Source of the DNA: Peribacillus sp. FSL P2-0133
Lineage (GTDB): Bacteria > Bacillota > Bacilli > Bacillales > DSM-1321
Direction: 5' to 3'
NCBI RefSeq assembly: GCF_037975445.1
Contig: NZ_CP150254.1
Location: forward strand, 5,516,001 to 5,580,000
Length of the DNA stretch: 64,000 nt
In this document: in pieces, positions 1-64,000 of the stretch
How positions within the stretch are numbered: position 1 is the first letter of the stretch
Layout: the number at the start of each line of letters is the position of its first letter
Position numbers and translations under genes: made by a program
Notes under the pieces: model-generated
What the model was told of the DNA's origin: nothing
What the model saw: the letters and a program-made list of their open reading frames with translations, nothing else
Databases searched by the model: none

Positions 1-634
1 CTGCATGCCTGAGCGTTGTGCCTGTCGTGTAAATGTCATCGATGATCAAAATAGATTTATGCTCCAGCAAATCAGATTGCATCACCTGAAAAACCTGCGG
101 CAATGAGATTCTCTCCTGCCGTGATTTTTTTGATTGTTTTTCCGTATGGATTCTTGTCAAAGTCTCAACCGTGTGAAGTCCAATGAGATCCGCCAAAGCC
201 TGCCCTTGGTTGAATCCCCGCTCCCTAAGCCGTTCATGACTAAGCGGGATGGCCGTTACCAGGTCAAATTCCATGTCCTTTAACTTTTCTTTCAAAAAAG
301 GAGCGAAAACCTCAGCTAATGCATAATCCCCCCTGTACTTATATTTAGCAATGATATCTTTTAAGTATTCATTGTAATGAAATAGCGATATATTCTTCGA
401 CAAATAGCCTCCCCATTCCCCATCCCTTTCCCATCTTGAACAATCCAGACAGAGGTCACTGGTCATATATTCCCTGTCCAACTCCCTTGAGCACATTGTA
501 CACGTCTCTCCGGTAATCCTATTAAGTTTCCCCTCACATCCTTCGCAGATTGCCCTTGCCTCGGCCCGCTTAAGCAAGCTCCTCCATGTCAATGCCCGCT
601 TCATTCCCTCATCACAAACAAGACATCTATTCAT
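1..634 (-). CDS. comFC: ComFC competence protein (3' end outside window)
   Basis: Phosphoribosyltransferase-fold protein needed for natural transformation; it works in the cytoplasm with the ComFA translocase on incoming single-stranded DNA. The protein opens MNRCLVCDEGMKR and has paired cysteines (CLVC, CEGC, CTMC, CLDC) forming a zinc-binding N-terminus. The PRPP-binding loop IIDDIYTTGTTL lies close to the window edge, so only the last residues are missing. The ATG at 634 overlaps the end of comFA by 8 bases, which points to translational coupling. In B. subtilis comFB sits between comFA and comFC; here it is absent. Confidence 0.93.
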   Translation of the reverse strand, partial: MNRCLVCDEGMKRALTWRSLLKRAEARAICEGCEGKLNRITGETCTMCSRELDREYMTSDLCLDCSRWERDGEWGGYLSKNISLFHYNEYLKDIIAKYKYRGDYALAEVFAPFLKEKLKDMEFDLVTAIPLSHERLRERGFNQGQALADLIGLHTVETLTRIHTEKQSKKSRQERISLPQVFQVMQSDLLEHKSILIIDDIYTTGTTLRHA

Positions 635-2027
635 CGAGCAGCCCCCTTTTCATGGCATCTTTATTCATCATTTGTATATGGTGAACCGCCTCGACCATCG
701 CTTTACTTTTACCGTAATGAAAAAAGGTAATCGTCCCGGCAGGGTTAGCAAAGCTTCTCCCTACCCTGCCGGCAATCTGAACGAGGGCACTTTCAGAAAA
801 CACTTCATGTTCAGCACCAATCACGGCTACTTCCAACCGATCAATTGTCACGCCGCGTTCCAGGATGGTCGTTGTCAGTAATCCTGGAATCATTCCATTC
901 CTTAGTGCCATTACCTTTTCCTTTCGATCAGGGTGCCGGGAGTGGACAATCGATAATTTTTGGGACAGTCTTTGGAACAACGGAATGGCCTGCTCCATCA
1001 CTTGAATGCTTGGAAAAAACAATAGGAAGGGGATGTTCTGCTTAAGGCGTTCACTAACCCATCCATTAATTGCGGGGGGAATCTTTTGTTGAAGAAATAG
1101 TTTTTGCCAATTGCCGCTCCACTTTATTCCAGGGACAGGAATTGGCTGTCGATGATAACGGGCCGGAATTATCACGGCTTTCAATTTACCGCTTCGGTAT
1201 AGCCGCTGCATCCGTTTCGAAGGTGTGGCGGTCAAGTAGATGGTCGACGCAGAAACCTTTTTCGATTTATTAACCGCATAATGCAGCGAATCATCAATTG
1301 AGTAGGGAAACGCATCGACTTCATCAACGATGATGACATCGAAAGCTTCAATAAAACGGAAAAGCTGATGTGTCGTGGCAACGGTTAGTGGTGAAAAGCC
1401 ATGTCTATCTGCACTGCCGGCATAGAGGGTCGTGACGTCAATGGCAGGAAAGGCTTTTTTTAACCTTGGGGAGAGTTCGAGAACGACATCGGTCCGCGGT
1501 GTTGCCAAACAAATCCGTTTCCCGGCATGCAAGGCTGCCTCAATCGCCGGAAATAGGACCTCCGTCTTCCCTGCCCCGCATACAGCCCATACCAGGAATT
1601 CATCTTTTCCGTTCACGGCTTCAACGACACAGTCGGAGGCATTTTGTTGACCTGCCGATAAAGTGCCTGCCCACCTCATCACATTGTCAGGAATCGTAAA
1701 CTGAATGCCGGGCCCGGTCCACCTATAAAGCTTTGCACATTCACTGACCCGTCCCATCATGATGCATGAGCGGCAGTATGTGCAATCTTGATTGCAAATC
1801 TTGCAAGGGAATGTATAAAACAACGTTTGATTTTTGTTACCGCAGCGTACACAGTTATAACTGCCGTTCCCCGATTGCACGCCGCAAGTTTCCGAGACAT
1901 ACCCATTCTTGAGGTGCTCTTCGAGGAGTTCTTGGGAGAAGGGGATTTCGAAGGCCAAAAGGTGTTTTCCGGTGAGATGGTTCTGAAGTTCCGGGGAATA
2001 AGGGGGGGAAATGCTCATGTTTTTCAA
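627..2027 (-). CDS. comFA: ComFA, DEAD-box-like ssDNA translocase of the competence machinery
   Basis: ATP-driven helicase-like protein that helps pull transforming single-stranded DNA through the membrane channel ComEC. It is 466 aa. A four-pair cysteine cluster at residues 59-97 (CVRC, CKIC, CTYC and later Cys) is the zinc finger typical of ComFA. Walker A is CGAGKTE (about 150-156), the Walker B box is DEVD (235-238), followed by TATPS motif III and a C-terminal helicase domain with IAGRVGRS. The best start is TTG at 2027, seven bases behind a strong GGAGG; the next ATG (2018) is too far from it. I saw no convincing ComK box in the short gap to degV. Confidence 0.95.
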   Translation of the reverse strand: MKNMSISPPYSPELQNHLTGKHLLAFEIPFSQELLEEHLKNGYVSETCGVQSGNGSYNCVRCGNKNQTLFYTFPCKICNQDCTYCRSCIMMGRVSECAKLYRWTGPGIQFTIPDNVMRWAGTLSAGQQNASDCVVEAVNGKDEFLVWAVCGAGKTEVLFPAIEAALHAGKRICLATPRTDVVLELSPRLKKAFPAIDVTTLYAGSADRHGFSPLTVATTHQLFRFIEAFDVIIVDEVDAFPYSIDDSLHYAVNKSKKVSASTIYLTATPSKRMQRLYRSGKLKAVIIPARYHRQPIPVPGIKWSGNWQKLFLQQKIPPAINGWVSERLKQNIPFLLFFPSIQVMEQAIPLFQRLSQKLSIVHSRHPDRKEKVMALRNGMIPGLLTTTILERGVTIDRLEVAVIGAEHEVFSESALVQIAGRVGRSFANPAGTITFFHYGKSKAMVEAVHHIQMMNKDAMKRGLLDE

Positions 2028-2103
2028 ACTGCAACCTCCATTTCTTGATAAATTACACTCCTCCTTATCATTCGCTTTTTACTCCCGGATTCCTTTTAGC
2101 TCC

Positions 2104-2135
2104 AAAAAAAACGCCTTACACTTAGTAAAGGCGTC
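2104..2135 (-). terminator. Intrinsic terminator after degV
   Basis: Minus-strand stem ACGCCTTTAC / GT-AAGGCGT followed by a run of eight T. It separates degV from comFA, so comFA probably has its own promoter in the roughly 80 bp between them. Confidence 0.8.
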
Positions 2136-2140
2136 ACAGC

Positions 2141-2983
2141 TTAAATTTTATACCAGCCCATCCCCATTGAACCTTCGCCCAGATGCGTTCCGATTACTGG
2201 ACCGAAGTAGCTGATGTCGAACTCGACATTTGGGAATCGGGCTTCAAGTTCGGCTTTCCAGTCTTTAGCTTCACTTTCCCGTTTTGCATGAATGATGACG
2301 GCTTTATATTTCTCGCCGCTCGACGCGTCTTCCCCAAGTAAATCGGCAATCCTTTTCATCGCTTTTTTTCTTGTACGGATTTTTTCGAATGGGACGATGA
2401 CTTTATCAACAAAATGGAGGACAGGCTTCACTTGAAGCAAACTGCCAATCAATGCTTGGGCACTGCTTAAGCGGCCGCCGCGCTGCAGATGGGATAGGTC
2501 ATCTGCCATGAAGTAGGCCCTTACCGATGGTTTCATTTCTTCGAGCCTTGCCATGATTTCTTCTGCGCCTTTACCATCAAGTGCCATTTTTGCCGCCTCG
2601 ATCACGTAAAACCCCTGTACCATGCAGCTGATTTCCGAATCAAAGGCATGAACCCTAATTCCCTCGACCATTTCACCTGCAGATACCGCTCCTTGATACG
2701 TTCCGCTGATGCCGCTCGATAAATGAATGGAAATAACATCATCATATTCTTTCTGCAGTTCCTCGAACTTCTCGACAAACTTCCCGATTGGAGGCTGTGA
2801 AGTGGTCGGCAATTTCTCCTGCATCTTTACTTCCTCATAAAACTCATCCGCAGTTATATCAACTTCCTCCCGGTAAGCTTCATTGGAAAAAATGACATTA
2901 AGCGGCATCATATGTATATGTAAACGATCACGTATTTCCTTAGGTATATATGCAGTGCTATCTGTTACGACTGCGGTTTTCAT
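2141..2983 (-). CDS. degV: DegV family fatty-acid-binding protein
   Basis: 280 aa, the usual length of the DegV/FakB family. These proteins hold a fatty acid and, as FakB, present it to the kinase FakA for phosphorylation. The typical motifs are visible: an N-terminal TDSTAYIP, the TSQPP loop and SSGISGTYQGA, all contributing to the lipid-carboxylate site. The gene is located directly downstream of degU as in B. subtilis (yviA/degV), but a terminator lies between them. Which fatty acid is bound cannot be told from sequence. Confidence 0.9.
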   Translation of the reverse strand: MKTAVVTDSTAYIPKEIRDRLHIHMMPLNVIFSNEAYREEVDITADEFYEEVKMQEKLPTTSQPPIGKFVEKFEELQKEYDDVISIHLSSGISGTYQGAVSAGEMVEGIRVHAFDSEISCMVQGFYVIEAAKMALDGKGAEEIMARLEEMKPSVRAYFMADDLSHLQRGGRLSSAQALIGSLLQVKPVLHFVDKVIVPFEKIRTRKKAMKRIADLLGEDASSGEKYKAVIIHAKRESEAKDWKAELEARFPNVEFDISYFGPVIGTHLGEGSMGMGWYKI

Positions 2984-3117
2984 AATAGTACCATCCTTAT
3001 AAAAATTTACTCTGTATCATATTCACCATTTTATCTGAAAATGCCCTTATTTGCATTAAATAGCCTTCTGCATTACCAAAAATATGAAACCGAGAATTTG
3101 AATCGAGTCATCCATTC

Positions 3118-3166
3118 AAAAAAAATCCAGCCCTTCAGCACGCATTGCGGTATCTGAAGAGCCGGA
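3118..3166 (-). terminator. Intrinsic terminator after degU
   Basis: Thirteen-base-pair stem (arms 3126-3138 and 3154-3166, two G-U pairs) followed on the minus strand by eight T. Confidence 0.8.
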
Positions 3167-3183
3167 CTTATCGAACGCTTTAA

Positions 3184-3867
3184 TTACTTCACTTCCACCC
3201 AGCCATTTTTAATAGCTAGTACAACCGCTTGTGTACGGTCATTCACATTCATCTTCTGAAGAATGTTACTCACATGGTTCTTGACTGTTTTTTCACTGAT
3301 ATATAGAGTTTCGCCGATGGCCCGGTTGCTTTTCCCGTCCGCTAGAAGTTGAAGCACTTCACATTCGCGTCGAGTCAATAGGTGTAGCGGCCTCCTGATT
3401 TCTATCGTATGTACGGAATCACGATCAGCACCCTCTTCAGCTGCTAAGCGGCGATATTCTTTAACTAAATTATGGGTCACCTTTGGATGAAGGTATGAGC
3501 CGCCTTCAGCGACTACACGCACAGCATCAATCAACGCATCTGCGTCCATTTCTTTCAAAAGATAACCTTGTGCTCCTGTTTTCAATGCGTGCTGCACGTA
3601 GTTTTCATCATCATGAATGGAAAGGATGATGACTTTTGTTTCAGGGTAACGGTTCACGAGCATTTTTGTTGCTTCGATCCCATTCATGTTCGGCATGTTG
3701 ATATCCATTATAACAACATCAGGTTTATGTGTTTCAACGAGGTCCATAGCTTCGCTTCCGTCATCACCCTCGGCAACAACATCAAAGGATGATTCAAAAT
3801 CTAATATGCGCTTTACGCCTTCACGGAAAAGCTGATGGTCATCGATAATGATGATACTAGTCTTCAA
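3184..3867 (-). CDS. degU: Response regulator DegU (NarL/FixJ family)
   Basis: Transcriptional regulator of degradative enzymes, motility and competence; phosphorylated by DegS. It is 227 aa: receiver domain (residues 5-120) with phospho-acceptor Asp55 in [10 protein letters not shown], linker, then a LuxR-type HTH at about 160-222 ([15 protein letters not shown], then [12 protein letters not shown]). The start codon appears to be TTG at 3867, nine bases after AGGAGG. It is transcribed after degS with a 47-bp gap, so the two probably share an operon. Confidence 0.97.
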
Positions 3868-3914
3868 CGGCTTCTTCCTCCTAATTTCTATTTAATATGT
3901 TTATTCTCTATTAT

Positions 3915-5057
3915 TTATAAATGGTAGGGAACTTGTATAAATACCAAAGTGCCTGCCCCCGGTTGTGAATCGATCGTCATTTCACCTTCCAGCAGCTCGA
4001 CTCTTTCCCTCATTCCTACCAAGCCAAATGAACCTTCTTTTTGAATCGAAGAGTCAAACCCCTTTCCATCATCTTTGACGACGACGGTCACCATCTCCTT
4101 GGAAATGGACAGTTTAACTTGAATCTGTTTTGGATCCGCATGCTTCAATGAATTTTGTACAGCCTCTTGAACCAGCCTGAATAAAGCGACCTCCATATCG
4201 GAAGGAAGCCTTTTGACCTGTCCAAGGTTGACGAAATTCAGATTCACGCCATTATTATAGTCTTCGGTCGTTTGCAGGTACTTTCTGAGGGTAGGTACAA
4301 GGCCTAAATCATCAAGCGCCATAGGACGAAGGTCATAGATGATCCTGCGCACTTCATATAAAGCATTCCTTACCATGACCTTTAAACTGCGGATTTCCAC
4401 TAACGCTTCATCAGGACCTCTCTCCCGTTGCACTCGTTCTATCAAGTCTGAGCGCATCATGACGTTTGCCAGCATTTGCGCAGGACCATCATGAATCTCA
4501 CGTGAGAGCTTTTTACGTTCCTGCTCCTGGGCTTCGATTATTTTCAGGCCGAAGTCCTGTTTGCGTTTCGCTTCTTGAAGGGCTTCCCCCACAAATTTAA
4601 GATCCTGTGTCAAATAATTCTGTACTACCGATATTTGCGAAACGAGATGCACCGCTTTATCGATCGTCTGCTGTAGACCCCTTAACCTTAACTCAAGCTC
4701 ATCCCGGCGATTACGGAGCTCTTTCTCCAATTGCCGGTTAATTTGTAAATCGACTTGCAGCTTATGTGCCCTTTCATAAGCATCGCGCACCTGTTCTTCA
4801 GAAAAATGGTTGAAGTGCATACTGACTTCTGAAAGCCTTTTTCGAGCAAACCTGGCTTTTGCATCCAATGCATCGCTGTCGGTTATCACAATGGCAACCC
4901 TGATTTTCACATCATCAAGCTCTTTTGATAATGACTCGAAATCCTTTCGGCATTGTTCGCCGATATCAAAGACTTCATCCTTACTCTCACTAACAGTGCT
5001 CACCATTGTTTCTAAGATCTTGTCCAATGCTTTAGCATCAACCTTTTTTATGGACAT
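3915..5057 (-). CDS. degS: Sensor histidine kinase DegS
   Basis: Cytoplasmic HisKA_3 kinase that phosphorylates and dephosphorylates DegU. ATG at 5057 follows GGAGGG and gives 380 aa; the longer reading from 5093 adds 12 residues without a ribosome site. With this start the phosphorylated histidine in LSREIHDGPAQM is residue 189, the position known in B. subtilis DegS. An N-terminal sensor region rich in coiled coil (about 60-150) precedes the dimerisation helix. The HATPase_c domain ends the protein with VKDDGKGFD and GLVGMRERVELL. No membrane segment is present. Confidence 0.97.
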   Translation of the reverse strand: MSIKKVDAKALDKILETMVSTVSESKDEVFDIGEQCRKDFESLSKELDDVKIRVAIVITDSDALDAKARFARKRLSEVSMHFNHFSEEQVRDAYERAHKLQVDLQINRQLEKELRNRRDELELRLRGLQQTIDKAVHLVSQISVVQNYLTQDLKFVGEALQEAKRKQDFGLKIIEAQEQERKKLSREIHDGPAQMLANVMMRSDLIERVQRERGPDEALVEIRSLKVMVRNALYEVRRIIYDLRPMALDDLGLVPTLRKYLQTTEDYNNGVNLNFVNLGQVKRLPSDMEVALFRLVQEAVQNSLKHADPKQIQVKLSISKEMVTVVVKDDGKGFDSSIQKEGSFGLVGMRERVELLEGEMTIDSQPGAGTLVFIQVPYHL

Positions 5058-5674
5058 TAAGATCCCTCCACTTAAATCAAAAGACTTAAACAATTTATTG
5101 TCTTAAAGACTATGTATATGGAAAAAAGTTCTTTCCCTTTTTCATGAATGGTTAAATTTCAGGTAAATTTTGTATGAAGTAACCTTCATGAACATATTGT
5201 ACCAAAAAATGATTAAAAATACGTTAATTCCCTTTTATGATTTCCATAAAATGTACCTATTTACTATACATCTCATATTCCCGGCCATTAAGTCTGCCTA
5301 TTAAAGGCAGTAAGCCATTTCAATTATCCTAATACAAAATATCCTTTTCAATCAAATGAGATATTCCGCTCCATTGATTATCATATGAAATAGATGCATT
5401 TATTAAATGGCAAAATCCCTGAAATGAGAGGACGCGTTAAAGTAAAGCCAGGATAATGGCACAGAACTCATGTTTTTCCAACAATGTTATTCTTTTAAGC
5501 ATATATGACCAGCTAATAACAATAACAGGCAATGAAATTAATTATAACACGTACAGCTTTTTCTAATATTAAAGTTTCTTTACACATGCGGTATGTAAAT
5601 GAATCGTCATTGCCACTTTTTCCGCAAAGCCTTATAATAAATCAACTAATAGGAAGTACGAAGGTGGAATAGTT
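5058..5674. other. Divergent intergenic region degS-yvyE
   Basis: About 620 bp of AT-rich DNA between the divergent degS and yvyE genes. I see no convincing coding frame and no long hairpin. It must hold the degS promoter and the yvyE promoter. The yvyE ribosome site (AAGGTGG) is at the right end. Confidence 0.5.
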
Positions 5675-6310
5675 ATGCTCACTCAATATTTAACGGTGGC
5701 AGGTCGCGGCGAACATGAAATCGTCATTGAAAAATCCCGTTTTATTTCCCACATCGCCCGAGTTGAAACCGAAGATGCCGCACAGGCCTTTATCCAGGAA
5801 ATCAAGAAAAAGCACAAAGATGCTACACATAATTGTTCCGCTTATATGATCGGGGAACAAAATCAAATCCAAAAAGCCCTCGATGATGGGGAACCGAGCG
5901 GAACGGCAGGCGTCCCTATCCTGGAAGTGCTTAAGAAAAAAGAACTGAAAGACACCGCTGTTGTTGTCACACGATATTTTGGCGGCATCAAACTTGGTGC
6001 TGGCGGTCTTATTCGCGCTTACAGCAAAGCGACTTCAGAAGGAATAAATACCACTGGTGTGGTCGTAAGAAAACTAATGCGGGTCATTTCGACAACCGTC
6101 GACTATACCTGGCTAGGAAAATTGGAAAACGAATTGCGATCTTCCATTTATCAAATAAAGGAAATTCAGTACCTTGATCAGGTCAATATCCTTGTATATG
6201 TTGAGGAAACACAAAAAGAGACATATACCGCTTGGATTACAGAGCTGACAAATGGTCAAGGCCATATCACTGAGGAAGAAATGCTTTATTTGGAAGAGGA
6301 ATTCGCCTGA
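5675..6310 (+). CDS. yvyE: YvyE, IMPACT/YigZ family protein
   Basis: 211-residue protein of the YigZ/IMPACT family, conserved but without a firmly known bacterial function; ribosome-related regulation is suspected from the eukaryotic homologue. The signature is clear: DGEPSGTAGVPILEVL followed by VVVTRYFGGIKLGAGGLIRAY, then a ferredoxin-like C-terminal domain. ATG at 5675 is preceded by AAGGTGG. The position between degS and tagV is the same as in B. subtilis. Confidence 0.93.
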   Translation: MLTQYLTVAGRGEHEIVIEKSRFISHIARVETEDAAQAFIQEIKKKHKDATHNCSAYMIGEQNQIQKALDDGEPSGTAGVPILEVLKKKELKDTAVVVTRYFGGIKLGAGGLIRAYSKATSEGINTTGVVVRKLMRVISTTVDYTWLGKLENELRSSIYQIKEIQYLDQVNILVYVEETQKETYTAWITELTNGQGHITEEEMLYLEEEFA

Positions 6311-6488
6311 TAAACTCCTGCATATTTTTCCTTTTTTATGCTGTAATATAATTGAAAAGAAATATTTATTTTACGAAATTATTAAATCATTGTAAAATTA
6401 GGTGTAATATATGACGAAATATAAACTGCAGGATTCGAAAAATAGCGATATATGTCTGATGTTCGTTATTTAAAAGGAGAAGAAAAAG

Positions 6489-7517
6489 ATGTCTACTACT
6501 AGGCGTGTTTATAAAATTAAAAAAACAAAGAAAAAAAGGCGAAAGAGGCTTTGGTTATTGCTTGTTCCCCTGCTGGTACTTGGTCTGGGGGCTTCTACGT
6601 ATGCTGCAACCCTGTATATGAAAGCCCAGAATGTATTCAGTGATTCTTATGACCCTGTGGAAGCATCAGCAAAGCGAGATGCAGCGATCGACCCTCTCAA
6701 AGATAATTTCTCGATCCTTTTCATAGGTATCGATGATAGTAAGGACCGTGACTTAAAAGGAAATTCCCGTTCGGATGCTTTAATGCTGGCCACGTTCAAT
6801 AAAGATCAAAAATCTATAAAACTATTAAGCATTCCACGTGATTCCTATGTGTACGTGCCAGCCAAAGGCGTAACCACGAAAATCAACGCGGCCCACGCAG
6901 CCGGCGGACCAAAAGCGACGATGGACACCGTAGAGGAATTATTCGATATCCCTGTCGATTATTATGTTAGCATGAACTTTAATGCTTTCATCGATGTCGT
7001 AGATTCATTGGATGGTATCGAAGTCGACGTCCCTTATGAAATAAATGAAATCGATTCACATGACAAGAAGAATGCCATCCATCTCGAAGAAGGATTACAG
7101 ACCGTTAATGGTGAAGAAGCATTAGCGTTTGCACGGACACGTAAAAAGGACAGTGACATCCAACGCGGTGAGCGTCAGCAGGAAGTCCTAAAAGCCATCA
7201 TTGCCAAAGCAACATCTGCCGGATCACTGACGAAATATACAGACGTAATGGAAGCTGTCGGTGACAATATGACAACGAACCTTCAATTCTCACAAATGAA
7301 AGGTTTCATAAAATATGTAACTACCGATAAAGGACTCAATCTTGAAACCATCAAACTTGAAGGTCAGGATTCTACCATTAACGGAACCTATTATTATCAG
7401 CTGAACGATACATCAGTGGCGAACACTAAGCTGTTGCTTCAATCCCACTTGAACCTGGGACCGAATGAAGGCAATCAAACCGAAGCCGCTCAATCACAAT
7501 CACAAACACAAGAATAA
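6489..7517 (+). CDS. tagV: LytR-CpsA-Psr (LCP) ligase, TagV-like
   Basis: Membrane-anchored enzyme that transfers wall teichoic acid or other undecaprenyl-phosphate-linked polymers to peptidoglycan. 342 aa: a very basic cytoplasmic start, one membrane segment (about 22-42), then the extracellular LCP domain. Typical motifs are LFIGIDDS, RSDALMLATF, SIPRDSYV (lipid-phosphate-binding Arg/Asp) and LAFARTRKKDSDIQRGERQQ. A Gln/Thr/Ser-rich tail follows. Position between yvyE and tagO matches B. subtilis yvhJ/tagV; the second paralogue at 27 kb is then the TagU candidate. Confidence 0.9.
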   Translation: MSTTRRVYKIKKTKKKRRKRLWLLLVPLLVLGLGASTYAATLYMKAQNVFSDSYDPVEASAKRDAAIDPLKDNFSILFIGIDDSKDRDLKGNSRSDALMLATFNKDQKSIKLLSIPRDSYVYVPAKGVTTKINAAHAAGGPKATMDTVEELFDIPVDYYVSMNFNAFIDVVDSLDGIEVDVPYEINEIDSHDKKNAIHLEEGLQTVNGEEALAFARTRKKDSDIQRGERQQEVLKAIIAKATSAGSLTKYTDVMEAVGDNMTTNLQFSQMKGFIKYVTTDKGLNLETIKLEGQDSTINGTYYYQLNDTSVANTKLLLQSHLNLGPNEGNQTEAAQSQSQTQE

Positions 7518-7521
7518 AGTG

Positions 7522-7554
7522 AAACCCCCACTCATGAGTGGGGGTTTCCTTTTT
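7522..7554 (+). terminator. Terminator after tagV
   Basis: Perfect inverted repeat AAACCCCCACTCATGAGTGG and onward (ten-base-pair GC-rich stem) followed by T-rich DNA, directly behind the tagV stop. Confidence 0.88.
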
Positions 7555-7640
7555 GAAGCGTTCGCCTCCATATAGCTTAACTTATATGAAATGACATGCT
7601 TCACAGACAGCCTTAAATGATCCGCACTCAACACAACAAT

Positions 7641-7679
7641 AAAAGCCACCAACCGTTATTTAAACGGTTGGTGGCTTTT
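7641..7679. terminator. Terminator downstream of tagO
   Basis: Long perfect stem AAAAGCCACCAACCGTT / AACGGTTGGTGGCTTTT. It is symmetrical, so it can stop transcripts of tagO on the minus strand and read-through from tagV. Confidence 0.88.
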
Positions 7680-7730
7680 CATATATACACTAGCAAAATT
7701 AGCTAATCTAGTAATCTATTTCCAGAACGA

Positions 7731-8798
7731 TCATGGCTTGTTTTTAAAGTTGAGCATCTTCAGCAACGGCTGGTAGTTTGAATTGACCAAACCAATTTTC
7801 TCCACAAAAATTTCTATGATCAGTAGGAGTCCCGTTACAAGGATCAAAGCTCCCCACACCGTTGCAAATTGAAAGATTATTGCCGCTAAGCCAAAGCAAG
7901 CAGCTAAAGCGTAAATGAGCAAGACAGTCTGCTTATGAGTGAATCCCAAGTTTATCAAACAGTGATGTAAATGGGATTTATCAGCAGCCGAGATCGGCTG
8001 TTTATTGACGACCCTGCGGATAATCGCGAAAAATGTATCCGAAATGGGAACACCCAAGATGATGATCGGTACGATCAATGAAATCATCGTAACGTTTTTA
8101 AACCCTTGCAGGGACAGAACGGCAATGATGTAACCTAAGAATAATGCGCCTGTATCTCCCATGAAAATCTTTGCCGGATGAAAGTTATATTTCAAAAAGC
8201 CAAGAGTGCTTCCAATCACGATCAATGCTACCATAGCAACAAATAGGTCCCCTTTAATAAGGGCCATAGTTGCAATTGTCACTAATGCGATCGTTGAGAC
8301 ACCGCCTGCGAGACCATCCAGTCCATCTATTAGGTTGATTGCATTAATGATGCCGACAATCCACAAAATTGTGATCGGTATACTTAAAACACCAAATTCA
8401 ACTGTATCGATAAAGAACGGCAAATTGATGAATTTCACTTCAAGACCGCCCCATAATACGATAATGAGGGCCGCCAAAACCTGGCCCAGGAATTTGGGTG
8501 CAGCTTTTAATTCAAAAATATCATCAGCCATCCCGATCAAAATGATGACAAGGGCTCCCACCAGAAGGGGCAACCGCTCCCGAAAGTCATTCATGAAAAG
8601 TAAGAAGGTAATGAAAGTAATGAAAAAACTTAAAAATATAGCTAAACCGCCCATACGCGGCATAATTTTACTATGCACTTTTCGCTCATTCGGTTTATCG
8701 GTAGCTCCTAACTTAAAGGCCAGCTTTCCGACAAAAGGAGTCAAAAAAATGGATAATAAAAAGGCTACCACCAAGGCCCCTATTAACATCAAGAACAT
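7731..8798 (-). CDS. tagO: TagO, undecaprenyl-phosphate GlcNAc-1-phosphate transferase
   Basis: Integral membrane enzyme starting wall teichoic acid synthesis by moving GlcNAc-1-P from UDP-GlcNAc to undecaprenyl phosphate. It has about eleven hydrophobic segments. MraY/WecA-family motifs are present: LGMADDIFELKA (actually GMADD), NAINLIDGLDGLAGG (Asp-rich NxxNxxDGLDGL), FMGDTGALFLG and the HLHH cluster in KSHLHHCL. ATG at 8798 lies six bases after GAGGTGG and gives 355 aa; the TTG at 8813 would put the ribosome site inside the gene. It is the last gene of a minus-strand group after tagA and a glycosyltransferase. Confidence 0.95.
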   Translation of the reverse strand: MFLMLIGALVVAFLLSIFLTPFVGKLAFKLGATDKPNERKVHSKIMPRMGGLAIFLSFFITFITFLLFMNDFRERLPLLVGALVIILIGMADDIFELKAAPKFLGQVLAALIIVLWGGLEVKFINLPFFIDTVEFGVLSIPITILWIVGIINAINLIDGLDGLAGGVSTIALVTIATMALIKGDLFVAMVALIVIGSTLGFLKYNFHPAKIFMGDTGALFLGYIIAVLSLQGFKNVTMISLIVPIIILGVPISDTFFAIIRRVVNKQPISAADKSHLHHCLINLGFTHKQTVLLIYALAACFGLAAIIFQFATVWGALILVTGLLLIIEIFVEKIGLVNSNYQPLLKMLNFKNKP

Positions 8799-8874
8799 CA
8801 AGAACCACCTCAATTCAACTAAAAATCTAATACCCGTAACGATCTATAAGAAAACCTATATATAAATGCTTATT

Positions 8875-9978
8875 TTAATTTTTCATCCTCAAATAAACAT
8901 TATATACGTTATTGGCTAAAATCTCTATAGAAAAGTTGTTTTTTGCAAATTTTTGTAAATCCGACCCTATCTTTGTCAGGTCCCCGGATTTTTTTAATTC
9001 TAAAGCATTGCAGATGGCCAATTTCAGCTGTTCGACATTGCCGATATCCGTAATCCAGCCCTTGCTCCGATCGGGAATCAATTCCTGTACACCTCCGACA
9101 TCACTTGTGATTGCCGGAAGACCCGATCTTGCTCCTTCAAGTAAAACCAGCGGAAAACTTTCGCTTAATGAAGTCAATAATGTGATGTCCCCTAACGGGT
9201 AGATTCGTTCTAAATCTTCACGATACCCTAAAAAGTGCACATGATCGGATAATCCCTTTTCCGAGACCATCTCTTCCAGAGCGGATTTCCTGCTCCCGTC
9301 CCCTGCAAGCAACAGCCTTACATGCGGGAATTCCGATACCACTTCACTTAATGCCGCTAAAGCAAATTCATGACCTTTCACCGATTCAAGCCTTGCAGGC
9401 ATGATGACGATGAAATCATCCTTTCCAAACCCGAAATCTTCTCTTTGAAACGGGAAAGGCAATACCTTTTCAAAGTCAATTCCGTTTAGGATCTTTGTTA
9501 TTTTTGTCGAATGGATTCCTTGGTCAATCAAGTCCTGCTTAAAGCGGTCAGAAACTGCCAGTATATGATCGGCATATTTAAATGACCTTACATGAAGGCC
9601 CGTAAACAATTTTCCCTTTACACCCTGCCCCAAAAAGTCATGATGGGGTGAACTGTGAACAGTAAGAAGCCAAGGGCATTTAATGAGGCGCTTTATAAAG
9701 GCACCATATATATTCGCCCGCGGACCATGTGTATGGATGATGTCTATATTATTTAGACGGATAAAGTCCCGTAAAGGTTTCAAAATTGAAAGGTCATATT
9801 TGGAATGTTGCTTGAAAAGTTCGGTTTGTATCCCGGAAGACATGGCCCGCCGGTATAGTTCACCATCTTCAAATACACCAAGCAAACACTCCTCTTTATT
9901 CAATTGGTTCAGTAAGGACATAATATGAAACATTCCGCCGCCAGTTTCATTCCCAGCGTTTAAGTGCAAGATCCTCAT
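8875..9978 (-). CDS. GT4-family glycosyltransferase
   Basis: Cytoplasmic GT-B fold retaining glycosyltransferase (Glyco_transf_4 plus Glycos_transf_1), 367 aa. N-terminal nucleotide-fold features are LHLNAGNETGGG and IIHTHGPRANIYG; the C-terminal donor site has the EX7E pattern in SESFPLVLLEGARSG followed by SDVGG. ATG at 9978 follows AAGGAG at eight bases. It sits 18 bp downstream of tagA and about 75 bp before tagO, so it probably modifies the teichoic acid linkage unit or another undecaprenyl-linked glycan. Donor and acceptor are not deducible. Confidence 0.88.
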   Translation of the reverse strand: MRILHLNAGNETGGGMFHIMSLLNQLNKEECLLGVFEDGELYRRAMSSGIQTELFKQHSKYDLSILKPLRDFIRLNNIDIIHTHGPRANIYGAFIKRLIKCPWLLTVHSSPHHDFLGQGVKGKLFTGLHVRSFKYADHILAVSDRFKQDLIDQGIHSTKITKILNGIDFEKVLPFPFQREDFGFGKDDFIVIMPARLESVKGHEFALAALSEVVSEFPHVRLLLAGDGSRKSALEEMVSEKGLSDHVHFLGYREDLERIYPLGDITLLTSLSESFPLVLLEGARSGLPAITSDVGGVQELIPDRSKGWITDIGNVEQLKLAICNALELKKSGDLTKIGSDLQKFAKNNFSIEILANNVYNVYLRMKN

Positions 9979-9996
9979 CCAGTCCACTCCTTATGT

Positions 9997-10740
9997 TCAG
10001 GAACGCTGCACCGTTTTCCTTAACCGCTTAACCTTTAAAACGAATCTTGGCAGCGCAAGCATCCGTTTCCACCGCGAAGGTTGCTGGATCAGTCGGTACA
10101 ACCATTCAAGACGCATCTTTTGCCAGAAAACCGGGGCACGGTTCACCTTTCCCGCAAGGACATCAAAGCTTCCCCCAACTCCCATGAATAACCCCTTATT
10201 GAATAGCCCATAGTGCTTGGAAACCCATTTTTCCTGCCTAGGGAACCCTAATGCAGTCAAAATGATGTCAGGTTCAAGTTCCGCTATCGACTTAGGCAGG
10301 GCATCATCCTTTATATCAATGTAACCATGGTTGTATCCCACCAACTCGAGACCCGGGTATGATTCTTTTACTTTCAGGGCCGCTGCTTCAATCACGCTTT
10401 CCTCCGCTCCAAGCAGGTATACCTTCAGCGCTTTTTCATCAGCGACCCGAAATAATTCATTCATCAAGTCGAATCCAGTAATCCGCTCTTGTAAAGGTTG
10501 ATTTAGCCATTTAGAGGCCATAATAATACCAACGCCATCCGGAGTGATGTAATCAGCCGATATAATGATGTCTTTATAATCCTGATGTTCATTTGCATAC
10601 TCAACTATTTCCGGATTTGCCGTAACGATAAACGTTTTTTCCTGATTCATCAATCTTGGATAGATCATTCCATTCATGAATTCATCCATATTGCTATCAA
10701 TGAATGGTATGGATAGTATCTCAACAAACTTTTCTGTCAT
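9997..10740 (-). CDS. tagA: TagA, N-acetylmannosaminyltransferase
   Basis: WecG/TagA/CpsF family enzyme that adds ManNAc to undecaprenyl-PP-GlcNAc, the second step of wall teichoic acid linkage-unit assembly. 247 aa, normal for the family. Conserved stretches are TANPEIVEYA, the catalytic-region SADYITPDGVGI, LLGAEESV, and the C-terminal LGFPRQEKW ... MGVGGSFDVLAGKVNRAP with RLIQQPSRWKRM. It heads the minus-strand group tagA-GT4-tagO and is divergent from the polymer cassette beginning at 10852. Confidence 0.94.
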   Translation of the reverse strand: MTEKFVEILSIPFIDSNMDEFMNGMIYPRLMNQEKTFIVTANPEIVEYANEHQDYKDIIISADYITPDGVGIIMASKWLNQPLQERITGFDLMNELFRVADEKALKVYLLGAEESVIEAAALKVKESYPGLELVGYNHGYIDIKDDALPKSIAELEPDIILTALGFPRQEKWVSKHYGLFNKGLFMGVGGSFDVLAGKVNRAPVFWQKMRLEWLYRLIQQPSRWKRMLALPRFVLKVKRLRKTVQRS

Positions 10741-10851
10741 TTCACTTCAGCCTTTCATATGTACTATACATCTAAAGGGTGGGGTATTATTCAAGAAATT
10801 TTTTCATACACATCATAGAACTTGATTTTTGATTCAAAGGTGGTTAATCAA

Positions 10852-12282
10852 TTGAAGTTTATAGAAAAGCAATCGTTACCCATTCTATTTCTGTGCCTGC
10901 TCGTCCCATCGGCAGTGCCTCACCCTATCGCCGGTTACATGGCAACGGCGCTGATGCTCATTTTTATCGGTATAAATAAAAAAAACCTGTTATTAATTCT
11001 ATTCATTTATTTCCCTGCCCGTCCCTTATTGATGGAACTGAATAGCGGCTTAACCTATACAGGTGACCTGATCATCCTCACCTTATTCATTACTTTGCTT
11101 ATTGAAAGATTCAAAAAGAACGAATGGCAATTTTCGAAATATCATTTTACTGCGCCATTTTGGTTGTTTTGTTTAATTGGTGCCGGGGCTGCACTCATAA
11201 CCGGAGTGGGAATCCTCCCCATCCTATTTGAACTCCGTGCATTGCTTATTACATTCTTGCTTCTTTACATTATCGGTGAATTAAATCTAGAAAGAAAGGA
11301 TATCTTTCGCTTTTTAAAGGTAATCCTAATATTTACAATCTTACTTTGCCTGCATGGCATGGTGGAGAAAATCTTTTCACGTACGGTCCTGCTTCCCCAT
11401 GCATGGGAAATGTGGAATCTTTCTCCAACAAACCGGATGAGGATTTATGGAGCACCTGCCAATCCTAATGTATTTGCCTTATTCTTAAGCATCCAGTTAT
11501 TCCTTAGTTTCTTTCTATTTCAGTCGCTGAAAAAATATAAATGGATCGTCTTCCTGGCAGCCATCCTGCTTTCCGGAACGTTACTGCTTACCTATTCACG
11601 GGGCACGATGATTGCATTCGGGTTCTCGGCGCTTGTCTTTATGATATGGACTAGAAATAAACTATTTCTCAAATATGCTGTAGGAGCATTTTGTCTCGGC
11701 CTGCTTCTTATTTATTACCCAGTTTTATTTGCATCAAGTAAAGTGGAGGTATCCGCATCGATTCCCATGGAAAATGTGGTAATTGGCAGCACCCCTTCTC
11801 CTGAACACGAACATGCCCTCTCCAATCGTTTTTCAGAAATGTTCTCTGATAAAACTCTGCACCAAAGTACGGAATGGGGCCGGTTATATGTCCTAATCAA
11901 AGGAATTGAAATTTTCACAGATCACCCGATAATCGGTACCGGGCTAGCAACCTTCGGAGATTCTGCCACACTTTCCTATTCCTCACCAATCTATCAGGAA
12001 TACCAAATTGGTGAAAGGATGTATACCGATAATCAATATATCCAGATTCTGGTCCAAACTGGTGTACTGGGATTTCTTGCAGTTCTTGCATTCATCTTTT
12101 TCACCTGCCGTAAAATCCTAAAATCGGGAAATGGCACTTTAGCGGCGTTCACCATCTGCCTGATGTTGGCCGCATTATTAGCAGGACTTTTCTACAATAT
12201 TCTCGAAGATAAAACGTTTACGCTGATATTTTATAGTTGTTTGGGAATCTGTTTACAGAAGGACATCATTTTAAAGGATTGA
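10852..12282 (+). CDS. O-antigen ligase / Wzy-like polymerase
   Basis: Polytopic membrane protein, about 476 aa, with around ten to twelve hydrophobic segments and a large extracellular loop near residues 300-380. The loop is followed by the Wzy_C-type pattern (HPIIGTGLATFG, then DNQYIQILVQTGVLG). Such proteins join or polymerise undecaprenyl-linked glycans outside the membrane. The best start is the TTG at 10852, eight bases behind AAAGGTGG; an upstream TTG at 10822 has no ribosome site. It is the first gene of a three-gene plus-strand cassette with a flippase and a glycosyltransferase. Confidence 0.85.
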   Translation: MKFIEKQSLPILFLCLLVPSAVPHPIAGYMATALMLIFIGINKKNLLLILFIYFPARPLLMELNSGLTYTGDLIILTLFITLLIERFKKNEWQFSKYHFTAPFWLFCLIGAGAALITGVGILPILFELRALLITFLLLYIIGELNLERKDIFRFLKVILIFTILLCLHGMVEKIFSRTVLLPHAWEMWNLSPTNRMRIYGAPANPNVFALFLSIQLFLSFFLFQSLKKYKWIVFLAAILLSGTLLLTYSRGTMIAFGFSALVFMIWTRNKLFLKYAVGAFCLGLLLIYYPVLFASSKVEVSASIPMENVVIGSTPSPEHEHALSNRFSEMFSDKTLHQSTEWGRLYVLIKGIEIFTDHPIIGTGLATFGDSATLSYSSPIYQEYQIGERMYTDNQYIQILVQTGVLGFLAVLAFIFFTCRKILKSGNGTLAAFTICLMLAALLAGLFYNILEDKTFTLIFYSCLGICLQKDIILKD

Positions 12283-12286
12283 AAAT

Positions 12287-13813
12287 ATGCCTACTCTTTC
12301 ACATGTCATTAAATCGGTCGGGCTCGTCACCATTATTGCAGCCATTGGAAAAGTCCTCGGATTCGGGCGGGAATCGATCATAGCCGCCTATTTCGGGGCA
12401 TCATCAATGGCAGATGTTTTTTTCGTGGCAAGCCTCATACCAACCATTCTTTTTACGGCTCTCGGCAGCGGTCTTCAGGCCGGCGTTATTCCTATTTACT
12501 TGGAAAAGAAAGCGGACAATCCGTTGAAAGCTGATGAATTCATCAGTGTTTTAGGCTCTTTCTTTATGCTGGTAGCCGGAGTCCTGACCATTGCCTGCAT
12601 GATTTTCATAAAGCCGCTCGTCATGTTGACAGCCCCGGGTTTCTCTGATTCCGAGCTTGCCCTGACGGAGTCACTGACCCGGATCATGCTGCCAAGTTTA
12701 CTATTTTTCACGCTTTCATACATGGCGACGGGGGTCCTGAATGCGAATAAGCGTTTTATTCTGCCGGCACTCACTTCAACTGCACAAAACACGGTCATTA
12801 TTGCAGCCACTGTATTGTTCGCTGCTCCGTTTGGGATTGAAGGATTGGCTTGGGGGTTTGTATTCGGTGCAGCAAGCCAGTTCCTTATTCAATACCCATC
12901 ATTGAAGAAATACGGAATCCGGCCCATAGTCGCTTTCCTGCCTCATAAAAGGCAGATCGTTCAAACACTGTACACCTTTTATCCAATCATCATCGCCGCT
13001 TTGGCGATCCAGTTGAATAGTGTCGTCGATCGGATTATCGCGACTTCGCTCGAAACAGGGAGCGTATCTGCACTGAACTATGCAAATCGCCTGCTGTGGC
13101 TGCCATTAAGCATTGTCCTCACGCCGCTGATTACCGTATTGTACCCTTCAATCGTCGAGCGCGCACTTATAGGCTATCAATCTTTCCTTAATTTGACCTT
13201 AAAGGGATTGAAATCGCTATTATTTTTAGCTATTCCGTTCATGGTCGTCATGTTAATCAGCGGAAACAGCTTAATCACTCTGGCTTTCCAACGCGGGGCC
13301 TTCGATGCTTCAGCAACAGAGGTGACTTATAGGGCATTCATCTTTTATTCCGCTTGCCTCCCGTTCTTTGCACTGCGGGATTATCTGATGAACGCCTTCT
13401 ACGCCTTGAAGAAAATGAAAGTGGCCATGTATTCCTGCCTGATTGCCGTATTACTTAACGTCCTGCTCAGCTGGGTCCTATCACGTTATCTCGGCGTCGG
13501 CGGAATCGCTTTAGCATCGGGCATTTCCATGCTCCTGCAATCTCTATACCTTTTCGGCTACCTATGGCTAAAGACAGAAAGAACGGACAAGGCAGCTTTC
13601 AGGGATGTTTTTCAGGAAAGCAGCAAGCTTGCCATCATCGGAATCATCATTTACGGACTCGCTCTCTGGATCCATCCGCTTACCATGACGTTGCCCATCA
13701 TCATGGAATTAGTGATCATCTCGCTGCTGGTATTCGGATTATATCTCGCATTATCCATTCTTTTTAAAGTAAGCAGCCTGCAAGCGATGAAAAGGATCAG
13801 ATCATCAAAGTAA
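12287..13813 (+). CDS. MurJ/MviN-family lipid-linked oligosaccharide flippase
   Basis: MOP-superfamily flippase, 508 aa, with about fourteen membrane segments. The N-terminus (KVLGFGRESIIAAYFG, then ADVFFVASLIPTILF) matches the MviN/MurJ pattern of lipid II flippases. Four bases separate it from the preceding Wzy-like gene and 21 from the following glycosyltransferase, so it probably flips the lipid-linked repeat unit of that cassette rather than serving as the house-keeping lipid II flippase. Using an MviN-type rather than a Wzx-type protein for this is notable. Confidence 0.87.
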   Translation: MPTLSHVIKSVGLVTIIAAIGKVLGFGRESIIAAYFGASSMADVFFVASLIPTILFTALGSGLQAGVIPIYLEKKADNPLKADEFISVLGSFFMLVAGVLTIACMIFIKPLVMLTAPGFSDSELALTESLTRIMLPSLLFFTLSYMATGVLNANKRFILPALTSTAQNTVIIAATVLFAAPFGIEGLAWGFVFGAASQFLIQYPSLKKYGIRPIVAFLPHKRQIVQTLYTFYPIIIAALAIQLNSVVDRIIATSLETGSVSALNYANRLLWLPLSIVLTPLITVLYPSIVERALIGYQSFLNLTLKGLKSLLFLAIPFMVVMLISGNSLITLAFQRGAFDASATEVTYRAFIFYSACLPFFALRDYLMNAFYALKKMKVAMYSCLIAVLLNVLLSWVLSRYLGVGGIALASGISMLLQSLYLFGYLWLKTERTDKAAFRDVFQESSKLAIIGIIIYGLALWIHPLTMTLPIIMELVIISLLVFGLYLALSILFKVSSLQAMKRIRSSK

Positions 13814-13834
13814 TACATTAGAAGGAGTGCCATT

Positions 13835-15001
13835 ATGAACATTTTAATCACGACGATTTTCAACTACCCTCATGAAGGAGGGCTATCGAGCCATATCACT
13901 ACGTTAAAAAAGGGTTTAATGTCGCGGGGCCATAATGTGGACATATTATCTTTCTCTCAATTACCCCCTTTCAAGAGGAAGATGCTCGCCCAGGCTCCAG
14001 GTTTTTTATTAAATAAAGTAAAACAGGGGAGCGGCCAGCTTTTCAATGACCGGCAACGCCAAAGATTATTGGCTTCATCTATTAAAGCCTTGAAAAAGAA
14101 CTATGATGTCATAAATGCTCAAGACATTTTCGCAACGCTCGCCTCCATCGAATCCGGGATACCAACGGTGCAAACCGTCCATGGGTATTATTCATTCGAG
14201 GCAGTCAGCAGGGGCGCCCTTCTCCCGGATAGTGAAGAAGATTTGATCATTCGGGAGCTGGAAAGAAAAGCTTATCAGTCAGCTGCAAAAGTGGTGACGG
14301 TCGATCAAAGGATCAAAGACTATATAAATCATTTGGCACATATAGAGGCGGATACGATAAAGAACTTCATTGACGTGTCTGCTTTCAAACCGGAAATGGC
14401 AAAGCGGGAGCATACTCGCCGGGACTTTCAAATACCCCTGCATAAAAAGATGCTTTTCGTTCCGAGAAGAATGACGGAAAAGAACGGTGTCATCTACCCG
14501 CTCCTTGCTCTGCCGGAGGTGCTGGAAAATCATCATGAAACGGTATTGGTCTATGCAGGTACAGGAGAACAGCGAAGCCGGCTTGAGGAAACGGCAGCCA
14601 GGCTCCAAATATCTGATTCCGTCCTTTTCTTGGGTTCAGTGCCGTTCGAGAAAATGCATAATCTCTATGAAGCATCGGACATCGTACTCATCCCAAGCGT
14701 TCATTCCCACGGGGTGGAAGAAGCGACTTCCATTTCTGCATTAGAAGCGATGAGTTGCCGCTCACCCGTCATTGCAAGCGCAATTGGCGGTTTAAAGGAG
14801 ATTCTCATTGATGGTGAAGATGGTTTGTTAGTGGAGGAAAAAAATAAAGAAGCACTTGCACAAGCCATCTCCATTCTGCTTAAAGACACTGCTTATGCAA
14901 CAAAGTTAGCTGCGAAAGCAAGATATAAAATGGAAAGCGAATACTCCCACCTTTCAGCTGCCGAGCGGTTTAAGAAAGCTTATGATGAAGTACTGAACTA
15001 A
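13835..15001 (+). CDS. GT4-family glycosyltransferase
   Basis: 388-aa GT-B glycosyltransferase. The N-terminal acceptor domain starts FNYPHEGGLSSHI with QTVHGYYSF further on. The donor domain has FVPRRMTEKNGV, LVYAGTGEQR, LFLGSVPFEKM and the EX7E motif within HGVEEATSISALEAMSC, then SAIGGLKEIL. A strong ribosome site (GAAGGAG) precedes ATG at 13835. It is the last gene of the plus-strand cassette and is closed by a terminator. Confidence 0.9.
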   Translation: MNILITTIFNYPHEGGLSSHITTLKKGLMSRGHNVDILSFSQLPPFKRKMLAQAPGFLLNKVKQGSGQLFNDRQRQRLLASSIKALKKNYDVINAQDIFATLASIESGIPTVQTVHGYYSFEAVSRGALLPDSEEDLIIRELERKAYQSAAKVVTVDQRIKDYINHLAHIEADTIKNFIDVSAFKPEMAKREHTRRDFQIPLHKKMLFVPRRMTEKNGVIYPLLALPEVLENHHETVLVYAGTGEQRSRLEETAARLQISDSVLFLGSVPFEKMHNLYEASDIVLIPSVHSHGVEEATSISALEAMSCRSPVIASAIGGLKEILIDGEDGLLVEEKNKEALAQAISILLKDTAYATKLAAKARYKMESEYSHLSAAERFKKAYDEVLN

Positions 15002-15033
15002 AAAAGCAGACCCGAAGCCCGGGTCTGCTTTTC
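15001..15033. terminator. Shared terminator between convergent genes
   Basis: Perfect stem AAAAGCAGACCCG / CGGGTCTGCTTTT with a short loop, between the end of the glycosyltransferase and the end of tagH. It is symmetrical, with T runs on either strand. Confidence 0.88.
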
Positions 15034-15037
15034 ACTT

Positions 15038-15835
15038 TCATACCAGTGCGGAACTACGCCTTTTCATTTGTTCTTCACGGTATTTTTTCTGTTCTTGTTT
15101 AGACATGGCGTTATATTCTTTTAAGAATGCTTCATATTGCGGCATTACTTCGTTCATGGCACCGTATGCCTTTAACTCTCCATATTCAAGCCATAAAGCC
15201 TTTTGGCAAAATTTCTTCATCTGACCGATTGAATGGCTGACAAAGAACATCGTTTTGCCTTTTTCCTTAAATTCGTTCATTTTCTCCAAACACTTTTCAG
15301 CAAAGTTTTTATCCCCGACTGATAAGGCTTCATCAATAATCAGGATATCTGGATCAATATGCACGGAAATGGAAAAACCAAGCCTGGACTTCATGCCGCT
15401 TGAGTAGGATTTCACCGGTTGGTCAATGAACTTGCCAAGCTCTGAAAACTCGATGATCTCAGGCTCAAGTTCTTTGATCTGATTTTTGTCGAATCCGAGC
15501 ATCAGCATTTTCAGTTCGATGTTTTCTCTGCCCGTCAACTGATTATTCAGGCCCGATGCAACGGCAATCAAAGCCGTTTTCCCGTTGGTTTGGACATTTC
15601 CGTCCGTGGGCGGGATAATACCTGCAATAATATTGGACAATGTGGATTTCCCTGATCCGTTGACCCCGACAAATCCTATTACATCGCCTTTTTCAGCTTC
15701 AAAACTTACATTTCTCAGAGCAAAATACTCTTCTCCATAGCTTTTGGGCAAAAGGAGATCCAATAATTTTTCCGAGTTTTTATTATATAATTTATATTTT
15801 TTCGTTATATCTTTGACTATTACCGATTTTTCCAA
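15038..15835 (-). CDS. tagH: TagH/TarH, teichoic acid export ATPase
   Basis: ATPase subunit of the ABC exporter that carries undecaprenyl-linked teichoic acid across the membrane. Walker A is GVNGSGKSTLSN, the signature is KSYSSGMKSRLGFS and Walker B is DILIIDEALSVGD, with the H-loop in FFVSHSIGQMK. At 265 aa it is the short form seen in Staphylococcus TarH; B. subtilis TagH has an extra C-terminal region that is missing here. It lies 17 bp after tagG. Confidence 0.94.
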   Translation of the reverse strand: MEKSVIVKDITKKYKLYNKNSEKLLDLLLPKSYGEEYFALRNVSFEAEKGDVIGFVGVNGSGKSTLSNIIAGIIPPTDGNVQTNGKTALIAVASGLNNQLTGRENIELKMLMLGFDKNQIKELEPEIIEFSELGKFIDQPVKSYSSGMKSRLGFSISVHIDPDILIIDEALSVGDKNFAEKCLEKMNEFKEKGKTMFFVSHSIGQMKKFCQKALWLEYGELKAYGAMNEVMPQYEAFLKEYNAMSKQEQKKYREEQMKRRSSALV

Positions 15836-15852
15836 CTTTTCTCACTTCCAGT

Positions 15853-16650
15853 TTACTTAAAGTCAACAAAGCGATCTCTAAACCTGACATGCAGCGAGGA
15901 ACCTATCAAAAACAAGATGATAACGACTGCCCAGAAATAAAGCGTATATTCCCAATGCTCTATTAGATACCATGATTCCCCCAACAATGAAGCTCGATAC
16001 CCATCCACAATATAATATAGTGGATTCAGCTTCATGATATTGACTAGAACAGGATGGTCCTTAGCATCCAATACCCAAAGGATTGGTGTTAAATAAAACA
16101 AGACTTTCATTAAGGACACGATTATATTATGAACGTCACGAATAATGGTTGATAATGTTGAAGAGATTAACCCAAACGAAAATAACAGCAAGACCGTTGC
16201 AACAATATAATACGGCAGTTGCAAGATATAGACTGTTGGGAGGTATCCAGTAAAACCTAATAGGATGATGATGACTCCCAGCAGCATTAAATGCTGATAC
16301 AACTTGGCAAAGATGACATACGAAGGGATGACACTCATCGGAAAGCTCATCTTGGATACCATATTCAGTCGGGAAAAGACGGATTTGGACGTTTGGGTTA
16401 TTGAAGGGTTCACAAAAAACCAGACAACGATCCCTGCCATTAGCCATGGAAGAAAATTTTCACCCCGATTTAAGATTATAAAGCCGAATACAAACCAATA
16501 AATCGCAATCTGTATCATCGGATTGATGATTTCCCATAGGATTCCCAGGTAGTTATTGCTGTTGGCACTTTTCACTTCATAAACAGATAAACGCCTTACC
16601 AAATAAAAACTATTGATTTGTTCTTTTAAAACGGTCAAAGCTGAACTCAT
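15853..16650 (-). CDS. tagG: TagG/TarG, teichoic acid export permease
   Basis: ABC-2 type permease, 265 aa with six membrane segments, partner of TagH. Recognisable stretches are the amphipathic N-terminus and GILWEIINPMIQIAIYWFVFG, followed by NPSITQTSKSVFSRLNMVSK. Three bases separate its start from the end of the preceding glycerophosphotransferase, so these genes form one unit (glycerophosphotransferase-tagG-tagH). Confidence 0.94.
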   Translation of the reverse strand: MSSALTVLKEQINSFYLVRRLSVYEVKSANSNNYLGILWEIINPMIQIAIYWFVFGFIILNRGENFLPWLMAGIVVWFFVNPSITQTSKSVFSRLNMVSKMSFPMSVIPSYVIFAKLYQHLMLLGVIIILLGFTGYLPTVYILQLPYYIVATVLLLFSFGLISSTLSTIIRDVHNIIVSLMKVLFYLTPILWVLDAKDHPVLVNIMKLNPLYYIVDGYRASLLGESWYLIEHWEYTLYFWAVVIILFLIGSSLHVRFRDRFVDFK

Positions 16651-16653
16651 AAA

Positions 16654-17886
16654 TTACACAGACCTTCCTAAAAACACTTTTTCTACGACACGGCGTGAAG
16701 CCTGGCCATCCTCGAGTGCACAAAACCGCGCGTGAAAATGATTGATATCATTGGTATTTTCGTATTTCATCGTCTTGATACTATCAATGACCGCATCAGA
16801 TGTTTTGACTAACAAACCAGGTGCATTCTTTTCAAAATCAAAGTAAAACCCGCGAAGCTTGTCCCTGTAATTTTCAATATCATATACATAGAAAAGCATC
16901 GGACGCCGTAAATTTGCGTAATCAAAGAACACGGATGAATAATCAGTTATTAATAAATCAGAAATAAGATACAAATGACTGATATCCTCGTAACTGGATA
17001 AATCATAGGCGAATCCTTGATACGCCGATAAATCCAAGTTCTCTGATATCAAATAATGAAGACGAAGCAAAATGACATACTCCTCCCCCAATTCCCGTTT
17101 CATTCGATCCAGATCCAGTTTTATTTCAAACTTATATTTTCCCTTGCTATAAAACTCATCGTCCCTCCAAGTCGGGGCATATAAAACGATCCTTTTCTCT
17201 ATTGGTATACCCAACTTCTGTTTCAATGAGTCGATTGTATCACGATTATTCCCATTGTAAAGTATATCATTACGAGGATAACCGGTTTCCAGAATTTTAG
17301 AAGTATCGACATTGAAGGCCCGGGCAAAAATTTCACTGGAATAAGCATTCGGTGAAATTAAATAATCCCATTTACTTGATTCGGCATGGAAATTTTCTTT
17401 ATATTTATCCGTCGTTGTTCCAGGCATATGAACTTCATTCATATCCGCCGCAAGTTTCTTTAATGGAGTACCATGCCACGTTTGCAAATAGATCGTGTGC
17501 TTTGGCTTCGGAATCCAAAGCGGGAGCCTGCTGTTCGTTACCCAATAACGGGCCCTTGTCATTTTGAGCAGCCAACTAAATGAAAAACGATTGAGATATG
17601 GGATGCCTGCCTCTTCGAAATGAGCTGTATATCTTTTATCTACGCTCCAATACATTTTATATTCAGGATGGTGACTCTGCAAGTATTCATAAATCGCCCG
17701 GGGGTTGCAGCTATACTGCTTGCCCAAAAAGCTCTCAAAAATAACCAGCTTCCGGTCTACCGGCAATACTGTGCCCGCCATTGCAAAAGCCACTTTATAT
17801 CCTCTTAAAAAAATTGCTTTAGCCTTATTTTTAACTAGCGATAGAAAGGAAGGTCTCTTTGAGGTTTGTATTTTTTCATTTGACAT
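16654..17886 (-). CDS. CDP-glycerol glycerophosphotransferase, TagF/TagB type
   Basis: Peripheral membrane transferase of family PF04464 adding glycerol phosphate units to teichoic acid. 410 aa containing essentially one catalytic domain: VDRKLVIFESFLGKQYSCNP at the start, the catalytic-histidine loop LQTWHGTPLKKL, NDILY, ILYAPTWRDDEF, and the substrate-binding ITDYSSVFFDYANLRRPMLF. It resembles the second domain of the larger protein at 19639. It could be the polymerase or an adapter for the exporter genes that follow three bases later. The ribosome site precedes ATG at 17886. Confidence 0.88.
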   Translation of the reverse strand: MSNEKIQTSKRPSFLSLVKNKAKAIFLRGYKVAFAMAGTVLPVDRKLVIFESFLGKQYSCNPRAIYEYLQSHHPEYKMYWSVDKRYTAHFEEAGIPYLNRFSFSWLLKMTRARYWVTNSRLPLWIPKPKHTIYLQTWHGTPLKKLAADMNEVHMPGTTTDKYKENFHAESSKWDYLISPNAYSSEIFARAFNVDTSKILETGYPRNDILYNGNNRDTIDSLKQKLGIPIEKRIVLYAPTWRDDEFYSKGKYKFEIKLDLDRMKRELGEEYVILLRLHYLISENLDLSAYQGFAYDLSSYEDISHLYLISDLLITDYSSVFFDYANLRRPMLFYVYDIENYRDKLRGFYFDFEKNAPGLLVKTSDAVIDSIKTMKYENTNDINHFHARFCALEDGQASRRVVEKVFLGRSV

Positions 17887-17944
17887 ATCCGATCTCCCTT
17901 TTTATTGATTAATGATAATGGAACCATGCTAATAAATCGAATTA

Positions 17945-17983
17945 AAAATAAGCTCGCCCAATAGAAGGGAGAGCTTATTTTTG
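17945..17983 (-). terminator. Terminator after the family 2 glycosyltransferase
   Basis: Stem AAAAATAAGCTC / GAGCTTATTTTT with a 15-base loop between the GT2 gene and the next minus-strand gene. The glycerophosphotransferase-tagG-tagH unit therefore probably has its own promoter at about 17890-17940. Confidence 0.75.
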
Positions 17984-17998
17984 GTGTACTTCTAACAG

Positions 17999-19537
17999 CT
18001 ACTCCAAAGACTTTATTGCCAGTCCCAAATTATTTGCCACTGTTGTATAAAACTCCACATTTTTCTTATTATATGTCATCTTATTTTTCAGGATTCTTTT
18101 AATATTCACCAATTGATAATCATTGTAGCGAATGAACACCGTAAATAACGACTTTTCCATTTTATCAATTTCATCTAATGAAACAGTGAAATGGCCTCTA
18201 TTACCTTCTATTTGAACTCCGCAATTGATTTCATTGTCAAATCTTGTCCTATCACGTATCAATACAGAATCTATGTTGTCTATATCATCACCATAAATCT
18301 CAAAACTTTGGTGGTAGGCATTATCCATAATATAAGAATCCAGTGCACGGGCAAGCATCGGTATCCTGACAAAGCGATATTCATCTTCCAGAAATGGAAG
18401 TTCATAATAAGGTAAACCATCTTTTATATGATATTTTTTATTGGAATCTCGCTTTAACCATTCAAACAACTTTATGAAATCATCAATACGATCCTCCATG
18501 AATAATTCAAGTGCTAATTTATAAATAGGTACTTTAAATTCATTCTTGAAGTCATATGACAAGTTTTTCGCAGTTTCGACGGCTTCCCCTAATATTTCAA
18601 TAAAATCTTCTTTTTTCTTGGATTTCACAAAGGTTTGACTGTCGAACGTTTTTACAATATCGTACTCATAAATCCGGTTAAGAGCCACCCTTTTCAATTC
18701 AATGGCAATATCCTTGGATTGAATATACTTTATTATGCCAACATCCGCTTTTCTTTTGTCTAACATATTCGTAACACGTGTTAAAGAAGATGAGTTTTCC
18801 GAAGTTCTATTGACATAATAAATAGGTTTTTTAGTAGTTGATACAGCTCTAACTTTAAAGAAAACATCAGTAAAAAACCATTTATCTTCACCGAATTTCA
18901 TATTCGGAAAACCAATTTCATTTTCTTTAACCATATGCAGATTCATCATCCTGGCCGTTGGACCCATATGATAAAAAAAGTGCGGAACATCCATTGGGGT
19001 GATGCTTCTTCTTTCTTTAATGGAAGCAAACTCCCCGATCACACTCTCTGACTCAGATTCGACTTTTACCGTTTTGCCCACTACATAATCATCACCGGTT
19101 TCCTCCAGTATGTTATAGAGGCTTTCCAGTCCATCATGTGCAAGCCAGTCATCCGCGTCTAAAAAAGTTATATATTTGGATGTTCCCAATTCTATTCCAA
19201 TGTTTCTCGGGGTCCCAGGTGACCCATTATTTTCTTGAAGGGTAACGGAACAGATATTTTTATATTTAGCCGTATACTCTTGAATGATTTTATTTGTGCC
19301 ATCAGTCGAACAATCATCAATGATGATATATTCAATCTGATCTATGCCCATGGTTTGATTGATTACTGATTCAATCGTTTTTCTGATGAATTTTTCAGCA
19401 TTATATGCAGCAGTGACTACTGTGACTTTTTTTCCTTTTCCTAAAAATTTATTTCTTAAGCTTACAGGACTATTTTTTAATTGAATATTACCGCTCTTTA
19501 AAAGTTCCCTCGCTTTTTGACGTACCAAGAAATTCAT
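17999..19537 (-). CDS. Family 2 glycosyltransferase, TarS/TarP-like (probable teichoic acid glycosylase)
   Basis: GT-A fold enzyme with a long C-terminal extension. The GT2 domain (residues 40-260) has KVTVVTAAYNAEKFIRKTIE, YIIIDDCSTDGT, GSPGTPRNIGI and the DXD motif in TFLDADDW. The remainder (about 260-512) is not a catalytic fold I recognise, but this architecture (GT2 plus C-terminal trimerisation/binding region) is that of TarS and TarP, which decorate poly(ribitol phosphate) with GlcNAc. ATG at 19537 follows AAAGGAGAG and gives 512 aa. Between two polymerase genes it is best read as the sugar-decorating enzyme of the teichoic acid. Confidence 0.82.
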   Translation of the reverse strand: MNFLVRQKARELLKSGNIQLKNSPVSLRNKFLGKGKKVTVVTAAYNAEKFIRKTIESVINQTMGIDQIEYIIIDDCSTDGTNKIIQEYTAKYKNICSVTLQENNGSPGTPRNIGIELGTSKYITFLDADDWLAHDGLESLYNILEETGDDYVVGKTVKVESESESVIGEFASIKERRSITPMDVPHFFYHMGPTARMMNLHMVKENEIGFPNMKFGEDKWFFTDVFFKVRAVSTTKKPIYYVNRTSENSSSLTRVTNMLDKRKADVGIIKYIQSKDIAIELKRVALNRIYEYDIVKTFDSQTFVKSKKKEDFIEILGEAVETAKNLSYDFKNEFKVPIYKLALELFMEDRIDDFIKLFEWLKRDSNKKYHIKDGLPYYELPFLEDEYRFVRIPMLARALDSYIMDNAYHQSFEIYGDDIDNIDSVLIRDRTRFDNEINCGVQIEGNRGHFTVSLDEIDKMEKSLFTVFIRYNDYQLVNIKRILKNKMTYNKKNVEFYTTVANNLGLAIKSLE

Positions 19538-19638
19538 ACGATTCCTCTCTCCTTTTATGTCTAGAGGTAACATAGACGTTTCGACCAGGCAGCCAAATTC
19601 ACCAGTTACTTAAGCAACAATACCCTTTATTTTAGGAA

Positions 19639-22600
19639 TCAATCATTAAAAAATTTATCCACGATTCTCTGGGTAGCTTTACCATCCTCTATTCCACAAT
19701 ACTTCTCTCTAAATAAACCATATCTTTCTTTATATTGCATGTTTATTTTATCAATATTGGTAATAGTTTCGATAATCTCCTCAGTTGTTTTTAAAAATGG
19801 ACCTGGTGCTTCCTTTTCAAAATCCATATAGAATCCGCGGATGTTATCTCGGTAATCTTCCAAATCATAAGTGTAATACAAAATCGGCCGAGCAGTATTA
19901 GCAAAATCGAACATTACTGAAGAATAATCCGTAATCAATATATCAGAAATCAGGTAAAGTTCCTGAATATCTGAATAATTGGATACATTTATCACGAAAT
20001 CCTCAAATTCGCTTGGGATGATGAGATTATTACTTATAACAACATGCATCCTTAACAACAGGATATATTCATCCCCAAGTTCTTCCTTCATTCTTTCCAA
20101 ATCAAATTTCAGCTCGAAAACAAATTTATTATTTTTCGAAGTTTGATTATCCCGGAATGTAGGAGCATATAAGATGACTTTTTTTCCTTTTGGTATCTTC
20201 AGTTTTTCCATCACTGACTTGGAAATTATTGAAGAATCCTCCCTGTAAAACAAATCATTTCTTGGATATCCCGTTTCTAAAATTTCCCCTTCATACTTGA
20301 AAGCGCTTCTGAAGGCCTTGGATGCGTATGGACTTGGTGATATTAAATAATCCCAAGTTCTCGTTGCACCATGCACTCGATCTAAGTACCCATCGTCTCT
20401 TCCTTGAATATTATCTATATCAAATAGCATTTTTTTCAATGGGGTACCATGCCAAGTCTGAATATAAGTCGTTTCCTTCCTTTTGCTTAAATAGGTAGGG
20501 AAGTTTTGATTATTTATCCAATAACCTGCTTTGGCTAAATAATAATAGTATTCCGGACTTAAGCGTTTTATCAGCTTCGTATTCTTTCCTTTTATCGGTA
20601 AATTACCATTATACACCCAAACTTTTTTATATTTATTATCCCTTTTGACCAGTTCTTCATAAATATACTTGGGGCTATCGGCGAATTGCTTCCCTATCCC
20701 ACTCTCAAAAAGAATAAGGTTCCGGTCAACCGGGATAACCCTGGACATGATTTTATAAACTTTTTTCATGACAGGGAAATATTTATCACTTTTCCTAAAC
20801 CGATTCAAAATGAGTTTGGATATCGGATGGTTATATAATTTAGTTAGTGAATTTTGATCTTTTTCTGCATTTTGAATCACTTCGAATATCCTTGAATTAG
20901 AATGGACATCGCGATATTTAATAAAACGGTTGGCCTTGTCCATATACTTCCTCTTCATGACAAAATCAGTATTGGCATATTCGGCTAATACACCTAACAA
21001 TTCATCCAATTCATCAACGATTTCACCTGGAAGATCGTTATCCAAATCCAAATGTGACGGTCTTTTTCCTATGAAACGGTCTCTATCAAATTGATAGTAA
21101 ATTACCGGTTTATGCAGGAAACTAAAGTCAAAAGCTACACTTGAATAGTCCGTAATCATTATCGCACTTTCCTTGATTAACCTTTGGACATCCACTTCAC
21201 CCTGGCTAATTACCCTAACTGGGGCATCCTTAAAATAAGACGTGAATTTCTGCATATTAGGGTGAAGGCAAAAAATGATTTCAAACCCATTGATTTTAGA
21301 TAAATCATGTAATACCGGGTGATTCACTAATTTCTGATACCTTTCAAAATACTCGCTTTCCAAAAATATTTCATCGGAAGTAATCCAATCTCTCCATGTT
21401 GGAATGATCAATAATTGCCTCTTTGTTGAAACATCATCCTTAAACAGCGAGTCGAACCTCGAAAGTCCCGTCGCGAATACTTCTTTTTCGTTGTAACCAA
21501 AATCAGTTACAATCATATCCTTTTCGAAGTCTGAACTTACTAGAAAAACATCCGTACTAAAACCGGAAACTGCATTTTTCCCGTAGTTTGCCACCATATT
21601 CTTCGTGCCCATAACACCATGTTGAAGGAAAACCTTAACCCCCTTAACACGATTTTTAAATTCAGATGTCCTTAAAGGATATAAATAATCCGGGTGATGT
21701 GATGAAATGATACGTGTCGATTCCATCGTCTTTTTAATATGATCCTTTGACTTGAAATAAAGTACATTTCCAAAGGGCTCGACGTTCTTGGCTTCCACGG
21801 AATTTTCTTCTATTACATAATACACTTCTTTTTCTGGATGATTTTCCCTCATATATTTAAAAAAGTGATATCCAGTATCCTGGGCTTTATACGTTCTTTC
21901 TCCAACTAGCCAGACATCCTTTTTCTTTTTAAATAAAGTCAGGAATCTCCTCCACCCCATCATCCTTTTTAAATACCGATAACTATCTGTAGAGAAGTTA
22001 AACACTTCCAAAGACAAATTGGATGCTTTAAAGGTATAGTAAGGATTGACGATAGCAACTCCAGCATTCGAGCTGACATCAGTCTTTTTAGTAAATAATT
22101 TAGTTCTGGTGGTTGGTCTTCCGACGCGTACCATTTTCGGCTCTTCCTGATCATGTAAATGTAGTTTCATGTAAATGTCATATACATCATCTTCCAAATC
22201 CGCACTGACTAATCGTTCTAGATCCAATATCAAATCATATAGATAACGATTCAGTCCATATTTCTTAATATTCATTTCCTCATTATGAATAAAAGATATA
22301 TCTGCCTGATATTCTTTGCCACTTTGCCTTCCTCTTACAAGTCCCTCACCTTTTATGATTCTTGAATGCTTGGTGAAAATTTGACCATTAATTTGCATGG
22401 TTTTCGACTTGTTTTGGATTTTTTCAATTTGAGACTTAATCGAAATTTTAGGGGCCATATTGAAGTAAAGAGATAAATTCCCTTTATTCGTTATAGAAAA
22501 TATACTTTGTTTATTTTCATAGGTGTAAATACTCAAATTGTTCACGTACGTTTCCTGAAAACGCCCGAGGCGAATTGGATATTCGATATGAACCTGTTCG

Positions 22601-22968
22601 TTCACATCTACATATTCAGCTTTATGTTCAATACTAAGTATCGTTTTTTTGCTCAGCTTTTCAACCGGAACGGTAACCTTTATATAACAGTCATATACAG
22701 TCGGTTCATCATCTTCCAATTTCCGCATTAAATCTTTCATATCTACTTTAAACTCAAATTTAGATGAGCTCACTGATTCAGCAATTTTTATTTTTTGATC
22801 TTCGTTTTCCCTAGAATATAGCCATAGTTCTTTTGCGCAATAATGTTCTATTGAAAATTCCCCTTTTATCAACAGCGTATCTTCCTCTTGCGCAATGGTC
22901 AGAACTTGTTTTAGCTTAATTTTAGGAGCTTTTTTTGCTTTCCCTTTTCCAAGAAGCTTTTTAATCAT
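19639..22968 (-). CDS. Two-domain CDP-glycerol glycerophosphotransferase (TagF-like fusion)
   Basis: 1109-aa protein with two complete PF04464 domains. Residues 1 to about 340 are beta-rich and resemble the non-catalytic N-terminal part of large TagF proteins. Domain A (about 350-710) has FLQHGVMGTKN, IIPTWRDWI and ITDYSSVAFDFSFLHKPVIY. Domain B (about 745-1109) has DRNLILFESGIGKQF, IQTWHGTPLKKM, ILYAPTFRDN and ITDYSSVMFDFANTARPILY. Both keep the loop histidine and the DYSS substrate loop, so both may be active. B. subtilis TagF has a single catalytic domain. The ATG at 22968 follows AGGTGG. It may combine polymerase and primer functions or make an alternating polymer. Confidence 0.87.
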   Translation of the reverse strand: MIKKLLGKGKAKKAPKIKLKQVLTIAQEEDTLLIKGEFSIEHYCAKELWLYSRENEDQKIKIAESVSSSKFEFKVDMKDLMRKLEDDEPTVYDCYIKVTVPVEKLSKKTILSIEHKAEYVDVNEQVHIEYPIRLGRFQETYVNNLSIYTYENKQSIFSITNKGNLSLYFNMAPKISIKSQIEKIQNKSKTMQINGQIFTKHSRIIKGEGLVRGRQSGKEYQADISFIHNEEMNIKKYGLNRYLYDLILDLERLVSADLEDDVYDIYMKLHLHDQEEPKMVRVGRPTTRTKLFTKKTDVSSNAGVAIVNPYYTFKASNLSLEVFNFSTDSYRYLKRMMGWRRFLTLFKKKKDVWLVGERTYKAQDTGYHFFKYMRENHPEKEVYYVIEENSVEAKNVEPFGNVLYFKSKDHIKKTMESTRIISSHHPDYLYPLRTSEFKNRVKGVKVFLQHGVMGTKNMVANYGKNAVSGFSTDVFLVSSDFEKDMIVTDFGYNEKEVFATGLSRFDSLFKDDVSTKRQLLIIPTWRDWITSDEIFLESEYFERYQKLVNHPVLHDLSKINGFEIIFCLHPNMQKFTSYFKDAPVRVISQGEVDVQRLIKESAIMITDYSSVAFDFSFLHKPVIYYQFDRDRFIGKRPSHLDLDNDLPGEIVDELDELLGVLAEYANTDFVMKRKYMDKANRFIKYRDVHSNSRIFEVIQNAEKDQNSLTKLYNHPISKLILNRFRKSDKYFPVMKKVYKIMSRVIPVDRNLILFESGIGKQFADSPKYIYEELVKRDNKYKKVWVYNGNLPIKGKNTKLIKRLSPEYYYYLAKAGYWINNQNFPTYLSKRKETTYIQTWHGTPLKKMLFDIDNIQGRDDGYLDRVHGATRTWDYLISPSPYASKAFRSAFKYEGEILETGYPRNDLFYREDSSIISKSVMEKLKIPKGKKVILYAPTFRDNQTSKNNKFVFELKFDLERMKEELGDEYILLLRMHVVISNNLIIPSEFEDFVINVSNYSDIQELYLISDILITDYSSVMFDFANTARPILYYTYDLEDYRDNIRGFYMDFEKEAPGPFLKTTEEIIETITNIDKINMQYKERYGLFREKYCGIEDGKATQRIVDKFFND

Positions 22969-23266
22969 TTTAGACCACCTATAACAAATTATTATTTAAA
23001 TAAAAATGAATCATTTATTGTACTTTAAAATCATAAACTTTTTTCGGTTTTTCCTCAATATCATTAAACAGACAGGTAAACCGACCATAAATTACCTCTA
23101 ATTCCTCCAATAAACAAAAAAGACAATATTGGTTAGTTCAATATTGAAAACGAACATACTAAAACTAAAAACATTTCGTAAATATGTACGTCCTTCCATG
23201 TTGCCAGAATGGAAAGGGAATAGCAAAAACATGTTTCTTAATTGCAAAGAAGTCTCTTGACATCAA

Positions 23267-23280
23267 AGTGAACGCTTTCA
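23267..23280 (-). promoter_or_regulatory. Possible cre (CcpA) site
   Basis: On the minus strand it reads TGAAAGCGTTCACT, which fits the relaxed cre consensus WTGNAANCGNWNNCW (a T precedes it) with one deviation from the stricter form. It lies about 300 bp upstream of the tagF-like start and about 580 bp upstream of tagD. Chance occurrence is possible. Confidence 0.3.
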
Positions 23281-23644
23281 AAACAGGCCGACTGTTTATA
23301 CTTGCACTTCATAATCGGGCTATTAAATGTGAAGCGATAGATTGTGGCCTATACATGACCCATCTATTAACAGGGATTTATGATGCTCCTCTAGTTGTTC
23401 TCTCCTAAACGTGGTAAAATTGTGAATGGCTTATTCTGATTGCAGCAAGAATAATGAAATTTTTCTTATCATATCGTTATCTTTCATCAGCTTACTTAAA
23501 GTAATTTGATGAACTTATTTTTAAATGCCTTTCATTATAAATCATGCATTTCTATAGATACTTTATTATGCCCTGCTGAGTAAGACAAATTAGTCAACAT
23601 TTTATTTTAGCTTAAAAAATAATATTAACAATAATCCTCAATGT

Positions 23645-23687
23645 AAAAAATTGTGGTTTATTTGTAAAAAAATTGTGGTTTATTTGT
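23645..23687. repeat. Exact 21-bp tandem duplication
   Basis: The unit AAAAAATTGTGGTTTATTTGT occurs twice (23645-23665 and 23667-23687), immediately upstream of the TATAAT box of tagD. It may be a duplicated binding site or a simple slippage event. Confidence 0.85.
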
Positions 23688-23740
23688 AAAGCTATTAAGT
23701 TATAATTAGTTAGAGAATGTCATTGCCAAAAAAATATAGG

Positions 23741-23782
23741 AATAAAACAAGCAGAATTGAAATGCTGGCTGCCTGTTTTATT
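23741..23782 (+). promoter_or_regulatory. Terminator-like hairpin in the tagD leader
   Basis: Arms AATAAAACAAGCAG (23741-23754) and CTGCCTGTTTTATT (23769-23782) pair over 14 positions with one mismatch. It lies after the TATAAT box (23701) and about 80 bp before the tagD start, so it would be inside the 5' untranslated region. It could act as an attenuator or be the remains of a terminator. Confidence 0.45.
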
Positions 23783-23863
23783 GTTCCATTTCATATTCTA
23801 ATAGACCAAATATATATTAATTTGATTGAATAACAGTTTAAGAGTCTTAAAGGAGGAATAAAA

Positions 23864-24262
23864 ATGAAGAAAGTAATCACTTACGGAACCTTTGATTTGC
23901 TTCATTGGGGCCATATCAATCTATTAAAACGCGCTAAAGATTTAGGAGATTATCTGATCGTTGCCATTTCAACGGATGAATTCAATGCTTTAAAAGATAA
24001 AAAAGCTTATCATAGCTTTGAAAACAGAAAAATGATCCTTGAATCAATCCGTTATGTGGATGAAGTTATACCGGAAGACAATTGGGAACAAAAGAGGGAA
24101 GACATCGTTCGTGAGGGTGTAGATATTTTTGTAATGGGTGATGACTGGAAAGGCCAATTCGATGAATTATCCGAAGTTTGTGAAGTGGTCTACCTTCCAA
24201 GAACAATCGGCATTTCGACTTCCCAAATTAAAGATGACCTTTTACAAGTTACTAATGGCTAA
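23864..24262 (+). CDS. tagD: TagD, glycerol-3-phosphate cytidylyltransferase
   Basis: Makes CDP-glycerol from CTP and glycerol-3-phosphate, the precursor used by TagB and TagF. 132 aa, the normal length. Signature motifs of the nucleotidyltransferase family are present: GTFDLLHWGHI (HxGH) and RTIGISTSQIK. ATG at 23864 follows AAAGGAGGAAT. Its last bases overlap the start of tagB, so the two are translationally coupled. Confidence 0.97.
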   Translation: MKKVITYGTFDLLHWGHINLLKRAKDLGDYLIVAISTDEFNALKDKKAYHSFENRKMILESIRYVDEVIPEDNWEQKREDIVREGVDIFVMGDDWKGQFDELSEVCEVVYLPRTIGISTSQIKDDLLQVTNG

Positions 24263-25418
24263 AGAATTCGCGATAGGGATTTATCTTTTTTGTTTCAAAA
24301 TTTTATTCTCTATCTTTAAGCTTTCCCCTTTATATGACAAAACGACCTTTGTCACATCATTCGGGGACAATTGCCAATATATCGCAGATGAAATGGACAA
24401 GCAGGACATTTCCGTTCAAAAAGTTTTTTTAATGAAATCGAGCAGTTCTATACAAGTTAAGGACGATGGGGAAACCATCGTCCTTCCGTTTGAATCAAAA
24501 AATATCATTGCCATGATCCGATCGATTTATCATCTGGCTACATCAAAATGGATTATCATCGATAATTATTTTGGCTTTCTTTCAGCTATTGCATTCAAAA
24601 AGCAAGTGACATGTGTTCAAGTGTGGCATGCGGCAGGGGCCGTGAAGCAATTCGGGGCAAAAGACCCGTCCATTCAAAACCGTTCAGCCGGTGCAAGGAA
24701 AAGATTTTTGGAAGTATATAAAAAATTTGACTATGTTACGGCAGGTTCAGAGATAATGGCCGGTATTTATCAGGAAAGTTTTCAACTACCGGCATCCCAT
24801 ATCCTAAGGACCGGAATACCTCGGACCGATTTCTTTTTTAATGATGAATCAAAAAGAATTGCCCGTAATGCTTTGCTGGCCAAGTATCCAGAACTTGAGC
24901 ATAAGAAAATCATGTTATATGCCCCTACATTTCGTAATGACGGCTTGAACAACGGAGAGATTGCACTTGATTTGGAATTGCTCTACAAGGAACTTCAGGG
25001 CGAAAATTATGCGTTATTACTAAAACTGCATCCAGCTGTAAAAGCAGAGCATGATTTACAAGATAAATTCCCGGGATTCATTTACCCTGTAAATAGTGAA
25101 TTTCACGTTAATCAACTGCTGATCAGTACGGATCTTTTAATTACCGATTACTCATCGATACCGTTTGAATTCTCTTTTTTGGGAAGACCCATGATATTCT
25201 TTGCATATGACTTAGAAAAGTATGTGCAGGAACGGGGATTCTGGGAGGATTACTCTTCTTCCATGCCCGGACCCGTGGTATCTACCACGGAAGAGATCTT
25301 AAGGGAAATACGTACCGCCGATCATTCATTAATGAAGATCGCTTCCTTTAACCAAAAATGGAATGAATACTCCACGGGAAATTCAAGCAGGGATTTAGTT
25401 GATTTCCTTTTTAAATAA
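24255..25418 (+). CDS. tagB: TagB, teichoic acid primase (CDP-glycerol glycerophosphotransferase)
   Basis: Adds the first glycerol phosphate to the ManNAc-GlcNAc linkage unit. 387 aa if the ATG at 24255 is used; it overlaps the tagD stop by eight bases (ATGGCTAA), the usual signature of coupling. An upstream in-frame start at 24138 lies deep inside tagD and is unlikely. Motifs fit TagB better than TagF: VQVWHAAGAVKQFG in place of WHGTPLKK, then ILRTGIPRTDFF, IMLYAPTFRNDG and ITDYSSIPFEFSFLGRPMIF. A hydrophobic N-terminal stretch may associate with the membrane. Confidence 0.93.
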   Translation: MAKEFAIGIYLFCFKILFSIFKLSPLYDKTTFVTSFGDNCQYIADEMDKQDISVQKVFLMKSSSSIQVKDDGETIVLPFESKNIIAMIRSIYHLATSKWIIIDNYFGFLSAIAFKKQVTCVQVWHAAGAVKQFGAKDPSIQNRSAGARKRFLEVYKKFDYVTAGSEIMAGIYQESFQLPASHILRTGIPRTDFFFNDESKRIARNALLAKYPELEHKKIMLYAPTFRNDGLNNGEIALDLELLYKELQGENYALLLKLHPAVKAEHDLQDKFPGFIYPVNSEFHVNQLLISTDLLITDYSSIPFEFSFLGRPMIFFAYDLEKYVQERGFWEDYSSSMPGPVVSTTEEILREIRTADHSLMKIASFNQKWNEYSTGNSSRDLVDFLFK

Positions 25419-25460
25419 AACCGCCCACTTCGTAAAACGAAGTGGGTTTTCATTTTTTTC
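25417..25460 (+). terminator. Terminator after tagDB
   Basis: Stem CCCACTTCGT / ACGAAGTGGG followed by TTTTCATTTTTTT, immediately after the tagB stop codon. Confidence 0.9.
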
Positions 25461-25710
25461 AATAACCCCTCGATGTAGGCACACCCTAAAAACAGGGGGA
25501 TTTTTACAGCAAATGACAATCGAAAACAGGAAGCTCCACAATGTGAAAAAAGACTCACAATATAGAAAATATTGTAGATTACAATACTCAAACCCCACCA
25601 ATATAAACCAGTAAAATACTACTATTTCCCCCTTGTAACAAAAATGTAATATGGTTATTCCCATTTAATTTGTTAGAATAGGGAAAAAGACATATTAGAG
25701 GTGGAAAACC

Positions 25711-26754
25711 GTGAAAAAAAGTGTTGTCGCATTTTCGACATTAGCCATTTTATCTTCGACTTTTGTTTCTCCTGCCCTTGCCGGTACATATACAGTCAAA
25801 AGCGGTGATAACTTAAGTAAAATCGCCCAGAAGCATAATACGACGGTAAAAGACTTAAAACAGCTTAATAACTTAAAATCAGACTTTTTGAGAATCAATC
25901 AGAAATTAATTACACCCAACTCCACAACAACATCAAATGCTTCTTCTGTTTCCGTGAAGAAAACAAAGAAAACCACATATACCATTGTTCCAGGTGATAC
26001 CTTAACCAGGATAGCAAACAAGCATAACCTTACACTTGCTGAATTGATGAAAATGAATAACTTAAAATCCGATAGAATTTATGCAGGCGCCAAACTTATC
26101 GTATCCAAATCAACCACCACTACTACCATTGATTTACCCGGCAGCAGCTCCAAACCATCCAATGTAACTCAGACCCCAGCCAATTCGTCTACATACATAG
26201 TGGTAAAAGGTGACACTCTTTCCAAGATTTCCAGAAAAACCAACTTGACCGTAGCCCAGCTTAAATCAATCAACTCGTTAAAGTCCGATTTAATTAGAGT
26301 GGGTCAAAAACTAAAATTAAGTAAATCGGCAAGCACTGCCCCTGCAGATAATAACGATGTTGGAAAAGTGGAAGCCCCAAGTTCGGGGAACAAAGTGGCC
26401 AAGCTCGTTTCCGAAGCAAAGAAATTAATTGGTACACCCTATTCGTGGGCGGGTGCCTCCCCATCAGGCTTTGATTGCAGCGGATTTATTTACTATACGT
26501 TCAAGAAGGCTGGGTATGAAGTTCCCAGGCTTTCATCTTCCACATATTATGATATGGGTAAAAAAGTTACTTCACCGAAAAGCGGCGATCTTATCTTCTT
26601 TGCAACTGGTTCCAATAAATCAGTGATAAGCCATATGGGAATCTACTTGGGCGGCGGGGAATTCATTCATGCCTCATCAAGTAAGGGAGTAACTATCAGT
26701 GCTACTTCAAACTCTTATTTTAAAAGTAAAATCATCGGTTATAGAAGTTTATAA
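25711..26754 (+). CDS. LysM-NlpC/P60 peptidoglycan D,L-endopeptidase
   Basis: Secreted cell-wall hydrolase of the LytE/LytF/CwlS type, cutting the D-Glu-meso-DAP bond of stem peptides. 347 aa from a GTG start behind AGAGGTGG. A signal peptide (VAFSTLAILSSTFVSPALA) is followed by three LysM domains (about 27-70, 90-134, 163-206), each containing a GDTLxxIA/S-type motif. Ser/Thr-rich linkers separate them. The C-terminal NlpC/P60 domain has catalytic Cys in GFDCSGFIYY, His in SHMGIYLGGG and a third polar residue region at EFIHASSSKG. It forms its own unit between two terminators. Confidence 0.94.
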   Translation: MKKSVVAFSTLAILSSTFVSPALAGTYTVKSGDNLSKIAQKHNTTVKDLKQLNNLKSDFLRINQKLITPNSTTTSNASSVSVKKTKKTTYTIVPGDTLTRIANKHNLTLAELMKMNNLKSDRIYAGAKLIVSKSTTTTTIDLPGSSSKPSNVTQTPANSSTYIVVKGDTLSKISRKTNLTVAQLKSINSLKSDLIRVGQKLKLSKSASTAPADNNDVGKVEAPSSGNKVAKLVSEAKKLIGTPYSWAGASPSGFDCSGFIYYTFKKAGYEVPRLSSSTYYDMGKKVTSPKSGDLIFFATGSNKSVISHMGIYLGGGEFIHASSSKGVTISATSNSYFKSKIIGYRSL

Positions 26755-26761
26755 GATTTTC

Positions 26762-26791
26762 TTGCCAGACTTTCCTCTTAAAGTCTGGCAA
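26762..26791 (+). terminator. Terminator after the LysM hydrolase
   Basis: Stem TTGCCAGACTTT / AAAGTCTGGCAA right behind the stop codon, followed by a weak T-rich tail. Confidence 0.75.
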
Positions 26792-26862
26792 TTTCATGTA
26801 AAAGAATCATAGTTTCTTTATCTCTGGGTTATACAATTTACGAAACATTCGAATGATTTGCC

Positions 26863-26903
26863 AACGAAGGAATTCGGTTTCTCTAGAATCCTTCGTTTTT
26901 TTG
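26863..26903 (+). terminator. Second terminator-like hairpin before tagU
   Basis: Stem AACGAAGGA-TTC / GAATCCTTCGTT with one bulged base and a run of T. It backs up the terminator at 26762. No gene lies between the two. Confidence 0.65.
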
Positions 26904-27043
26904 GATAAAAAAAGGAAAATATGCACTCTAACTACAAAAAGAAACTATTCTATTTTTGACAAAAAAAAGGTATAGTTAAAAATACCGACTAGGTACTTTT
27001 TCACACCTTCCATTTTGTGGGATGGTTAAGGGAGGAATATTAA

Positions 27044-27970
27044 ATGAGATCCGAACATAAAAAAAAGAAAAAGAAACGCAAAACGTTTAAAATAATCGGC
27101 TTCACCCTTCTTATCCTTTTCATTGGCGCAGGTGTTTATGGCGCTTCAGTTTATCAATCATTAGCCGGTGCGATCAGCACCATGCAGGGTACAGCCCATA
27201 AAACGGATAAGCGGGTAGAGGACATAAAGTTCAAAAGCAAAGATCCATTTTCATTACTAATTCTTGGTGTGGATGAAAGAAAAAATGACTCAGGTCGATC
27301 AGATACGATGATCGTCATGACGGTTAATCCTAAAAAGGAATCGATTGAGTTATTGAGTTTACCGAGAGATACGCGTACAGAGATCATCGGTAAAGGTACA
27401 ACTGATAAAATGAACCATGCCTATGCATATGGCGGAGTTGCCATGTCGATAAATACAGTGGAAGCCTATTTGGATATTCCGATTGATTATTATGTCAAAA
27501 TGAATATGGAAGGCTTTCAGGATATTGTGAATGCCGTTGGTGGTGTCACAGTCGATAATGATATGGACCTTGCCTATAAAGGATATACCTTCAACAAAGG
27601 CACGATCGACTTAAATGGTAAAGAGGCCTTGATTTATTCCCGAATCCGTAAAGAAGATCCCCGCGGGGATTATGGAAGGCAAATGCGTCAACGCCAGGTT
27701 ATCCAAGCTGTCATGAAAAAAGGGTCAAGCCTATCAACACTTACCAATTATGACGATATATTCGAAGCTCTAGGTAAAAACGTGGAAACCAATTTAAGTT
27801 TCAATGAAATGTTAAGTATCCAAAATAACTACAAATCATCCCTCAAAAATATTGAACAATATACACTCGAAGGTGACAATCAACGGGTAAATGGCGTTTG
27901 GTACAACATCGTTCCAGAAGATACAAAGCTTGAAGCCCAAAATCGTGTGAAAGCACATCTGGGATTATAA
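27044..27970 (+). CDS. tagU: LytR-CpsA-Psr (LCP) ligase, TagU/LytR-like
   Basis: Second LCP enzyme of the window, attaching teichoic acid to peptidoglycan. 308 aa: Lys/Arg-rich cytoplasmic start, one membrane segment (about 14-36), then the LCP domain with LLILGVDERKNDSGRSDTMI, LLSLPRDTRTEI, MNHAYAYGG, and YSRIRKEDPRGDYGRQMRQR. ATG at 27044 follows AAGGGAGGAAT. A TTGACA hexamer is at 26956. The gene is monocistronic and convergent with the LtaS-like gene. Confidence 0.92.
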   Translation: MRSEHKKKKKKRKTFKIIGFTLLILFIGAGVYGASVYQSLAGAISTMQGTAHKTDKRVEDIKFKSKDPFSLLILGVDERKNDSGRSDTMIVMTVNPKKESIELLSLPRDTRTEIIGKGTTDKMNHAYAYGGVAMSINTVEAYLDIPIDYYVKMNMEGFQDIVNAVGGVTVDNDMDLAYKGYTFNKGTIDLNGKEALIYSRIRKEDPRGDYGRQMRQRQVIQAVMKKGSSLSTLTNYDDIFEALGKNVETNLSFNEMLSIQNNYKSSLKNIEQYTLEGDNQRVNGVWYNIVPEDTKLEAQNRVKAHLGL

Positions 27971-27976
27971 TGAATG

Positions 27977-28010
27977 GAGGATGGCTTTTATCAGTCATCC
28001 TCTTTTTTTA
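27977..28010 (+). terminator. Terminator after tagU
   Basis: Stem GAGGATG / CATCCTC followed by seven T. It overlaps the last codons of the convergent LtaS-like gene. Confidence 0.85.
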
Positions 28011-29778
28011 CCTTTTTTCCAATTTGTTTAAAGTAATCGGAACGTATCACTTGATCACTCAGATCGATCTCCTTTTGGTCTACAGGTGAAAATCCATCGA
28101 CCTTGCCTTCCCCATTTATTTTCATTTGAGAACCATAATCCCCTTTCAATACCAAAGCATCACCCTCTTCGCCATTCAGCATGCTCTCTCCAAAGTATGA
28201 AGAACTCTTAATATTGAACAGATCATATAGAGTTGGTAGAATATCGATTTGGCCCGCTACCTTATCAATCGTTCTTCCTTCCATATCCTCCTGATAAATG
28301 ATCACGGGAATGGGCATATATTTTTCAATCCACTCTTCATCGCTAATTTTACTGCCATAATACGCTTCAACCTCTTGTTTATCTTTTAAAAATAGGCCAT
28401 CATGATCTCCGTATATGACAATCACGCTGTCTTTCAATTTCCCGTCATCCTTCAACTTCTTTATGAAATCCCCGATGGCGGAATCTGTATAATGAATGGC
28501 TTCAAAATATTTGGTCAGGTAACTGTTCTCTTTTCCAACTTCAGGCTTCAATGTTATCTGTTCATTCGGTAGTGAAAAAGGTACATGGCTGGTCAGAGTA
28601 ACGAAAAAGGCGTAATAGGGATTTCGTTTATCTTTTAAGAAATCATAGCTTTGATTGAAGAAACTGCGGTCTCCCAACCCCATCGAAATCATCTCATCCT
28701 GCTGCATATCCTCTATGGAAAGATAGTCATCAAACCCTAGCGAGGGATATGCATGCTGCCTATTCCAAAAGTCTTCTTCATCTCCATGGAAAGCAAAACT
28801 TTGATAATCCGACTTCTTCAATTCCTTAGCAAGGCCCGGAAAATCATTATAAGGGAATCGAAAAAAGGTCGCACCTTGCTTTAAAGGAAATAGTCCGGTA
28901 TTCACGATAAGCTCTCCGTCAGATGAATTTCCAAATACCGTCTGTGGATATACATGCGGGAAGTACATCCCCCCTTTCGCCAGTTCATTCATGAATGGCG
29001 TGACCTCCTGCCCGGCACTACTTTGAAATAGCGGAAACGCCTGTAAAGATTCCACCTGGATGATAATGAGATTCTTCCCCTCCAAGGATCCGGAATGGAC
29101 ATTTTCCTTTCTTTTCTTTTTATTGAAGTAATCAGAAACGGCCTTCTTTTCTTCCGAGGACATTCCATGCCTTCCCGAGTCAGTAAAATAGGCATACGTA
29201 TCCAATGCGTGATGACCGATAGGGCCCCAGTTTCGCAAGAAGGTATTCGCCTCATAACGCCGGGTTATATCTACTTTGTCGATAAAGATATTCTTGACCG
29301 GCTTTAATCCTGCTATCATCAGGAATATTACGGCCGGCACTAGAGCCATATGCTTGAGGGGGTATTTTTTCTTCACAAATGATTCAGCAATTGGAATGCC
29401 TAACAGAAGAAAGATTGCATCCTTCATTTCCACCATACTGAATATACTTTCACCTAGCCCATTCAGATTACTTTTTTGCATCCACATATAGGACGTTATA
29501 GGTGTCGAATAATAACGATAAAACCAGATGTCCCCAAGGAAAAAGAGCATGATCGAAAGAAGGAAAACTGAAAAAATGATGCCCTTTACGATTCGACTCG
29601 TTATCCATTCCTTCAGATAGACAATAAAACCGGCAACACCGATGATTATCGTAATGATCCCAATAGAAAGATCGTTACCCATCCTATCATTCGTATAAAT
29701 GAAAAGTATGGCGACGATTGAAAATGACAATATCTCAAATAGCCTCTCCTTCAATCGTTGATTCAGGTTATTCTTCAT
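27991..29778 (-). CDS. LtaS-family membrane sulfatase-like phosphoglycerol transferase
   Basis: Lipoteichoic acid synthase family: five N-terminal membrane segments (residues 15-160) and an extracellular sulfatase-fold domain. 595 aa, close to YvgJ/LtaS paralogues. Metal-ligand Glu243 (QVESLQAF) and the YGDHDGL Asp-His pair are present, as is the substrate-region His in FHGDEEDFWNR. The nucleophile motif, GKTSDAE in LtaS, reads GNSSDGE here, so Ser285 stands where the catalytic Thr is expected. It could be a primase-type paralogue (as YvgJ), a variant transferase using Ser, or inactive. ATG at 29778; it forms a single-gene unit on the minus strand. Confidence 0.87.
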   Translation of the reverse strand: MKNNLNQRLKERLFEILSFSIVAILFIYTNDRMGNDLSIGIITIIIGVAGFIVYLKEWITSRIVKGIIFSVFLLSIMLFFLGDIWFYRYYSTPITSYMWMQKSNLNGLGESIFSMVEMKDAIFLLLGIPIAESFVKKKYPLKHMALVPAVIFLMIAGLKPVKNIFIDKVDITRRYEANTFLRNWGPIGHHALDTYAYFTDSGRHGMSSEEKKAVSDYFNKKKRKENVHSGSLEGKNLIIIQVESLQAFPLFQSSAGQEVTPFMNELAKGGMYFPHVYPQTVFGNSSDGELIVNTGLFPLKQGATFFRFPYNDFPGLAKELKKSDYQSFAFHGDEEDFWNRQHAYPSLGFDDYLSIEDMQQDEMISMGLGDRSFFNQSYDFLKDKRNPYYAFFVTLTSHVPFSLPNEQITLKPEVGKENSYLTKYFEAIHYTDSAIGDFIKKLKDDGKLKDSVIVIYGDHDGLFLKDKQEVEAYYGSKISDEEWIEKYMPIPVIIYQEDMEGRTIDKVAGQIDILPTLYDLFNIKSSSYFGESMLNGEEGDALVLKGDYGSQMKINGEGKVDGFSPVDQKEIDLSDQVIRSDYFKQIGKKVKKEDD

Positions 29779-29928
29779 GCTCCTGCCACTTTCCTCTTCA
29801 TTATTTCCAAGCCTTAGTTAAGCCTGATTGCGGAAGATTACTTATAAATATTACTTAGCGTTGCCATTTATGAGAAAATGCACACAGAAAACGGCATAAA
29901 TATTTGGCACTAATGACTTCCCTAATAA

Positions 29929-29966
29929 ACAAATAGCCTTCATCACTAAAAGGATGAGGGCTTTGC
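29929..29966 (-). terminator. Terminator after secA2-slaP
   Basis: Stem AGCCTTCATC / GATGAGGGCT (one G-U) with an eight-base loop, about 55 bp beyond the slaP stop. The T tail is short. Confidence 0.65.
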
Positions 29967-30020
29967 TTTGGCACTCCAGCAAAAAGCTGCCGGTTGCCGC
30001 CAGATCATGCGGTTGTTTTC

Positions 30021-30482
30021 CTACTTCCTCTTCCATTCAAAAGCAATCTTCCAACCTTCATCAGGAATCGATTCCGCCAACAAATCTCCTTCCTCGAATA
30101 AGAAACGCCATGGCATGCTTGAAAGTGCTGGAATCTCACCAAGCTCTGTAAGATCGAATGTCTTTTTTGCGAGGAATTTCCCATCTCCATCAACTAACAG
30201 TAAATCCACGATATCAAACCTGACAGCTTTCTCTATTGAATTTCGTAGAAAAGCCACTATGATTACATCATCTTCCACCCTGGTCAGCTTGATGCCGGAT
30301 ATTGAAATTTGGTTCGGTTTTAATGCAGGCAGCCTTTGATGGTGGAATTTATATACATATTCCTCTTGCTTGGAAATTTCCCACCCTTTGTGAAACATCA
30401 GGGCAGTATGAATGGTGTCATCCTGATTTAATAACTCATGTACATCTGAAGCTACATTATCCCTTTTTCCAAATAAACTCAT
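30021..30482 (-). CDS. slaP: SLAP-domain accessory Sec S-layer assembly protein
   Basis: 153-aa cytoplasmic protein without signal peptide. Residues 50-135 match the SLAP_DUP pattern of accessory Sec S-layer assembly proteins: LPALKPNQISISGIKL, then a V-rich strand ending VAFLRNSIEKAVRF, the strand LLLVDGDGKFLAKKTFDL, and ELGEIPALSSMPWRFLFEE. In B. anthracis SlaP works with SecA2 to export the S-layer proteins Sap and EA1. Here one copy of the domain is present. The start overlaps the secA2 stop by four bases (ATGA), confirming a joint unit. Its substrates would be SLH-domain proteins encoded elsewhere. Confidence 0.82.
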   Translation of the reverse strand: MSLFGKRDNVASDVHELLNQDDTIHTALMFHKGWEISKQEEYVYKFHHQRLPALKPNQISISGIKLTRVEDDVIIVAFLRNSIEKAVRFDIVDLLLVDGDGKFLAKKTFDLTELGEIPALSSMPWRFLFEEGDLLAESIPDEGWKIAFEWKRK

Positions 30483-32863
30483 CGTTCCTCACCCTCCAAA
30501 GCAGCTGCATCTTTCTGATTGCTTTTCATATATTCCATAAAACGGATGCTTATCTCCGACTCAATTTTACTTAATAGAAGGTTGAATTGACTGAGAGCCG
30601 CTTTTTCAAAAAGTGTATATGGGTCCTGCTGACCATATCCGCTTAAACCAATGCCTTCCTTCACACTGTTCATTTCATCTAAATGGTTCATCCAATTTGT
30701 ATCAATATGCTGCAACATGAAAGCACGCAACTGGTTTCCCCATTCTGCATCGTTTTGAAAGATCATCAGCCTCAGCCTCGATTCCAATTCACTTAAAGCA
30801 TCCAACGCTTTTCCTTCAATTTGGCCTTCTAAATCCTGAAAATCACTTGCCTGCCAACCTAACGACGGGAAAACAAGGGAAAGCTCTTCAATATAGGCAG
30901 AGGGATCAGGTTCCACCATATGTTCAGGGTAATATTTCACTGTAAGCCGAGTAATGTATTTTTCGATATATTCAAGTAAAATGGCCGACATCCGTCCAGG
31001 CTCCATATCAAGTATCCGATCTCTCATTGCATAGATGATTTTACTCTGCTCATTTAATGCATGTTCTAACTTCAATAAATGGTAACGGCTTGATTGATGC
31101 ATCTGCTCTACCGTTTCCTGAACCATTTTTACGAATTTATCGGGTGCAGGGCTCAGCACCAATCCATTTTCATCCGTTTTGATTTTCTTGATATAACGCC
31201 CGATTTCTTCTTCATCATAGTAATCAAACAAATCATCTTCCAAAGAAATGATGAATTGTGTTGAACCAGGATCACCCTGCCGGCCGGAACGTCCTCTTAG
31301 CTGCATATCGATCCGACGGCTTTCGTGTCGCTCCGTACCGATAATATGAAGGCCGCCCAATTCCTTGACATCATTCGCAAGTAATATATCCGTTCCTCTC
31401 CCAGCCATGTTCGTAGCCAGCATCACTTGATTTTTTTGCCCGGCATTCGCAATGATTTCCGCTTCATCCTCTTCCGTCTTCGCATTAAGGATTTGATGTT
31501 TAATTTTCTCCTTCTCTAGTTGAAATGAAATTTTTTCAGATTGCTCAATGGAGGTCGTCCCGATCAGAATAGGTCTGCCTCCATCATGAATCCGTTTTAC
31601 TTCCGTGACGATTTTGTTGATTTTGCTGGTTTCATCTTTATAAATCAAATCAACCTCATCAACTCGAATGATGGGCTCATTCGTTGGAATTTCAATGACG
31701 GGGAGCTGATATATTTCCTGGAATTCAGACTTTGATGGCATTGCACTGCCTGTCATCCCAGACATTGAATGATATAATCGAAAATAATTTTGGACGGTAA
31801 TCATGGCCTGTGTTTCATTCTCTTCGGAAATCTCCAAGCCTTCTTTTGCCTCAATCGCTTGATGAAGCCCATCACTGAAGCTTCGCCCTTCCATCACCCT
31901 GCCTGTGAATTTATCGATGATTGCAACCTTACCAACGATGACAATGTAGTCCACATCCAATTTCATGATTGCATGGGCTTTTAGCGCCTGTGTAACATTA
32001 TGTAATAACTCTTGATGTTCCATTCCATACAGATTGTCGATACCAAAGGCCTCTTCAATCTTTGAAGCCCCTTGATCCGTAAAAAAGGCAGACCTTGAAT
32101 CGCTGAAAATCTCGTAATCATCATTTTCTATAAATGTCTTCATGATTTGTGCCGTGATCTGGTGAAGCTCGGTTCCGTCGCTTGCCCTGCCCGCAATGAT
32201 TAATGGTGTCCTCGCTTCATCAATCAAGATGCTGTCAATCTCATCGACGATGGCAAATCGGTGTCCTCTCTGAACCTTTTCTTCTCTTCGGTAAACCATA
32301 TTATCACGCAAATAATCAAAACCGAACTCTGTTGCCGTTCCATACGTGATATCTGCCGCATACGCTTCACGTTTTGCGGAAGGCCCCATTTGGGAAATAT
32401 TCAAACCAACCGTCAACCCTAGAAATTCATGAATTTGTCCCATTAACTCCATATCACGTCTGGCCAAATATTCATTGGCCGTAATAATATGGACACCATT
32501 ACCGTACAGTGCATGTAAATAGCTAGGCAAAGTAGAGACAAGCGTCTTCCCCTCGCCCGTATTCATTTGTGCGATGCCCCCTTCACTCAGGACAAAACCG
32601 CCTGCAAGCTGAACATCATGGTGCCTAAGATTCAATACTCGTTTAGAAGCCTCCCTCACGACCGCAAAAGCTTCGGCTTGTATATCCAATATATTGTCAC
32701 CAGCATCCAATACGCTTTTAAATCTATCCTTCATTCCGCTTAATTCCAGATCTGAATAACTTTCATATTTACCCTCTAGCCGATTCACATCTTCTACCAA
32801 CTTATAAATTCTCTTTAAGTCTTTAGAACCTTCTTTGAAGAACTTTTTCATACTGGATAGCAT
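30479..32863 (-). CDS. secA2: SecA2, accessory preprotein translocase ATPase
   Basis: Second SecA motor powering export of a subset of proteins through SecYEG. 794 aa, shorter than house-keeping SecA (about 840). DEAD motor domain with Walker A NTGEGKTLVS and DEID box IVDEIDSILID; peptide-crosslinking domain; second motor domain with NMAGRGTDI and LRGRSGRQGDPG; helical scaffold. The C-terminal zinc-binding tail of SecA (CxC...CH/CC) is absent; the protein ends after KDAAALEGEER. Together with the overlapping slaP gene this identifies the S-layer-type accessory Sec system. Confidence 0.93.
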   Translation of the reverse strand: MLSSMKKFFKEGSKDLKRIYKLVEDVNRLEGKYESYSDLELSGMKDRFKSVLDAGDNILDIQAEAFAVVREASKRVLNLRHHDVQLAGGFVLSEGGIAQMNTGEGKTLVSTLPSYLHALYGNGVHIITANEYLARRDMELMGQIHEFLGLTVGLNISQMGPSAKREAYAADITYGTATEFGFDYLRDNMVYRREEKVQRGHRFAIVDEIDSILIDEARTPLIIAGRASDGTELHQITAQIMKTFIENDDYEIFSDSRSAFFTDQGASKIEEAFGIDNLYGMEHQELLHNVTQALKAHAIMKLDVDYIVIVGKVAIIDKFTGRVMEGRSFSDGLHQAIEAKEGLEISEENETQAMITVQNYFRLYHSMSGMTGSAMPSKSEFQEIYQLPVIEIPTNEPIIRVDEVDLIYKDETSKINKIVTEVKRIHDGGRPILIGTTSIEQSEKISFQLEKEKIKHQILNAKTEEDEAEIIANAGQKNQVMLATNMAGRGTDILLANDVKELGGLHIIGTERHESRRIDMQLRGRSGRQGDPGSTQFIISLEDDLFDYYDEEEIGRYIKKIKTDENGLVLSPAPDKFVKMVQETVEQMHQSSRYHLLKLEHALNEQSKIIYAMRDRILDMEPGRMSAILLEYIEKYITRLTVKYYPEHMVEPDPSAYIEELSLVFPSLGWQASDFQDLEGQIEGKALDALSELESRLRLMIFQNDAEWGNQLRAFMLQHIDTNWMNHLDEMNSVKEGIGLSGYGQQDPYTLFEKAALSQFNLLLSKIESEISIRFMEYMKSNQKDAAALEGEER

Positions 32864-33105
32864 AGGGTTTTCTCTCCTATTAATTCAATTGAACTTTAGT
32901 TAAATTATATCAGTTAAATATTTACTGTTTATTAATTATCATAGAAATTCTTTCTTTTTTTGAAAGATAAATTACGTAAAAAGCGGCTGGATGCCCTTCC
33001 ATTAAAAGCGCTAAAAAGATTAGCTCCATCCTGAATATCAGGGAGGGGTTTTTTTATCGATTTAAACAAATAATAGAAAGACTTTCACCCAATGGAGGAT
33101 TACAG

Positions 33106-34530
33106 ATGAATAAGAATTTCATTCATAAACTTGCACAGCCGCATCTCTTCGGATTATTCGTTCTTATATTTTGCCTTATTTACATGAGCTCACCTATTCA
33201 AGCAGAGACAAAAAACACCCCCAAGAATGTCATATTGCTGATTGGCGACGGCATGGGGGTAGGGGCCATAGAAATTGCCCGGCAATTGGAATATGGAAAG
33301 ACAGGTGTTCTACATTTGGAACAACTGGAGCATGTTGCCCTGATGCGCACGTATTCCGCCAATAATTTCGTCACTGACTCTGCAGCAGGAGGGTCCGCGA
33401 TTGCCACTGGTATAAAAACCAACAATGAATCTATCGGTGTCGATGCCAATGGTTCCGAGGTGGATAGTATATTGGATGCGTTTCAGAGCAATGGAAAAAA
33501 AGTGGGGATCATCTCAACCAATATGGTAGTCGATGCTACACCCGCTGCCTTTGGTGCAAGTGTTCCTAACCGCTGGACAGGTGGCGCAAATATCGCTAGG
33601 CAGCTATTTGATAACCGCATCGACGTCATTCTCGGCGGAGGTGCCAACTATTTCGAGGCGGATAAGCAGAATGGCAAGGATTTAATCGCTAAATTTAAAC
33701 AAGCTGGCTATGGGATTACGACGACGAAAGAAGAACTTAGCTCCATTAATAAACCGGAAAAACTTTTAGGGTTATTTCACCCTACCTATATGAATTTTAA
33801 ACTGGATAAAGAAGTATTACATTCTCAAGAGCCATCCCTGCCCGAAATGACATCCAAAGCGATGGATATTTTATCAAGGGGTGATAAAGGATTCTTCTTG
33901 ATGGCTGAAGGTGCGCGTATTGACCATATGGAGCATGCAGCCGATATCACTGGAATATGGAAAGAAACGATCGAATTTGACCAAACCGTGAAAGAGGTTG
34001 TAAATTGGGCAAAAAATCGAAATGATACATTGATTGTTGTACTTGCAGACCACGAAACAATGGGGATCTCCGCTTCTGAAACAATGGATATCACTGCATT
34101 GAAAAAAATCAGGGTTTCATCTGAATATATGTCCAAACAACTTACATTCGATAAAAATAATGAAATCAATCCAGAAAGTGTCGTTTCCACATTCAAGAAG
34201 TATGCACATATATCTCTTACGGATCAGGAAGTCGATCAATTCATCGATAACGTAAGAAAGAATAGAACGCTTGTCTATCCACAACATCAAATCGATTGGG
34301 AAATCGGAAGCACTATCGCCAGGCATCATAAGGCGGGTGTAGCTGATCGAAGCATACGGGCGGCCAGTTCCACAGGAGGGCACACAGCCAATATGATTCC
34401 CATTTTCGCCTCGGGTCCAGGCAGTGAAGCCTTCGATGGAGTCCTTGAAAATACGGATATTTCGAAAATCATCTCAAAAGCCGCCGGTGTTCCGTTCACA
34501 CCCGGTCAGCATAAAACAAAAGAGGAATGA
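33106..34530 (+). CDS. Alkaline phosphatase
   Basis: Secreted phosphomonoesterase of the PhoA family releasing phosphate from organic esters. 474 aa with an N-terminal signal peptide (about 1-34, ending SSPIQAE). Active-site features are the metal ligand in LLIGDGMGVG, the nucleophile Ser in TDSAAGGSAIATG, GARIDHMEHAAD, LADHETMG and SSTGGHTANM. ATG follows GGAGG. In B. subtilis PhoA/PhoB-type genes are under PhoPR control; I did not find convincing 11-bp-spaced PhoP boxes upstream. The gene is monocistronic. Confidence 0.94.
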   Translation: MNKNFIHKLAQPHLFGLFVLIFCLIYMSSPIQAETKNTPKNVILLIGDGMGVGAIEIARQLEYGKTGVLHLEQLEHVALMRTYSANNFVTDSAAGGSAIATGIKTNNESIGVDANGSEVDSILDAFQSNGKKVGIISTNMVVDATPAAFGASVPNRWTGGANIARQLFDNRIDVILGGGANYFEADKQNGKDLIAKFKQAGYGITTTKEELSSINKPEKLLGLFHPTYMNFKLDKEVLHSQEPSLPEMTSKAMDILSRGDKGFFLMAEGARIDHMEHAADITGIWKETIEFDQTVKEVVNWAKNRNDTLIVVLADHETMGISASETMDITALKKIRVSSEYMSKQLTFDKNNEINPESVVSTFKKYAHISLTDQEVDQFIDNVRKNRTLVYPQHQIDWEIGSTIARHHKAGVADRSIRAASSTGGHTANMIPIFASGPGSEAFDGVLENTDISKIISKAAGVPFTPGQHKTKEE

Positions 34531-34550
34531 ATACATTCAGTCCTCTTTTA
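34518..34550 (+). terminator. Terminator overlapping the phosphatase stop codon
   Basis: Arms AAAAGAGGAATGAAT and ATTCAGTCCTCTTTT pair with one mismatch; the TGA stop lies inside the left arm. Confidence 0.78.
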
Positions 34551-34618
34551 AAATTCTATCTAAATTAACTGGATTTTTTCCGTATACATTTCTATTGAGG
34601 TCGTTAAAACAAAGTTTT

Positions 34619-35099
34619 GGGGCATTTACTTGTGAGTTTGGCGCATTTACTTGTGAGTTTGTGCTTTACTCGTGAGTTTGCTCCTTTTACTCGTGAGTTT
34701 GGCGCGTTTACTCGTGAGTTTGTGCCCTTTACTCGTGAGTTTGGGCCTTTACTCGTGAGTTTGGGCCTTTTACTCGTGAGTTTGACGCGTTTACTCGTGA
34801 GTTTGCTCCTTTTACTCGTGAGTTTGACGCATTTACTCGTGAGTTTGGGCCTTTTACTCGTAAGTTTGCGCCTTTTACTCGTGAGTTTGGCGCATTTACT
34901 CGTGAGTTTGTGCCCTTTACTCGTGAGTTTGCTCCTTTTACTCGTGAAATTGCGCTTTACTCGTGAGTTTGGCGCATTTACTCGTGAGTTTGGCGCATTT
35001 ACTCGTGAGTTTGGCGCGTTTACTCGTGAGTTTGCGCCTTTTACTCGTGAATTTGGCGCGTTTACTCGTGAGTTTGCGCCTTTTACTCGTGAATTTGAT
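34619..35099. repeat. 21-bp tandem-repeat array (about 22 units)
   Basis: About 22 complete copies of a 21-bp unit, TTTACTCGTGAGTTTG plus five variable bases, between the convergent phosphatase and SpoIID-like genes. The 16-bp core is nearly invariant (exceptions: TTGTGAG in the first two copies, CGTAAG once, CGTGAA four times). The five-base segment takes a small set of forms such as GCGCG, GCGCA, TGCCC, GGCCT, ACGCG, CTCCT and CGCCT. Three units are one or two bases shorter. The core contains the small inverted repeat ACTC-GT-GAGT. Because 21 is a multiple of three, frames on either strand stay open, but the length changes and absence of ribosome sites argue against a protein. Confidence 0.93.
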
Positions 35100-35121
35100 G
35101 AAGAATCTAAATACCATTTAT

Positions 35122-35146
35122 AAAAAAAGACGCCATAATTGACGTC
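35122..35146 (-). terminator. Terminator after the SpoIID-like gene
   Basis: Minus-strand stem GACGTC / GGCGTC (one G-U) with a six-base loop and seven T. Confidence 0.7.
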
Positions 35147-35154
35147 CTCCCCAT

Positions 35155-37224
35155 TCATTTCTTTACATGTTTTTTTAATACATAACCAATTTGGCTTCCC
35201 TTTTTCACTTTATACCATTCATCTTGTTGAGCTAGGATTGTTACGGCTTGGTCCCTGTATAGTTTCCCGACCGTTTCAGAAGATGCATTTTTATTTTCTT
35301 TAATATATAATTCGCTTGCTGTCACTATTCCCGGGGTCTTCCTAATGGAGACTTTCGTTGAAATGGATTTCTGATTGTCACTCTTATCCTTAGCGGAGAT
35401 TGTCACCGTATACATCCCGTTGGATATATTTTTGAAATCCCAGGTTGCCGATTGGCTGCCTTTATGGAACTGCCTTTCAGAAAGGATGCCAACAACCTTA
35501 CCTTTACTGTTTTTAATTTCCACTGTTACATTAGCGTTTTCATTAATTGTATAGGTTATGTTCGCTTTCTCGGTACTATAATCACCCGATGTATTGACAT
35601 CGGTTATTTTCGGTGCCGACGTATCTTTACTGATCTTAATCGCCATTGTGGCCAAACCTTCATTCCCGCTTCGGTCCATTGCTGATATTTCTGCTTCATA
35701 TGTACCGTTACTTACCGCTTTTGTGTTCCAGATTGCAGAATGGGTACCCTTTTTCATTGTTTGGTCACGGACTGGGGTAGCTAAGGCTTTCCCTTTACTA
35801 TCTTTAATCGTGAGTGTTACCACAGCATCTTCTTTTAGGGAGTATGTGATTCCAACCTCATCATTTAAATGATCCGTCTCCGCTTTCATGTTTACTGAAT
35901 TCGGTTCCGCCTTTACGACAGGTTCCGTTTTAGATCCAGCACCTGGTCCATATTCCTTTTCTATAGTTGTGTCAGGATAATAAAACCACAAAATCTCTTG
36001 ATATGATTGGCCTGCTTCCGCTCTGTTTTTCGCTCCAAACTGACTTAGTCCGACACCATGCCCATATCCTGATCCTTCAATAGAGATTTTGGAAGGATTG
36101 GTAGATGAATGGTCAACCAAATAGCTTTTCATCACCTCTTGCCCCACCATGCCCCTGATTTTGGAAGCCGCTACATTAGTAAGCTTAACCGTTTGCTGCA
36201 AAAGTTTCCCCCTGTCATCAACGAGATCTCTTACATAGAAATTCAGTTGGATGGAGCCTTTCGTTACACGGCCTCCCGTTTTTTCATCTGTAAATGTTAA
36301 CAAGGGAATCTCCGTTATTTTAATATCTTTATTCGCATATCCATTATTCTTCAGCCAAACCTTCAGCTTCGGCACAACCGTTTTATCTTTTTCCTCTACA
36401 CTTGCCCACCATTCTTCCGGTTTAGATAAATCCATTTTTGACAGGTCGATTTGCTGCTTGTCCAGCATTATCTCCCAATTGGTTTTCGAATCATAGAGAT
36501 CTTCTTTTATAGATAAATATCCAAGGGGGTTGCCACTTGTCCAAACATTTGAATTCGATTCGGTCATTCCTCCATTGCTTGAGGAAAAGAACGCTTCGAT
36601 TATTTCGCCATCATGTTTGATTACCATGCCCTTTGTCTGTTCAATGGCTGAATTAGTTCGATAGTGACCGGCTGCCCCGCCATATACTTGGTAAGAAACC
36701 GTATCATCAATTATTGCGGATTGATGGCGAAGTGCATAAGTCCGGGCGGCAATCGCCTGTGCCTTTAAGGCCTCGGCATGCCATAGAGCGGGCATCTCCA
36801 ATGGGACAACGCCCTTCAGATAATCTTCCATGTAAACATGATTGATTGGCCGGATGTAACCGTCCTCCGCTGTAAATGAAAATGAGCCAAGATACGGACG
36901 GCCGTTTATGGACAATGAAGCATCAGGTTTAACTGGCATAACCTTAAAGGAAGCATAAGATCCCGTTTTCTTAAAACCTTTGTATACAGCAAGTTTACCC
37001 GACTCCACTTTCAAAGTCAGATTTTCCCCCGCCTTAATGAATATCTCTCCCCCTGAAGTACTGTAGTCCCCGGTTGCCTTTATTTTGACGCTGGTTCTAT
37101 TCCCCAAATAATTCTTCAGTTTCACTTCCATCGTTGTATTCTCTTCCGCTGCCGTTGTTTCATGAGAAGGAAATGCAAAAAAAATGATAAAGAAAGCGAT
37201 AAACAAATACCTTAAACTTCTCAT
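35155..37224 (-). CDS. SpoIID/LytB-domain protein with Ig-like and SH3 domains
   Basis: Exported 689-aa protein of the SpoIID/LytB group, whose members modify peptidoglycan as lytic transglycosylases (SpoIID) or stimulate an amidase (LytB). A signal peptide (1 to about 26, ending TTAAE) is followed by the SpoIID domain (about 125-420: LKGVVPLEMPALWHAEALKA, EAFFSSSNGGMTESNSNVW, GYGHGVGLSQFGA). Then come two FlgD-type Ig repeats (about 445-535 and 540-625), each with W(N/D)..(V/I)SNG(T/M)Y, and a C-terminal SH3_3 domain (about 630-689). The tail domains probably bind the cell wall. The start ATG follows GAGGATG. Confidence 0.87.
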   Translation of the reverse strand: MRSLRYLFIAFFIIFFAFPSHETTAAEENTTMEVKLKNYLGNRTSVKIKATGDYSTSGGEIFIKAGENLTLKVESGKLAVYKGFKKTGSYASFKVMPVKPDASLSINGRPYLGSFSFTAEDGYIRPINHVYMEDYLKGVVPLEMPALWHAEALKAQAIAARTYALRHQSAIIDDTVSYQVYGGAAGHYRTNSAIEQTKGMVIKHDGEIIEAFFSSSNGGMTESNSNVWTSGNPLGYLSIKEDLYDSKTNWEIMLDKQQIDLSKMDLSKPEEWWASVEEKDKTVVPKLKVWLKNNGYANKDIKITEIPLLTFTDEKTGGRVTKGSIQLNFYVRDLVDDRGKLLQQTVKLTNVAASKIRGMVGQEVMKSYLVDHSSTNPSKISIEGSGYGHGVGLSQFGAKNRAEAGQSYQEILWFYYPDTTIEKEYGPGAGSKTEPVVKAEPNSVNMKAETDHLNDEVGITYSLKEDAVVTLTIKDSKGKALATPVRDQTMKKGTHSAIWNTKAVSNGTYEAEISAMDRSGNEGLATMAIKISKDTSAPKITDVNTSGDYSTEKANITYTINENANVTVEIKNSKGKVVGILSERQFHKGSQSATWDFKNISNGMYTVTISAKDKSDNQKSISTKVSIRKTPGIVTASELYIKENKNASSETVGKLYRDQAVTILAQQDEWYKVKKGSQIGYVLKKHVKK

Positions 37225-37315
37225 TGCTTTTCATCCTCATTCCTATTCTATTTATCTTTCAAAGAATTTTGAATTAATCCTGTTCAATCCATTGGCATGG
37301 ATAACGGCCTGGAAG

Positions 37316-37474
37316 ATGTCACAGCTGCAGAAACCCCTGATGGATTTCAGGACCACCTGGATCGCGGGCTTACTTGCAGGTACTCTTTTTACATTCTGTA
37401 TGTACGACTCATTATCCTTCAATTCCAGCTTTATTGTCTTAACAAAATGGAATCCTCAACATGTGAAAAAATAA
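37316..37474 (+). CDS. Possible 52-aa membrane peptide
   Basis: Small plus-strand frame with a plausible transmembrane stretch (TTWIAGLLAGTLFTFCMY) that ends exactly at a strong terminator hairpin (37473-37508). The ribosome site before the ATG is weak (GGAAG only four bases upstream). It is not recognised; the hairpin may only serve the convergent pbpC gene. Treat as a candidate. Confidence 0.22.
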   Translation: MSQLQKPLMDFRTTWIAGLLAGTLFTFCMYDSLSFNSSFIVLTKWNPQHVKK

Positions 37475-37508
37475 AAGCAGGACATGTAAGAAACCATGTC
37501 CTGCTTTT
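37473..37508. terminator. Terminator after the PBP3-like gene
   Basis: Perfect stem AAAAGCAGGACATG / CATGTCCTGCTTTT, symmetrical, about 55 bp beyond the end of the minus-strand PBP gene. Confidence 0.88.
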
Positions 37509-37562
37509 TAATGGTAAATGCTTGCTGCATTTTTACCCATTTCTGATGGATGACTTTTTTCT

Positions 37563-39569
37563 TTACTTCAAATACTTTTTCAACACCGGTTTCATATGAT
37601 CGACAACGACATGGCTGCCGCCTCGTCCTTTTACATCTTCCATCATCCATGCCATGAGAAGTTCCGGGTCTTCTGTGTCCATGGCAACAAACCAGCCATT
37701 TTCTGTTCCGTCAGCATTTTTGGATGCCTTGATTTCGGCAGTTCCCGTTTTGGCAGCGATTTTGATGCCAAGATCATCTATTCCATGTCCGCTTCCCTTA
37801 GGATGTTCCACCACTTGTGTCAGCATCTTGGTGATCTGATTTGCTTGGTCTGCTGATATCGCATTTTCTTTCCATATTTTCTTTTCTGTTTTATCTCCTG
37901 TTATTAACGAAGGTGTCAGGATGTTTCCTTCATTCAAGAAGGCTGAATAGGTCATGGCGAGATGTAGCGTGCTCATTTGGACTTGCGCTTGACCATATCC
38001 GGCATCTGCCAAGCGTCCCTCACTGTCGATCTTACCGATGCTCGATGCTTTGATTGGATAATCGTAATTCAAAGACTCATCAAATCCGAATGCCTTGAGT
38101 CCATTTGTGAATTTTTCCTTTCCAAGCCCCAAAGCTTTTTGGGCAAAGTAAATATTGTCTGAATAAATTAATGCCTTTTCCATATCGATTGGAACACCGG
38201 GGTCCGACACCCTTGTAATGGAATGATCTTTCCATGTCGATTTGGCCCACGTTTTCCCTTGGATATTGATCGACTCTTTCGGATCCACACCATTTTCCAA
38301 AGCGATTGCCGCAGTGATGGCCTTAATGGTTGATCCAGGTGCAAACGTCGAACTGAAGCGGTTCAAAAGTGGTTTTTCCGGGTCTTCTTCAAGCGCTTTT
38401 TGTTCCGCTTTTGTTATCCCGAAAATATATTTATTAGGATCGAATGACGGACTTGAAACAAGTGCAAGCGTTTCGCCTGTCATCGGATCAATTGCCGATG
38501 CCGATCCAGTTTCGTCCTTATATTGCTCGAAGATATCCTTTTGAAGCTCGGCGTCGATGGTCAAGGTAATTGTTTCTCCCTCTTCAGCAGGCTTTTCAGC
38601 AATCACTTTTTCTTCACCATCTTCGGTTTTAATAAAGATTTTACCGCCAGGTTTACCTTTAAGCCGTGCTTCCAACACTTCCTCAAGACCTCGCTTGCCA
38701 ATAACGTCACTTGCGGTATAACCTTTTCCTTTCAATTTCTCCAGATCTTCCGCCGATGCCTCACCGACATATCCAATTAGATGGGCAGTAGCGTCTTTAT
38801 ATGGATATATACGCTCTTCCGTATTATTGACAGATACACCGGCAATGCTCAATAGCTTTTCCAAGGTTGCGGCATTATCATTTGACATTTTCTTGATGGG
38901 CACGAAATAGCTTGGCTTTACCCATGATTGTTTTAATTTCTGATTCACTTCGTCGGTGGACATATTGAGGATTCCAGCGACCTTTTTAACCGTTTCGGAG
39001 TCGTTGGCCATTTTCTCTGGCACGATCCCCACTTCTGCTACCGTTCCATTCATGGCAAGGCCGCGTTCATTTCGATCGACAATTTCACCGCGAATGGCTG
39101 GATACGATTCAACCGATACCTTCTCTCCAGCTTTCAATTGTGGGAATATATAGCTTTCATCCCACTTGATGTACCAATTTTCTTCCTCGCCTTCCCCTTC
39201 CTTGACAAGTGTCGCTTTATGGTCAGAGCTGACAGCACCAGCCATAGTGGACATGTCAACGGTATATGAAAGGCTTACCTTTTCTCCATCTTTATGATTT
39301 TTCTCTTCTTTAGGCTGTTTATAGTCCACCTTTAATTGGTCGGCTTCTATGCCCGTATAGATTTTTTCATAACGGTTCGCAAATTCATCCGCACTGATTT
39401 CTTTCTTTGTCTCAGGTGACAGATACTCGTACATTTTTGCAAAATCTTGTTTATTCCAAAGCTTCGTGTATGCCGCAAAGCGATCTTCAGGACTTGGCTC
39501 ATCCGAGCATCCGGCCAGAAACAATACGCTCATCAACAATAAGCTGGAAACTAAAACTAGTTTCTTCAT
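37563..39569 (-). CDS. pbpC: Class B penicillin-binding protein, PbpC/PBP3 type lipoprotein
   Basis: Peptidoglycan D,D-transpeptidase anchored outside the membrane. 668 aa. Lipobox LFLAGC near residue 21, then an NTF2-like MecA_N domain (about 27-145), a PBP dimerisation domain (about 155-320) and the transpeptidase domain. Active-site motifs are STIK in FAPGSTIKAIT, SDN in LIYSDNIYFAQ and KTG in IAAKTGTAEI. This is the architecture of B. subtilis PbpC and of the low-affinity MecA group, so reduced beta-lactam affinity is possible but not shown. It forms a single-gene unit. Confidence 0.93.
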   Translation of the reverse strand: MKKLVLVSSLLLMSVLFLAGCSDEPSPEDRFAAYTKLWNKQDFAKMYEYLSPETKKEISADEFANRYEKIYTGIEADQLKVDYKQPKEEKNHKDGEKVSLSYTVDMSTMAGAVSSDHKATLVKEGEGEEENWYIKWDESYIFPQLKAGEKVSVESYPAIRGEIVDRNERGLAMNGTVAEVGIVPEKMANDSETVKKVAGILNMSTDEVNQKLKQSWVKPSYFVPIKKMSNDNAATLEKLLSIAGVSVNNTEERIYPYKDATAHLIGYVGEASAEDLEKLKGKGYTASDVIGKRGLEEVLEARLKGKPGGKIFIKTEDGEEKVIAEKPAEEGETITLTIDAELQKDIFEQYKDETGSASAIDPMTGETLALVSSPSFDPNKYIFGITKAEQKALEEDPEKPLLNRFSSTFAPGSTIKAITAAIALENGVDPKESINIQGKTWAKSTWKDHSITRVSDPGVPIDMEKALIYSDNIYFAQKALGLGKEKFTNGLKAFGFDESLNYDYPIKASSIGKIDSEGRLADAGYGQAQVQMSTLHLAMTYSAFLNEGNILTPSLITGDKTEKKIWKENAISADQANQITKMLTQVVEHPKGSGHGIDDLGIKIAAKTGTAEIKASKNADGTENGWFVAMDTEDPELLMAWMMEDVKGRGGSHVVVDHMKPVLKKYLK

Positions 39570-39690
39570 GATTTCCTCCTAATGAATAGTTAGAATGATA
39601 TACCTATAGTTTAGCAAAATATTAGGGGAATGGGGGATTTTGCACGCCGAATTTCTTCATTTTTCTAATTGACCATGTTTTTTCTAAAAC

Positions 39691-39721
39691 AAAAGTCCTG
39701 TACATAGTGTACAGGACTTTT
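39691..39721. terminator. Terminator after the CorA-like gene
   Basis: Perfect stem AAAAGTCCTGTACA / TGTACAGGACTTTT with a three-base loop, four bases beyond the stop of the minus-strand gene. Confidence 0.9.
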
Positions 39722-39724
39722 ATA

Positions 39725-41161
39725 TTAAAGCATTCTTTTTTTTCGGCTTTTTTTCTCTTGCAGCCATTTTTTCAAGAAGAAAAAGCCCAAGATACCCGAA
39801 ATGATTAGACCGCTAGTCGTAACAATGACAGCTACCCACTCGTATAAGGTGTAATTCATGTACGCTTTCCACGGCAATTTCCCTTTCCAATCTTCAATAT
39901 ATAGATTCATTCCGAATATCCCGGAAACAACCGTATAAATCGTTAATATTTGCAAGAGATAATTACTGCTTTTCCCAGACAGTTTATCTTGATTTTGATA
40001 AAGGTAGGAAAGTGTTTCCTTCACTTCTCTGTAGAGAGCGGAAATCCTGAAGGCTTCATCCGTTTTTTTGAATAGCTCCTTACCGATTGCCGTACTATTG
40101 ACTTCAGTGAATAAGTACTTTGCAGAAAACTGAGTGATCATGAAAATCAACTGTTCCGTATCCGATTGATCTTTTTCCACATCTATCTGGGAATGTTCAT
40201 GAGCCAATTTAAGCAGTACGATTTTATAATAGAAGAAAAGCAACACTGTATAAAAATGCTGGCCATACATTTCACTTGCCAGTTCCTGTTCCAATTTACC
40301 TGTCGCTTTCGTGACACAAGCGAAATGATACATGCTAGTTACATAATAGGTTTCCTTGCCCCACCTGTCATATACCCTTTCTTGATAATACTTTTCTATA
40401 TAATCGGGGTTTATTGCGCCAATATATGGCTCACCATCATTGTCATACCCGTTCAGCTCACTGATGCGGAATAAATCATTTTTAGTGATATCACGATTCT
40501 CAGGGAATGCAGTATAGCTGACCACGTACATTCTTTCATCGATGAAGAAGGGCAAACTGCCAAAATAAGTCGGGTTCGCTTGTTCTTCATCCATATATTC
40601 CTCAATCGGCGGCAATAGTTCATTGAAGATGAAATCCCTCACCTGTTCATATTGATTTTCACGACAGCTTACTTTCGTTTTTTCTTCATCATCAGCAATC
40701 GGTTCGAGGATTCGGAATGTATCGCCAAAATAGAGCACATCATCATATGAAAGCCCTTCAGGCAAAGTAATGCGAAGATTCATCATGCCAATATGAAATG
40801 GGCATATGAAGATATCTATAGAGTTAATAATAAATGGGGTATTTAGATAGGGTGATTCGAAGGTACACTCAATATCCAGTTTTTTCGTGAAACGCCGCAA
40901 GCCTTCCTTCTGTTTTGCATTACCCGGAAATAAAATCGGTTCGATGTATGGCATGAAATACTTTTCCAATTTACGGTGAGAAACTTTATGGCCACCGTAA
41001 AATTGATTTTGTTGTTCCATATCTTTCAAGTTCAAAAAAACGAAATTGTCCTCAAACAACTTTTTCACAAACTTTTCAATCATATTTCCTTCAAGCGCAA
41101 ATGGAAAAATGTACTGCTGGAAAGTTCGCTTTGTGGGATCATTCTTTACTTTCGCAACCAT
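39725..41161 (-). CDS. Divergent CorA-like membrane protein with GMN motif
   Basis: 478-aa protein I cannot assign to a named gene. The long soluble N-terminal part (about 1-395) has no motif I recognise. The end has two membrane segments joined by a short loop: LLQILTIYTVVSGIFGMNLY, then a second segment starting at about residue 437. The GMN triplet at the end of the first segment is the signature of CorA/Mrs2 magnesium channels. The start is ATG at 41161, ten bases behind GGAGG; the longer frame from 41197 lacks a ribosome site. A structured RNA with an intrinsic terminator lies 130 bp upstream. A divalent-cation channel or CorA-derived sensor is possible. Confidence 0.62.
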   Translation of the reverse strand: MVAKVKNDPTKRTFQQYIFPFALEGNMIEKFVKKLFEDNFVFLNLKDMEQQNQFYGGHKVSHRKLEKYFMPYIEPILFPGNAKQKEGLRRFTKKLDIECTFESPYLNTPFIINSIDIFICPFHIGMMNLRITLPEGLSYDDVLYFGDTFRILEPIADDEEKTKVSCRENQYEQVRDFIFNELLPPIEEYMDEEQANPTYFGSLPFFIDERMYVVSYTAFPENRDITKNDLFRISELNGYDNDGEPYIGAINPDYIEKYYQERVYDRWGKETYYVTSMYHFACVTKATGKLEQELASEMYGQHFYTVLLFFYYKIVLLKLAHEHSQIDVEKDQSDTEQLIFMITQFSAKYLFTEVNSTAIGKELFKKTDEAFRISALYREVKETLSYLYQNQDKLSGKSSNYLLQILTIYTVVSGIFGMNLYIEDWKGKLPWKAYMNYTLYEWVAVIVTTSGLIISGILGFFFLKKWLQEKKSRKKRML

Positions 41162-41284
41162 AAAATATATTCCTCCGATTAAACCAGCGATAAACATAGG
41201 TTTAATTCATCTGTTTCTTATATTTACCCATGTATATACAAACAAAACGAAACATATTGTAGAAATAAAGTGGACAAATTATCC

Positions 41285-41397
41285 ATATAGAAAAAGATCC
41301 CCCAAGCAAGTGCTCGGGGGCCATCGAAAAGAGTTCTGCAACCCTCTTCACTTTAGGGTACTAGAAACTGATGTTTCTAATGAAAAATCCGATATTC
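41285..41397 (-). ncRNA. Candidate structured leader RNA or sRNA upstream of the CorA-like gene
   Basis: On the minus strand a promoter-like pair (TTATCA at 41425-41430, TAAAAT at 41403-41408, 16-bp spacer, TG extension) predicts a start near 41396. The transcript would contain successive hairpins: TCCGA/TCGGA followed by TTTTT, TAGAAAC/GTTTCTA with an ATCA loop, CCCT/AGGG, and finally a strong intrinsic terminator CCCCCGAGC-ACTT-GCTTGGGGG with T5 (41292-41323). No reading frame is present. It is either an attenuated 5' leader of the CorA-like gene or a free sRNA of about 105 nt. I do not recognise a known riboswitch class. Confidence 0.5.
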
Positions 41398-41630
41398 GGA
41401 CCATTTTAGCATTTATTTAAAGTATGATAAAACACGAAATTCCTCCATATTTAGGCATTACCACTCATTATTATCTAATTAATCCTTATATACAGGGATT
41501 CCCAGAAGAAAATATAACTATAGGAATAATAACGAAAATTTTTTTGTTCATTATTTTTTCCCTTTATCATGAAAATCACGTTTTAACTAATGAGAAATGG
41601 GTAAATAAAAAAAAGCAAAGGAGAGACATC

Positions 41631-41774
41631 ATGAAATCCGATAGCAATAAACAACACTTTAAATTTTTTGAAAGAACAAATAACGCTAAACCAAGTGAAC
41701 GGAAACAAATGAGCGATTTCATCAAAAAGAAGATGAATGCTCAACACTCTCATTTAAATGGTAAAAACTCATGA
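41631..41774 (+). CDS. Small hydrophilic protein of unknown function (47 aa)
   Basis: ATG at 41631 stands behind AAAGGAGAGA, a strong ribosome site, and the frame ends in a terminator hairpin. The 47-aa product is basic and polar (FERTNNAKPSERKQMSDFIK and onward), without membrane segment, signal peptide or cysteine, probably helical in its second half. A longer in-frame reading from 41424 has no ribosome site. Not recognised. Confidence 0.6.
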   Translation: MKSDSNKQHFKFFERTNNAKPSERKQMSDFIKKKMNAQHSHLNGKNS

Positions 41775-41797
41775 CGGGTTGGATGTCATGAGTTTTT
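41762..41797. terminator. Terminator shared by two convergent small genes
   Basis: Stem AAAACTCATGAC / GTCATGAGTTTTT with a nine-base loop; the stop codon of the 47-aa gene is inside the left arm, and the convergent minus-strand gene ends at 41803. Confidence 0.85.
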
Positions 41798-41802
41798 ATC
41801 GT

Positions 41803-42117
41803 TTAAAATGCGATTTCATTTCCCTGAAGGTTGTGCTTTACACATTTCTTGATACCGATTACATTCAAAAAATGTTTAATTTTCTTCATCGAGGTTGCCT
41901 GATATTCATCTACAATGGAAAACTCTCTAATATAAGCGATTTTTTCTTGTATATCTGTATCTATATGATCTTGGCTGTATTCTTTTTGATCTGATTTTTT
42001 GCATGTGTACACCACAGCTTCACCAATATTCCTGGTTGCCTTATCAAAATAAAAAGAAAACACAATGGCACATTCATCATCGTAAAAAGAGGGTTGAACT
42101 TTCATATTAATATCCAT
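41803..42117 (-). CDS. Hypothetical protein (104 aa)
   Basis: Not recognised. Small cytoplasmic-looking protein, acidic and Tyr/Lys rich, with FYDDECAIVFSFYFDKATRN near the start and no membrane segment. A ribosome site (GAGAGGTG) precedes the ATG at 42117. The codon use and good ribosome site support a real gene. It is located next to the peptide/regulator pair but has no evident link to it. Confidence 0.6.
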   Translation of the reverse strand: MDINMKVQPSFYDDECAIVFSFYFDKATRNIGEAVVYTCKKSDQKEYSQDHIDTDIQEKIAYIREFSIVDEYQATSMKKIKHFLNVIGIKKCVKHNLQGNEIAF

Positions 42118-42296
42118 CGTTAAACTTACACCTCTCTCCGTTTTGTTATTTACACTATAACAAAATCATTAAAAGGAAATAGGCGTTACAAACTACGCTC
42201 ACGTTTCTTCCGCACCTAACAAATGGACTTTACACTCCCCATTCATAGATAATTATAACTACAGGAATATGCGTAAAAGAATAATCATTTAATAAT

Positions 42297-42326
42297 AATA
42301 AAAAAACATCTTCTAATGAAGATGCT
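42297..42326 (-). terminator. Terminator of the signalling-peptide gene
   Basis: Minus-strand stem GCATCTTC / GAAGATGT with a four-base loop followed by seven T, about 30 bp after the stop of the peptide gene. Confidence 0.85.
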
Positions 42327-42354
42327 TGAATGATTGATAGGGAAGCTTCAGTAC

Positions 42355-42468
42355 TTATTTATATAAACCTGGAAGTTCTGCGTAAAGGCCTGGTAATTCG
42401 CTTGGGACAATAACAAAAGCAGCGATGATAAGAAAAGATACGACTAATGCTTTAGTACTTTTTTTCAT
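42355..42468 (-). CDS. PapR-like signalling pro-peptide with two tandem pheromone repeats (37 aa)
   Basis: Short gene with a strong ribosome site (AAAAGGAGGA) before ATG at 42468 and its own terminator. Residues 1-22 form a basic-then-hydrophobic export signal (MKKSTKALVVSFLIIAAFVI). The remainder is two copies of a heptapeptide, SELPGLY (23-29) and AELPGLY (30-36), with a final Lys. The pattern [A/S]-[D/E]-L-P-x-x-[F/Y] resembles the active PapR heptapeptides of the B. cereus group (for example ADLPFEF). The gene is divergent from a PlcR-type regulator 196 bp away. It is best explained as an exported, re-imported pheromone. It is too short for automatic gene callers in many settings. Confidence 0.75.
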   Translation of the reverse strand: MKKSTKALVVSFLIIAAFVIVPSELPGLYAELPGLYK

Positions 42469-42500
42469 AGGTCATTCCTCCTTTTCTTTTAAAAAAATAT

Positions 42501-42540
42501 TGGTTAAAATAGAAAATAATTCTATAGTTATATTTAACCA
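42501..42540. promoter_or_regulatory. Nested dyad, probable operator of the peptide gene
   Basis: An outer inverted repeat TGGTTAAA (42501-42508) / TTTAACCA (42533-42540) encloses a 17-bp palindrome ATAGAA-AATAA-TTCTAT (42509-42525). It is 30-70 bp upstream of the peptide start. It is not an exact PlcR box (TATGNAN4TNCATA) but has similar size and AT-rich symmetry. Confidence 0.55.
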
Positions 42541-42585
42541 CACTTCTTAAAACCATAAATTTCGACTAAAGATTCTATTTAAACC

Positions 42586-42600
42586 GTTCAGGACCTGTAC
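42586..42600. promoter_or_regulatory. Second dyad upstream of the PlcR-type regulator gene
   Basis: GTTCAGGACCTGTAC is a 15-bp interrupted palindrome (six of seven arm positions pair), 65 bp before the regulator start. Possible autoregulatory site. Confidence 0.35.
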
Positions 42601-42664
42601 ATACCGCTTTCACCGATTTTTCATGACAAAATATAACTCTAGGCATATTTTAAGGAGAATCAAA

Positions 42665-43558
42665 ATGGATTTTTTTGCAGTTGGACAAAAGATCAAAGAG
42701 CTACGTAAACAAATCGGGCTTTCCCAGGAAGAGTTGGCATCCGGTATTTGTACACAAGCACAGATCAGCAAGATTGAAAAAGGCGATGTCTATCCATATG
42801 CATCCACCCTCTACTTAATTTCCCAACGTTTAGGCGTTGATGTGAACTATTTTTTCGATATTGGAATGACCCCTAGGCTGGATTACGTTGAAGAAGTGAT
42901 TTATCAATTAAAAATAGCCAGAAGAACCCGAAATTATGAGGAAATGCAGCAAATTGTAAAGGCTGAGGAAAACAGTCCCCTATTTCTTCAGAATAAAAAG
43001 AATCATCAATTGATTCTTTGGCACAAGGGAATATACGAATATGAAAAAAATAAAGATTTAGATAAAGCCATAGAATTCATTAATCAGGCCATCGCCATTA
43101 CTCATACGACCGACAAAATATATTCGGAACGGGAGCTTGAAATCTTAAGCAGCCTTGGTGTAATGTATGTTGCCGAAGAACAGTACGAAAATGCATTCGC
43201 CTTGTTAAGGAAAGCTTTAGATCACTTGAAAGCCCTACCCTTTTTGACGGATAAAACGCTAAAGACACGCCTATCCTATAATTTTGGCAGAGTGTTAACA
43301 CGCCTGGTCCGATATGAAGAGTCCATTGCCTGCTGCCAAGATGCCATAAAGTGGTGCCTCGAACATGATCAATTATATGCTTTAGCTGATTTACACTACC
43401 ATTTAGGTTACAATTTTGAACTCATAGGTAACTTTGAAGAGGCAAAAGAGTACTTGGAAAAGTCAGCGTTTCTATTCAATTTACAAAAGAATCATACCTT
43501 TGTTACATTCATAAACAAAAAGTTAGACAGTTGGAAGAATGAAATGAAAATAAATTAA
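42665..43558 (+). CDS. PlcR-type (RNPP family) HTH-TPR quorum-sensing regulator
   Basis: 297-aa transcriptional regulator. An Xre-type HTH at residues 5-60 (IKELRKQIGLSQEELASG, QAQISKIEKGDVYPYASTL) is followed by five or so TPR-like helical pairs (about 75-290), for example HKGIYEYEKNKDLDKAIEFI, SSLGVMYVAEEQYENAFALL and HYHLGYNFELIGNFEEAKEY. This layout is that of PlcR/NprR/Rgg proteins, which bind a short re-imported peptide in the TPR groove. Length and HTH resemble PlcR most. ATG at 42665 follows TAAGGAGAA; the ORF from 42623 adds residues without a site. The divergent peptide gene is its presumed ligand source. Confidence 0.85.
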   Translation: MDFFAVGQKIKELRKQIGLSQEELASGICTQAQISKIEKGDVYPYASTLYLISQRLGVDVNYFFDIGMTPRLDYVEEVIYQLKIARRTRNYEEMQQIVKAEENSPLFLQNKKNHQLILWHKGIYEYEKNKDLDKAIEFINQAIAITHTTDKIYSERELEILSSLGVMYVAEEQYENAFALLRKALDHLKALPFLTDKTLKTRLSYNFGRVLTRLVRYEESIACCQDAIKWCLEHDQLYALADLHYHLGYNFELIGNFEEAKEYLEKSAFLFNLQKNHTFVTFINKKLDSWKNEMKIN

Positions 43559-43571
43559 TTCTATATTTTTG

Positions 43572-43602
43572 GCCATTCCCATGGGAATGGCTCCAATTTT
43601 TT
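43572..43602 (+). terminator. Terminator after the PlcR-type regulator
   Basis: Perfect 20-bp palindrome GCCATTCCCATGGGAATGGC followed after five bases by a T run. Confidence 0.75.
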
Positions 43603-43899
43603 AAGGAATGTACAATTTGAACGTTGCCTCCAGGCACCCGCTCCAGTCAACTTTGTTTTAACTTTTATATAGAACCCCATTTGCCTACAAACTGAGCCAT
43701 TCACCAGGAATATGTATAATTTCACACGCATCATTTTCAAAACCTCCATTCTACATTTTAAATTCCAAGCCAAAATGAAGTATAATAAAGAGATGCTTCA
43801 AAAAACGCACATTAATAAAAGGTTCCAGCCCCTCATCACTTAGTTTTGTGAAGCGTGATGAGGATGAAGGATTTCAGGCATGGTTAACGTTAATGCCAG

Positions 43900-44108
43900 T
43901 TATTCCTGTTTATATCCGAACCGCTTATATTCAAGGGGATTTTTGACGATATTGACTTTTACAGGGTTTTTATGAATATACGGCTAGAAGCAGTGATGGT
44001 TTGTTCGATTAAATGTTTTAGAACGTAAAGAGAACGCCCATGGAAAAAGCCCGGCAATCGATCCCGGGATGTAATATATGCACGGCCCAAGAATAACCGG
44101 GGGCGGGA
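43900..44108 (-). pseudogene. Decayed REP-associated tyrosine transposase (RAYT, IS200-like) fragment
   Basis: Two broken pieces on the minus strand. The 5' piece (about 44108-44032) reads SRPRLFLGRAYITSRDR followed by FFHGR, matching the N-terminus of RAYT/Y1 transposases (PRxxxxGxxYHITSRGN...F). The 3' piece (43983-43900), in another frame, reads YIHKNPVKVNIVKNPLEY then KRFGYKQE and stop, matching the conserved YIHxNPVKAxLVxxPxDYxxSSY end of the family. The catalytic middle is deleted and the frame shifted, so it is non-functional. Known family features support the call; no search was possible. Confidence 0.6.
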
Positions 44109-44195
44109 TTACGATAAGTTAAAGAACTGATGGTTCATGATCATACAAAAAATATAAATTTTGGTAAACAGGGCTTGTCCCTGAAGGAGGAGAGT

Positions 44196-45821
44196 ATGGA
44201 GCGGGAGTTGTTGTTAGTTGGGGAGCGGCTGGCGGAATTTTTGGAGGCCGGGGATCCGGAAGATTCGGATGTGGTGAATCAAGGGCTCCAGTTATACCGT
44301 CAGGGGCTCGTCGATATTAAAGAAGAAGCGGTGGATACGATTGCGGCTGAGGTACAGGATGGGACACGCTTTAGGGCCAGGCTGAATCTGCTCTTCCCTC
44401 AGGATGGAAGCTGTACATGTGATTCAAGGTTCATATGCCGGCATCAAATGGCCGTTTTCTTTTCTGCATATTCTGAACACGCTAGTGTTTCCGAATGGCT
44501 GAGCGAATGGAAAGCACCAAAAAACACCTCAACTGCCCAAGCACTGCAGCAAGTCAAACGGGCAAGTGAATTACTTAAACAGGCGGCGGGGAATTCCATC
44601 ATCTTAGATAAAAGCTACCCATCATGGAAGCAATTCGTCAATGATGCCTTTGCGGAACATGTCGAGCCCCATATAGGCGAGGCTACTTATATGATTGAAA
44701 ATCATATACAAACTTACTTTAAACGCCTTAGCTCAAAAGCTCCAATGGAAAGGGAATGGAAGTTGCTTTATCATTTCGTTACGCAATTTTGCACGATGCA
44801 GCAGACACTAAGAATGATTCAGCTGCATAAAAGTGAGACGCAAACGATCAGGGTCTTTTATGCACTTGCCGTCGACCTGGCAGAAGAGCTGCATGAATCG
44901 GTACAGCCGCTTAGCAGGCAAGCGAGGCCCTTCGCCTTTGATCCATTCGTTTTCAGCATCAAGGAAGATGTAGCTAAACTACTGGATGGAGGAGAAGGCC
45001 TGGAATACGAAAAGATCGACCTCTACCGGGAGATATGGAGCTACTTATTCTCCAACTCCTCATGGCGTAAAGAGGAACTGGAACGAATCAATAAAGAACT
45101 TCCCGACAAGTATATTGGCACCACTGAGAGGACGTCCTATTCCCTCGCAGCCATTCACCTATCCCTTTTGGAGAGCCATGATAAACAAGCGATTGAGTTT
45201 CTTCATGAATTGAAGAAGGAAGCCTGTCCATACATTTTTTATTGGCTGAATCTCCTGGCTGAATCTGACAACCGGTCACGTGCCATCCCTTTTATTGAAT
45301 TCATCAATAATAATGTCCAGGAATTCCTTGCCGGTTTATCCGATTATTATAAACGGGTAGATTTCGTCCGAACGTTCACGACTTTAATTAACAGTTGCTG
45401 TTATAAATTAAAACGGACCGATTTGCTTGAGAAATTTTACAGGGCCACCCTTCCGCACAGCTATTGGAACTATGCAAATTTCCTTTTTGAACAAGGACAA
45501 TATAAAAAATGGGTGGAGATGCATATTTACTCAGAAATCAGCATTGACTTAATCAGCAGTGAATCCATCAAAGAAGTGGTCTCAAAAGAACCGGAACTAA
45601 TCCTGCCCCTTTATTATCATGCGGTCCAGGAAAAAGTTTCTTTGAAAAACCGGCCTGCTTATAAGCAAGCTGTCCGTTATTTGAAAAGGATGCGCACCAT
45701 TTATAAAAAGAGCAAAAAGGAAGACGTATTCGATCGTTATATACTTTATGTAGCAGATTCAACCAAACGGCTTCGCGCTTTCCAAGAAGAACTAAAAAGG
45801 GGTAAGCTTATCGATGTTTAA
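44196..45821 (+). CDS. SWIM zinc-finger protein (YwqB-like)
   Basis: 541-aa protein whose N-terminal region contains a SWIM motif, CTCDSRFICRHQ (CxC...CxH, residues about 71-82), a zinc-binding fold found in proteins that act with SNF2 helicases. The remainder is helical without known motifs. ATG at 44196 follows AAGGAGGAGA; an upstream in-frame start at 44130 has no such site. Its last eight bases overlap the SNF2 gene, so both are made together. The same pairing is known as ywqB-ywqA in B. subtilis. Exact role in DNA metabolism is unknown. Confidence 0.87.
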   Translation: MERELLLVGERLAEFLEAGDPEDSDVVNQGLQLYRQGLVDIKEEAVDTIAAEVQDGTRFRARLNLLFPQDGSCTCDSRFICRHQMAVFFSAYSEHASVSEWLSEWKAPKNTSTAQALQQVKRASELLKQAAGNSIILDKSYPSWKQFVNDAFAEHVEPHIGEATYMIENHIQTYFKRLSSKAPMEREWKLLYHFVTQFCTMQQTLRMIQLHKSETQTIRVFYALAVDLAEELHESVQPLSRQARPFAFDPFVFSIKEDVAKLLDGGEGLEYEKIDLYREIWSYLFSNSSWRKEELERINKELPDKYIGTTERTSYSLAAIHLSLLESHDKQAIEFLHELKKEACPYIFYWLNLLAESDNRSRAIPFIEFINNNVQEFLAGLSDYYKRVDFVRTFTTLINSCCYKLKRTDLLEKFYRATLPHSYWNYANFLFEQGQYKKWVEMHIYSEISIDLISSESIKEVVSKEPELILPLYYHAVQEKVSLKNRPAYKQAVRYLKRMRTIYKKSKKEDVFDRYILYVADSTKRLRAFQEELKRGKLIDV

Positions 45822-48786
45822 TCCAGGGAAATTAAAAATCAAAATAGCGGCTCTCGAAAACGGAACTTACGCCCTTGGTGTCGTCAATGAAGAGAATACC
45901 TTCCTCACTACGAATCATATACGCAGGCTGTTATTCAACTGGGATGACGCAAGCTTTTATGGTACTAAAATGACTACGGATATAGTGGATGGAAATCAAG
46001 TATTCATTCTTGACGCTTGGGGACTTCTCAACTTTTTTGCTAGGGAAAGCTTTAACTCCTTCATAGAATGGGAATGGTCCGAGTTATCCTCCCTTTGCCT
46101 ATCAGCAGCGCCCGTTCTTCATGAATCCATTGAAGCCGGAATCCCCGTACCGGATTTCACTAATCTTCAGTTGGACTCCATCGGCTGGAAGCTGCCGGAA
46201 GAAGTGGAAGAGGAATTCGTCCCTTCCTTTTGGGAAGAAGAAATATCTTTGGATCTCCCTTCACCTGAACTGGAAACAAACCGTACTTTTATCGAAAAGT
46301 GGTATAACGGTGCCGCTAATATGTATTTAAAAAACTATTCACCCATGCAGCATAAATGGAGTGAAGCCGTCGGGGCATTAAAGGATACACGACTTTCTCC
46401 CGAAGAATTGCAGGCCTTTTTTGACAAAGACAGCTGGCAGGAATGGCTCGGTACCCTGCCCGATCCCAAGCCATTCACCATAGGTCTCCGTTTAACTGAG
46501 CCTCCTGATGGCAATGGGCCTTGGATTCTCGATGTTACCCTTCGTTCAAAAAGGGATGAGAATATCCTTGAAACATATACAGGAAAAAAACTGCCGCGCG
46601 GCTGGAATAAGTATGCAAGTGAAGTGGTGCGTGCTACGAAACGCTGGCAACTCGTCGTGCCATGGCTTGGGGAGAATGGCCGTCTGAAAAGGGAGATTTC
46701 GGAAACGGATGCATGGGAGTTTCTGACCGACGCAAGCGAAAAGCTCCTGTTTCTTGGCGTCGAAATTCTCCTTCCATCGTGGTGGCTTGCCTTGAAGGAG
46801 TCTTCATTGAAGGTCAAGGCGAAAGTGAAGAGCCAATCGAACCGCGGCCCGTCTTATGTCGGGTTAAAAGCTTTAATGGACTTCGATTGGCGTTTCTCAT
46901 TAAATGGCAAAGAGCTCACCGAGGCGGAGTTCGAGGAGCTCGTCAATGAAAAAAGGCGGCTTGTCTTCATCCGCGGCCAATGGGTCAAGCTTGATCCAGC
47001 TTTCATTAAACAAATTCAGGAGCTGATGGAAACAGCTAATGAAAAAGGCATCCAATTGACTGACTTGCTGCAGCAGGAACTGTTGAATGGCGTAAATGAA
47101 GATGGCGATGACGATTCTGAAAACGACGAAATGCTTCGGATTCAATTTGAATTGAACCAGGAGCTCCGTAAAATGGTTGGAAGACTCCGGGAAACCAAAA
47201 ACATATCCATCCTGCCCGTCCCTAATGCACTTCAAGGTGATTTACGCCCCTATCAAAAACTGGGCATGAGCTGGCTCCTTTTTTTAAGGGAGCATGGTTT
47301 TGGTGCTTGTCTAGCCGACGATATGGGACTTGGAAAAACCGTCCAGATGATTGCCTACCTACTTCATGTGAAAGGCAAAGAAGGAGTGAGTAAAGAGCTC
47401 CCCACTGCCCCCAGGGTTAAACAAAAAAGTGAACCGATCATTGTCGAAGAGGATAGTAGCACAGAGAGCAGTGATGAGGCTGAGATCATTGCCACTACCC
47501 CCGAATCCGTCTCTGTACAATCGTCGCTCATCGTCTGCCCGACGTCGGTCCTGGGCAACTGGCAAAAGGAATTGGAAAAATTCGCACCTTCACTTAAAGT
47601 TCACCTTCATTACGGATCGAATCGTGCTAAAGGTGAAGCATTTACTAAACTGGCAGCCGATCATGATATTGTCTTAACATCATATGGACTGACCCACCAA
47701 GATGTGGCTGAACTGACCACCATCCATTGGAGCAGCGTTATCCTTGATGAAGCACAAAACATCAAGAATGCTCAAACAAAGCAATCCAAAGCGGTCCGCA
47801 AGCTAAACGGCAGACATCATATCGCCTTATCGGGTACGCCGATGGAAAACCGTTTAAGTGAGCTGTGGGCGATTTTCGACTTCATCAACAAAGGTTATCT
47901 TGGAACGCTAGGTCAGTTTCAGGAAAAATATGTGGCGACCATTGAGCGTGATGAACAGAAGGATAAAATCAAGGAATTGCAGCGTTTGATTCAGCCCTTC
48001 TTGCTTCGCCGTACAAAACGCGATAAAGAAGTCGCTCTTAATCTTCCGGATAAGCAAGAACAAAAGGAATTCGTACCGCTTACCACCGAGCAAGCATCGT
48101 TGTATGAACAACTGATAAAAGATACATTCACTGATATCGAACAACTGTCTGCCTTTGAAAGAAAAGGCATCATCCTCCAGATGCTGAATAAGCTCAAGCA
48201 GCTTTGCAATCATCCAGCTCTTTACTTAAAAGAGACGGAGAAGGAAAACATCATGAAGGCACCTAACCGATCAGGCAAACTCGAGAAGCTGACCGAGATT
48301 ATCGATGCTGTCCGCGAACAGGATGAAAGCTGTCTCATTTTCACACAATATATCGGGATGGGCAATATGATTAAAGAATTGCTGGAAAAACGATATGGCT
48401 TTGAAGTGCCATTCCTGAACGGGAGTGCGAACAAGAAGCAGCGTGATGAAATGATCACCCGATTCCAAGATGGGGAATTCCCCATCTTCATACTCTCGTT
48501 GAAAGCGGGCGGCACTGGACTTAATCTTACAGAAGCAAACCACGTGATTCACTATGATCGCTGGTGGAATCCGGCTGTTGAAAATCAAGCCACCGACCGT
48601 GCTTACCGAATTGGACAACAGCGTTTCGTTCACGTTCATAAGCTAATCTGCACAGGGACCCTGGAAGAAAAAATCGACCAGATGCTTGATAAAAAGCAAG
48701 CCCTGAACGACGAGATCATCAGCAGTGACAACTGGATCACCGAACTTTCCACAGAGGAAATCAAGGACTTGGTTGCTCTTCAATAA
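45814..48786 (+). CDS. SNF2-family DEAD/H helicase (YwqA-like)
   Basis: 990-aa double-stranded DNA translocase. N-terminal half carries the bacterial SNF2-associated region (about 1-430). The motor has Walker A LADDMGLGKTVQ, the insert with an acidic Ser/Glu-rich stretch (EEDSSTESSDEAE), DEAQ box LDEAQNIKN, SGTPMENRLSELW, and the C-terminal lobe with QYIGMGNM, LKAGGTGLNLTEAN and RAYRIGQ. The start overlaps the SWIM gene by eight bases. Probable function in DNA repair, replication or transcription remodelling with its SWIM partner; no defence genes sit nearby. Confidence 0.92.
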   Translation: MFNPGKLKIKIAALENGTYALGVVNEENTFLTTNHIRRLLFNWDDASFYGTKMTTDIVDGNQVFILDAWGLLNFFARESFNSFIEWEWSELSSLCLSAAPVLHESIEAGIPVPDFTNLQLDSIGWKLPEEVEEEFVPSFWEEEISLDLPSPELETNRTFIEKWYNGAANMYLKNYSPMQHKWSEAVGALKDTRLSPEELQAFFDKDSWQEWLGTLPDPKPFTIGLRLTEPPDGNGPWILDVTLRSKRDENILETYTGKKLPRGWNKYASEVVRATKRWQLVVPWLGENGRLKREISETDAWEFLTDASEKLLFLGVEILLPSWWLALKESSLKVKAKVKSQSNRGPSYVGLKALMDFDWRFSLNGKELTEAEFEELVNEKRRLVFIRGQWVKLDPAFIKQIQELMETANEKGIQLTDLLQQELLNGVNEDGDDDSENDEMLRIQFELNQELRKMVGRLRETKNISILPVPNALQGDLRPYQKLGMSWLLFLREHGFGACLADDMGLGKTVQMIAYLLHVKGKEGVSKELPTAPRVKQKSEPIIVEEDSSTESSDEAEIIATTPESVSVQSSLIVCPTSVLGNWQKELEKFAPSLKVHLHYGSNRAKGEAFTKLAADHDIVLTSYGLTHQDVAELTTIHWSSVILDEAQNIKNAQTKQSKAVRKLNGRHHIALSGTPMENRLSELWAIFDFINKGYLGTLGQFQEKYVATIERDEQKDKIKELQRLIQPFLLRRTKRDKEVALNLPDKQEQKEFVPLTTEQASLYEQLIKDTFTDIEQLSAFERKGIILQMLNKLKQLCNHPALYLKETEKENIMKAPNRSGKLEKLTEIIDAVREQDESCLIFTQYIGMGNMIKELLEKRYGFEVPFLNGSANKKQRDEMITRFQDGEFPIFILSLKAGGTGLNLTEANHVIHYDRWWNPAVENQATDRAYRIGQQRFVHVHKLICTGTLEEKIDQMLDKKQALNDEIISSDNWITELSTEEIKDLVALQ

Positions 48787-48840
48787 CCCGCTCTCACGAT
48801 ATGAAGATGAATGAGGGCAGGTTGTTAGCTACTCAGGACA

Positions 48841-48883
48841 AAAAAAGGGGAGAATGCATATATGATATGCATTCCCCTTTTTT
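48841..48883 (+). terminator. Terminator after the SWIM-SNF2 unit
   Basis: Stem AAAAAAGGGG-(AG)-AATGCATA / TATGCATT-CCCCTTTTTT, with a two-base bulge and a long T run. Confidence 0.85.
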
Positions 48884-48955
48884 TATACATAAGCGTCTGT
48901 AACTTTTAAACCCTTGAATACCTGGCATGGTCTAGTTCGAATACGTTTATATGAT

Positions 48956-49564
48956 TCAAAAAAGCGATTTCACCATATAGAGAGCTGTGATCCAAATGAT
49001 GATTGCAGAAATTTTATTTAATATTCCAAGGAATTTCCCGGATGTATCAACCTTTTTCAGCAATCGCCCCGCAAGACATAATCCATGGAACCAGCACCAT
49101 GACACAAAGATGCACGTTATGGCGAATATCATTTTATCTTTCCCAGAATAAACAAGTGAGCTTGAACCGATTACACCTATCGTATCCAAGATTGCATGCG
49201 GATTCAGTAATGAGACTGATAGAGTAAACACAATTTGCTTTTTGGTCGACATCTGCATGGATTGGGCACCTGACTGTGAATTCGATTTGGCAAACCAAAT
49301 CTGAAAACCCATATACAATAAAAATACAACTCCGATTATGATTAATGTAAGGCGCAACCAATCATATTGCATGACAACCAACGAAACACCTAAAATAGCT
49401 AACAGAATGAGCACTGTATCACAAATTGCAGCTGTGATCGTTGCTGGCAATGCTCTTTTTATTGTAGGTTGGATTGCTCCTTGATTAAAAATGAATACAT
49501 TTTGCACTCCCAACGGAAGTATCAGCCCTAATGCCAATAATAATCCATGAAAAAATGGCCCCAT
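48956..49564 (-). CDS. LysE/ArgO-family amino-acid exporter
   Basis: 202-aa integral membrane protein with six hydrophobic segments. The LysE signature is at the N-terminus: LLLALGLILPLGVQNVFIFN (GLxLPxGxQN), then a conserved SLLNPHAILDTIGVIG in the fourth segment. These proteins export basic or other amino acids. ATG at 49564 follows GGGAGGGGG; an upstream reading adds 19 residues without support. It is divergent from a MocR-type regulator with a perfect operator dyad between them, so expression is probably controlled by that regulator and an amino-acid-derived ligand. Confidence 0.88.
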   Translation of the reverse strand: MGPFFHGLLLALGLILPLGVQNVFIFNQGAIQPTIKRALPATITAAICDTVLILLAILGVSLVVMQYDWLRLTLIIIGVVFLLYMGFQIWFAKSNSQSGAQSMQMSTKKQIVFTLSVSLLNPHAILDTIGVIGSSSLVYSGKDKMIFAITCIFVSWCWFHGLCLAGRLLKKVDTSGKFLGILNKISAIIIWITALYMVKSLF

Positions 49565-49623
49565 ACGAATACCCCCTCCCTTCATATTCAGTATAATGAA
49601 AATAACAAAGGAATTAACCATCC

Positions 49624-49651
49624 AATTGGTTGGTTTTCAATCCAACCAATT
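49624..49651. promoter_or_regulatory. Probable MocR operator between exporter and regulator
   Basis: Perfect 10-bp inverted repeat AATTGGTTGG / CCAACCAATT with an eight-base spacer in the 122-bp divergent promoter region. A partial third copy (CCATCCAATT) overlaps its left arm. The TTGGTTGG-type arms are of the kind often found for MocR/GntR regulators. Confidence 0.65.
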
Positions 49652-49686
49652 TAATGAATATAGAACATGAAAGGAGTGGTTTTCGC

Positions 49687-51132
49687 ATGTTTATCGAATG
49701 GAGGCCAACCCGGACTTCCGACCAATCACTTCACCAACAAATAGTAGATTGGGTCAAACAACAAATTACACGAGGGGAATGGCCGGTTGGTACTAAGCTT
49801 CCATCACAACGCTCATTGGCCGACTCATTTGGTGTAAACCGAAGTACCCTCATCACAGCCATAGATGAGCTGATTGCAGATGGATTATTGGAAACTAAGA
49901 TTGGGTCCGGCACATTCGTTTCAAATAATACATGGAATGTGCTCGTCTCCAGCAAACAGCCCGACTGGAAAAACTATGTCCGGAATGGCCTTCATGAACC
50001 TAATTTAAAAACGATTCAGGACATTAATCAGTATGAAACGGACACCGCCATCATCAGATTGGGCACGGGCGAACTATCTCCAGCTCTATTGCCTACAAAA
50101 CAAATCGAAAAGACGTTGCGATCCACTTCATTTGATGCCCACTCATTAGGTTATTCCGAGCCCAAGGGTGATAAGAGACTTCGCCAATGTATAAGTGTTT
50201 ATTTAGAAACAAAAGGGATCAACGCAAGTCCCAGCTCCCTCATGGTCGTTTCTGGCGGGCTTCAGGCACTCCAGTTGATTTCAGTTGGTTTACTTCAGAA
50301 GGGATCGTTGATTTTACATGAATCCCCTTCCTATTTAAATTCCGTTCACCCTTTTCAATCTGCGGGCATGCACTTATTAGGTTTATCAATACAAGGCCGG
50401 GAAAGTATTCCGACACAAATAAAGCGCATCAATGGAAGGAAAAAAGCGTCACTGTTTTATACTGTTCCAACGTTTAACAATCCAACAAATACTACATGGA
50501 CAAAAGAAGAAAGACTAAACCTCCTATCACTTTGCAAAAAAGAACAGATTCCTATTATTGAAGATGACGTATATAGTGATTTGTGGTTTGAAAAAGAACC
50601 ACCGCCGCCTTTAAAATCTCTTGATGCAGATGGCCTTGTATTGCACATTGGCAGTATGTCCAAAACTTTAAGCCCCGGATTGCGTATCGGATGGATTGCT
50701 GGCCCGATAACTGTGATTGAACGTTTAGCGGACATTAAAATGCAAATGGATTACGGTTCCAGTGCACTTTCCCAACACCTTGTGGCAGAATGGTTAGCAA
50801 ATGGTCAATATTCAAGGCATTTAGAGTGGCTAAGGCATGAGTTGATAGATCGCAGAGATTTTACATTAACCCTTCTCGATCAATATTTTAAGGAACTGGC
50901 TGAATGGCAAATACCTCAAGGCGGATTTTATATATGGTTAAAATTATGTAAACCCATCGTGAATCCAAACCTTTTCAAGCAAGCGATAAAGGAGAACATA
51001 CTTCTTAATCCGGGATACATATACGAACCAAATAACCATACACATATACGGCTTTCATATTCATACGCCTCGAAGGATCAATTAGCTTATGGCATCCAAA
51101 CCCTATCAAAGATCATTCGGCGGATGGTTTGA
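49687..51132 (+). CDS. MocR-family (GntR HTH plus aminotransferase fold) regulator
   Basis: 481 aa. Winged-helix GntR domain at residues 10-80 (QLHQQIVDWVKQQITRGEWP, LPSQRSLADSFGVNRSTL) and a fold-type I aminotransferase domain (about 115-480). The PLP-lysine region is SMSKTLSPGLRIGW, with the upstream PTFNNPTNTTW and EDDVYSDLWF. MocR regulators sense PLP together with an amino compound. ATG at 49687 follows GAAAGGAGTGG. The divergent LysE exporter is the likely target. Confidence 0.92.
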   Translation: MFIEWRPTRTSDQSLHQQIVDWVKQQITRGEWPVGTKLPSQRSLADSFGVNRSTLITAIDELIADGLLETKIGSGTFVSNNTWNVLVSSKQPDWKNYVRNGLHEPNLKTIQDINQYETDTAIIRLGTGELSPALLPTKQIEKTLRSTSFDAHSLGYSEPKGDKRLRQCISVYLETKGINASPSSLMVVSGGLQALQLISVGLLQKGSLILHESPSYLNSVHPFQSAGMHLLGLSIQGRESIPTQIKRINGRKKASLFYTVPTFNNPTNTTWTKEERLNLLSLCKKEQIPIIEDDVYSDLWFEKEPPPPLKSLDADGLVLHIGSMSKTLSPGLRIGWIAGPITVIERLADIKMQMDYGSSALSQHLVAEWLANGQYSRHLEWLRHELIDRRDFTLTLLDQYFKELAEWQIPQGGFYIWLKLCKPIVNPNLFKQAIKENILLNPGYIYEPNNHTHIRLSYSYASKDQLAYGIQTLSKIIRRMV

Positions 51133-51166
51133 CATTTTGAAGGATAGGAAACACTCATCATATCGA

Positions 51167-51186
51167 GGAGCTGCCGTGGCAGCTCC
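51167..51186. terminator. Hairpin after the MocR gene
   Basis: Perfect inverted repeat GGAGCTGCC-GT-GGCAGCTCC, 35 bp behind the MocR stop. There is no clear T run, so termination is uncertain. Confidence 0.45.
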
Positions 51187-51259
51187 ATCCCTATTGAGTA
51201 AAGTAACTTATTCGTACGCTCTCATGCCCTACAATGTCCTGCAGTTCCAGAAGATGATA

Positions 51260-51676
51260 TCACGGATTAGCAGCTTTCATTTTTACGTTCCGCCCTTTTT
51301 GCTGGATGATGAAAAAAGAATGGTGATGGCCATGATTGATCATGATATGATCGAGGATTGCAGTAAGCACCTCACCCTTATTCGGCTGATACGTCCCTGA
51401 ACTTTCCTCAATGATGATTTTTTCTTGGTGGGGATCATAATTAATAGATGTTTTAGCACCTCTTTCAAAAAAAGAAAGGGTTACCTCCTGACATAGAGGA
51501 AAATCCTGATAGAGTGAATCTGAGCGGGGATCCTTTTCAAAGGGGGAATGGACGTGCTGAAGTGCATCAAAGAAACTCGGTTTTGTAAGATATGAACTGT
51601 CGCTTCCTCTCCTTTCGAATTTCACTGTAATTCCAAGACTACCTACTTTATTGCTGGATTTTTTCTTATAACTCAT
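51260..51676 (-). CDS. Hypothetical protein (138 aa)
   Basis: Not recognised. ATG at 51676 follows AAAAGGAGGG, which decides the start; the open frame continues upstream to 51829 without a ribosome site. The product is soluble-looking, with a basic N-terminus (MSYKKKSSNKVGSLGITVKF) and alternating strand-like segments (EVTLSFFERGAKTSINYD, KIIIEESSGTY), a His-rich turn (INHGHHHSFF) and a basic end. No signal peptide. It is a single gene between the MocR regulator and vpr. Confidence 0.65.
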   Translation of the reverse strand: MSYKKKSSNKVGSLGITVKFERRGSDSSYLTKPSFFDALQHVHSPFEKDPRSDSLYQDFPLCQEVTLSFFERGAKTSINYDPHQEKIIIEESSGTYQPNKGEVLTAILDHIMINHGHHHSFFIIQQKGRNVKMKAANP

Positions 51677-51863
51677 AGATACCCTCCTTTTAATAGGTTC
51701 TTTATACCTAATTCTTTCATCCCGTTCCATATACCTGCCTGATAATGAAAATACTTCCTTACTAATAGATTTCCATATTTGCACGGTGAAAACGAAGCAA
51801 ACTACTCCATAAACTACTAAAGAATTCATACTTCAAATCCATAATCCGGAAATCTCATTTCGT

Positions 51864-51895
51864 AAAAACAGCCCTCTTGGATAAGAGGGCTGTTT
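51864..51895 (-). terminator. Terminator after the Vpr-like protease gene
   Basis: Minus-strand stem AACAGCCCTCTT / AAGAGGGCTGTT with a four-base loop and five T, next to the stop codon. Confidence 0.88.
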
Positions 51896-51899
51896 CTCA

Positions 51900-54800
51900 T
51901 TATTTTTTAGCTTTATTGATGTTAAAGGATTTCTTCGATTCATTTCCTGCAAGATCGGTCACCTTAAATTCAATCTTGTTGTTGCCTGTTTTAAGCGGCA
52001 GCTCCATATCCTCTATCTTCTTCTTGTAGGCACGCATTTTGTATGGTTCCTTGAATTCATGATAGAATACTTCGCTTCCGTTCAGGTAAAGACGGATTTC
52101 ATCAAAATTATCCTCTACCGTCACGTCCACTTTTGGATTCTTTCCTTTGGCTCCCACAGTTTCCGGTACACCTTTAACTTTTAACCCTGGCTTTGTTGCA
52201 TCGACCATAATCGTCCGTTTAAAGGAAACCGTGTTATCCCATTTATCGGTTGCTTTAACCGTGAAGCTTTGGACACCATCTACAAATTTCTTTTCATATG
52301 AGAATTGATATTTATTATTCGTCTTGTTATACGTTACAGGTACCGTTTTATTGTCGATTTTAAATTCCGTTATTTCCGACGCTTCTTCAATTTCTCCAGT
52401 TATTTTGATTTTAGTTTTATTGTTCACGCTCAAGGCTTTAGGACTCTTGATCTTTACAGCTGGTGCATGATTATCGATCGGAGCCGAATCACTTGCTAAT
52501 TCGGTTTCAGCCGTTTTTTCATTACCTGCATAGTCTATTGCTACAACCTGAACCTTATCCCCTTTTACATCAGGTAGGGTGAATTGTTTCGCATTCGCCG
52601 GGAGCGGTTCTTCCATGATGGATGCTCCATCGACTTGTACATCGTAATAAGCAAGCCCTGAACCATTCAAATTATCCTTACCTTGGATGGTCAATACATT
52701 ACCTTTTTTCGAAATCTTGACTGTCGGCTTTACCGTATCGATTTTGATAGGCATTTTAAACGTCTGCCATTTCGCACCCTCGTAATCTATCATCGCTTTG
52801 ATTTCAAAATAATAGACCCCATCCTTAGCGAGTGCATTATTGATTTTACCGTCCCATTTACGGGCTGGATCCAGGGTGTATGCAGTCCCTTGTCCGCCAT
52901 CATAATAGTCCTTACGTACATTATTCTCTGTGCGAAGTTTCCGGACCGACTTGTTTTCACCATTCAATATATTGTATTCTACCTTTTTCGCATTCCTTAA
53001 GAATGATAGGACCGGCACGAAGTCATCCTGTGCACCATCACCATTTGGGGAAATTGCAATATTTTTGCCATTGAATGTTTTTCCCGCAGGGTCATAGCCG
53101 AGATAAGTGAAATCTTCACCTGCTGTCGATACTCCTCCTGCCATGCCATAGAAAGACTCTTTGTCATATTTAGTGCCATCCAGGATCGGGGCTTTGTCCC
53201 ACTCTCCTTTAAACCCTACATACGGTACATTCAGTTCCGGATTCGTATCGGCTGGATCCTTCAATGAAATGAACCCTTCAACAAAGTATCCATTTGGAAA
53301 GACCTTGTCAATGTCTACAAGAGTCTGAAGGTCATCGCCAAGTACCTTTGCATCGGATATGTCCACTTTCACTTCGAATGTAACCGATTTTTTTGCAGGA
53401 ACGGTAATCTTATTTGTATTTTTATTATTGATTTTAATCAAAGCGTTCTTAATTTCCTGTGCTTCCAGCTCATTAGCGGAATAACCCAGTTGTCCCTGGA
53501 TTGCATAGTCCGTTTGGATGTTTCCTTTCACATCATACTTGACCGCTTTGTTGCTGAAGTTTTCAACCTTTAAAGTGAAGGCGAACTTATTGCCGATCTC
53601 CTTCATTGCAACCTTCGCTTCTTTCGTGAATGCCTCGGTCACGACAGCAGGTGTGGACAATGCGGATTGCAGCTGCATGACTCCGGCTCCCTGCCTGCGA
53701 GGCGAGTAAGGGTTTTCCCAGTCAAGGGCCTTATTGACGACACCCTGATCCGTTAATGGTTTTGAAGTATTCATCATAAGATTCTTAGCTAAATTAGCCC
53801 GGGCAGATCCATCTAATTTAAATTCTTTATCCACTCTTTCAAGAACCAGTGCCGAGCCTCCGGAAACATGTGGTGCCGCCATCGAAGTACCGCTCATCAT
53901 TCCATATTCATCGTTGTTCAGCGTCGAATAAATTTGTCCGCCCGGAGCAGTGATTTCTGGTTTGAAATCCAAGTTCGGTGCGACTCCCCATGAACTGAAT
54001 GAGCTCATTTTCCCTGCTTCTGGATTTACAGCTTTTGTTTTATCGCCATTAAAGGTAACCTTCACCTTTTCGCCATCCGTTAAGGCCGCTTTCAGCTTTG
54101 CACCATCCGATTTCAACATGAACAGCTGAGGAATGGTGATGCTTGGATCTGTGGCCATGGAAATATATCCGTCAGCATTATTGTAAATGATGACTCCTGT
54201 CGCTCCTGCTGCCTGGGCATTTTGCGCCTTTTCTATAAAAGAAAGCGTGCCGCGCTCGATGAGGACGAACTTGCCTTCAACATCCACTTTGGAAAGCTCC
54301 TCCGGCGTCCCAAGACCTGCAGCCACCAAGTCATGTGTTTTATCCTTCAAAGTATTGGGATGTACGCTTGAAGCCGACATGAACGGAGCTTTACCTGCTT
54401 GTCCATTTATATCATAAGTCGCTGCATCCAAATCCATATAGTTATTCTCTACCGATGCCACTTGTACAGAATCGTAAGCAAGCCCAGGTGAACCTGAAAC
54501 GCCAATATCCGGGTTCGAGGCCGATGGGTTTGCAAATCCATTTCCAAAATGCGCCGAGTTTCCTGCTGAAATCGACATGAGGATCCCATTATCAACAGCC
54601 CTGGATACCGCCTGCTGCTCCGGATCTTCTGCCGATACAAAACCTGCAGTGGAGCCAAGGCTCATATTCAGCACATCCGCCCCAAGGATAATGGCATCGT
54701 CAATCGCCTTAATGTATATATCACCCCATGTTGTCTGCATGTCGGGATCATTCCCGAAGACCTTTAGAGCAAGCAGCTGGGCTTCAGGAGCAACCCCTTT

Positions 54801-55637
54801 AATGCCGCCGTTCTCTTCATCTCCATTGGCACCAGCCGTACCTGCTACATGCATTCCATGCATGGAAGCCCCTTCACCAAGGTCAAGGATTTCTTCATTT
54901 TCATCCATGTAATTGTATCCATAAGGCACCTTCTCCGTATAATAATTGCCTAATAGATGGCTAGATTCCTTCATCCCGCTTATTTCACTTTCAGTCAGTT
55001 CAGCCTTAGTCTCGTCGTTCAGGACCATATCACGGTGAGATGGGTCGATTCCAGTATCAATAATCCCGACGACCATCCCTTCCCCTTTATATCCATATTC
55101 CCGCCAAGCTTCCTGGGCTTGGACAAGTTCTTTACTATAAAGCATCTCGGGTTTTTCTACAGGACGTTCATATTCATTCGCAATATGTACTTCAGCAACT
55201 TCAGGCATGGCTTCCACCTTTTTGATTTCACCATACTGAAGTTCACCACTGAACCCATTGACGACTGTCGTAAAACTTTCAAGTTCCTTGAAAGCTATTT
55301 TTTTCTCTTTCACCTTTTTTTTCAATTTCTTTTGATTAGCTAGCTTTTCGGACTTTAATTGTTGTTTCTTATTTTTTGATAACTGTTTAAAAAGTTTTCC
55401 TTCTTTCGAAGCTATTTCTATTGCCGGGGCTTCCTTCATCTCTACGATGACCCTGACCTTCTCATTGCTTTTGTATTTCTTCCCCAAATCATTTTTCTTC
55501 AGCTTTATAATACTTTCCTGATTCTTCTTACCTGCATCGCCTGAGCCTGTCGGGGGATCTGGGAGCTTGGCTGCGGAAACGCTTGCAGTAAATACTAATA
55601 GAAAGATTGCTAGAATGGACAAGCTGCGTTTAATCAC
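51900..55637 (-). CDS. vpr: Vpr-like extracellular subtilisin with C-terminal Ig-type repeats
   Basis: Secreted S8 serine protease, 1245 aa from a GTG start (55637) behind AGAGGAGG; the frame to 55700 has no site. Signal peptide ending TASVSAA, an I9-type pro-domain with a highly charged helix, then the catalytic triad: Asp in GIIDTGIDPSH, His in HGMHVAGTAG, Ser in SGTSMAAPHVSGG. A PA domain (IEKAQNAQAAGATGVIIYNN) is inserted in the catalytic domain as in Vpr. After it come an Fn3-like region and several Ig-like/FlgD-type modules up to the end. B. subtilis Vpr is about 800 aa, so the C-terminal extension of some 400 residues is unusual. Confidence 0.9.
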   Translation of the reverse strand: MIKRSLSILAIFLLVFTASVSAAKLPDPPTGSGDAGKKNQESIIKLKKNDLGKKYKSNEKVRVIVEMKEAPAIEIASKEGKLFKQLSKNKKQQLKSEKLANQKKLKKKVKEKKIAFKELESFTTVVNGFSGELQYGEIKKVEAMPEVAEVHIANEYERPVEKPEMLYSKELVQAQEAWREYGYKGEGMVVGIIDTGIDPSHRDMVLNDETKAELTESEISGMKESSHLLGNYYTEKVPYGYNYMDENEEILDLGEGASMHGMHVAGTAGANGDEENGGIKGVAPEAQLLALKVFGNDPDMQTTWGDIYIKAIDDAIILGADVLNMSLGSTAGFVSAEDPEQQAVSRAVDNGILMSISAGNSAHFGNGFANPSASNPDIGVSGSPGLAYDSVQVASVENNYMDLDAATYDINGQAGKAPFMSASSVHPNTLKDKTHDLVAAGLGTPEELSKVDVEGKFVLIERGTLSFIEKAQNAQAAGATGVIIYNNADGYISMATDPSITIPQLFMLKSDGAKLKAALTDGEKVKVTFNGDKTKAVNPEAGKMSSFSSWGVAPNLDFKPEITAPGGQIYSTLNNDEYGMMSGTSMAAPHVSGGSALVLERVDKEFKLDGSARANLAKNLMMNTSKPLTDQGVVNKALDWENPYSPRRQGAGVMQLQSALSTPAVVTEAFTKEAKVAMKEIGNKFAFTLKVENFSNKAVKYDVKGNIQTDYAIQGQLGYSANELEAQEIKNALIKINNKNTNKITVPAKKSVTFEVKVDISDAKVLGDDLQTLVDIDKVFPNGYFVEGFISLKDPADTNPELNVPYVGFKGEWDKAPILDGTKYDKESFYGMAGGVSTAGEDFTYLGYDPAGKTFNGKNIAISPNGDGAQDDFVPVLSFLRNAKKVEYNILNGENKSVRKLRTENNVRKDYYDGGQGTAYTLDPARKWDGKINNALAKDGVYYFEIKAMIDYEGAKWQTFKMPIKIDTVKPTVKISKKGNVLTIQGKDNLNGSGLAYYDVQVDGASIMEEPLPANAKQFTLPDVKGDKVQVVAIDYAGNEKTAETELASDSAPIDNHAPAVKIKSPKALSVNNKTKIKITGEIEEASEITEFKIDNKTVPVTYNKTNNKYQFSYEKKFVDGVQSFTVKATDKWDNTVSFKRTIMVDATKPGLKVKGVPETVGAKGKNPKVDVTVEDNFDEIRLYLNGSEVFYHEFKEPYKMRAYKKKIEDMELPLKTGNNKIEFKVTDLAGNESKKSFNINKAKK

Positions 55638-55803
55638 TGAACTTTCCTCCTCTAAAATAATCAATTTTTGGAATATTCTTACTGAGTATAAAAGTATCAC
55701 AACTTTTGGGGTGATTTTAAGGGGTAATAGTCACTATTTTCCTATTTCGAACTAGGATTATGTTATTATTTTTCATATTTTAATAGATTTACAAGATAAA
55801 CGA

Positions 55804-55840
55804 CAAAAAGATGGTGATGTTAAACTAACATCACCCTTTT
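55804..55840 (-). terminator. Terminator after the app operon
   Basis: Minus-strand stem GGTGATGTTA / TAACATCACC followed by ATCTTTTTG, just beyond the appC stop. Confidence 0.82.
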
Positions 55841-55844
55841 ACTT

Positions 55845-56747
55845 CTAGTTTTTCATTCTTGGATCCAATGCATCGCGCAGCCCATCCCCCATTAGGTTAA
55901 AGCCGAGTACCGTAAGCATGATCGCAAGGCCAGGGAAAAGAACCGTCCATGGTGCCTGAATGATGAACGCCCTGGAATCAGCAAGCATTTTTCCCCACTC
56001 TGGTGCTGGCGGCTGTGCACCGAGGCCGAGAAAGCCCAGTGCTGCACACTCAATTATGGCAGTTGCAATCGCCAAGGTACCTTGAACGATGATCGGTGCA
56101 AGACTATTAGGAAGGACGTGGTGAAGGAGAATGCGGCCATCCCCCATTCCAATTGCCTTCGCAGCCGTTACATATTCCTCTTCTTTCACCGTTAAGACCC
56201 GTGAACGTAAAAGCCGGCCGAATATCGGGACATTGACGATGGCGATGGCAATAAGTGCGTTGCGAAGGGAAGGTCCCAAAACGGCTACGACAGCAATGGC
56301 AAGCAAGATGCTTGGAAAGGCCAAAATGATATCAAAGACCCTCGATATGATCGTATCTATCCACTTGCCGTAGTAACCGGCAATGATTCCTAAAAAAGAC
56401 CCAACCACGACAGATCCGGCAACAGATAAGAAGCCGACCCCTATCGATATGCGCGAGCCATAAATGACCCTGCTCAAAATGTCACGTCCAAATTCATCCG
56501 TTCCGAACCAATGCTCCGCAGACGGGGCCAAATGTTTATCACTTAGCTTTTGCCCCTCAAATGAATATGGTGCAATAACGGGCGCGAAGATGGCGATTAA
56601 GATAAAAAATGCAACAATCCCCAGACCCACAAGGGCTACCTTATTTTTCCTAAAACTTTTCCATCCTTCCTTCCAGGGAGAGATGACTTTTTCCTCTGCC
56701 TCTTTTGGAGGAAGGATTGGCGAAGTATTCGTTGCTATTTCAGGCAT
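55845..56747 (-). CDS. appC: Oligopeptide ABC transporter permease AppC/DppC type
   Basis: 300-aa inner permease of a peptide/nickel-type importer. About six membrane segments, a cytoplasmic N-terminus (SFRKNKVALVGLGIVAFF) and the extracellular loop HWFGTDEFGRDILSRVIYGSR typical of the DppC/OppC subfamily. The EAA coupling loop is AAKAIGMGDGRILLHHVLPN. The protein ends NLMGDGLRDALDPRMKN. Last gene of the operon in the order D-F-A-B-C, the order of the B. subtilis app operon, 12 bp after appB. Confidence 0.92.
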   Translation of the reverse strand: MPEIATNTSPILPPKEAEEKVISPWKEGWKSFRKNKVALVGLGIVAFFILIAIFAPVIAPYSFEGQKLSDKHLAPSAEHWFGTDEFGRDILSRVIYGSRISIGVGFLSVAGSVVVGSFLGIIAGYYGKWIDTIISRVFDIILAFPSILLAIAVVAVLGPSLRNALIAIAIVNVPIFGRLLRSRVLTVKEEEYVTAAKAIGMGDGRILLHHVLPNSLAPIIVQGTLAIATAIIECAALGFLGLGAQPPAPEWGKMLADSRAFIIQAPWTVLFPGLAIMLTVLGFNLMGDGLRDALDPRMKN

Positions 56748-56759
56748 GAGTTTCCCTCC

Positions 56760-57764
56760 CTATTTATACTTAATCCTAGGATCGATCGCTGCATACAACA
56801 AGTCCACAACTAGATTAATCATGACAAACAAAAAGGCGATGACGAGAATTCCGGACTGTATCACCGGATAATCCCGAGATAGTATTGCATCATAAATATA
56901 TGTACCGATACCTGGCCACCCAAAAATGTTTTCCGTTAATATGGCGCCGCCTAAAAGTAATCCTGTCTGCAGGCCGATAACCGTCACCACTGGAATCAGG
57001 GCATTCTTAAGGGAGTGCTTGTAAACAACCCAAAACATTCTCATTCCTTTAGCACGAGCCGTACGAATAAAATCCGATCTCATAACTTCCAGCATGGACG
57101 AACGTGTCATCCTTGCAATAATGGCCATCGGAATGGTCGCAAGCGCAATCCCCGGCAAAATGAGATGTTTGATCACCTCGAAAAACTGATCAACCCTGCC
57201 AGCCATGAGTGTATCCATCAAATACAGGCCGGTTATGGCTTCAACGGGATCCCTGATATTATCCCGCCCTGTCGTCGGAAGTAAATCCCATTGAATTGAA
57301 ACGATGTATTGCTCCATTAATCCCAGCCAGAAAATAGGCATGGACAAACCAATCAACGCAATCACCATGGCGACATAATCAAACCATGAGTTTTGAAACC
57401 AAGCTGATATTATCCCTGCATTCACGCCTATGACCACGGCGATGATCATGGCGATCAAGGCCAGTTCTATCGTGGCCATTAGATATGGCCCAATTTCTTC
57501 AGAAACCGGACTATTCGTTTTTAACGAAACACCCAGGTCTCCCTTTAACAGACCTGATAAATAATCCCAAAACTGAATGAACCAAGGTTTATCCAGACCT
57601 AGTTCCTTTGTCATTGCAGCGACTGCCTCTTCCGTTGCTTGCTGCCCTAAAATCACCTGTGCTGGATTTCCAGGAATCGCCCGAATCATCATGAATACAA
57701 TAAATGCCATTCCGAGTAACACTGGAATGAGAGATCCTAAACGTCGTACGGTATAGGAAAACAA
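56760..57764 (-). CDS. appB: Oligopeptide ABC transporter permease AppB/DppB type
   Basis: Partner permease, 334 aa with six membrane segments. The DppB signature is visible: FVMMIRAIPGNPAQVILG (here IVFMMIRAIPGNPA), GDLGVSLKTNSPVSEEI and the EAA loop ARAKGMRMFWVVYKHSLKNA. The likely start is TTG at 57764, eight bases behind AAGGCGG; the longer reading from 57836 overlaps the inter-gene region. An inverted repeat (57837-57872) separates it from appA. Confidence 0.9.
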   Translation of the reverse strand: MFSYTVRRLGSLIPVLLGMAFIVFMMIRAIPGNPAQVILGQQATEEAVAAMTKELGLDKPWFIQFWDYLSGLLKGDLGVSLKTNSPVSEEIGPYLMATIELALIAMIIAVVIGVNAGIISAWFQNSWFDYVAMVIALIGLSMPIFWLGLMEQYIVSIQWDLLPTTGRDNIRDPVEAITGLYLMDTLMAGRVDQFFEVIKHLILPGIALATIPMAIIARMTRSSMLEVMRSDFIRTARAKGMRMFWVVYKHSLKNALIPVVTVIGLQTGLLLGGAILTENIFGWPGIGTYIYDAILSRDYPVIQSGILVIAFLFVMINLVVDLLYAAIDPRIKYK

Positions 57765-57836
57765 AACAATCACCCGCCTTTTAAATAAGGGTCCTTCGAA
57801 GCGCCCTTGATCATTTTGAAATACATTCCATAACAA

Positions 57837-57872
57837 AACCGGGAAGCATGCAAGACTCCATACTACCCGGTT
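57837..57872 (-). promoter_or_regulatory. Intercistronic hairpin between appA and appB
   Basis: Arms AACCGGG (57837-57843) and CCCGGTT (57866-57872), loop 22 bases, no T run. Hairpins at this place commonly stabilise the binding-protein mRNA or reduce read-through into the permease genes. Confidence 0.5.
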
Positions 57873-57879
57873 CGTACGG

Positions 57880-59496
57880 TTAATTTTCTAGTGAAACATT
57901 AACAAGGGATTGTGAACCAGTTGGATGTGGAACAAACCCTTTGACCGTCTTAGATCCGGCTAACTGCGGTAAAGAGTGTACAAGCGGAACCCATGGAGCA
58001 TCATCATGGATGATTTCCTGTGCTTTTCCATACAGCTCATTTCGCTTGGCTTCATCTGCCGTGGACTGAGCTTCGATCAGCAGTTTATGGACCTCATCGT
58101 TTGCGTAACGGGCATAGTTGTTGGAGCCGATATTATCTTTATCCAATAATGTATAAAGGAAGTTATCCGCATCTCCATTATCGCCTGTCCAGCCCATCAT
58201 GAAGGATTGGGCTTCACCAGCCTGCACTTTCTCTAAATATGCAGCCCATTCGTACGAAACGATATTCGCTTCGATGCCGACTTGTTTTAGACTTGCTTGA
58301 ATGGCCTCAGCCACTTTTTGACCATCTGGCATATATGGGCGCGGTACCGGCATTGCCCATAGGTCCATTTTAAATCCGTCTTCAAGCCCAGCTTTTTTCA
58401 GCAGTTCTTTCGCCTTTTCTACATCGTAATCATAGTCTTCGACTTTATCATTGTAGCCAGAAACGGATGGCGGCATAGGATTCTTGGCAGGCTCTGCTGT
58501 GCCTTCATAAAAATTATCAATGATTTCCTTTTTATTGATCAAATGCGAAATGGCTTGACGCACTTCTTTCTTGTCGAATGGCGCTTTCTCAACATTAAAA
58601 GCAAAGTACCCGACGTTCATGGATGCACGTTCGAATATTTGCAGGTTTTCATCTCCTGTAACCTTACTGATATCACTTGGGTTCAACCCGTCCATCAGGT
58701 CGATTTCACCCTTGATTGCAGCATTTAAACGCGCAGAGTTATCTTTAATGACCTTAAACGTGATTCCATCAAGTTTCGGCAGTCCTTCTTGCCAGTAATC
58801 ATCGTTTTTCACAACTTCAATCGTATCGCCAGGTTTCCATGATTTGAATTTGAAAGGACCTGTACCAGATGGATTTTTAGTGAAGTCATCACCCTCTTTT
58901 TCAATTCCAGCCGGACTGGCTATTGCAAATGTAGGCATGGCAAGGTTTTTCAGGAACGGCGCCTGCGGACGGTTCAAAGTGAATTCCACCGTGCTGGCAT
59001 CGATCGCTTTTACTTCTTTGATAACATGGCCTTCATCACCTTCAAATCCTCCGAACATGGAGGCATAGTAAGCAAATTTACCCTCATCCTTACTCTTTGC
59101 CCAACGTTGAAAGTTTTTTACGACTGCATCTGCATTGAAATCCGTACCATCATGGAACTTGATTCCGGTTTTCAATTTGAATGTGTATGTTTTTGCGTCA
59201 TCGGACACTTCCCATGATTCCGCAAGACCCGGATTGATTTCCGTATCATCTTCCCCATATTTCACAAGCGTTTCAAAAATCTGCTGTGTGACGATGAATG
59301 ATTCCCCATCGGTTACGATAGCCGGGTCAAGACCGACAGCGTCTCCGCCTTTACCGTATATCAATACGCCGCCCTTCGCTTCACTCGATCCCCCTTTACC
59401 ATCATCTTTTTCTTTTGATGTAGACGAGGAGCATCCCGCAAGCGCTAGCGAAAGAGCCAGGATACCAGTCAGCAATAATGCCAATGTTTTCTTCAT
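57880..59496 (-). CDS. appA: Peptide-binding lipoprotein AppA/DppA type (SBP family 5)
   Basis: Extracellular substrate-binding lipoprotein delivering oligopeptides to AppBC. 538 aa; signal ending in lipobox LALAGCSS (Cys at about 22) followed by a Ser/Lys/Gly-rich tether. Family 5 features: a motif LAESWEVSDDAKTYTFKLKT, KFHDGTDFNADAV, ASMNVGYFAFNVEKAPFDKK with REVRQAISHLINK-type helix, and the C-terminal DDAPWVPLVHS. In B. subtilis 168 appA is a frameshifted pseudogene; here it is intact. Confidence 0.92.
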   Translation of the reverse strand: MKKTLALLLTGILALSLALAGCSSSTSKEKDDGKGGSSEAKGGVLIYGKGGDAVGLDPAIVTDGESFIVTQQIFETLVKYGEDDTEINPGLAESWEVSDDAKTYTFKLKTGIKFHDGTDFNADAVVKNFQRWAKSKDEGKFAYYASMFGGFEGDEGHVIKEVKAIDASTVEFTLNRPQAPFLKNLAMPTFAIASPAGIEKEGDDFTKNPSGTGPFKFKSWKPGDTIEVVKNDDYWQEGLPKLDGITFKVIKDNSARLNAAIKGEIDLMDGLNPSDISKVTGDENLQIFERASMNVGYFAFNVEKAPFDKKEVRQAISHLINKKEIIDNFYEGTAEPAKNPMPPSVSGYNDKVEDYDYDVEKAKELLKKAGLEDGFKMDLWAMPVPRPYMPDGQKVAEAIQASLKQVGIEANIVSYEWAAYLEKVQAGEAQSFMMGWTGDNGDADNFLYTLLDKDNIGSNNYARYANDEVHKLLIEAQSTADEAKRNELYGKAQEIIHDDAPWVPLVHSLPQLAGSKTVKGFVPHPTGSQSLVNVSLEN

Positions 59497-59538
59497 ATTC
59501 TTCCCCCTTATTATTTGCGAATTTATGTATACGTCGTG

Positions 59539-60507
59539 TCAATTGTATAAATGACAAGCAACGTAGTGACCAGGTTTATGTTCATTCAGGATTGGCTTTT
59601 CCGTACTGCATCCTGCAATCGCCTTCGGACATCTCGTATGGAATGGGCAGCCTCCGGGCGGGTTTGATGGGCTTGGAACATCTCCCTGCAGGATTACCCT
59701 ATCCCCTTTGTATCCCACATCCGGGATGGGCACGGCTGATAGTAAAGCCTGCGTATATGGATGAAGCGGATCTTCATAAAGTCCTTCACTTTCCGTCAAT
59801 TCAACTATATGTCCAAGATACATGACACCGACACGGTCGGAGATATGCCTCACCACTCCAAGATCATGGGCAATGAACAAGTAGGTCAAATCAAAATCTT
59901 CCTGCAAATCCTGCAACAAATTCAGGACCTGTGCCTGGATCGACACATCCAGTGCAGATACCGGCTCATCGGCAATGATCAGTTTGGGTTTGACTGCAAG
60001 TGCCCTCGCGATGCCAATACGCTGCCGTTGGCCCCCACTGAATTGATGCGGATACCTCTTAGCATGGTAACTGCTTAAGCCAACAACCTTAAGAAGTTCC
60101 TGCACACGGGCCTTTCGCGCCCTTTTATCTTTAACCCCATGAACGATGAGCGGTTCTTCCAATATTTTTTCAATAGTATGCCTGGGATTGAGGGAAGCGA
60201 ATGGGTCCTGGAAGACCATCTGCATTTCACGGCGCATCTTTCTCATTTCACTGGAAGATAAAGCTGTCAGGTCCTTTCCTTCGAAATAAACATTACCCTC
60301 ACTCGGCTCAAGCAATCGAAGCAATAACCTTCCCGTCGTAGACTTTCCGCAACCGCTTTCACCGACAAGTCCTAAGGTTTCCCCTTTATAAATGGAAAAA
60401 GACAAACCATCAACTGCCTTGACCTCTCCGATGGTCTTTCCGAGAACCCCTCCTTTGATTGGAAAATGCTTCTTTAGGTTTTCTACCTTAACCAATGTTT
60501 GATTCAT
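59539..60507 (-). CDS. appF: Oligopeptide ABC transporter ATPase AppF/DppF type
   Basis: 322-aa ATPase. Walker [13 protein letters not shown], signature [16 protein letters not shown], Walker [13 protein letters not shown], and the C-terminal peptide-transporter extension with a Cys motif ([14 protein letters not shown]). ATG at 60507 follows AAAGGAG; the frame to 60564 lies inside appD. It overlaps the end of appD by 20 bases. The two ATPases together energise peptide import. Confidence 0.93.
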
Positions 60508-61492
60508 GCAAGGCAGCTCCTTTCCCATCTTCATACAGCCAGCAGCGAACATGCTGACCCTCATCGAATTTCAATAGAGACGGGGTCTCATTTATACATT
60601 GCTCTATAGCATGGGAGCACCGGGGGGCAAACTGGCACCCGAGGTTGCTTGTCCCAGGTTTTGGCACATTACCCGGTATCGAGTAAAGGCGATCTTTCTT
60701 TATTCGCATATCAGGAATCGACTGAAGTAAACCGACCGTATAAGGATGCTTAGGGTTTTGGAAAATCGTTTGCACATTTCCTTCCTCTATCACCTTGCCG
60801 GCATACATGACAATGACACGTTCACACATTTGCGCCACTACCCCAAGATCATGGGTAATCATCATGATTGCCGTGTCTGTTTCTTTATTTAAATTCTTCA
60901 TTAACTCTAGGATTTGTGCCTGGATCGTCACATCCAAAGCCGTTGTCGGTTCATCGGCTATAAGGAGTTTCGGCTCGCAAATCATGGCCATTGCTATCAT
61001 GACCCTTTGTCTCATTCCACCTGAAAGCTGATGCGGATATTCTTTGAGCAATTCCTCGGCACGGCCAAGCCCTACCAGCTTCAACATTTCAACCGCTCTA
61101 TGTCGGGCCTGTTTTTTGTTCCATTTTTTATGTATCCGAAGCGTCTCGACCAACTGCTCGCCAATAGTGAACACAGGATTCAAGCTTGTCATCGGTTCCT
61201 GGAATATCATCGCTATATCATTCCCGCGAATTTTTCTCATTTTCGCTTCAGAAGCATTTGCGATGTTCTCTCCTTTAAAAAGGATTTCCCCCTCCACCTT
61301 ACCAGCCGGCGAAGGAACCAGACCCATGATGGACAGAGAAGTTACGCTTTTTCCGCATCCCGATTCTCCTACAATCCCTAGAACCTCACCAGGATTGACA
61401 TGGAAATCGATTGAATTCACGACAGGAATCACCCCATCGTCAGTACGAAAACTGGTTCGCAGCCCATTCACCTTAATAATTGGTTCGTCCAT
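60488..61492 (-). CDS. appD: Oligopeptide ABC transporter ATPase AppD/DppD type
   Basis: First gene of the operon, 334 aa. Walker [13 protein letters not shown], signature [15 protein letters not shown], Walker [13 protein letters not shown], then the extension with [17 protein letters not shown] at 61492 follows AGGAAGTG, giving the usual N-terminus ([19 protein letters not shown]); the reading from 61525 is unsupported. The promoter must lie between here and the terminator at about 61640. Confidence 0.93.
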
Positions 61493-61638
61493 CAAATCAC
61501 TTCCTATATATAACTTTTTTTCCAATTATATTATTGGGTTTATTATTGCATCAAAATTAAAATATTACAATATATTTTCTAAAAATTCTAATTTAACAGA
61601 ATTATTTTTTTATTTTTCTCTTTTACACACATTTTGGC

Positions 61639-61670
61639 ACAAAAAAATGACTGCTTATTTGCAGTCATTA
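61639..61670 (-). terminator. Terminator of the ssbB unit
   Basis: Minus-strand stem AATGACTGC / GCAGTCATT with a six-base loop and seven T. It would end transcripts coming from ssbB and the small ORF behind it and insulate appD. Confidence 0.82.
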
Positions 61671-61838
61671 CAAGGGGGAAATCAGATAACTCGATTTTAT
61701 TGAGGGTAAATCGAGGTTTCCAGCGGGGAAGAAGCTATATTAGCTTTTGGGGAATGAATGGATGAAAGATAATCTATATACTACTGTCGAGTTTGACTAA
61801 ATTGTGCTGAAAAACTGTGCATGTATTTTTCATTATGG

Positions 61839-61988
61839 TCATATAAATACTTTTATTGTTTCCAATGCAGTAAGCATCAAATTGATCGGTCCTACGTTTT
61901 CACATGGGTCTTCACCACATGGCGGGATAAACCCACTCTTACATTTTCTTGAAAACAAACTTGCTTCCGTCCTGTGGCACGCCATCAT
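61839..61988 (-). CDS. Small Cys-containing ORF behind ssbB (49 aa)
   Basis: Begins with two consecutive Met codons five bases behind a full GGAGG ribosome site and 18 bp after the ssbB stop, so co-expression with ssbB is likely. The product contains four cysteines (MACHR, RKCKS, PPCGEDPCEN) and a hydrophobic end (INLMLTALETIKVFI). It is not recognised. The excellent ribosome site is the main argument; codon statistics would be needed. Confidence 0.4.
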   Translation of the reverse strand: MMACHRTEASLFSRKCKSGFIPPCGEDPCENVGPINLMLTALETIKVFI

Positions 61989-62006
61989 ACCAACCTCCAC
62001 GTAACA

Positions 62007-62369
62007 CTATAAACCAATATGTTCAAAATCTTTGGGCTTAATATCATTTTGTTTGGACCCAATGAATTGAACCCTCTCGGCAACCACTTCAGTTACATAT
62101 ACATATTTGCCCTCCTGATTTTCGTATCTCCTTGTTTGTATTCTGCCAGTTATGCCGATCGTTGCACCTTTTTTACAATATTGAGCAGTATTTTCAGCCG
62201 ACTTTTTCCATATGATACACTGTACGAAGTCCGCCTCATAGTTACCGACAGTATTACGGAAGTTCCGGTTGACTGCTAACGTGATATTGGAAACAGCCTT
62301 GCCATCGGGTGTGTATCTTAATTCGGGATCCTTCGTAAGCCTGCCGACGAGGGTAACTTGGTTAATCAT
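62007..62369 (-). CDS. ssbB: SsbB, competence-type single-stranded DNA-binding protein
   Basis: 120-aa OB-fold protein protecting imported single strands during transformation. The N-terminus [20 protein letters not shown] and the core [20 protein letters not shown] are classical SSB. The acidic C-terminal tip (DDDIPF) of the replicative SsbA is missing, which identifies the short SsbB type. Upstream a single AT box AAAATCATTTTTT (AAAAN5TTTT, about 62489-62501) could be half of a ComK site; the second box is not evident. The context with ywpF and fabZ agrees with the B. subtilis map. Confidence 0.93.
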
Positions 62370-62728
62370 CTTTTCACTCCTTCCTCTTTAATATGCTTTA
62401 ATCATACTCTTTCTTCCATCGATTAAAAAATCGAGGAAATGGTCTTATTACACCATTTTTCTTCATAAAAAACCGTTTGGATTGATGCAAAATCATTTTT
62501 TATTGATTAAAATCAGGTGAAAAGCGAATAGTTAACAAAATTAAATATTTTGCAAATTTTTATTCTATCCTTCATAATTTAGACAAATGTTGGGTTTTCA
62601 TTTCATTAAGGGACTTTTTTTTAGTATGATATAATTACCTTTAAAAGGATTAAATCGATATGTACCATTTCAAAATTACGTTTAAGAGAGGTAATACCGC
62701 TCTTTCTTGCAAGAAACGGAGGAATTAG
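62370..62728. promoter_or_regulatory. Divergent promoter region ssbB-ywpF
   Basis: About 360 bp of AT-rich DNA. It holds the ssbB promoter with one ComK-like AT box and, for ywpF, an extended -10 box TATGATATAAT (TATAAT at 62630-62635). No gene is visible. Confidence 0.45.
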
Positions 62729-63163
62729 ATGAAATCATTTAAATTGATCTCGTTGCAAATTGTTACTGAAAATTTAAACTTGATTGATATCGCATTAACA
62801 GATGGACTGATAATAAATAAAGAAAATGACGCCAGAACATGGTTACTGGAAGCCTTTGTAGAAGAAAATCATTTCAATAAGCTTCAACCCTCACTTCCCA
62901 ATATAGACGGAGAGGTGTATATCCAGGCAGTCATTACCAAAAAGGACAATGAACCGGCTTTGTTCCACACGGTTTTACGAACAATAAGAAAAGTGGGCAA
63001 CCATTATAGCCTTTTATTCGTTGGCCACATCAAAAAAACACGGAGCAAATATGCTGAACTCCTTCTTGAAGATTTGGTCCAAAAAGGTCTATCCGGCGAT
63101 GAATTAATAAAAGAGTTCAAGCAAAAAATCCGCTCAAAGCCTAAATTGGCAACTAATAAATAA
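62729..63163 (+). CDS. ywpF: YwpF-like protein
   Basis: 144-aa cytoplasmic protein of the YwpF family, of unknown function and restricted to Bacillaceae. It starts MKSFKLISLQIVTE, is predicted mixed alpha/beta, and ends with a basic helix (KEFKQKIRSKPKLATNK). A ribosome site ACGGAGGAA precedes the ATG at 62729. Its position next to ssbB and fabZ is the main support for the name. Confidence 0.8.
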   Translation: MKSFKLISLQIVTENLNLIDIALTDGLIINKENDARTWLLEAFVEENHFNKLQPSLPNIDGEVYIQAVITKKDNEPALFHTVLRTIRKVGNHYSLLFVGHIKKTRSKYAELLLEDLVQKGLSGDELIKEFKQKIRSKPKLATNK

Positions 63164-63205
63164 ATACCCTTCCCATAATTCCCATCCCTAATCGAATGCA
63201 CATAA

Positions 63206-63263
63206 AAAAGACTGACTTAGACGAATAAGGATACAAATCCTCTTCTTACCTAAGCCAGTCTTT
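63206..63263. terminator. Bidirectional terminator between ywpF and the lipoprotein gene
   Basis: Arms AAAGACTGACTTAG and CTAAGCCAGTCTTT pair with one G-T; A/T runs flank both sides. It serves both convergent genes. Confidence 0.8.
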
Positions 63264-63276
63264 GTCATTCTGCTAA

Positions 63277-63582
63277 TTACTTATTGTCGTCGTCTTTTTT
63301 ATCTTTAATCAAGTCATCCGCATCATTATCGACGTTATCATCGACGTTATCATCGACGTTATCATCGACGTTATTATCGCCGTTATCAAGCACTCCATCA
63401 TCATCGTTATCATTCATATCGTTATCATCGTTGTTATCATTTACATCATTGTTATTATCATCTATGATGTTGTTATCATCTTCTGGTGCGGGATTGTTGT
63501 CATTATCATTCGTTCCACATCCAGCAAGGAACATAATAGATAATAAAGATCCCCCAATTAGTGCAAAAATTTTCTTCATCAT
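63277..63582 (-). CDS. Asp/Asn-rich lipoprotein with short repeats
   Basis: 101-aa exported lipoprotein. ATG at 63582 follows GGGAGGTTGC. The signal IFALIGGSLLSIMFLAGCG contains a lipobox; the mature part is almost only Asp and Asn (DNNIIDDNNNDVNDNNDDND and more) with four copies of NVDD encoded by a 12-bp repeat (63330-63376), and ends with Lys/Asp. Such a chain is strongly acidic and probably disordered; binding of divalent cations at the surface is possible. No known family. Confidence 0.8.
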   Translation of the reverse strand: MMKKIFALIGGSLLSIMFLAGCGTNDNDNNPAPEDDNNIIDDNNNDVNDNNDDNDMNDNDDDGVLDNGDNNVDDNVDDNVDDNVDNDADDLIKDKKDDDNK

Positions 63583-63691
63583 TTTTGGCAACCTCCCTTC
63601 TTTCTTTATCATTAGTTATTTTGCCCGAATGTGAAAATAACTTGCGCCCTATTTTAAATTTAAAAAGAAATTTCGCTTTGCTTAATCATTA

Positions 63692-63722
63692 AAAAATGCC
63701 GGACATATAAAATGTCCGGCAT
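63692..63722 (-). terminator. Terminator downstream of fabZ (distal)
   Basis: Perfect 11-bp stem ATGCCGGACAT / ATGTCCGGCAT followed on the minus strand by six T. Confidence 0.82.
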
Positions 63723-63763
63723 TCAAAGGGAGAATAGAAAGATCTAAAAACAGCTCTTGCTTT

Positions 63764-63787
63764 AAAAAAGCAATGCAGTGCTTTTTA
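63764..63787 (-). terminator. Terminator downstream of fabZ (proximal)
   Basis: Stem AAAAAGCA / TGCTTTTT with a six-base loop, about 85 bp after the fabZ stop and upstream of a second terminator at 63692. Confidence 0.6.
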
Positions 63788-63870
63788 TATACACCGCTTC
63801 ACGATTCCTTAAACCATTTTTCGATAAATATAGTTAAAACATTCCATTTCCCTTTCGCGGAAAATGAATC

Positions 63871-64000
63871 TTATTTGTCACCAAAAGCAAACATGATATC
63901 GGCTTCACATGCTGTTTCTCCATCTACCGTTGCCACTGCTTTCCCTTTACCCATTGACCCTCTCATACGCACTATTTCCACTTCCAGACGCAGCTGATCA
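63871..64000 (-). CDS. fabZ: FabZ, (3R)-hydroxyacyl-ACP dehydratase (C-terminal part only)
   Basis: The minus-strand frame reads [20 protein letters not shown] and ends DIMFAFGDK, the C-terminal strands of the hot-dog-fold dehydratase of fatty acid synthesis type II. The active site and the start lie outside the window. The location near ywpF agrees with B. subtilis fabZ (ywpB). Confidence 0.88.

Follow-up and report, generated by a model that had tools for sequence, protein, structure and literature searches.

Does the short minus-strand gene lying head to head with an HTH–TPR regulator gene encode the signal which this regulator reads, and if so, where does the pair act? We analyzed the whole stretch of 64,000 nucleotides, here called the window, which belongs to a genome of 5.81 Mb with Peribacillus frigoritolerans, P. 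simplex, P. butanolivorans and further Peribacillus or Bacillus species as near relatives. We consider it very probable that the genes at 42355-42468 and 42665-43558 form a PlcR-type RNPP quorum-sensing system that acts at a TATAACTNTAGGMATA box and controls its own signal and, in this lineage, a probable importer. The pair comprises the following features.

42355-42468, minus strand: putative pheromone propeptide gene, 37 codons, with predicted export signal, two ELPGLY and a final Lys
42382-42399, minus strand: pheromone copy 1, ELPGLY, GAA TTA CCA GGC CTT TAC
42361-42378, minus strand: pheromone copy 2, ELPGLY, GAA CTT CCA GGT TTA TAT
42304-42327, minus strand: intrinsic terminator 3′ of the propeptide gene, from a consensus scan
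42665-43558, plus strand: PlcR-like receptor gene, HTH and TPR, 297 aa, assigned from Pfam, the PlcR sequence match and the fold model

The receptor and the propeptide gene

The original prediction described a 37-codon minus-strand gene with a strong ribosome site and its own terminator, separated by 196 bp from a divergent gene for an HTH–TPR protein of PlcR size. The small gene could be confirmed in these respects: its product (ATG start, 37 aa) is MKKSTKALVVSFLIIAAFVIVPSELPGLYAELPGLYK, the ATG is preceded by AAGGAGG, the terminator forms a stem–loop of 10 stem pairs followed by a T-run (42327-42304, minus), and we measured the same distance of 196 bp. Within a 2-kb region, both strands together contain four terminator-like sites against a shuffle mean of 1.0. 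The propeptide combines a basic start and a hydrophobic stretch with the ribosome site and a conserved place beside the receptor, and from the composition only we infer that it is exported by the Sec pathway. Reading by eye, we saw no AxA-type signal-peptidase site close before the repeats of the window.

The receptor likely starts at ATG 42665, which has AAGGAGA ahead of it and gives the MDF start found in most relatives; for these reasons the in-frame ATG at 42623 was disfavoured. The size and type of the protein are as predicted. Pfam HTH_3 and RNPP_C are over cut-off (RNPP_C with 50.7 bits vs. 26.5), TPR families are above cut-off too, and 297 aa is inside the 250-500 aa of RNPP/RRNPPA receptors. 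PlcR is the nearest solved protein both by sequence (2qfc, E 2.1e-13 over residues 6-286, nearly full length) and by fold, the AlphaFold2 model (mean pLDDT 91.9) having its best Foldseek E-value among 350,542 PDB chains with the PlcR–PapR7–DNA complex 3u3w (E 6.8e-12). Identity to PlcR is only about 22% in the alignment, and in a quick tree PlcR, represented by a partial stretch, sits on a branch of 2.6, paired with another long branch. The genome also contains a PlcR-like paralogue (3177719-3178573) which is 31% identical and beside which the filters used did not find an LP-type propeptide.

Conservation of the pair and of the pheromone unit

A receptor orthologue of at least 57% identity is present in 32 of the 36 genus genomes (own genome counted), and in all 32 a divergent propeptide gene lies beside it, one with a broken frame. 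The orthologue is absent from the other four, with no match at 1e-25 in G002 and G003 and 38% identity at best in G027 and G035. On the level of the order, 160 of the 397 genomes drawn gave a receptor match at 1e-40 or better. Our census covers 130 receptors with flanks, selected from the match lists and not comprising all matches, and its propeptide labels were corrected by hand. The propeptide gene is divergent in 73 cases, downstream on the same strand in 13 and downstream on the opposite strand in 6, and none was found in 38. Above 348 bits, each of the 52 receptors is accompanied by a head-to-head propeptide gene. This gene is intact in 51; L013 has a frame broken near the start codon but retains residues 2-37 with 100% identity. 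Loss of the small gene beside orthologous regulators, or loss of its repeats in relatives, would have refuted the original prediction. Neither is the case: the gene accompanies each of the 52 receptors, and the ELP repeats persist, with the letters after ELP shifting with the receptor lineage.

On a quick tree of 107 rows (106 receptors and PlcR; 24 rows judged, though not measured, to be close to others were excluded) the layout changes 12 times compared with 44.3 times with shuffled labels, and near-copies favour such clustering. A mobile-element origin was rejected, as the phage records (50,697 searched at E 1e-15) gave no match and 12 plasmid records contained nothing closer than relatives of under 60% identity. 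As a separate observation, six PlcR-like receptor genes stand in a row in L129 (1-9417) and five in L130 (1-7576); an LP-type propeptide was not found in these arrays by the filters used, and they are candidates for orphan or eavesdropping receptors.

In the 52 loci the propeptide carries, at or near its C-terminus, at least one unit of the form [DE]LPxx(x)[Y/F/H/L]. The letters after LP vary between lineages and the copies inside one gene stay alike. The units seen beside receptors of Peribacillus and its family include ELPGLY, ELPGVY/H, ELPSVF, ELPSVY, ELPSLF, ELPPML, ELPTQF, ELPTLF, ELPSEY, ELPPVF and ELPLMH. Copy number ranges from 1 to 14, with two ELPPML copies in L028, four copies in L023 and L103, five in L077, L079 and L106, six in L098, nine in L099 and 14 in L094. 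The last is the longest array seen, a 236-aa propeptide frame upstream of the receptor on the opposite strand with 14 ELPTMY units, one peptide in six DNA forms.

The two ELPGLY copies of the window differ at 6 of 18 nucleotides, all synonymous, and at 0 of 6 residues. In a simulation with the window copies the peptide remained unchanged in only 5 of 40,000 random draws of six substitutions (1.25e-4). Since the copies differ only synonymously, both are probably maintained by selection. In most multi-copy genes the copies likewise differ by synonymous changes only, and of the 12 gene lineages put through the simulation, 11 have copies that all encode the same core. The simulation gave 0 of 40,000 for L024 and for L025; its support was weaker, with values of up to 0.24, for genes whose neighbouring copies are only one to three bases apart. 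Two findings speak against such maintenance as a general rule: L095 and L096 each have copies identical in DNA, as recent duplication explains, and L023, L131, L053, L055 and L076 each include one or two deviating units. L054 has two DLP stretches unlike each other.

Within the near clade the position ahead of ELP is not conserved, being occupied by S, N or T in the first copy and by A in the second, and L023 and L025 have their hexapeptides joined directly, with no residues in between. The unit is therefore probably a hexapeptide, with ELPGLY common to both copies of the window. The suggestion that SELPGLY and AELPGLY are two heptapeptides differing in activity is unlikely in view of these two observations, and we rejected them as two signals. 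The copies could still be starting to diverge into two separate signals, as has been proposed for Phr peptides (PMC5199041). Besides the different flanks, three ELPGVH next to one ELPGVY in L023 and the one or two deviating units in each of four other arrays (L131, L053, L055, L076) would fit this. However, the core hexapeptides of the window are identical despite their diverged codons, as are those of most multi-copy genes examined, and we regard such a divergence as improbable.

Two further arrangements were noted. L131 has, besides a single-unit ELPSIH propeptide gene at 196 bp, a second propeptide-like gene about 412 bp upstream of the receptor on the opposite strand, with eight ELPPIH and one ELPSIH. 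A further PlcR-like lineage, likewise occurring in Peribacillus, is represented by L053, L055, L074 and L076; here the propeptide gene follows the receptor gene on the same strand, and the arrays are 10 GLP(A/V)QH, 7 DIPSL(H/Y), 6 EMPTQH and 6 E(M/L)PTRH.

Small exported peptides whose role is not known are common, and the small protein might be a secreted antimicrobial or structural peptide while the receptor binds some other ligand. Against this, its place beside an RNPP receptor is constant, its core is akin to the PapR heptapeptide ADLPFEF (PMC6568020), and the letters after ELP follow the receptor lineages. We hold this explanation to be very unlikely and retain the reading of the small protein as the precursor of the signal. 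A hint only, drawn from aligned sequences, of a receptor–ligand contact comes from the glutamate of PapR, which touches Lys89, Gln237 and Tyr275 of PlcR (PMC6568020). Of 55 divergent-type receptors, 3 have Lys in the aligned column 89, and each of their pheromones carries Glu at the matching position; in five further systems with a Glu-bearing pheromone the column is Met or His (Fisher p 0.002, with rows that are not independent).

The box and its predicted targets

The second group of features concerns a putative operator and the small genes near it.

42630-42649, plus strand: box AATATAACTCTAGGCATATT, 15 bp ahead of the receptor ATG, with the 16-bp core at 163 bp from the ATG of the propeptide gene
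42515-42534, minus strand: box-like element AATATAACTATAGAATTATT at the propeptide promoter
42252-42271, plus strand: weaker box ATTATAACTACAGGAATATG, 134 bp upstream of where the 104-aa gene starts
41511-41530, plus strand: box AATATAACTATAGGAATAAT, 100 bp upstream of the 47-aa gene
41803-42117, minus strand: conserved partner gene, 104 aa, present in 47 of the 52 close loci
41631-41774, plus strand: small gene, 47 aa, whose C-terminal RK(Q/N)M-like motif recurs in relatives

The gap alignment revealed the 16-bp box TATAACTNTAGGMATA or a close variant ahead of the receptor in all 52 loci. The exact core has 79 matches in the 36 genus genomes against 3 for the reversed pattern, and these 79 lie either within about 1.7 kb upstream of the receptor (61) or upstream of OppD (18). 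When 2,928 random 260-bp pieces of the window (locus excluded) were searched, the best match in each had at least three mismatches. The 20-bp form of the box has two exact matches in the own genome, both inside the locus.

That the receptor recognises this box is inferred; there are no binding data. The box could instead be the site of another regulator or a shared promoter element, with the receptor acting elsewhere. The propeptide-side element AATATAACTATAGAATTATT resembles a −10 region and may be merely that of the propeptide promoter, and test data on the specificity of the receptor HTH are lacking. A common promoter element, however, would be expected everywhere, and the exact core is found in 31 of the 32 genomes with an orthologue (in G009 the receptor-side box is one letter off) and not once in the four genus genomes without it. 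We judge this alternative to be unlikely and continue with the box as the inferred site of the receptor.

A wide regulon in the own genome was rejected, the counts of near-match boxes being close to the reversed control. At up to one mismatch the 16-mer occurs at five places (three in the locus, one at OppD, one elsewhere) compared with three for the control. The fifth, a one-mismatch box (2674284-2674303), lies 76 bp before a gene of the secreted endonuclease/exonuclease/phosphatase family, and given these counts it remains unproven. For the 20-mer at up to two mismatches there are 16 places vs. 12 in the control, so that weak boxes cannot be distinguished from chance.

The 18 exact cores before OppD, all inspected individually, lie 126-127 bp upstream of this first gene of an oligopeptide-permease operon in the order D-F-B-C-A, of which Opp4A and Opp4B pass the NCBIfam cut-offs and Opp4C fails. 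With the one-mismatch boxes of G001, G013 and G017 included, the box precedes OppD in every one of the 21 genomes belonging to the ELPGLY and ELPSVF groups. It is absent in nine of the other 15 genus genomes, these nine having an OppD relative at 1e-140 (seven with the receptor, two without it), and the remaining six gave no match for OppD at this threshold. Import control is therefore not general. In the lineage of the window, to judge from the position of the box, the quorum-sensing receptor may control the permease that imports its own signal.

The partner gene, of about 105 codons in relatives, was found as 44 distinct proteins and additionally in L022, L030 and L079, and not found in L028, L033, L045, L046 and L087; in L086 it is on the other side of the receptor. 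In the 14 relatives inspected the box core lies 123-135 bp before it. The protein has no Pfam family over cut-off and PHROGs matches no better than 0.009, and the model of the 104-aa protein (pLDDT 77.5) shows a weak GNAT-like fold with Foldseek E-values of 2.3e-3 or worse. The distance between box and 47-aa gene is variable in relatives, 68-159 bp where the gene was found.

These distances bear on the direction of control. The receptor might be mainly a repressor at the box, so that the pheromone relieves repression rather than switching on activation, and binding only 15 bp before the receptor ATG, by the ribosome site, would indeed block expression. However, the boxes 126-127 bp before the permease and 123-135 bp before the 105-aa genes leave room for an activator, and PlcR is an activator (PMC2464732). 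Repression is thus possible but appears the weaker proposition, and activation is the outcome that we infer.

The best reading is a compact autoinducing circuit which controls its own signal and, in one lineage, a probable importer. What the sequences show is the conserved pair, selection acting on its pheromone copies, and the box with the sites at which it occurs. From this we propose that the signal sequence would direct export of the 37-aa propeptide and that extracellular cleavage would release two ELPGLY molecules per precursor, perhaps also forms with an extra residue. The peptide would then be re-imported, in the lineage of the window most likely through the Opp4-type permease with the box-bearing operon, and bind in the TPR groove of the receptor. 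The peptide-bound receptor is inferred to act at the TATAACTNTAGGMATA box, where it would probably raise the levels of the propeptide, the importer and the 105-aa and 47-aa proteins, with feedback on the receptor gene because of the box 15 bp before its ATG. Export, cleavage, binding, box recognition and import by the permease are all inferred, and the absence of binding, processing and expression data speaks against this reading. More tentatively, and with some doubt, we suggest a closed circuit in which one type of operator serves the signal, the receptor, the importer, two small proteins and little else, and in which signal strength is set by a copy number of 1-14, the copies being kept alike by selection.

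Comparison with known systems

Tandem copies in RNPP propeptides, including those of the PlcR type, are already published, with up to six copies and with 3 of 15 large PlcR-type propeptides containing repeats (PMC9765709); the duplication itself is not new. Multi-copy Phr propeptides are known (PMC5199041), and tandem Phr precursors are cleaved by extracellular proteases (PMC11343458). The Peribacillus type shares with the multi-copy Phr, NprX, AimP and PlcR-type propeptides the presence of several pheromone units per precursor. It differs from them in units which are mostly alike with diverged codons and number up to 14 (L094), and in the divergent layout, the near-constant spacing and the operator-like box. 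RRNPP_detector delivered 34 high-confidence receptor clusters with gene orientation among the properties (PMC10075063), and the Peribacillus pair may be inside its PlcR cluster or data set; Peribacillus is not named in the main text of this paper, supplements and figures being outside our scope. In the literature searched, which excluded supplements and most subscription papers, we found no account of a divergent layout at near-constant spacing, nor of the box, of the partner genes, of a link to the permease or of the motif strings. The system would extend PlcR-type language beyond the B. cereus group: pheromones are predicted for dozens of genomes, as are an operator and its targets, and signal dosage by copy number and receptor–pheromone coevolution would become testable in environmental soil bacilli.

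The original prediction had called the locus an RNPP pair with a duplicated ligand and a divergent layout unlike that of B. cereus, and the 52 conserved pairs, the PlcR match and the two ELPGLY copies bear this out. In the B. cereus group papR is located downstream of plcR on the same strand, whereas the Peribacillus propeptide gene is divergent, in the window 196 bp upstream of the receptor, and has 1-14 copies. In Bacillales systems the pheromone is stated to be downstream (PMC9765709). PlcR–PapR and the Peribacillus system have in common an HTH–TPR receptor of the same size and fold, a small propeptide, predicted to be exported in Peribacillus, and a pheromone with an LP core and an aromatic end (ELPGLY in the window, ADLPFEF in PapR; PMC6568020). 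Both boxes are 16 bp long with TAT and ATA ends in the same register. From the PlcR consensus TATGnAnnnnTnCATA (PMC2464732) the Peribacillus box TATAACTNTAGGMATA departs at positions 4, 6 and 11, and in 17 of the 52 loci also at 13. A change of G4 to A leaves 1% activity of the PlcR box (PMC2464732), and having A at this position, the Peribacillus box is not a PlcR box. The PlcR regulon is scattered and comprises 45 genes (PMC2464732), whereas the exact boxes in the 36 genus genomes are confined to the locus and one permease operon. In B. thuringiensis production of the PapR-importing permease is positively controlled by CodY (PMC4701985); control of the permease by the receptor itself would, if true, be a different wiring.
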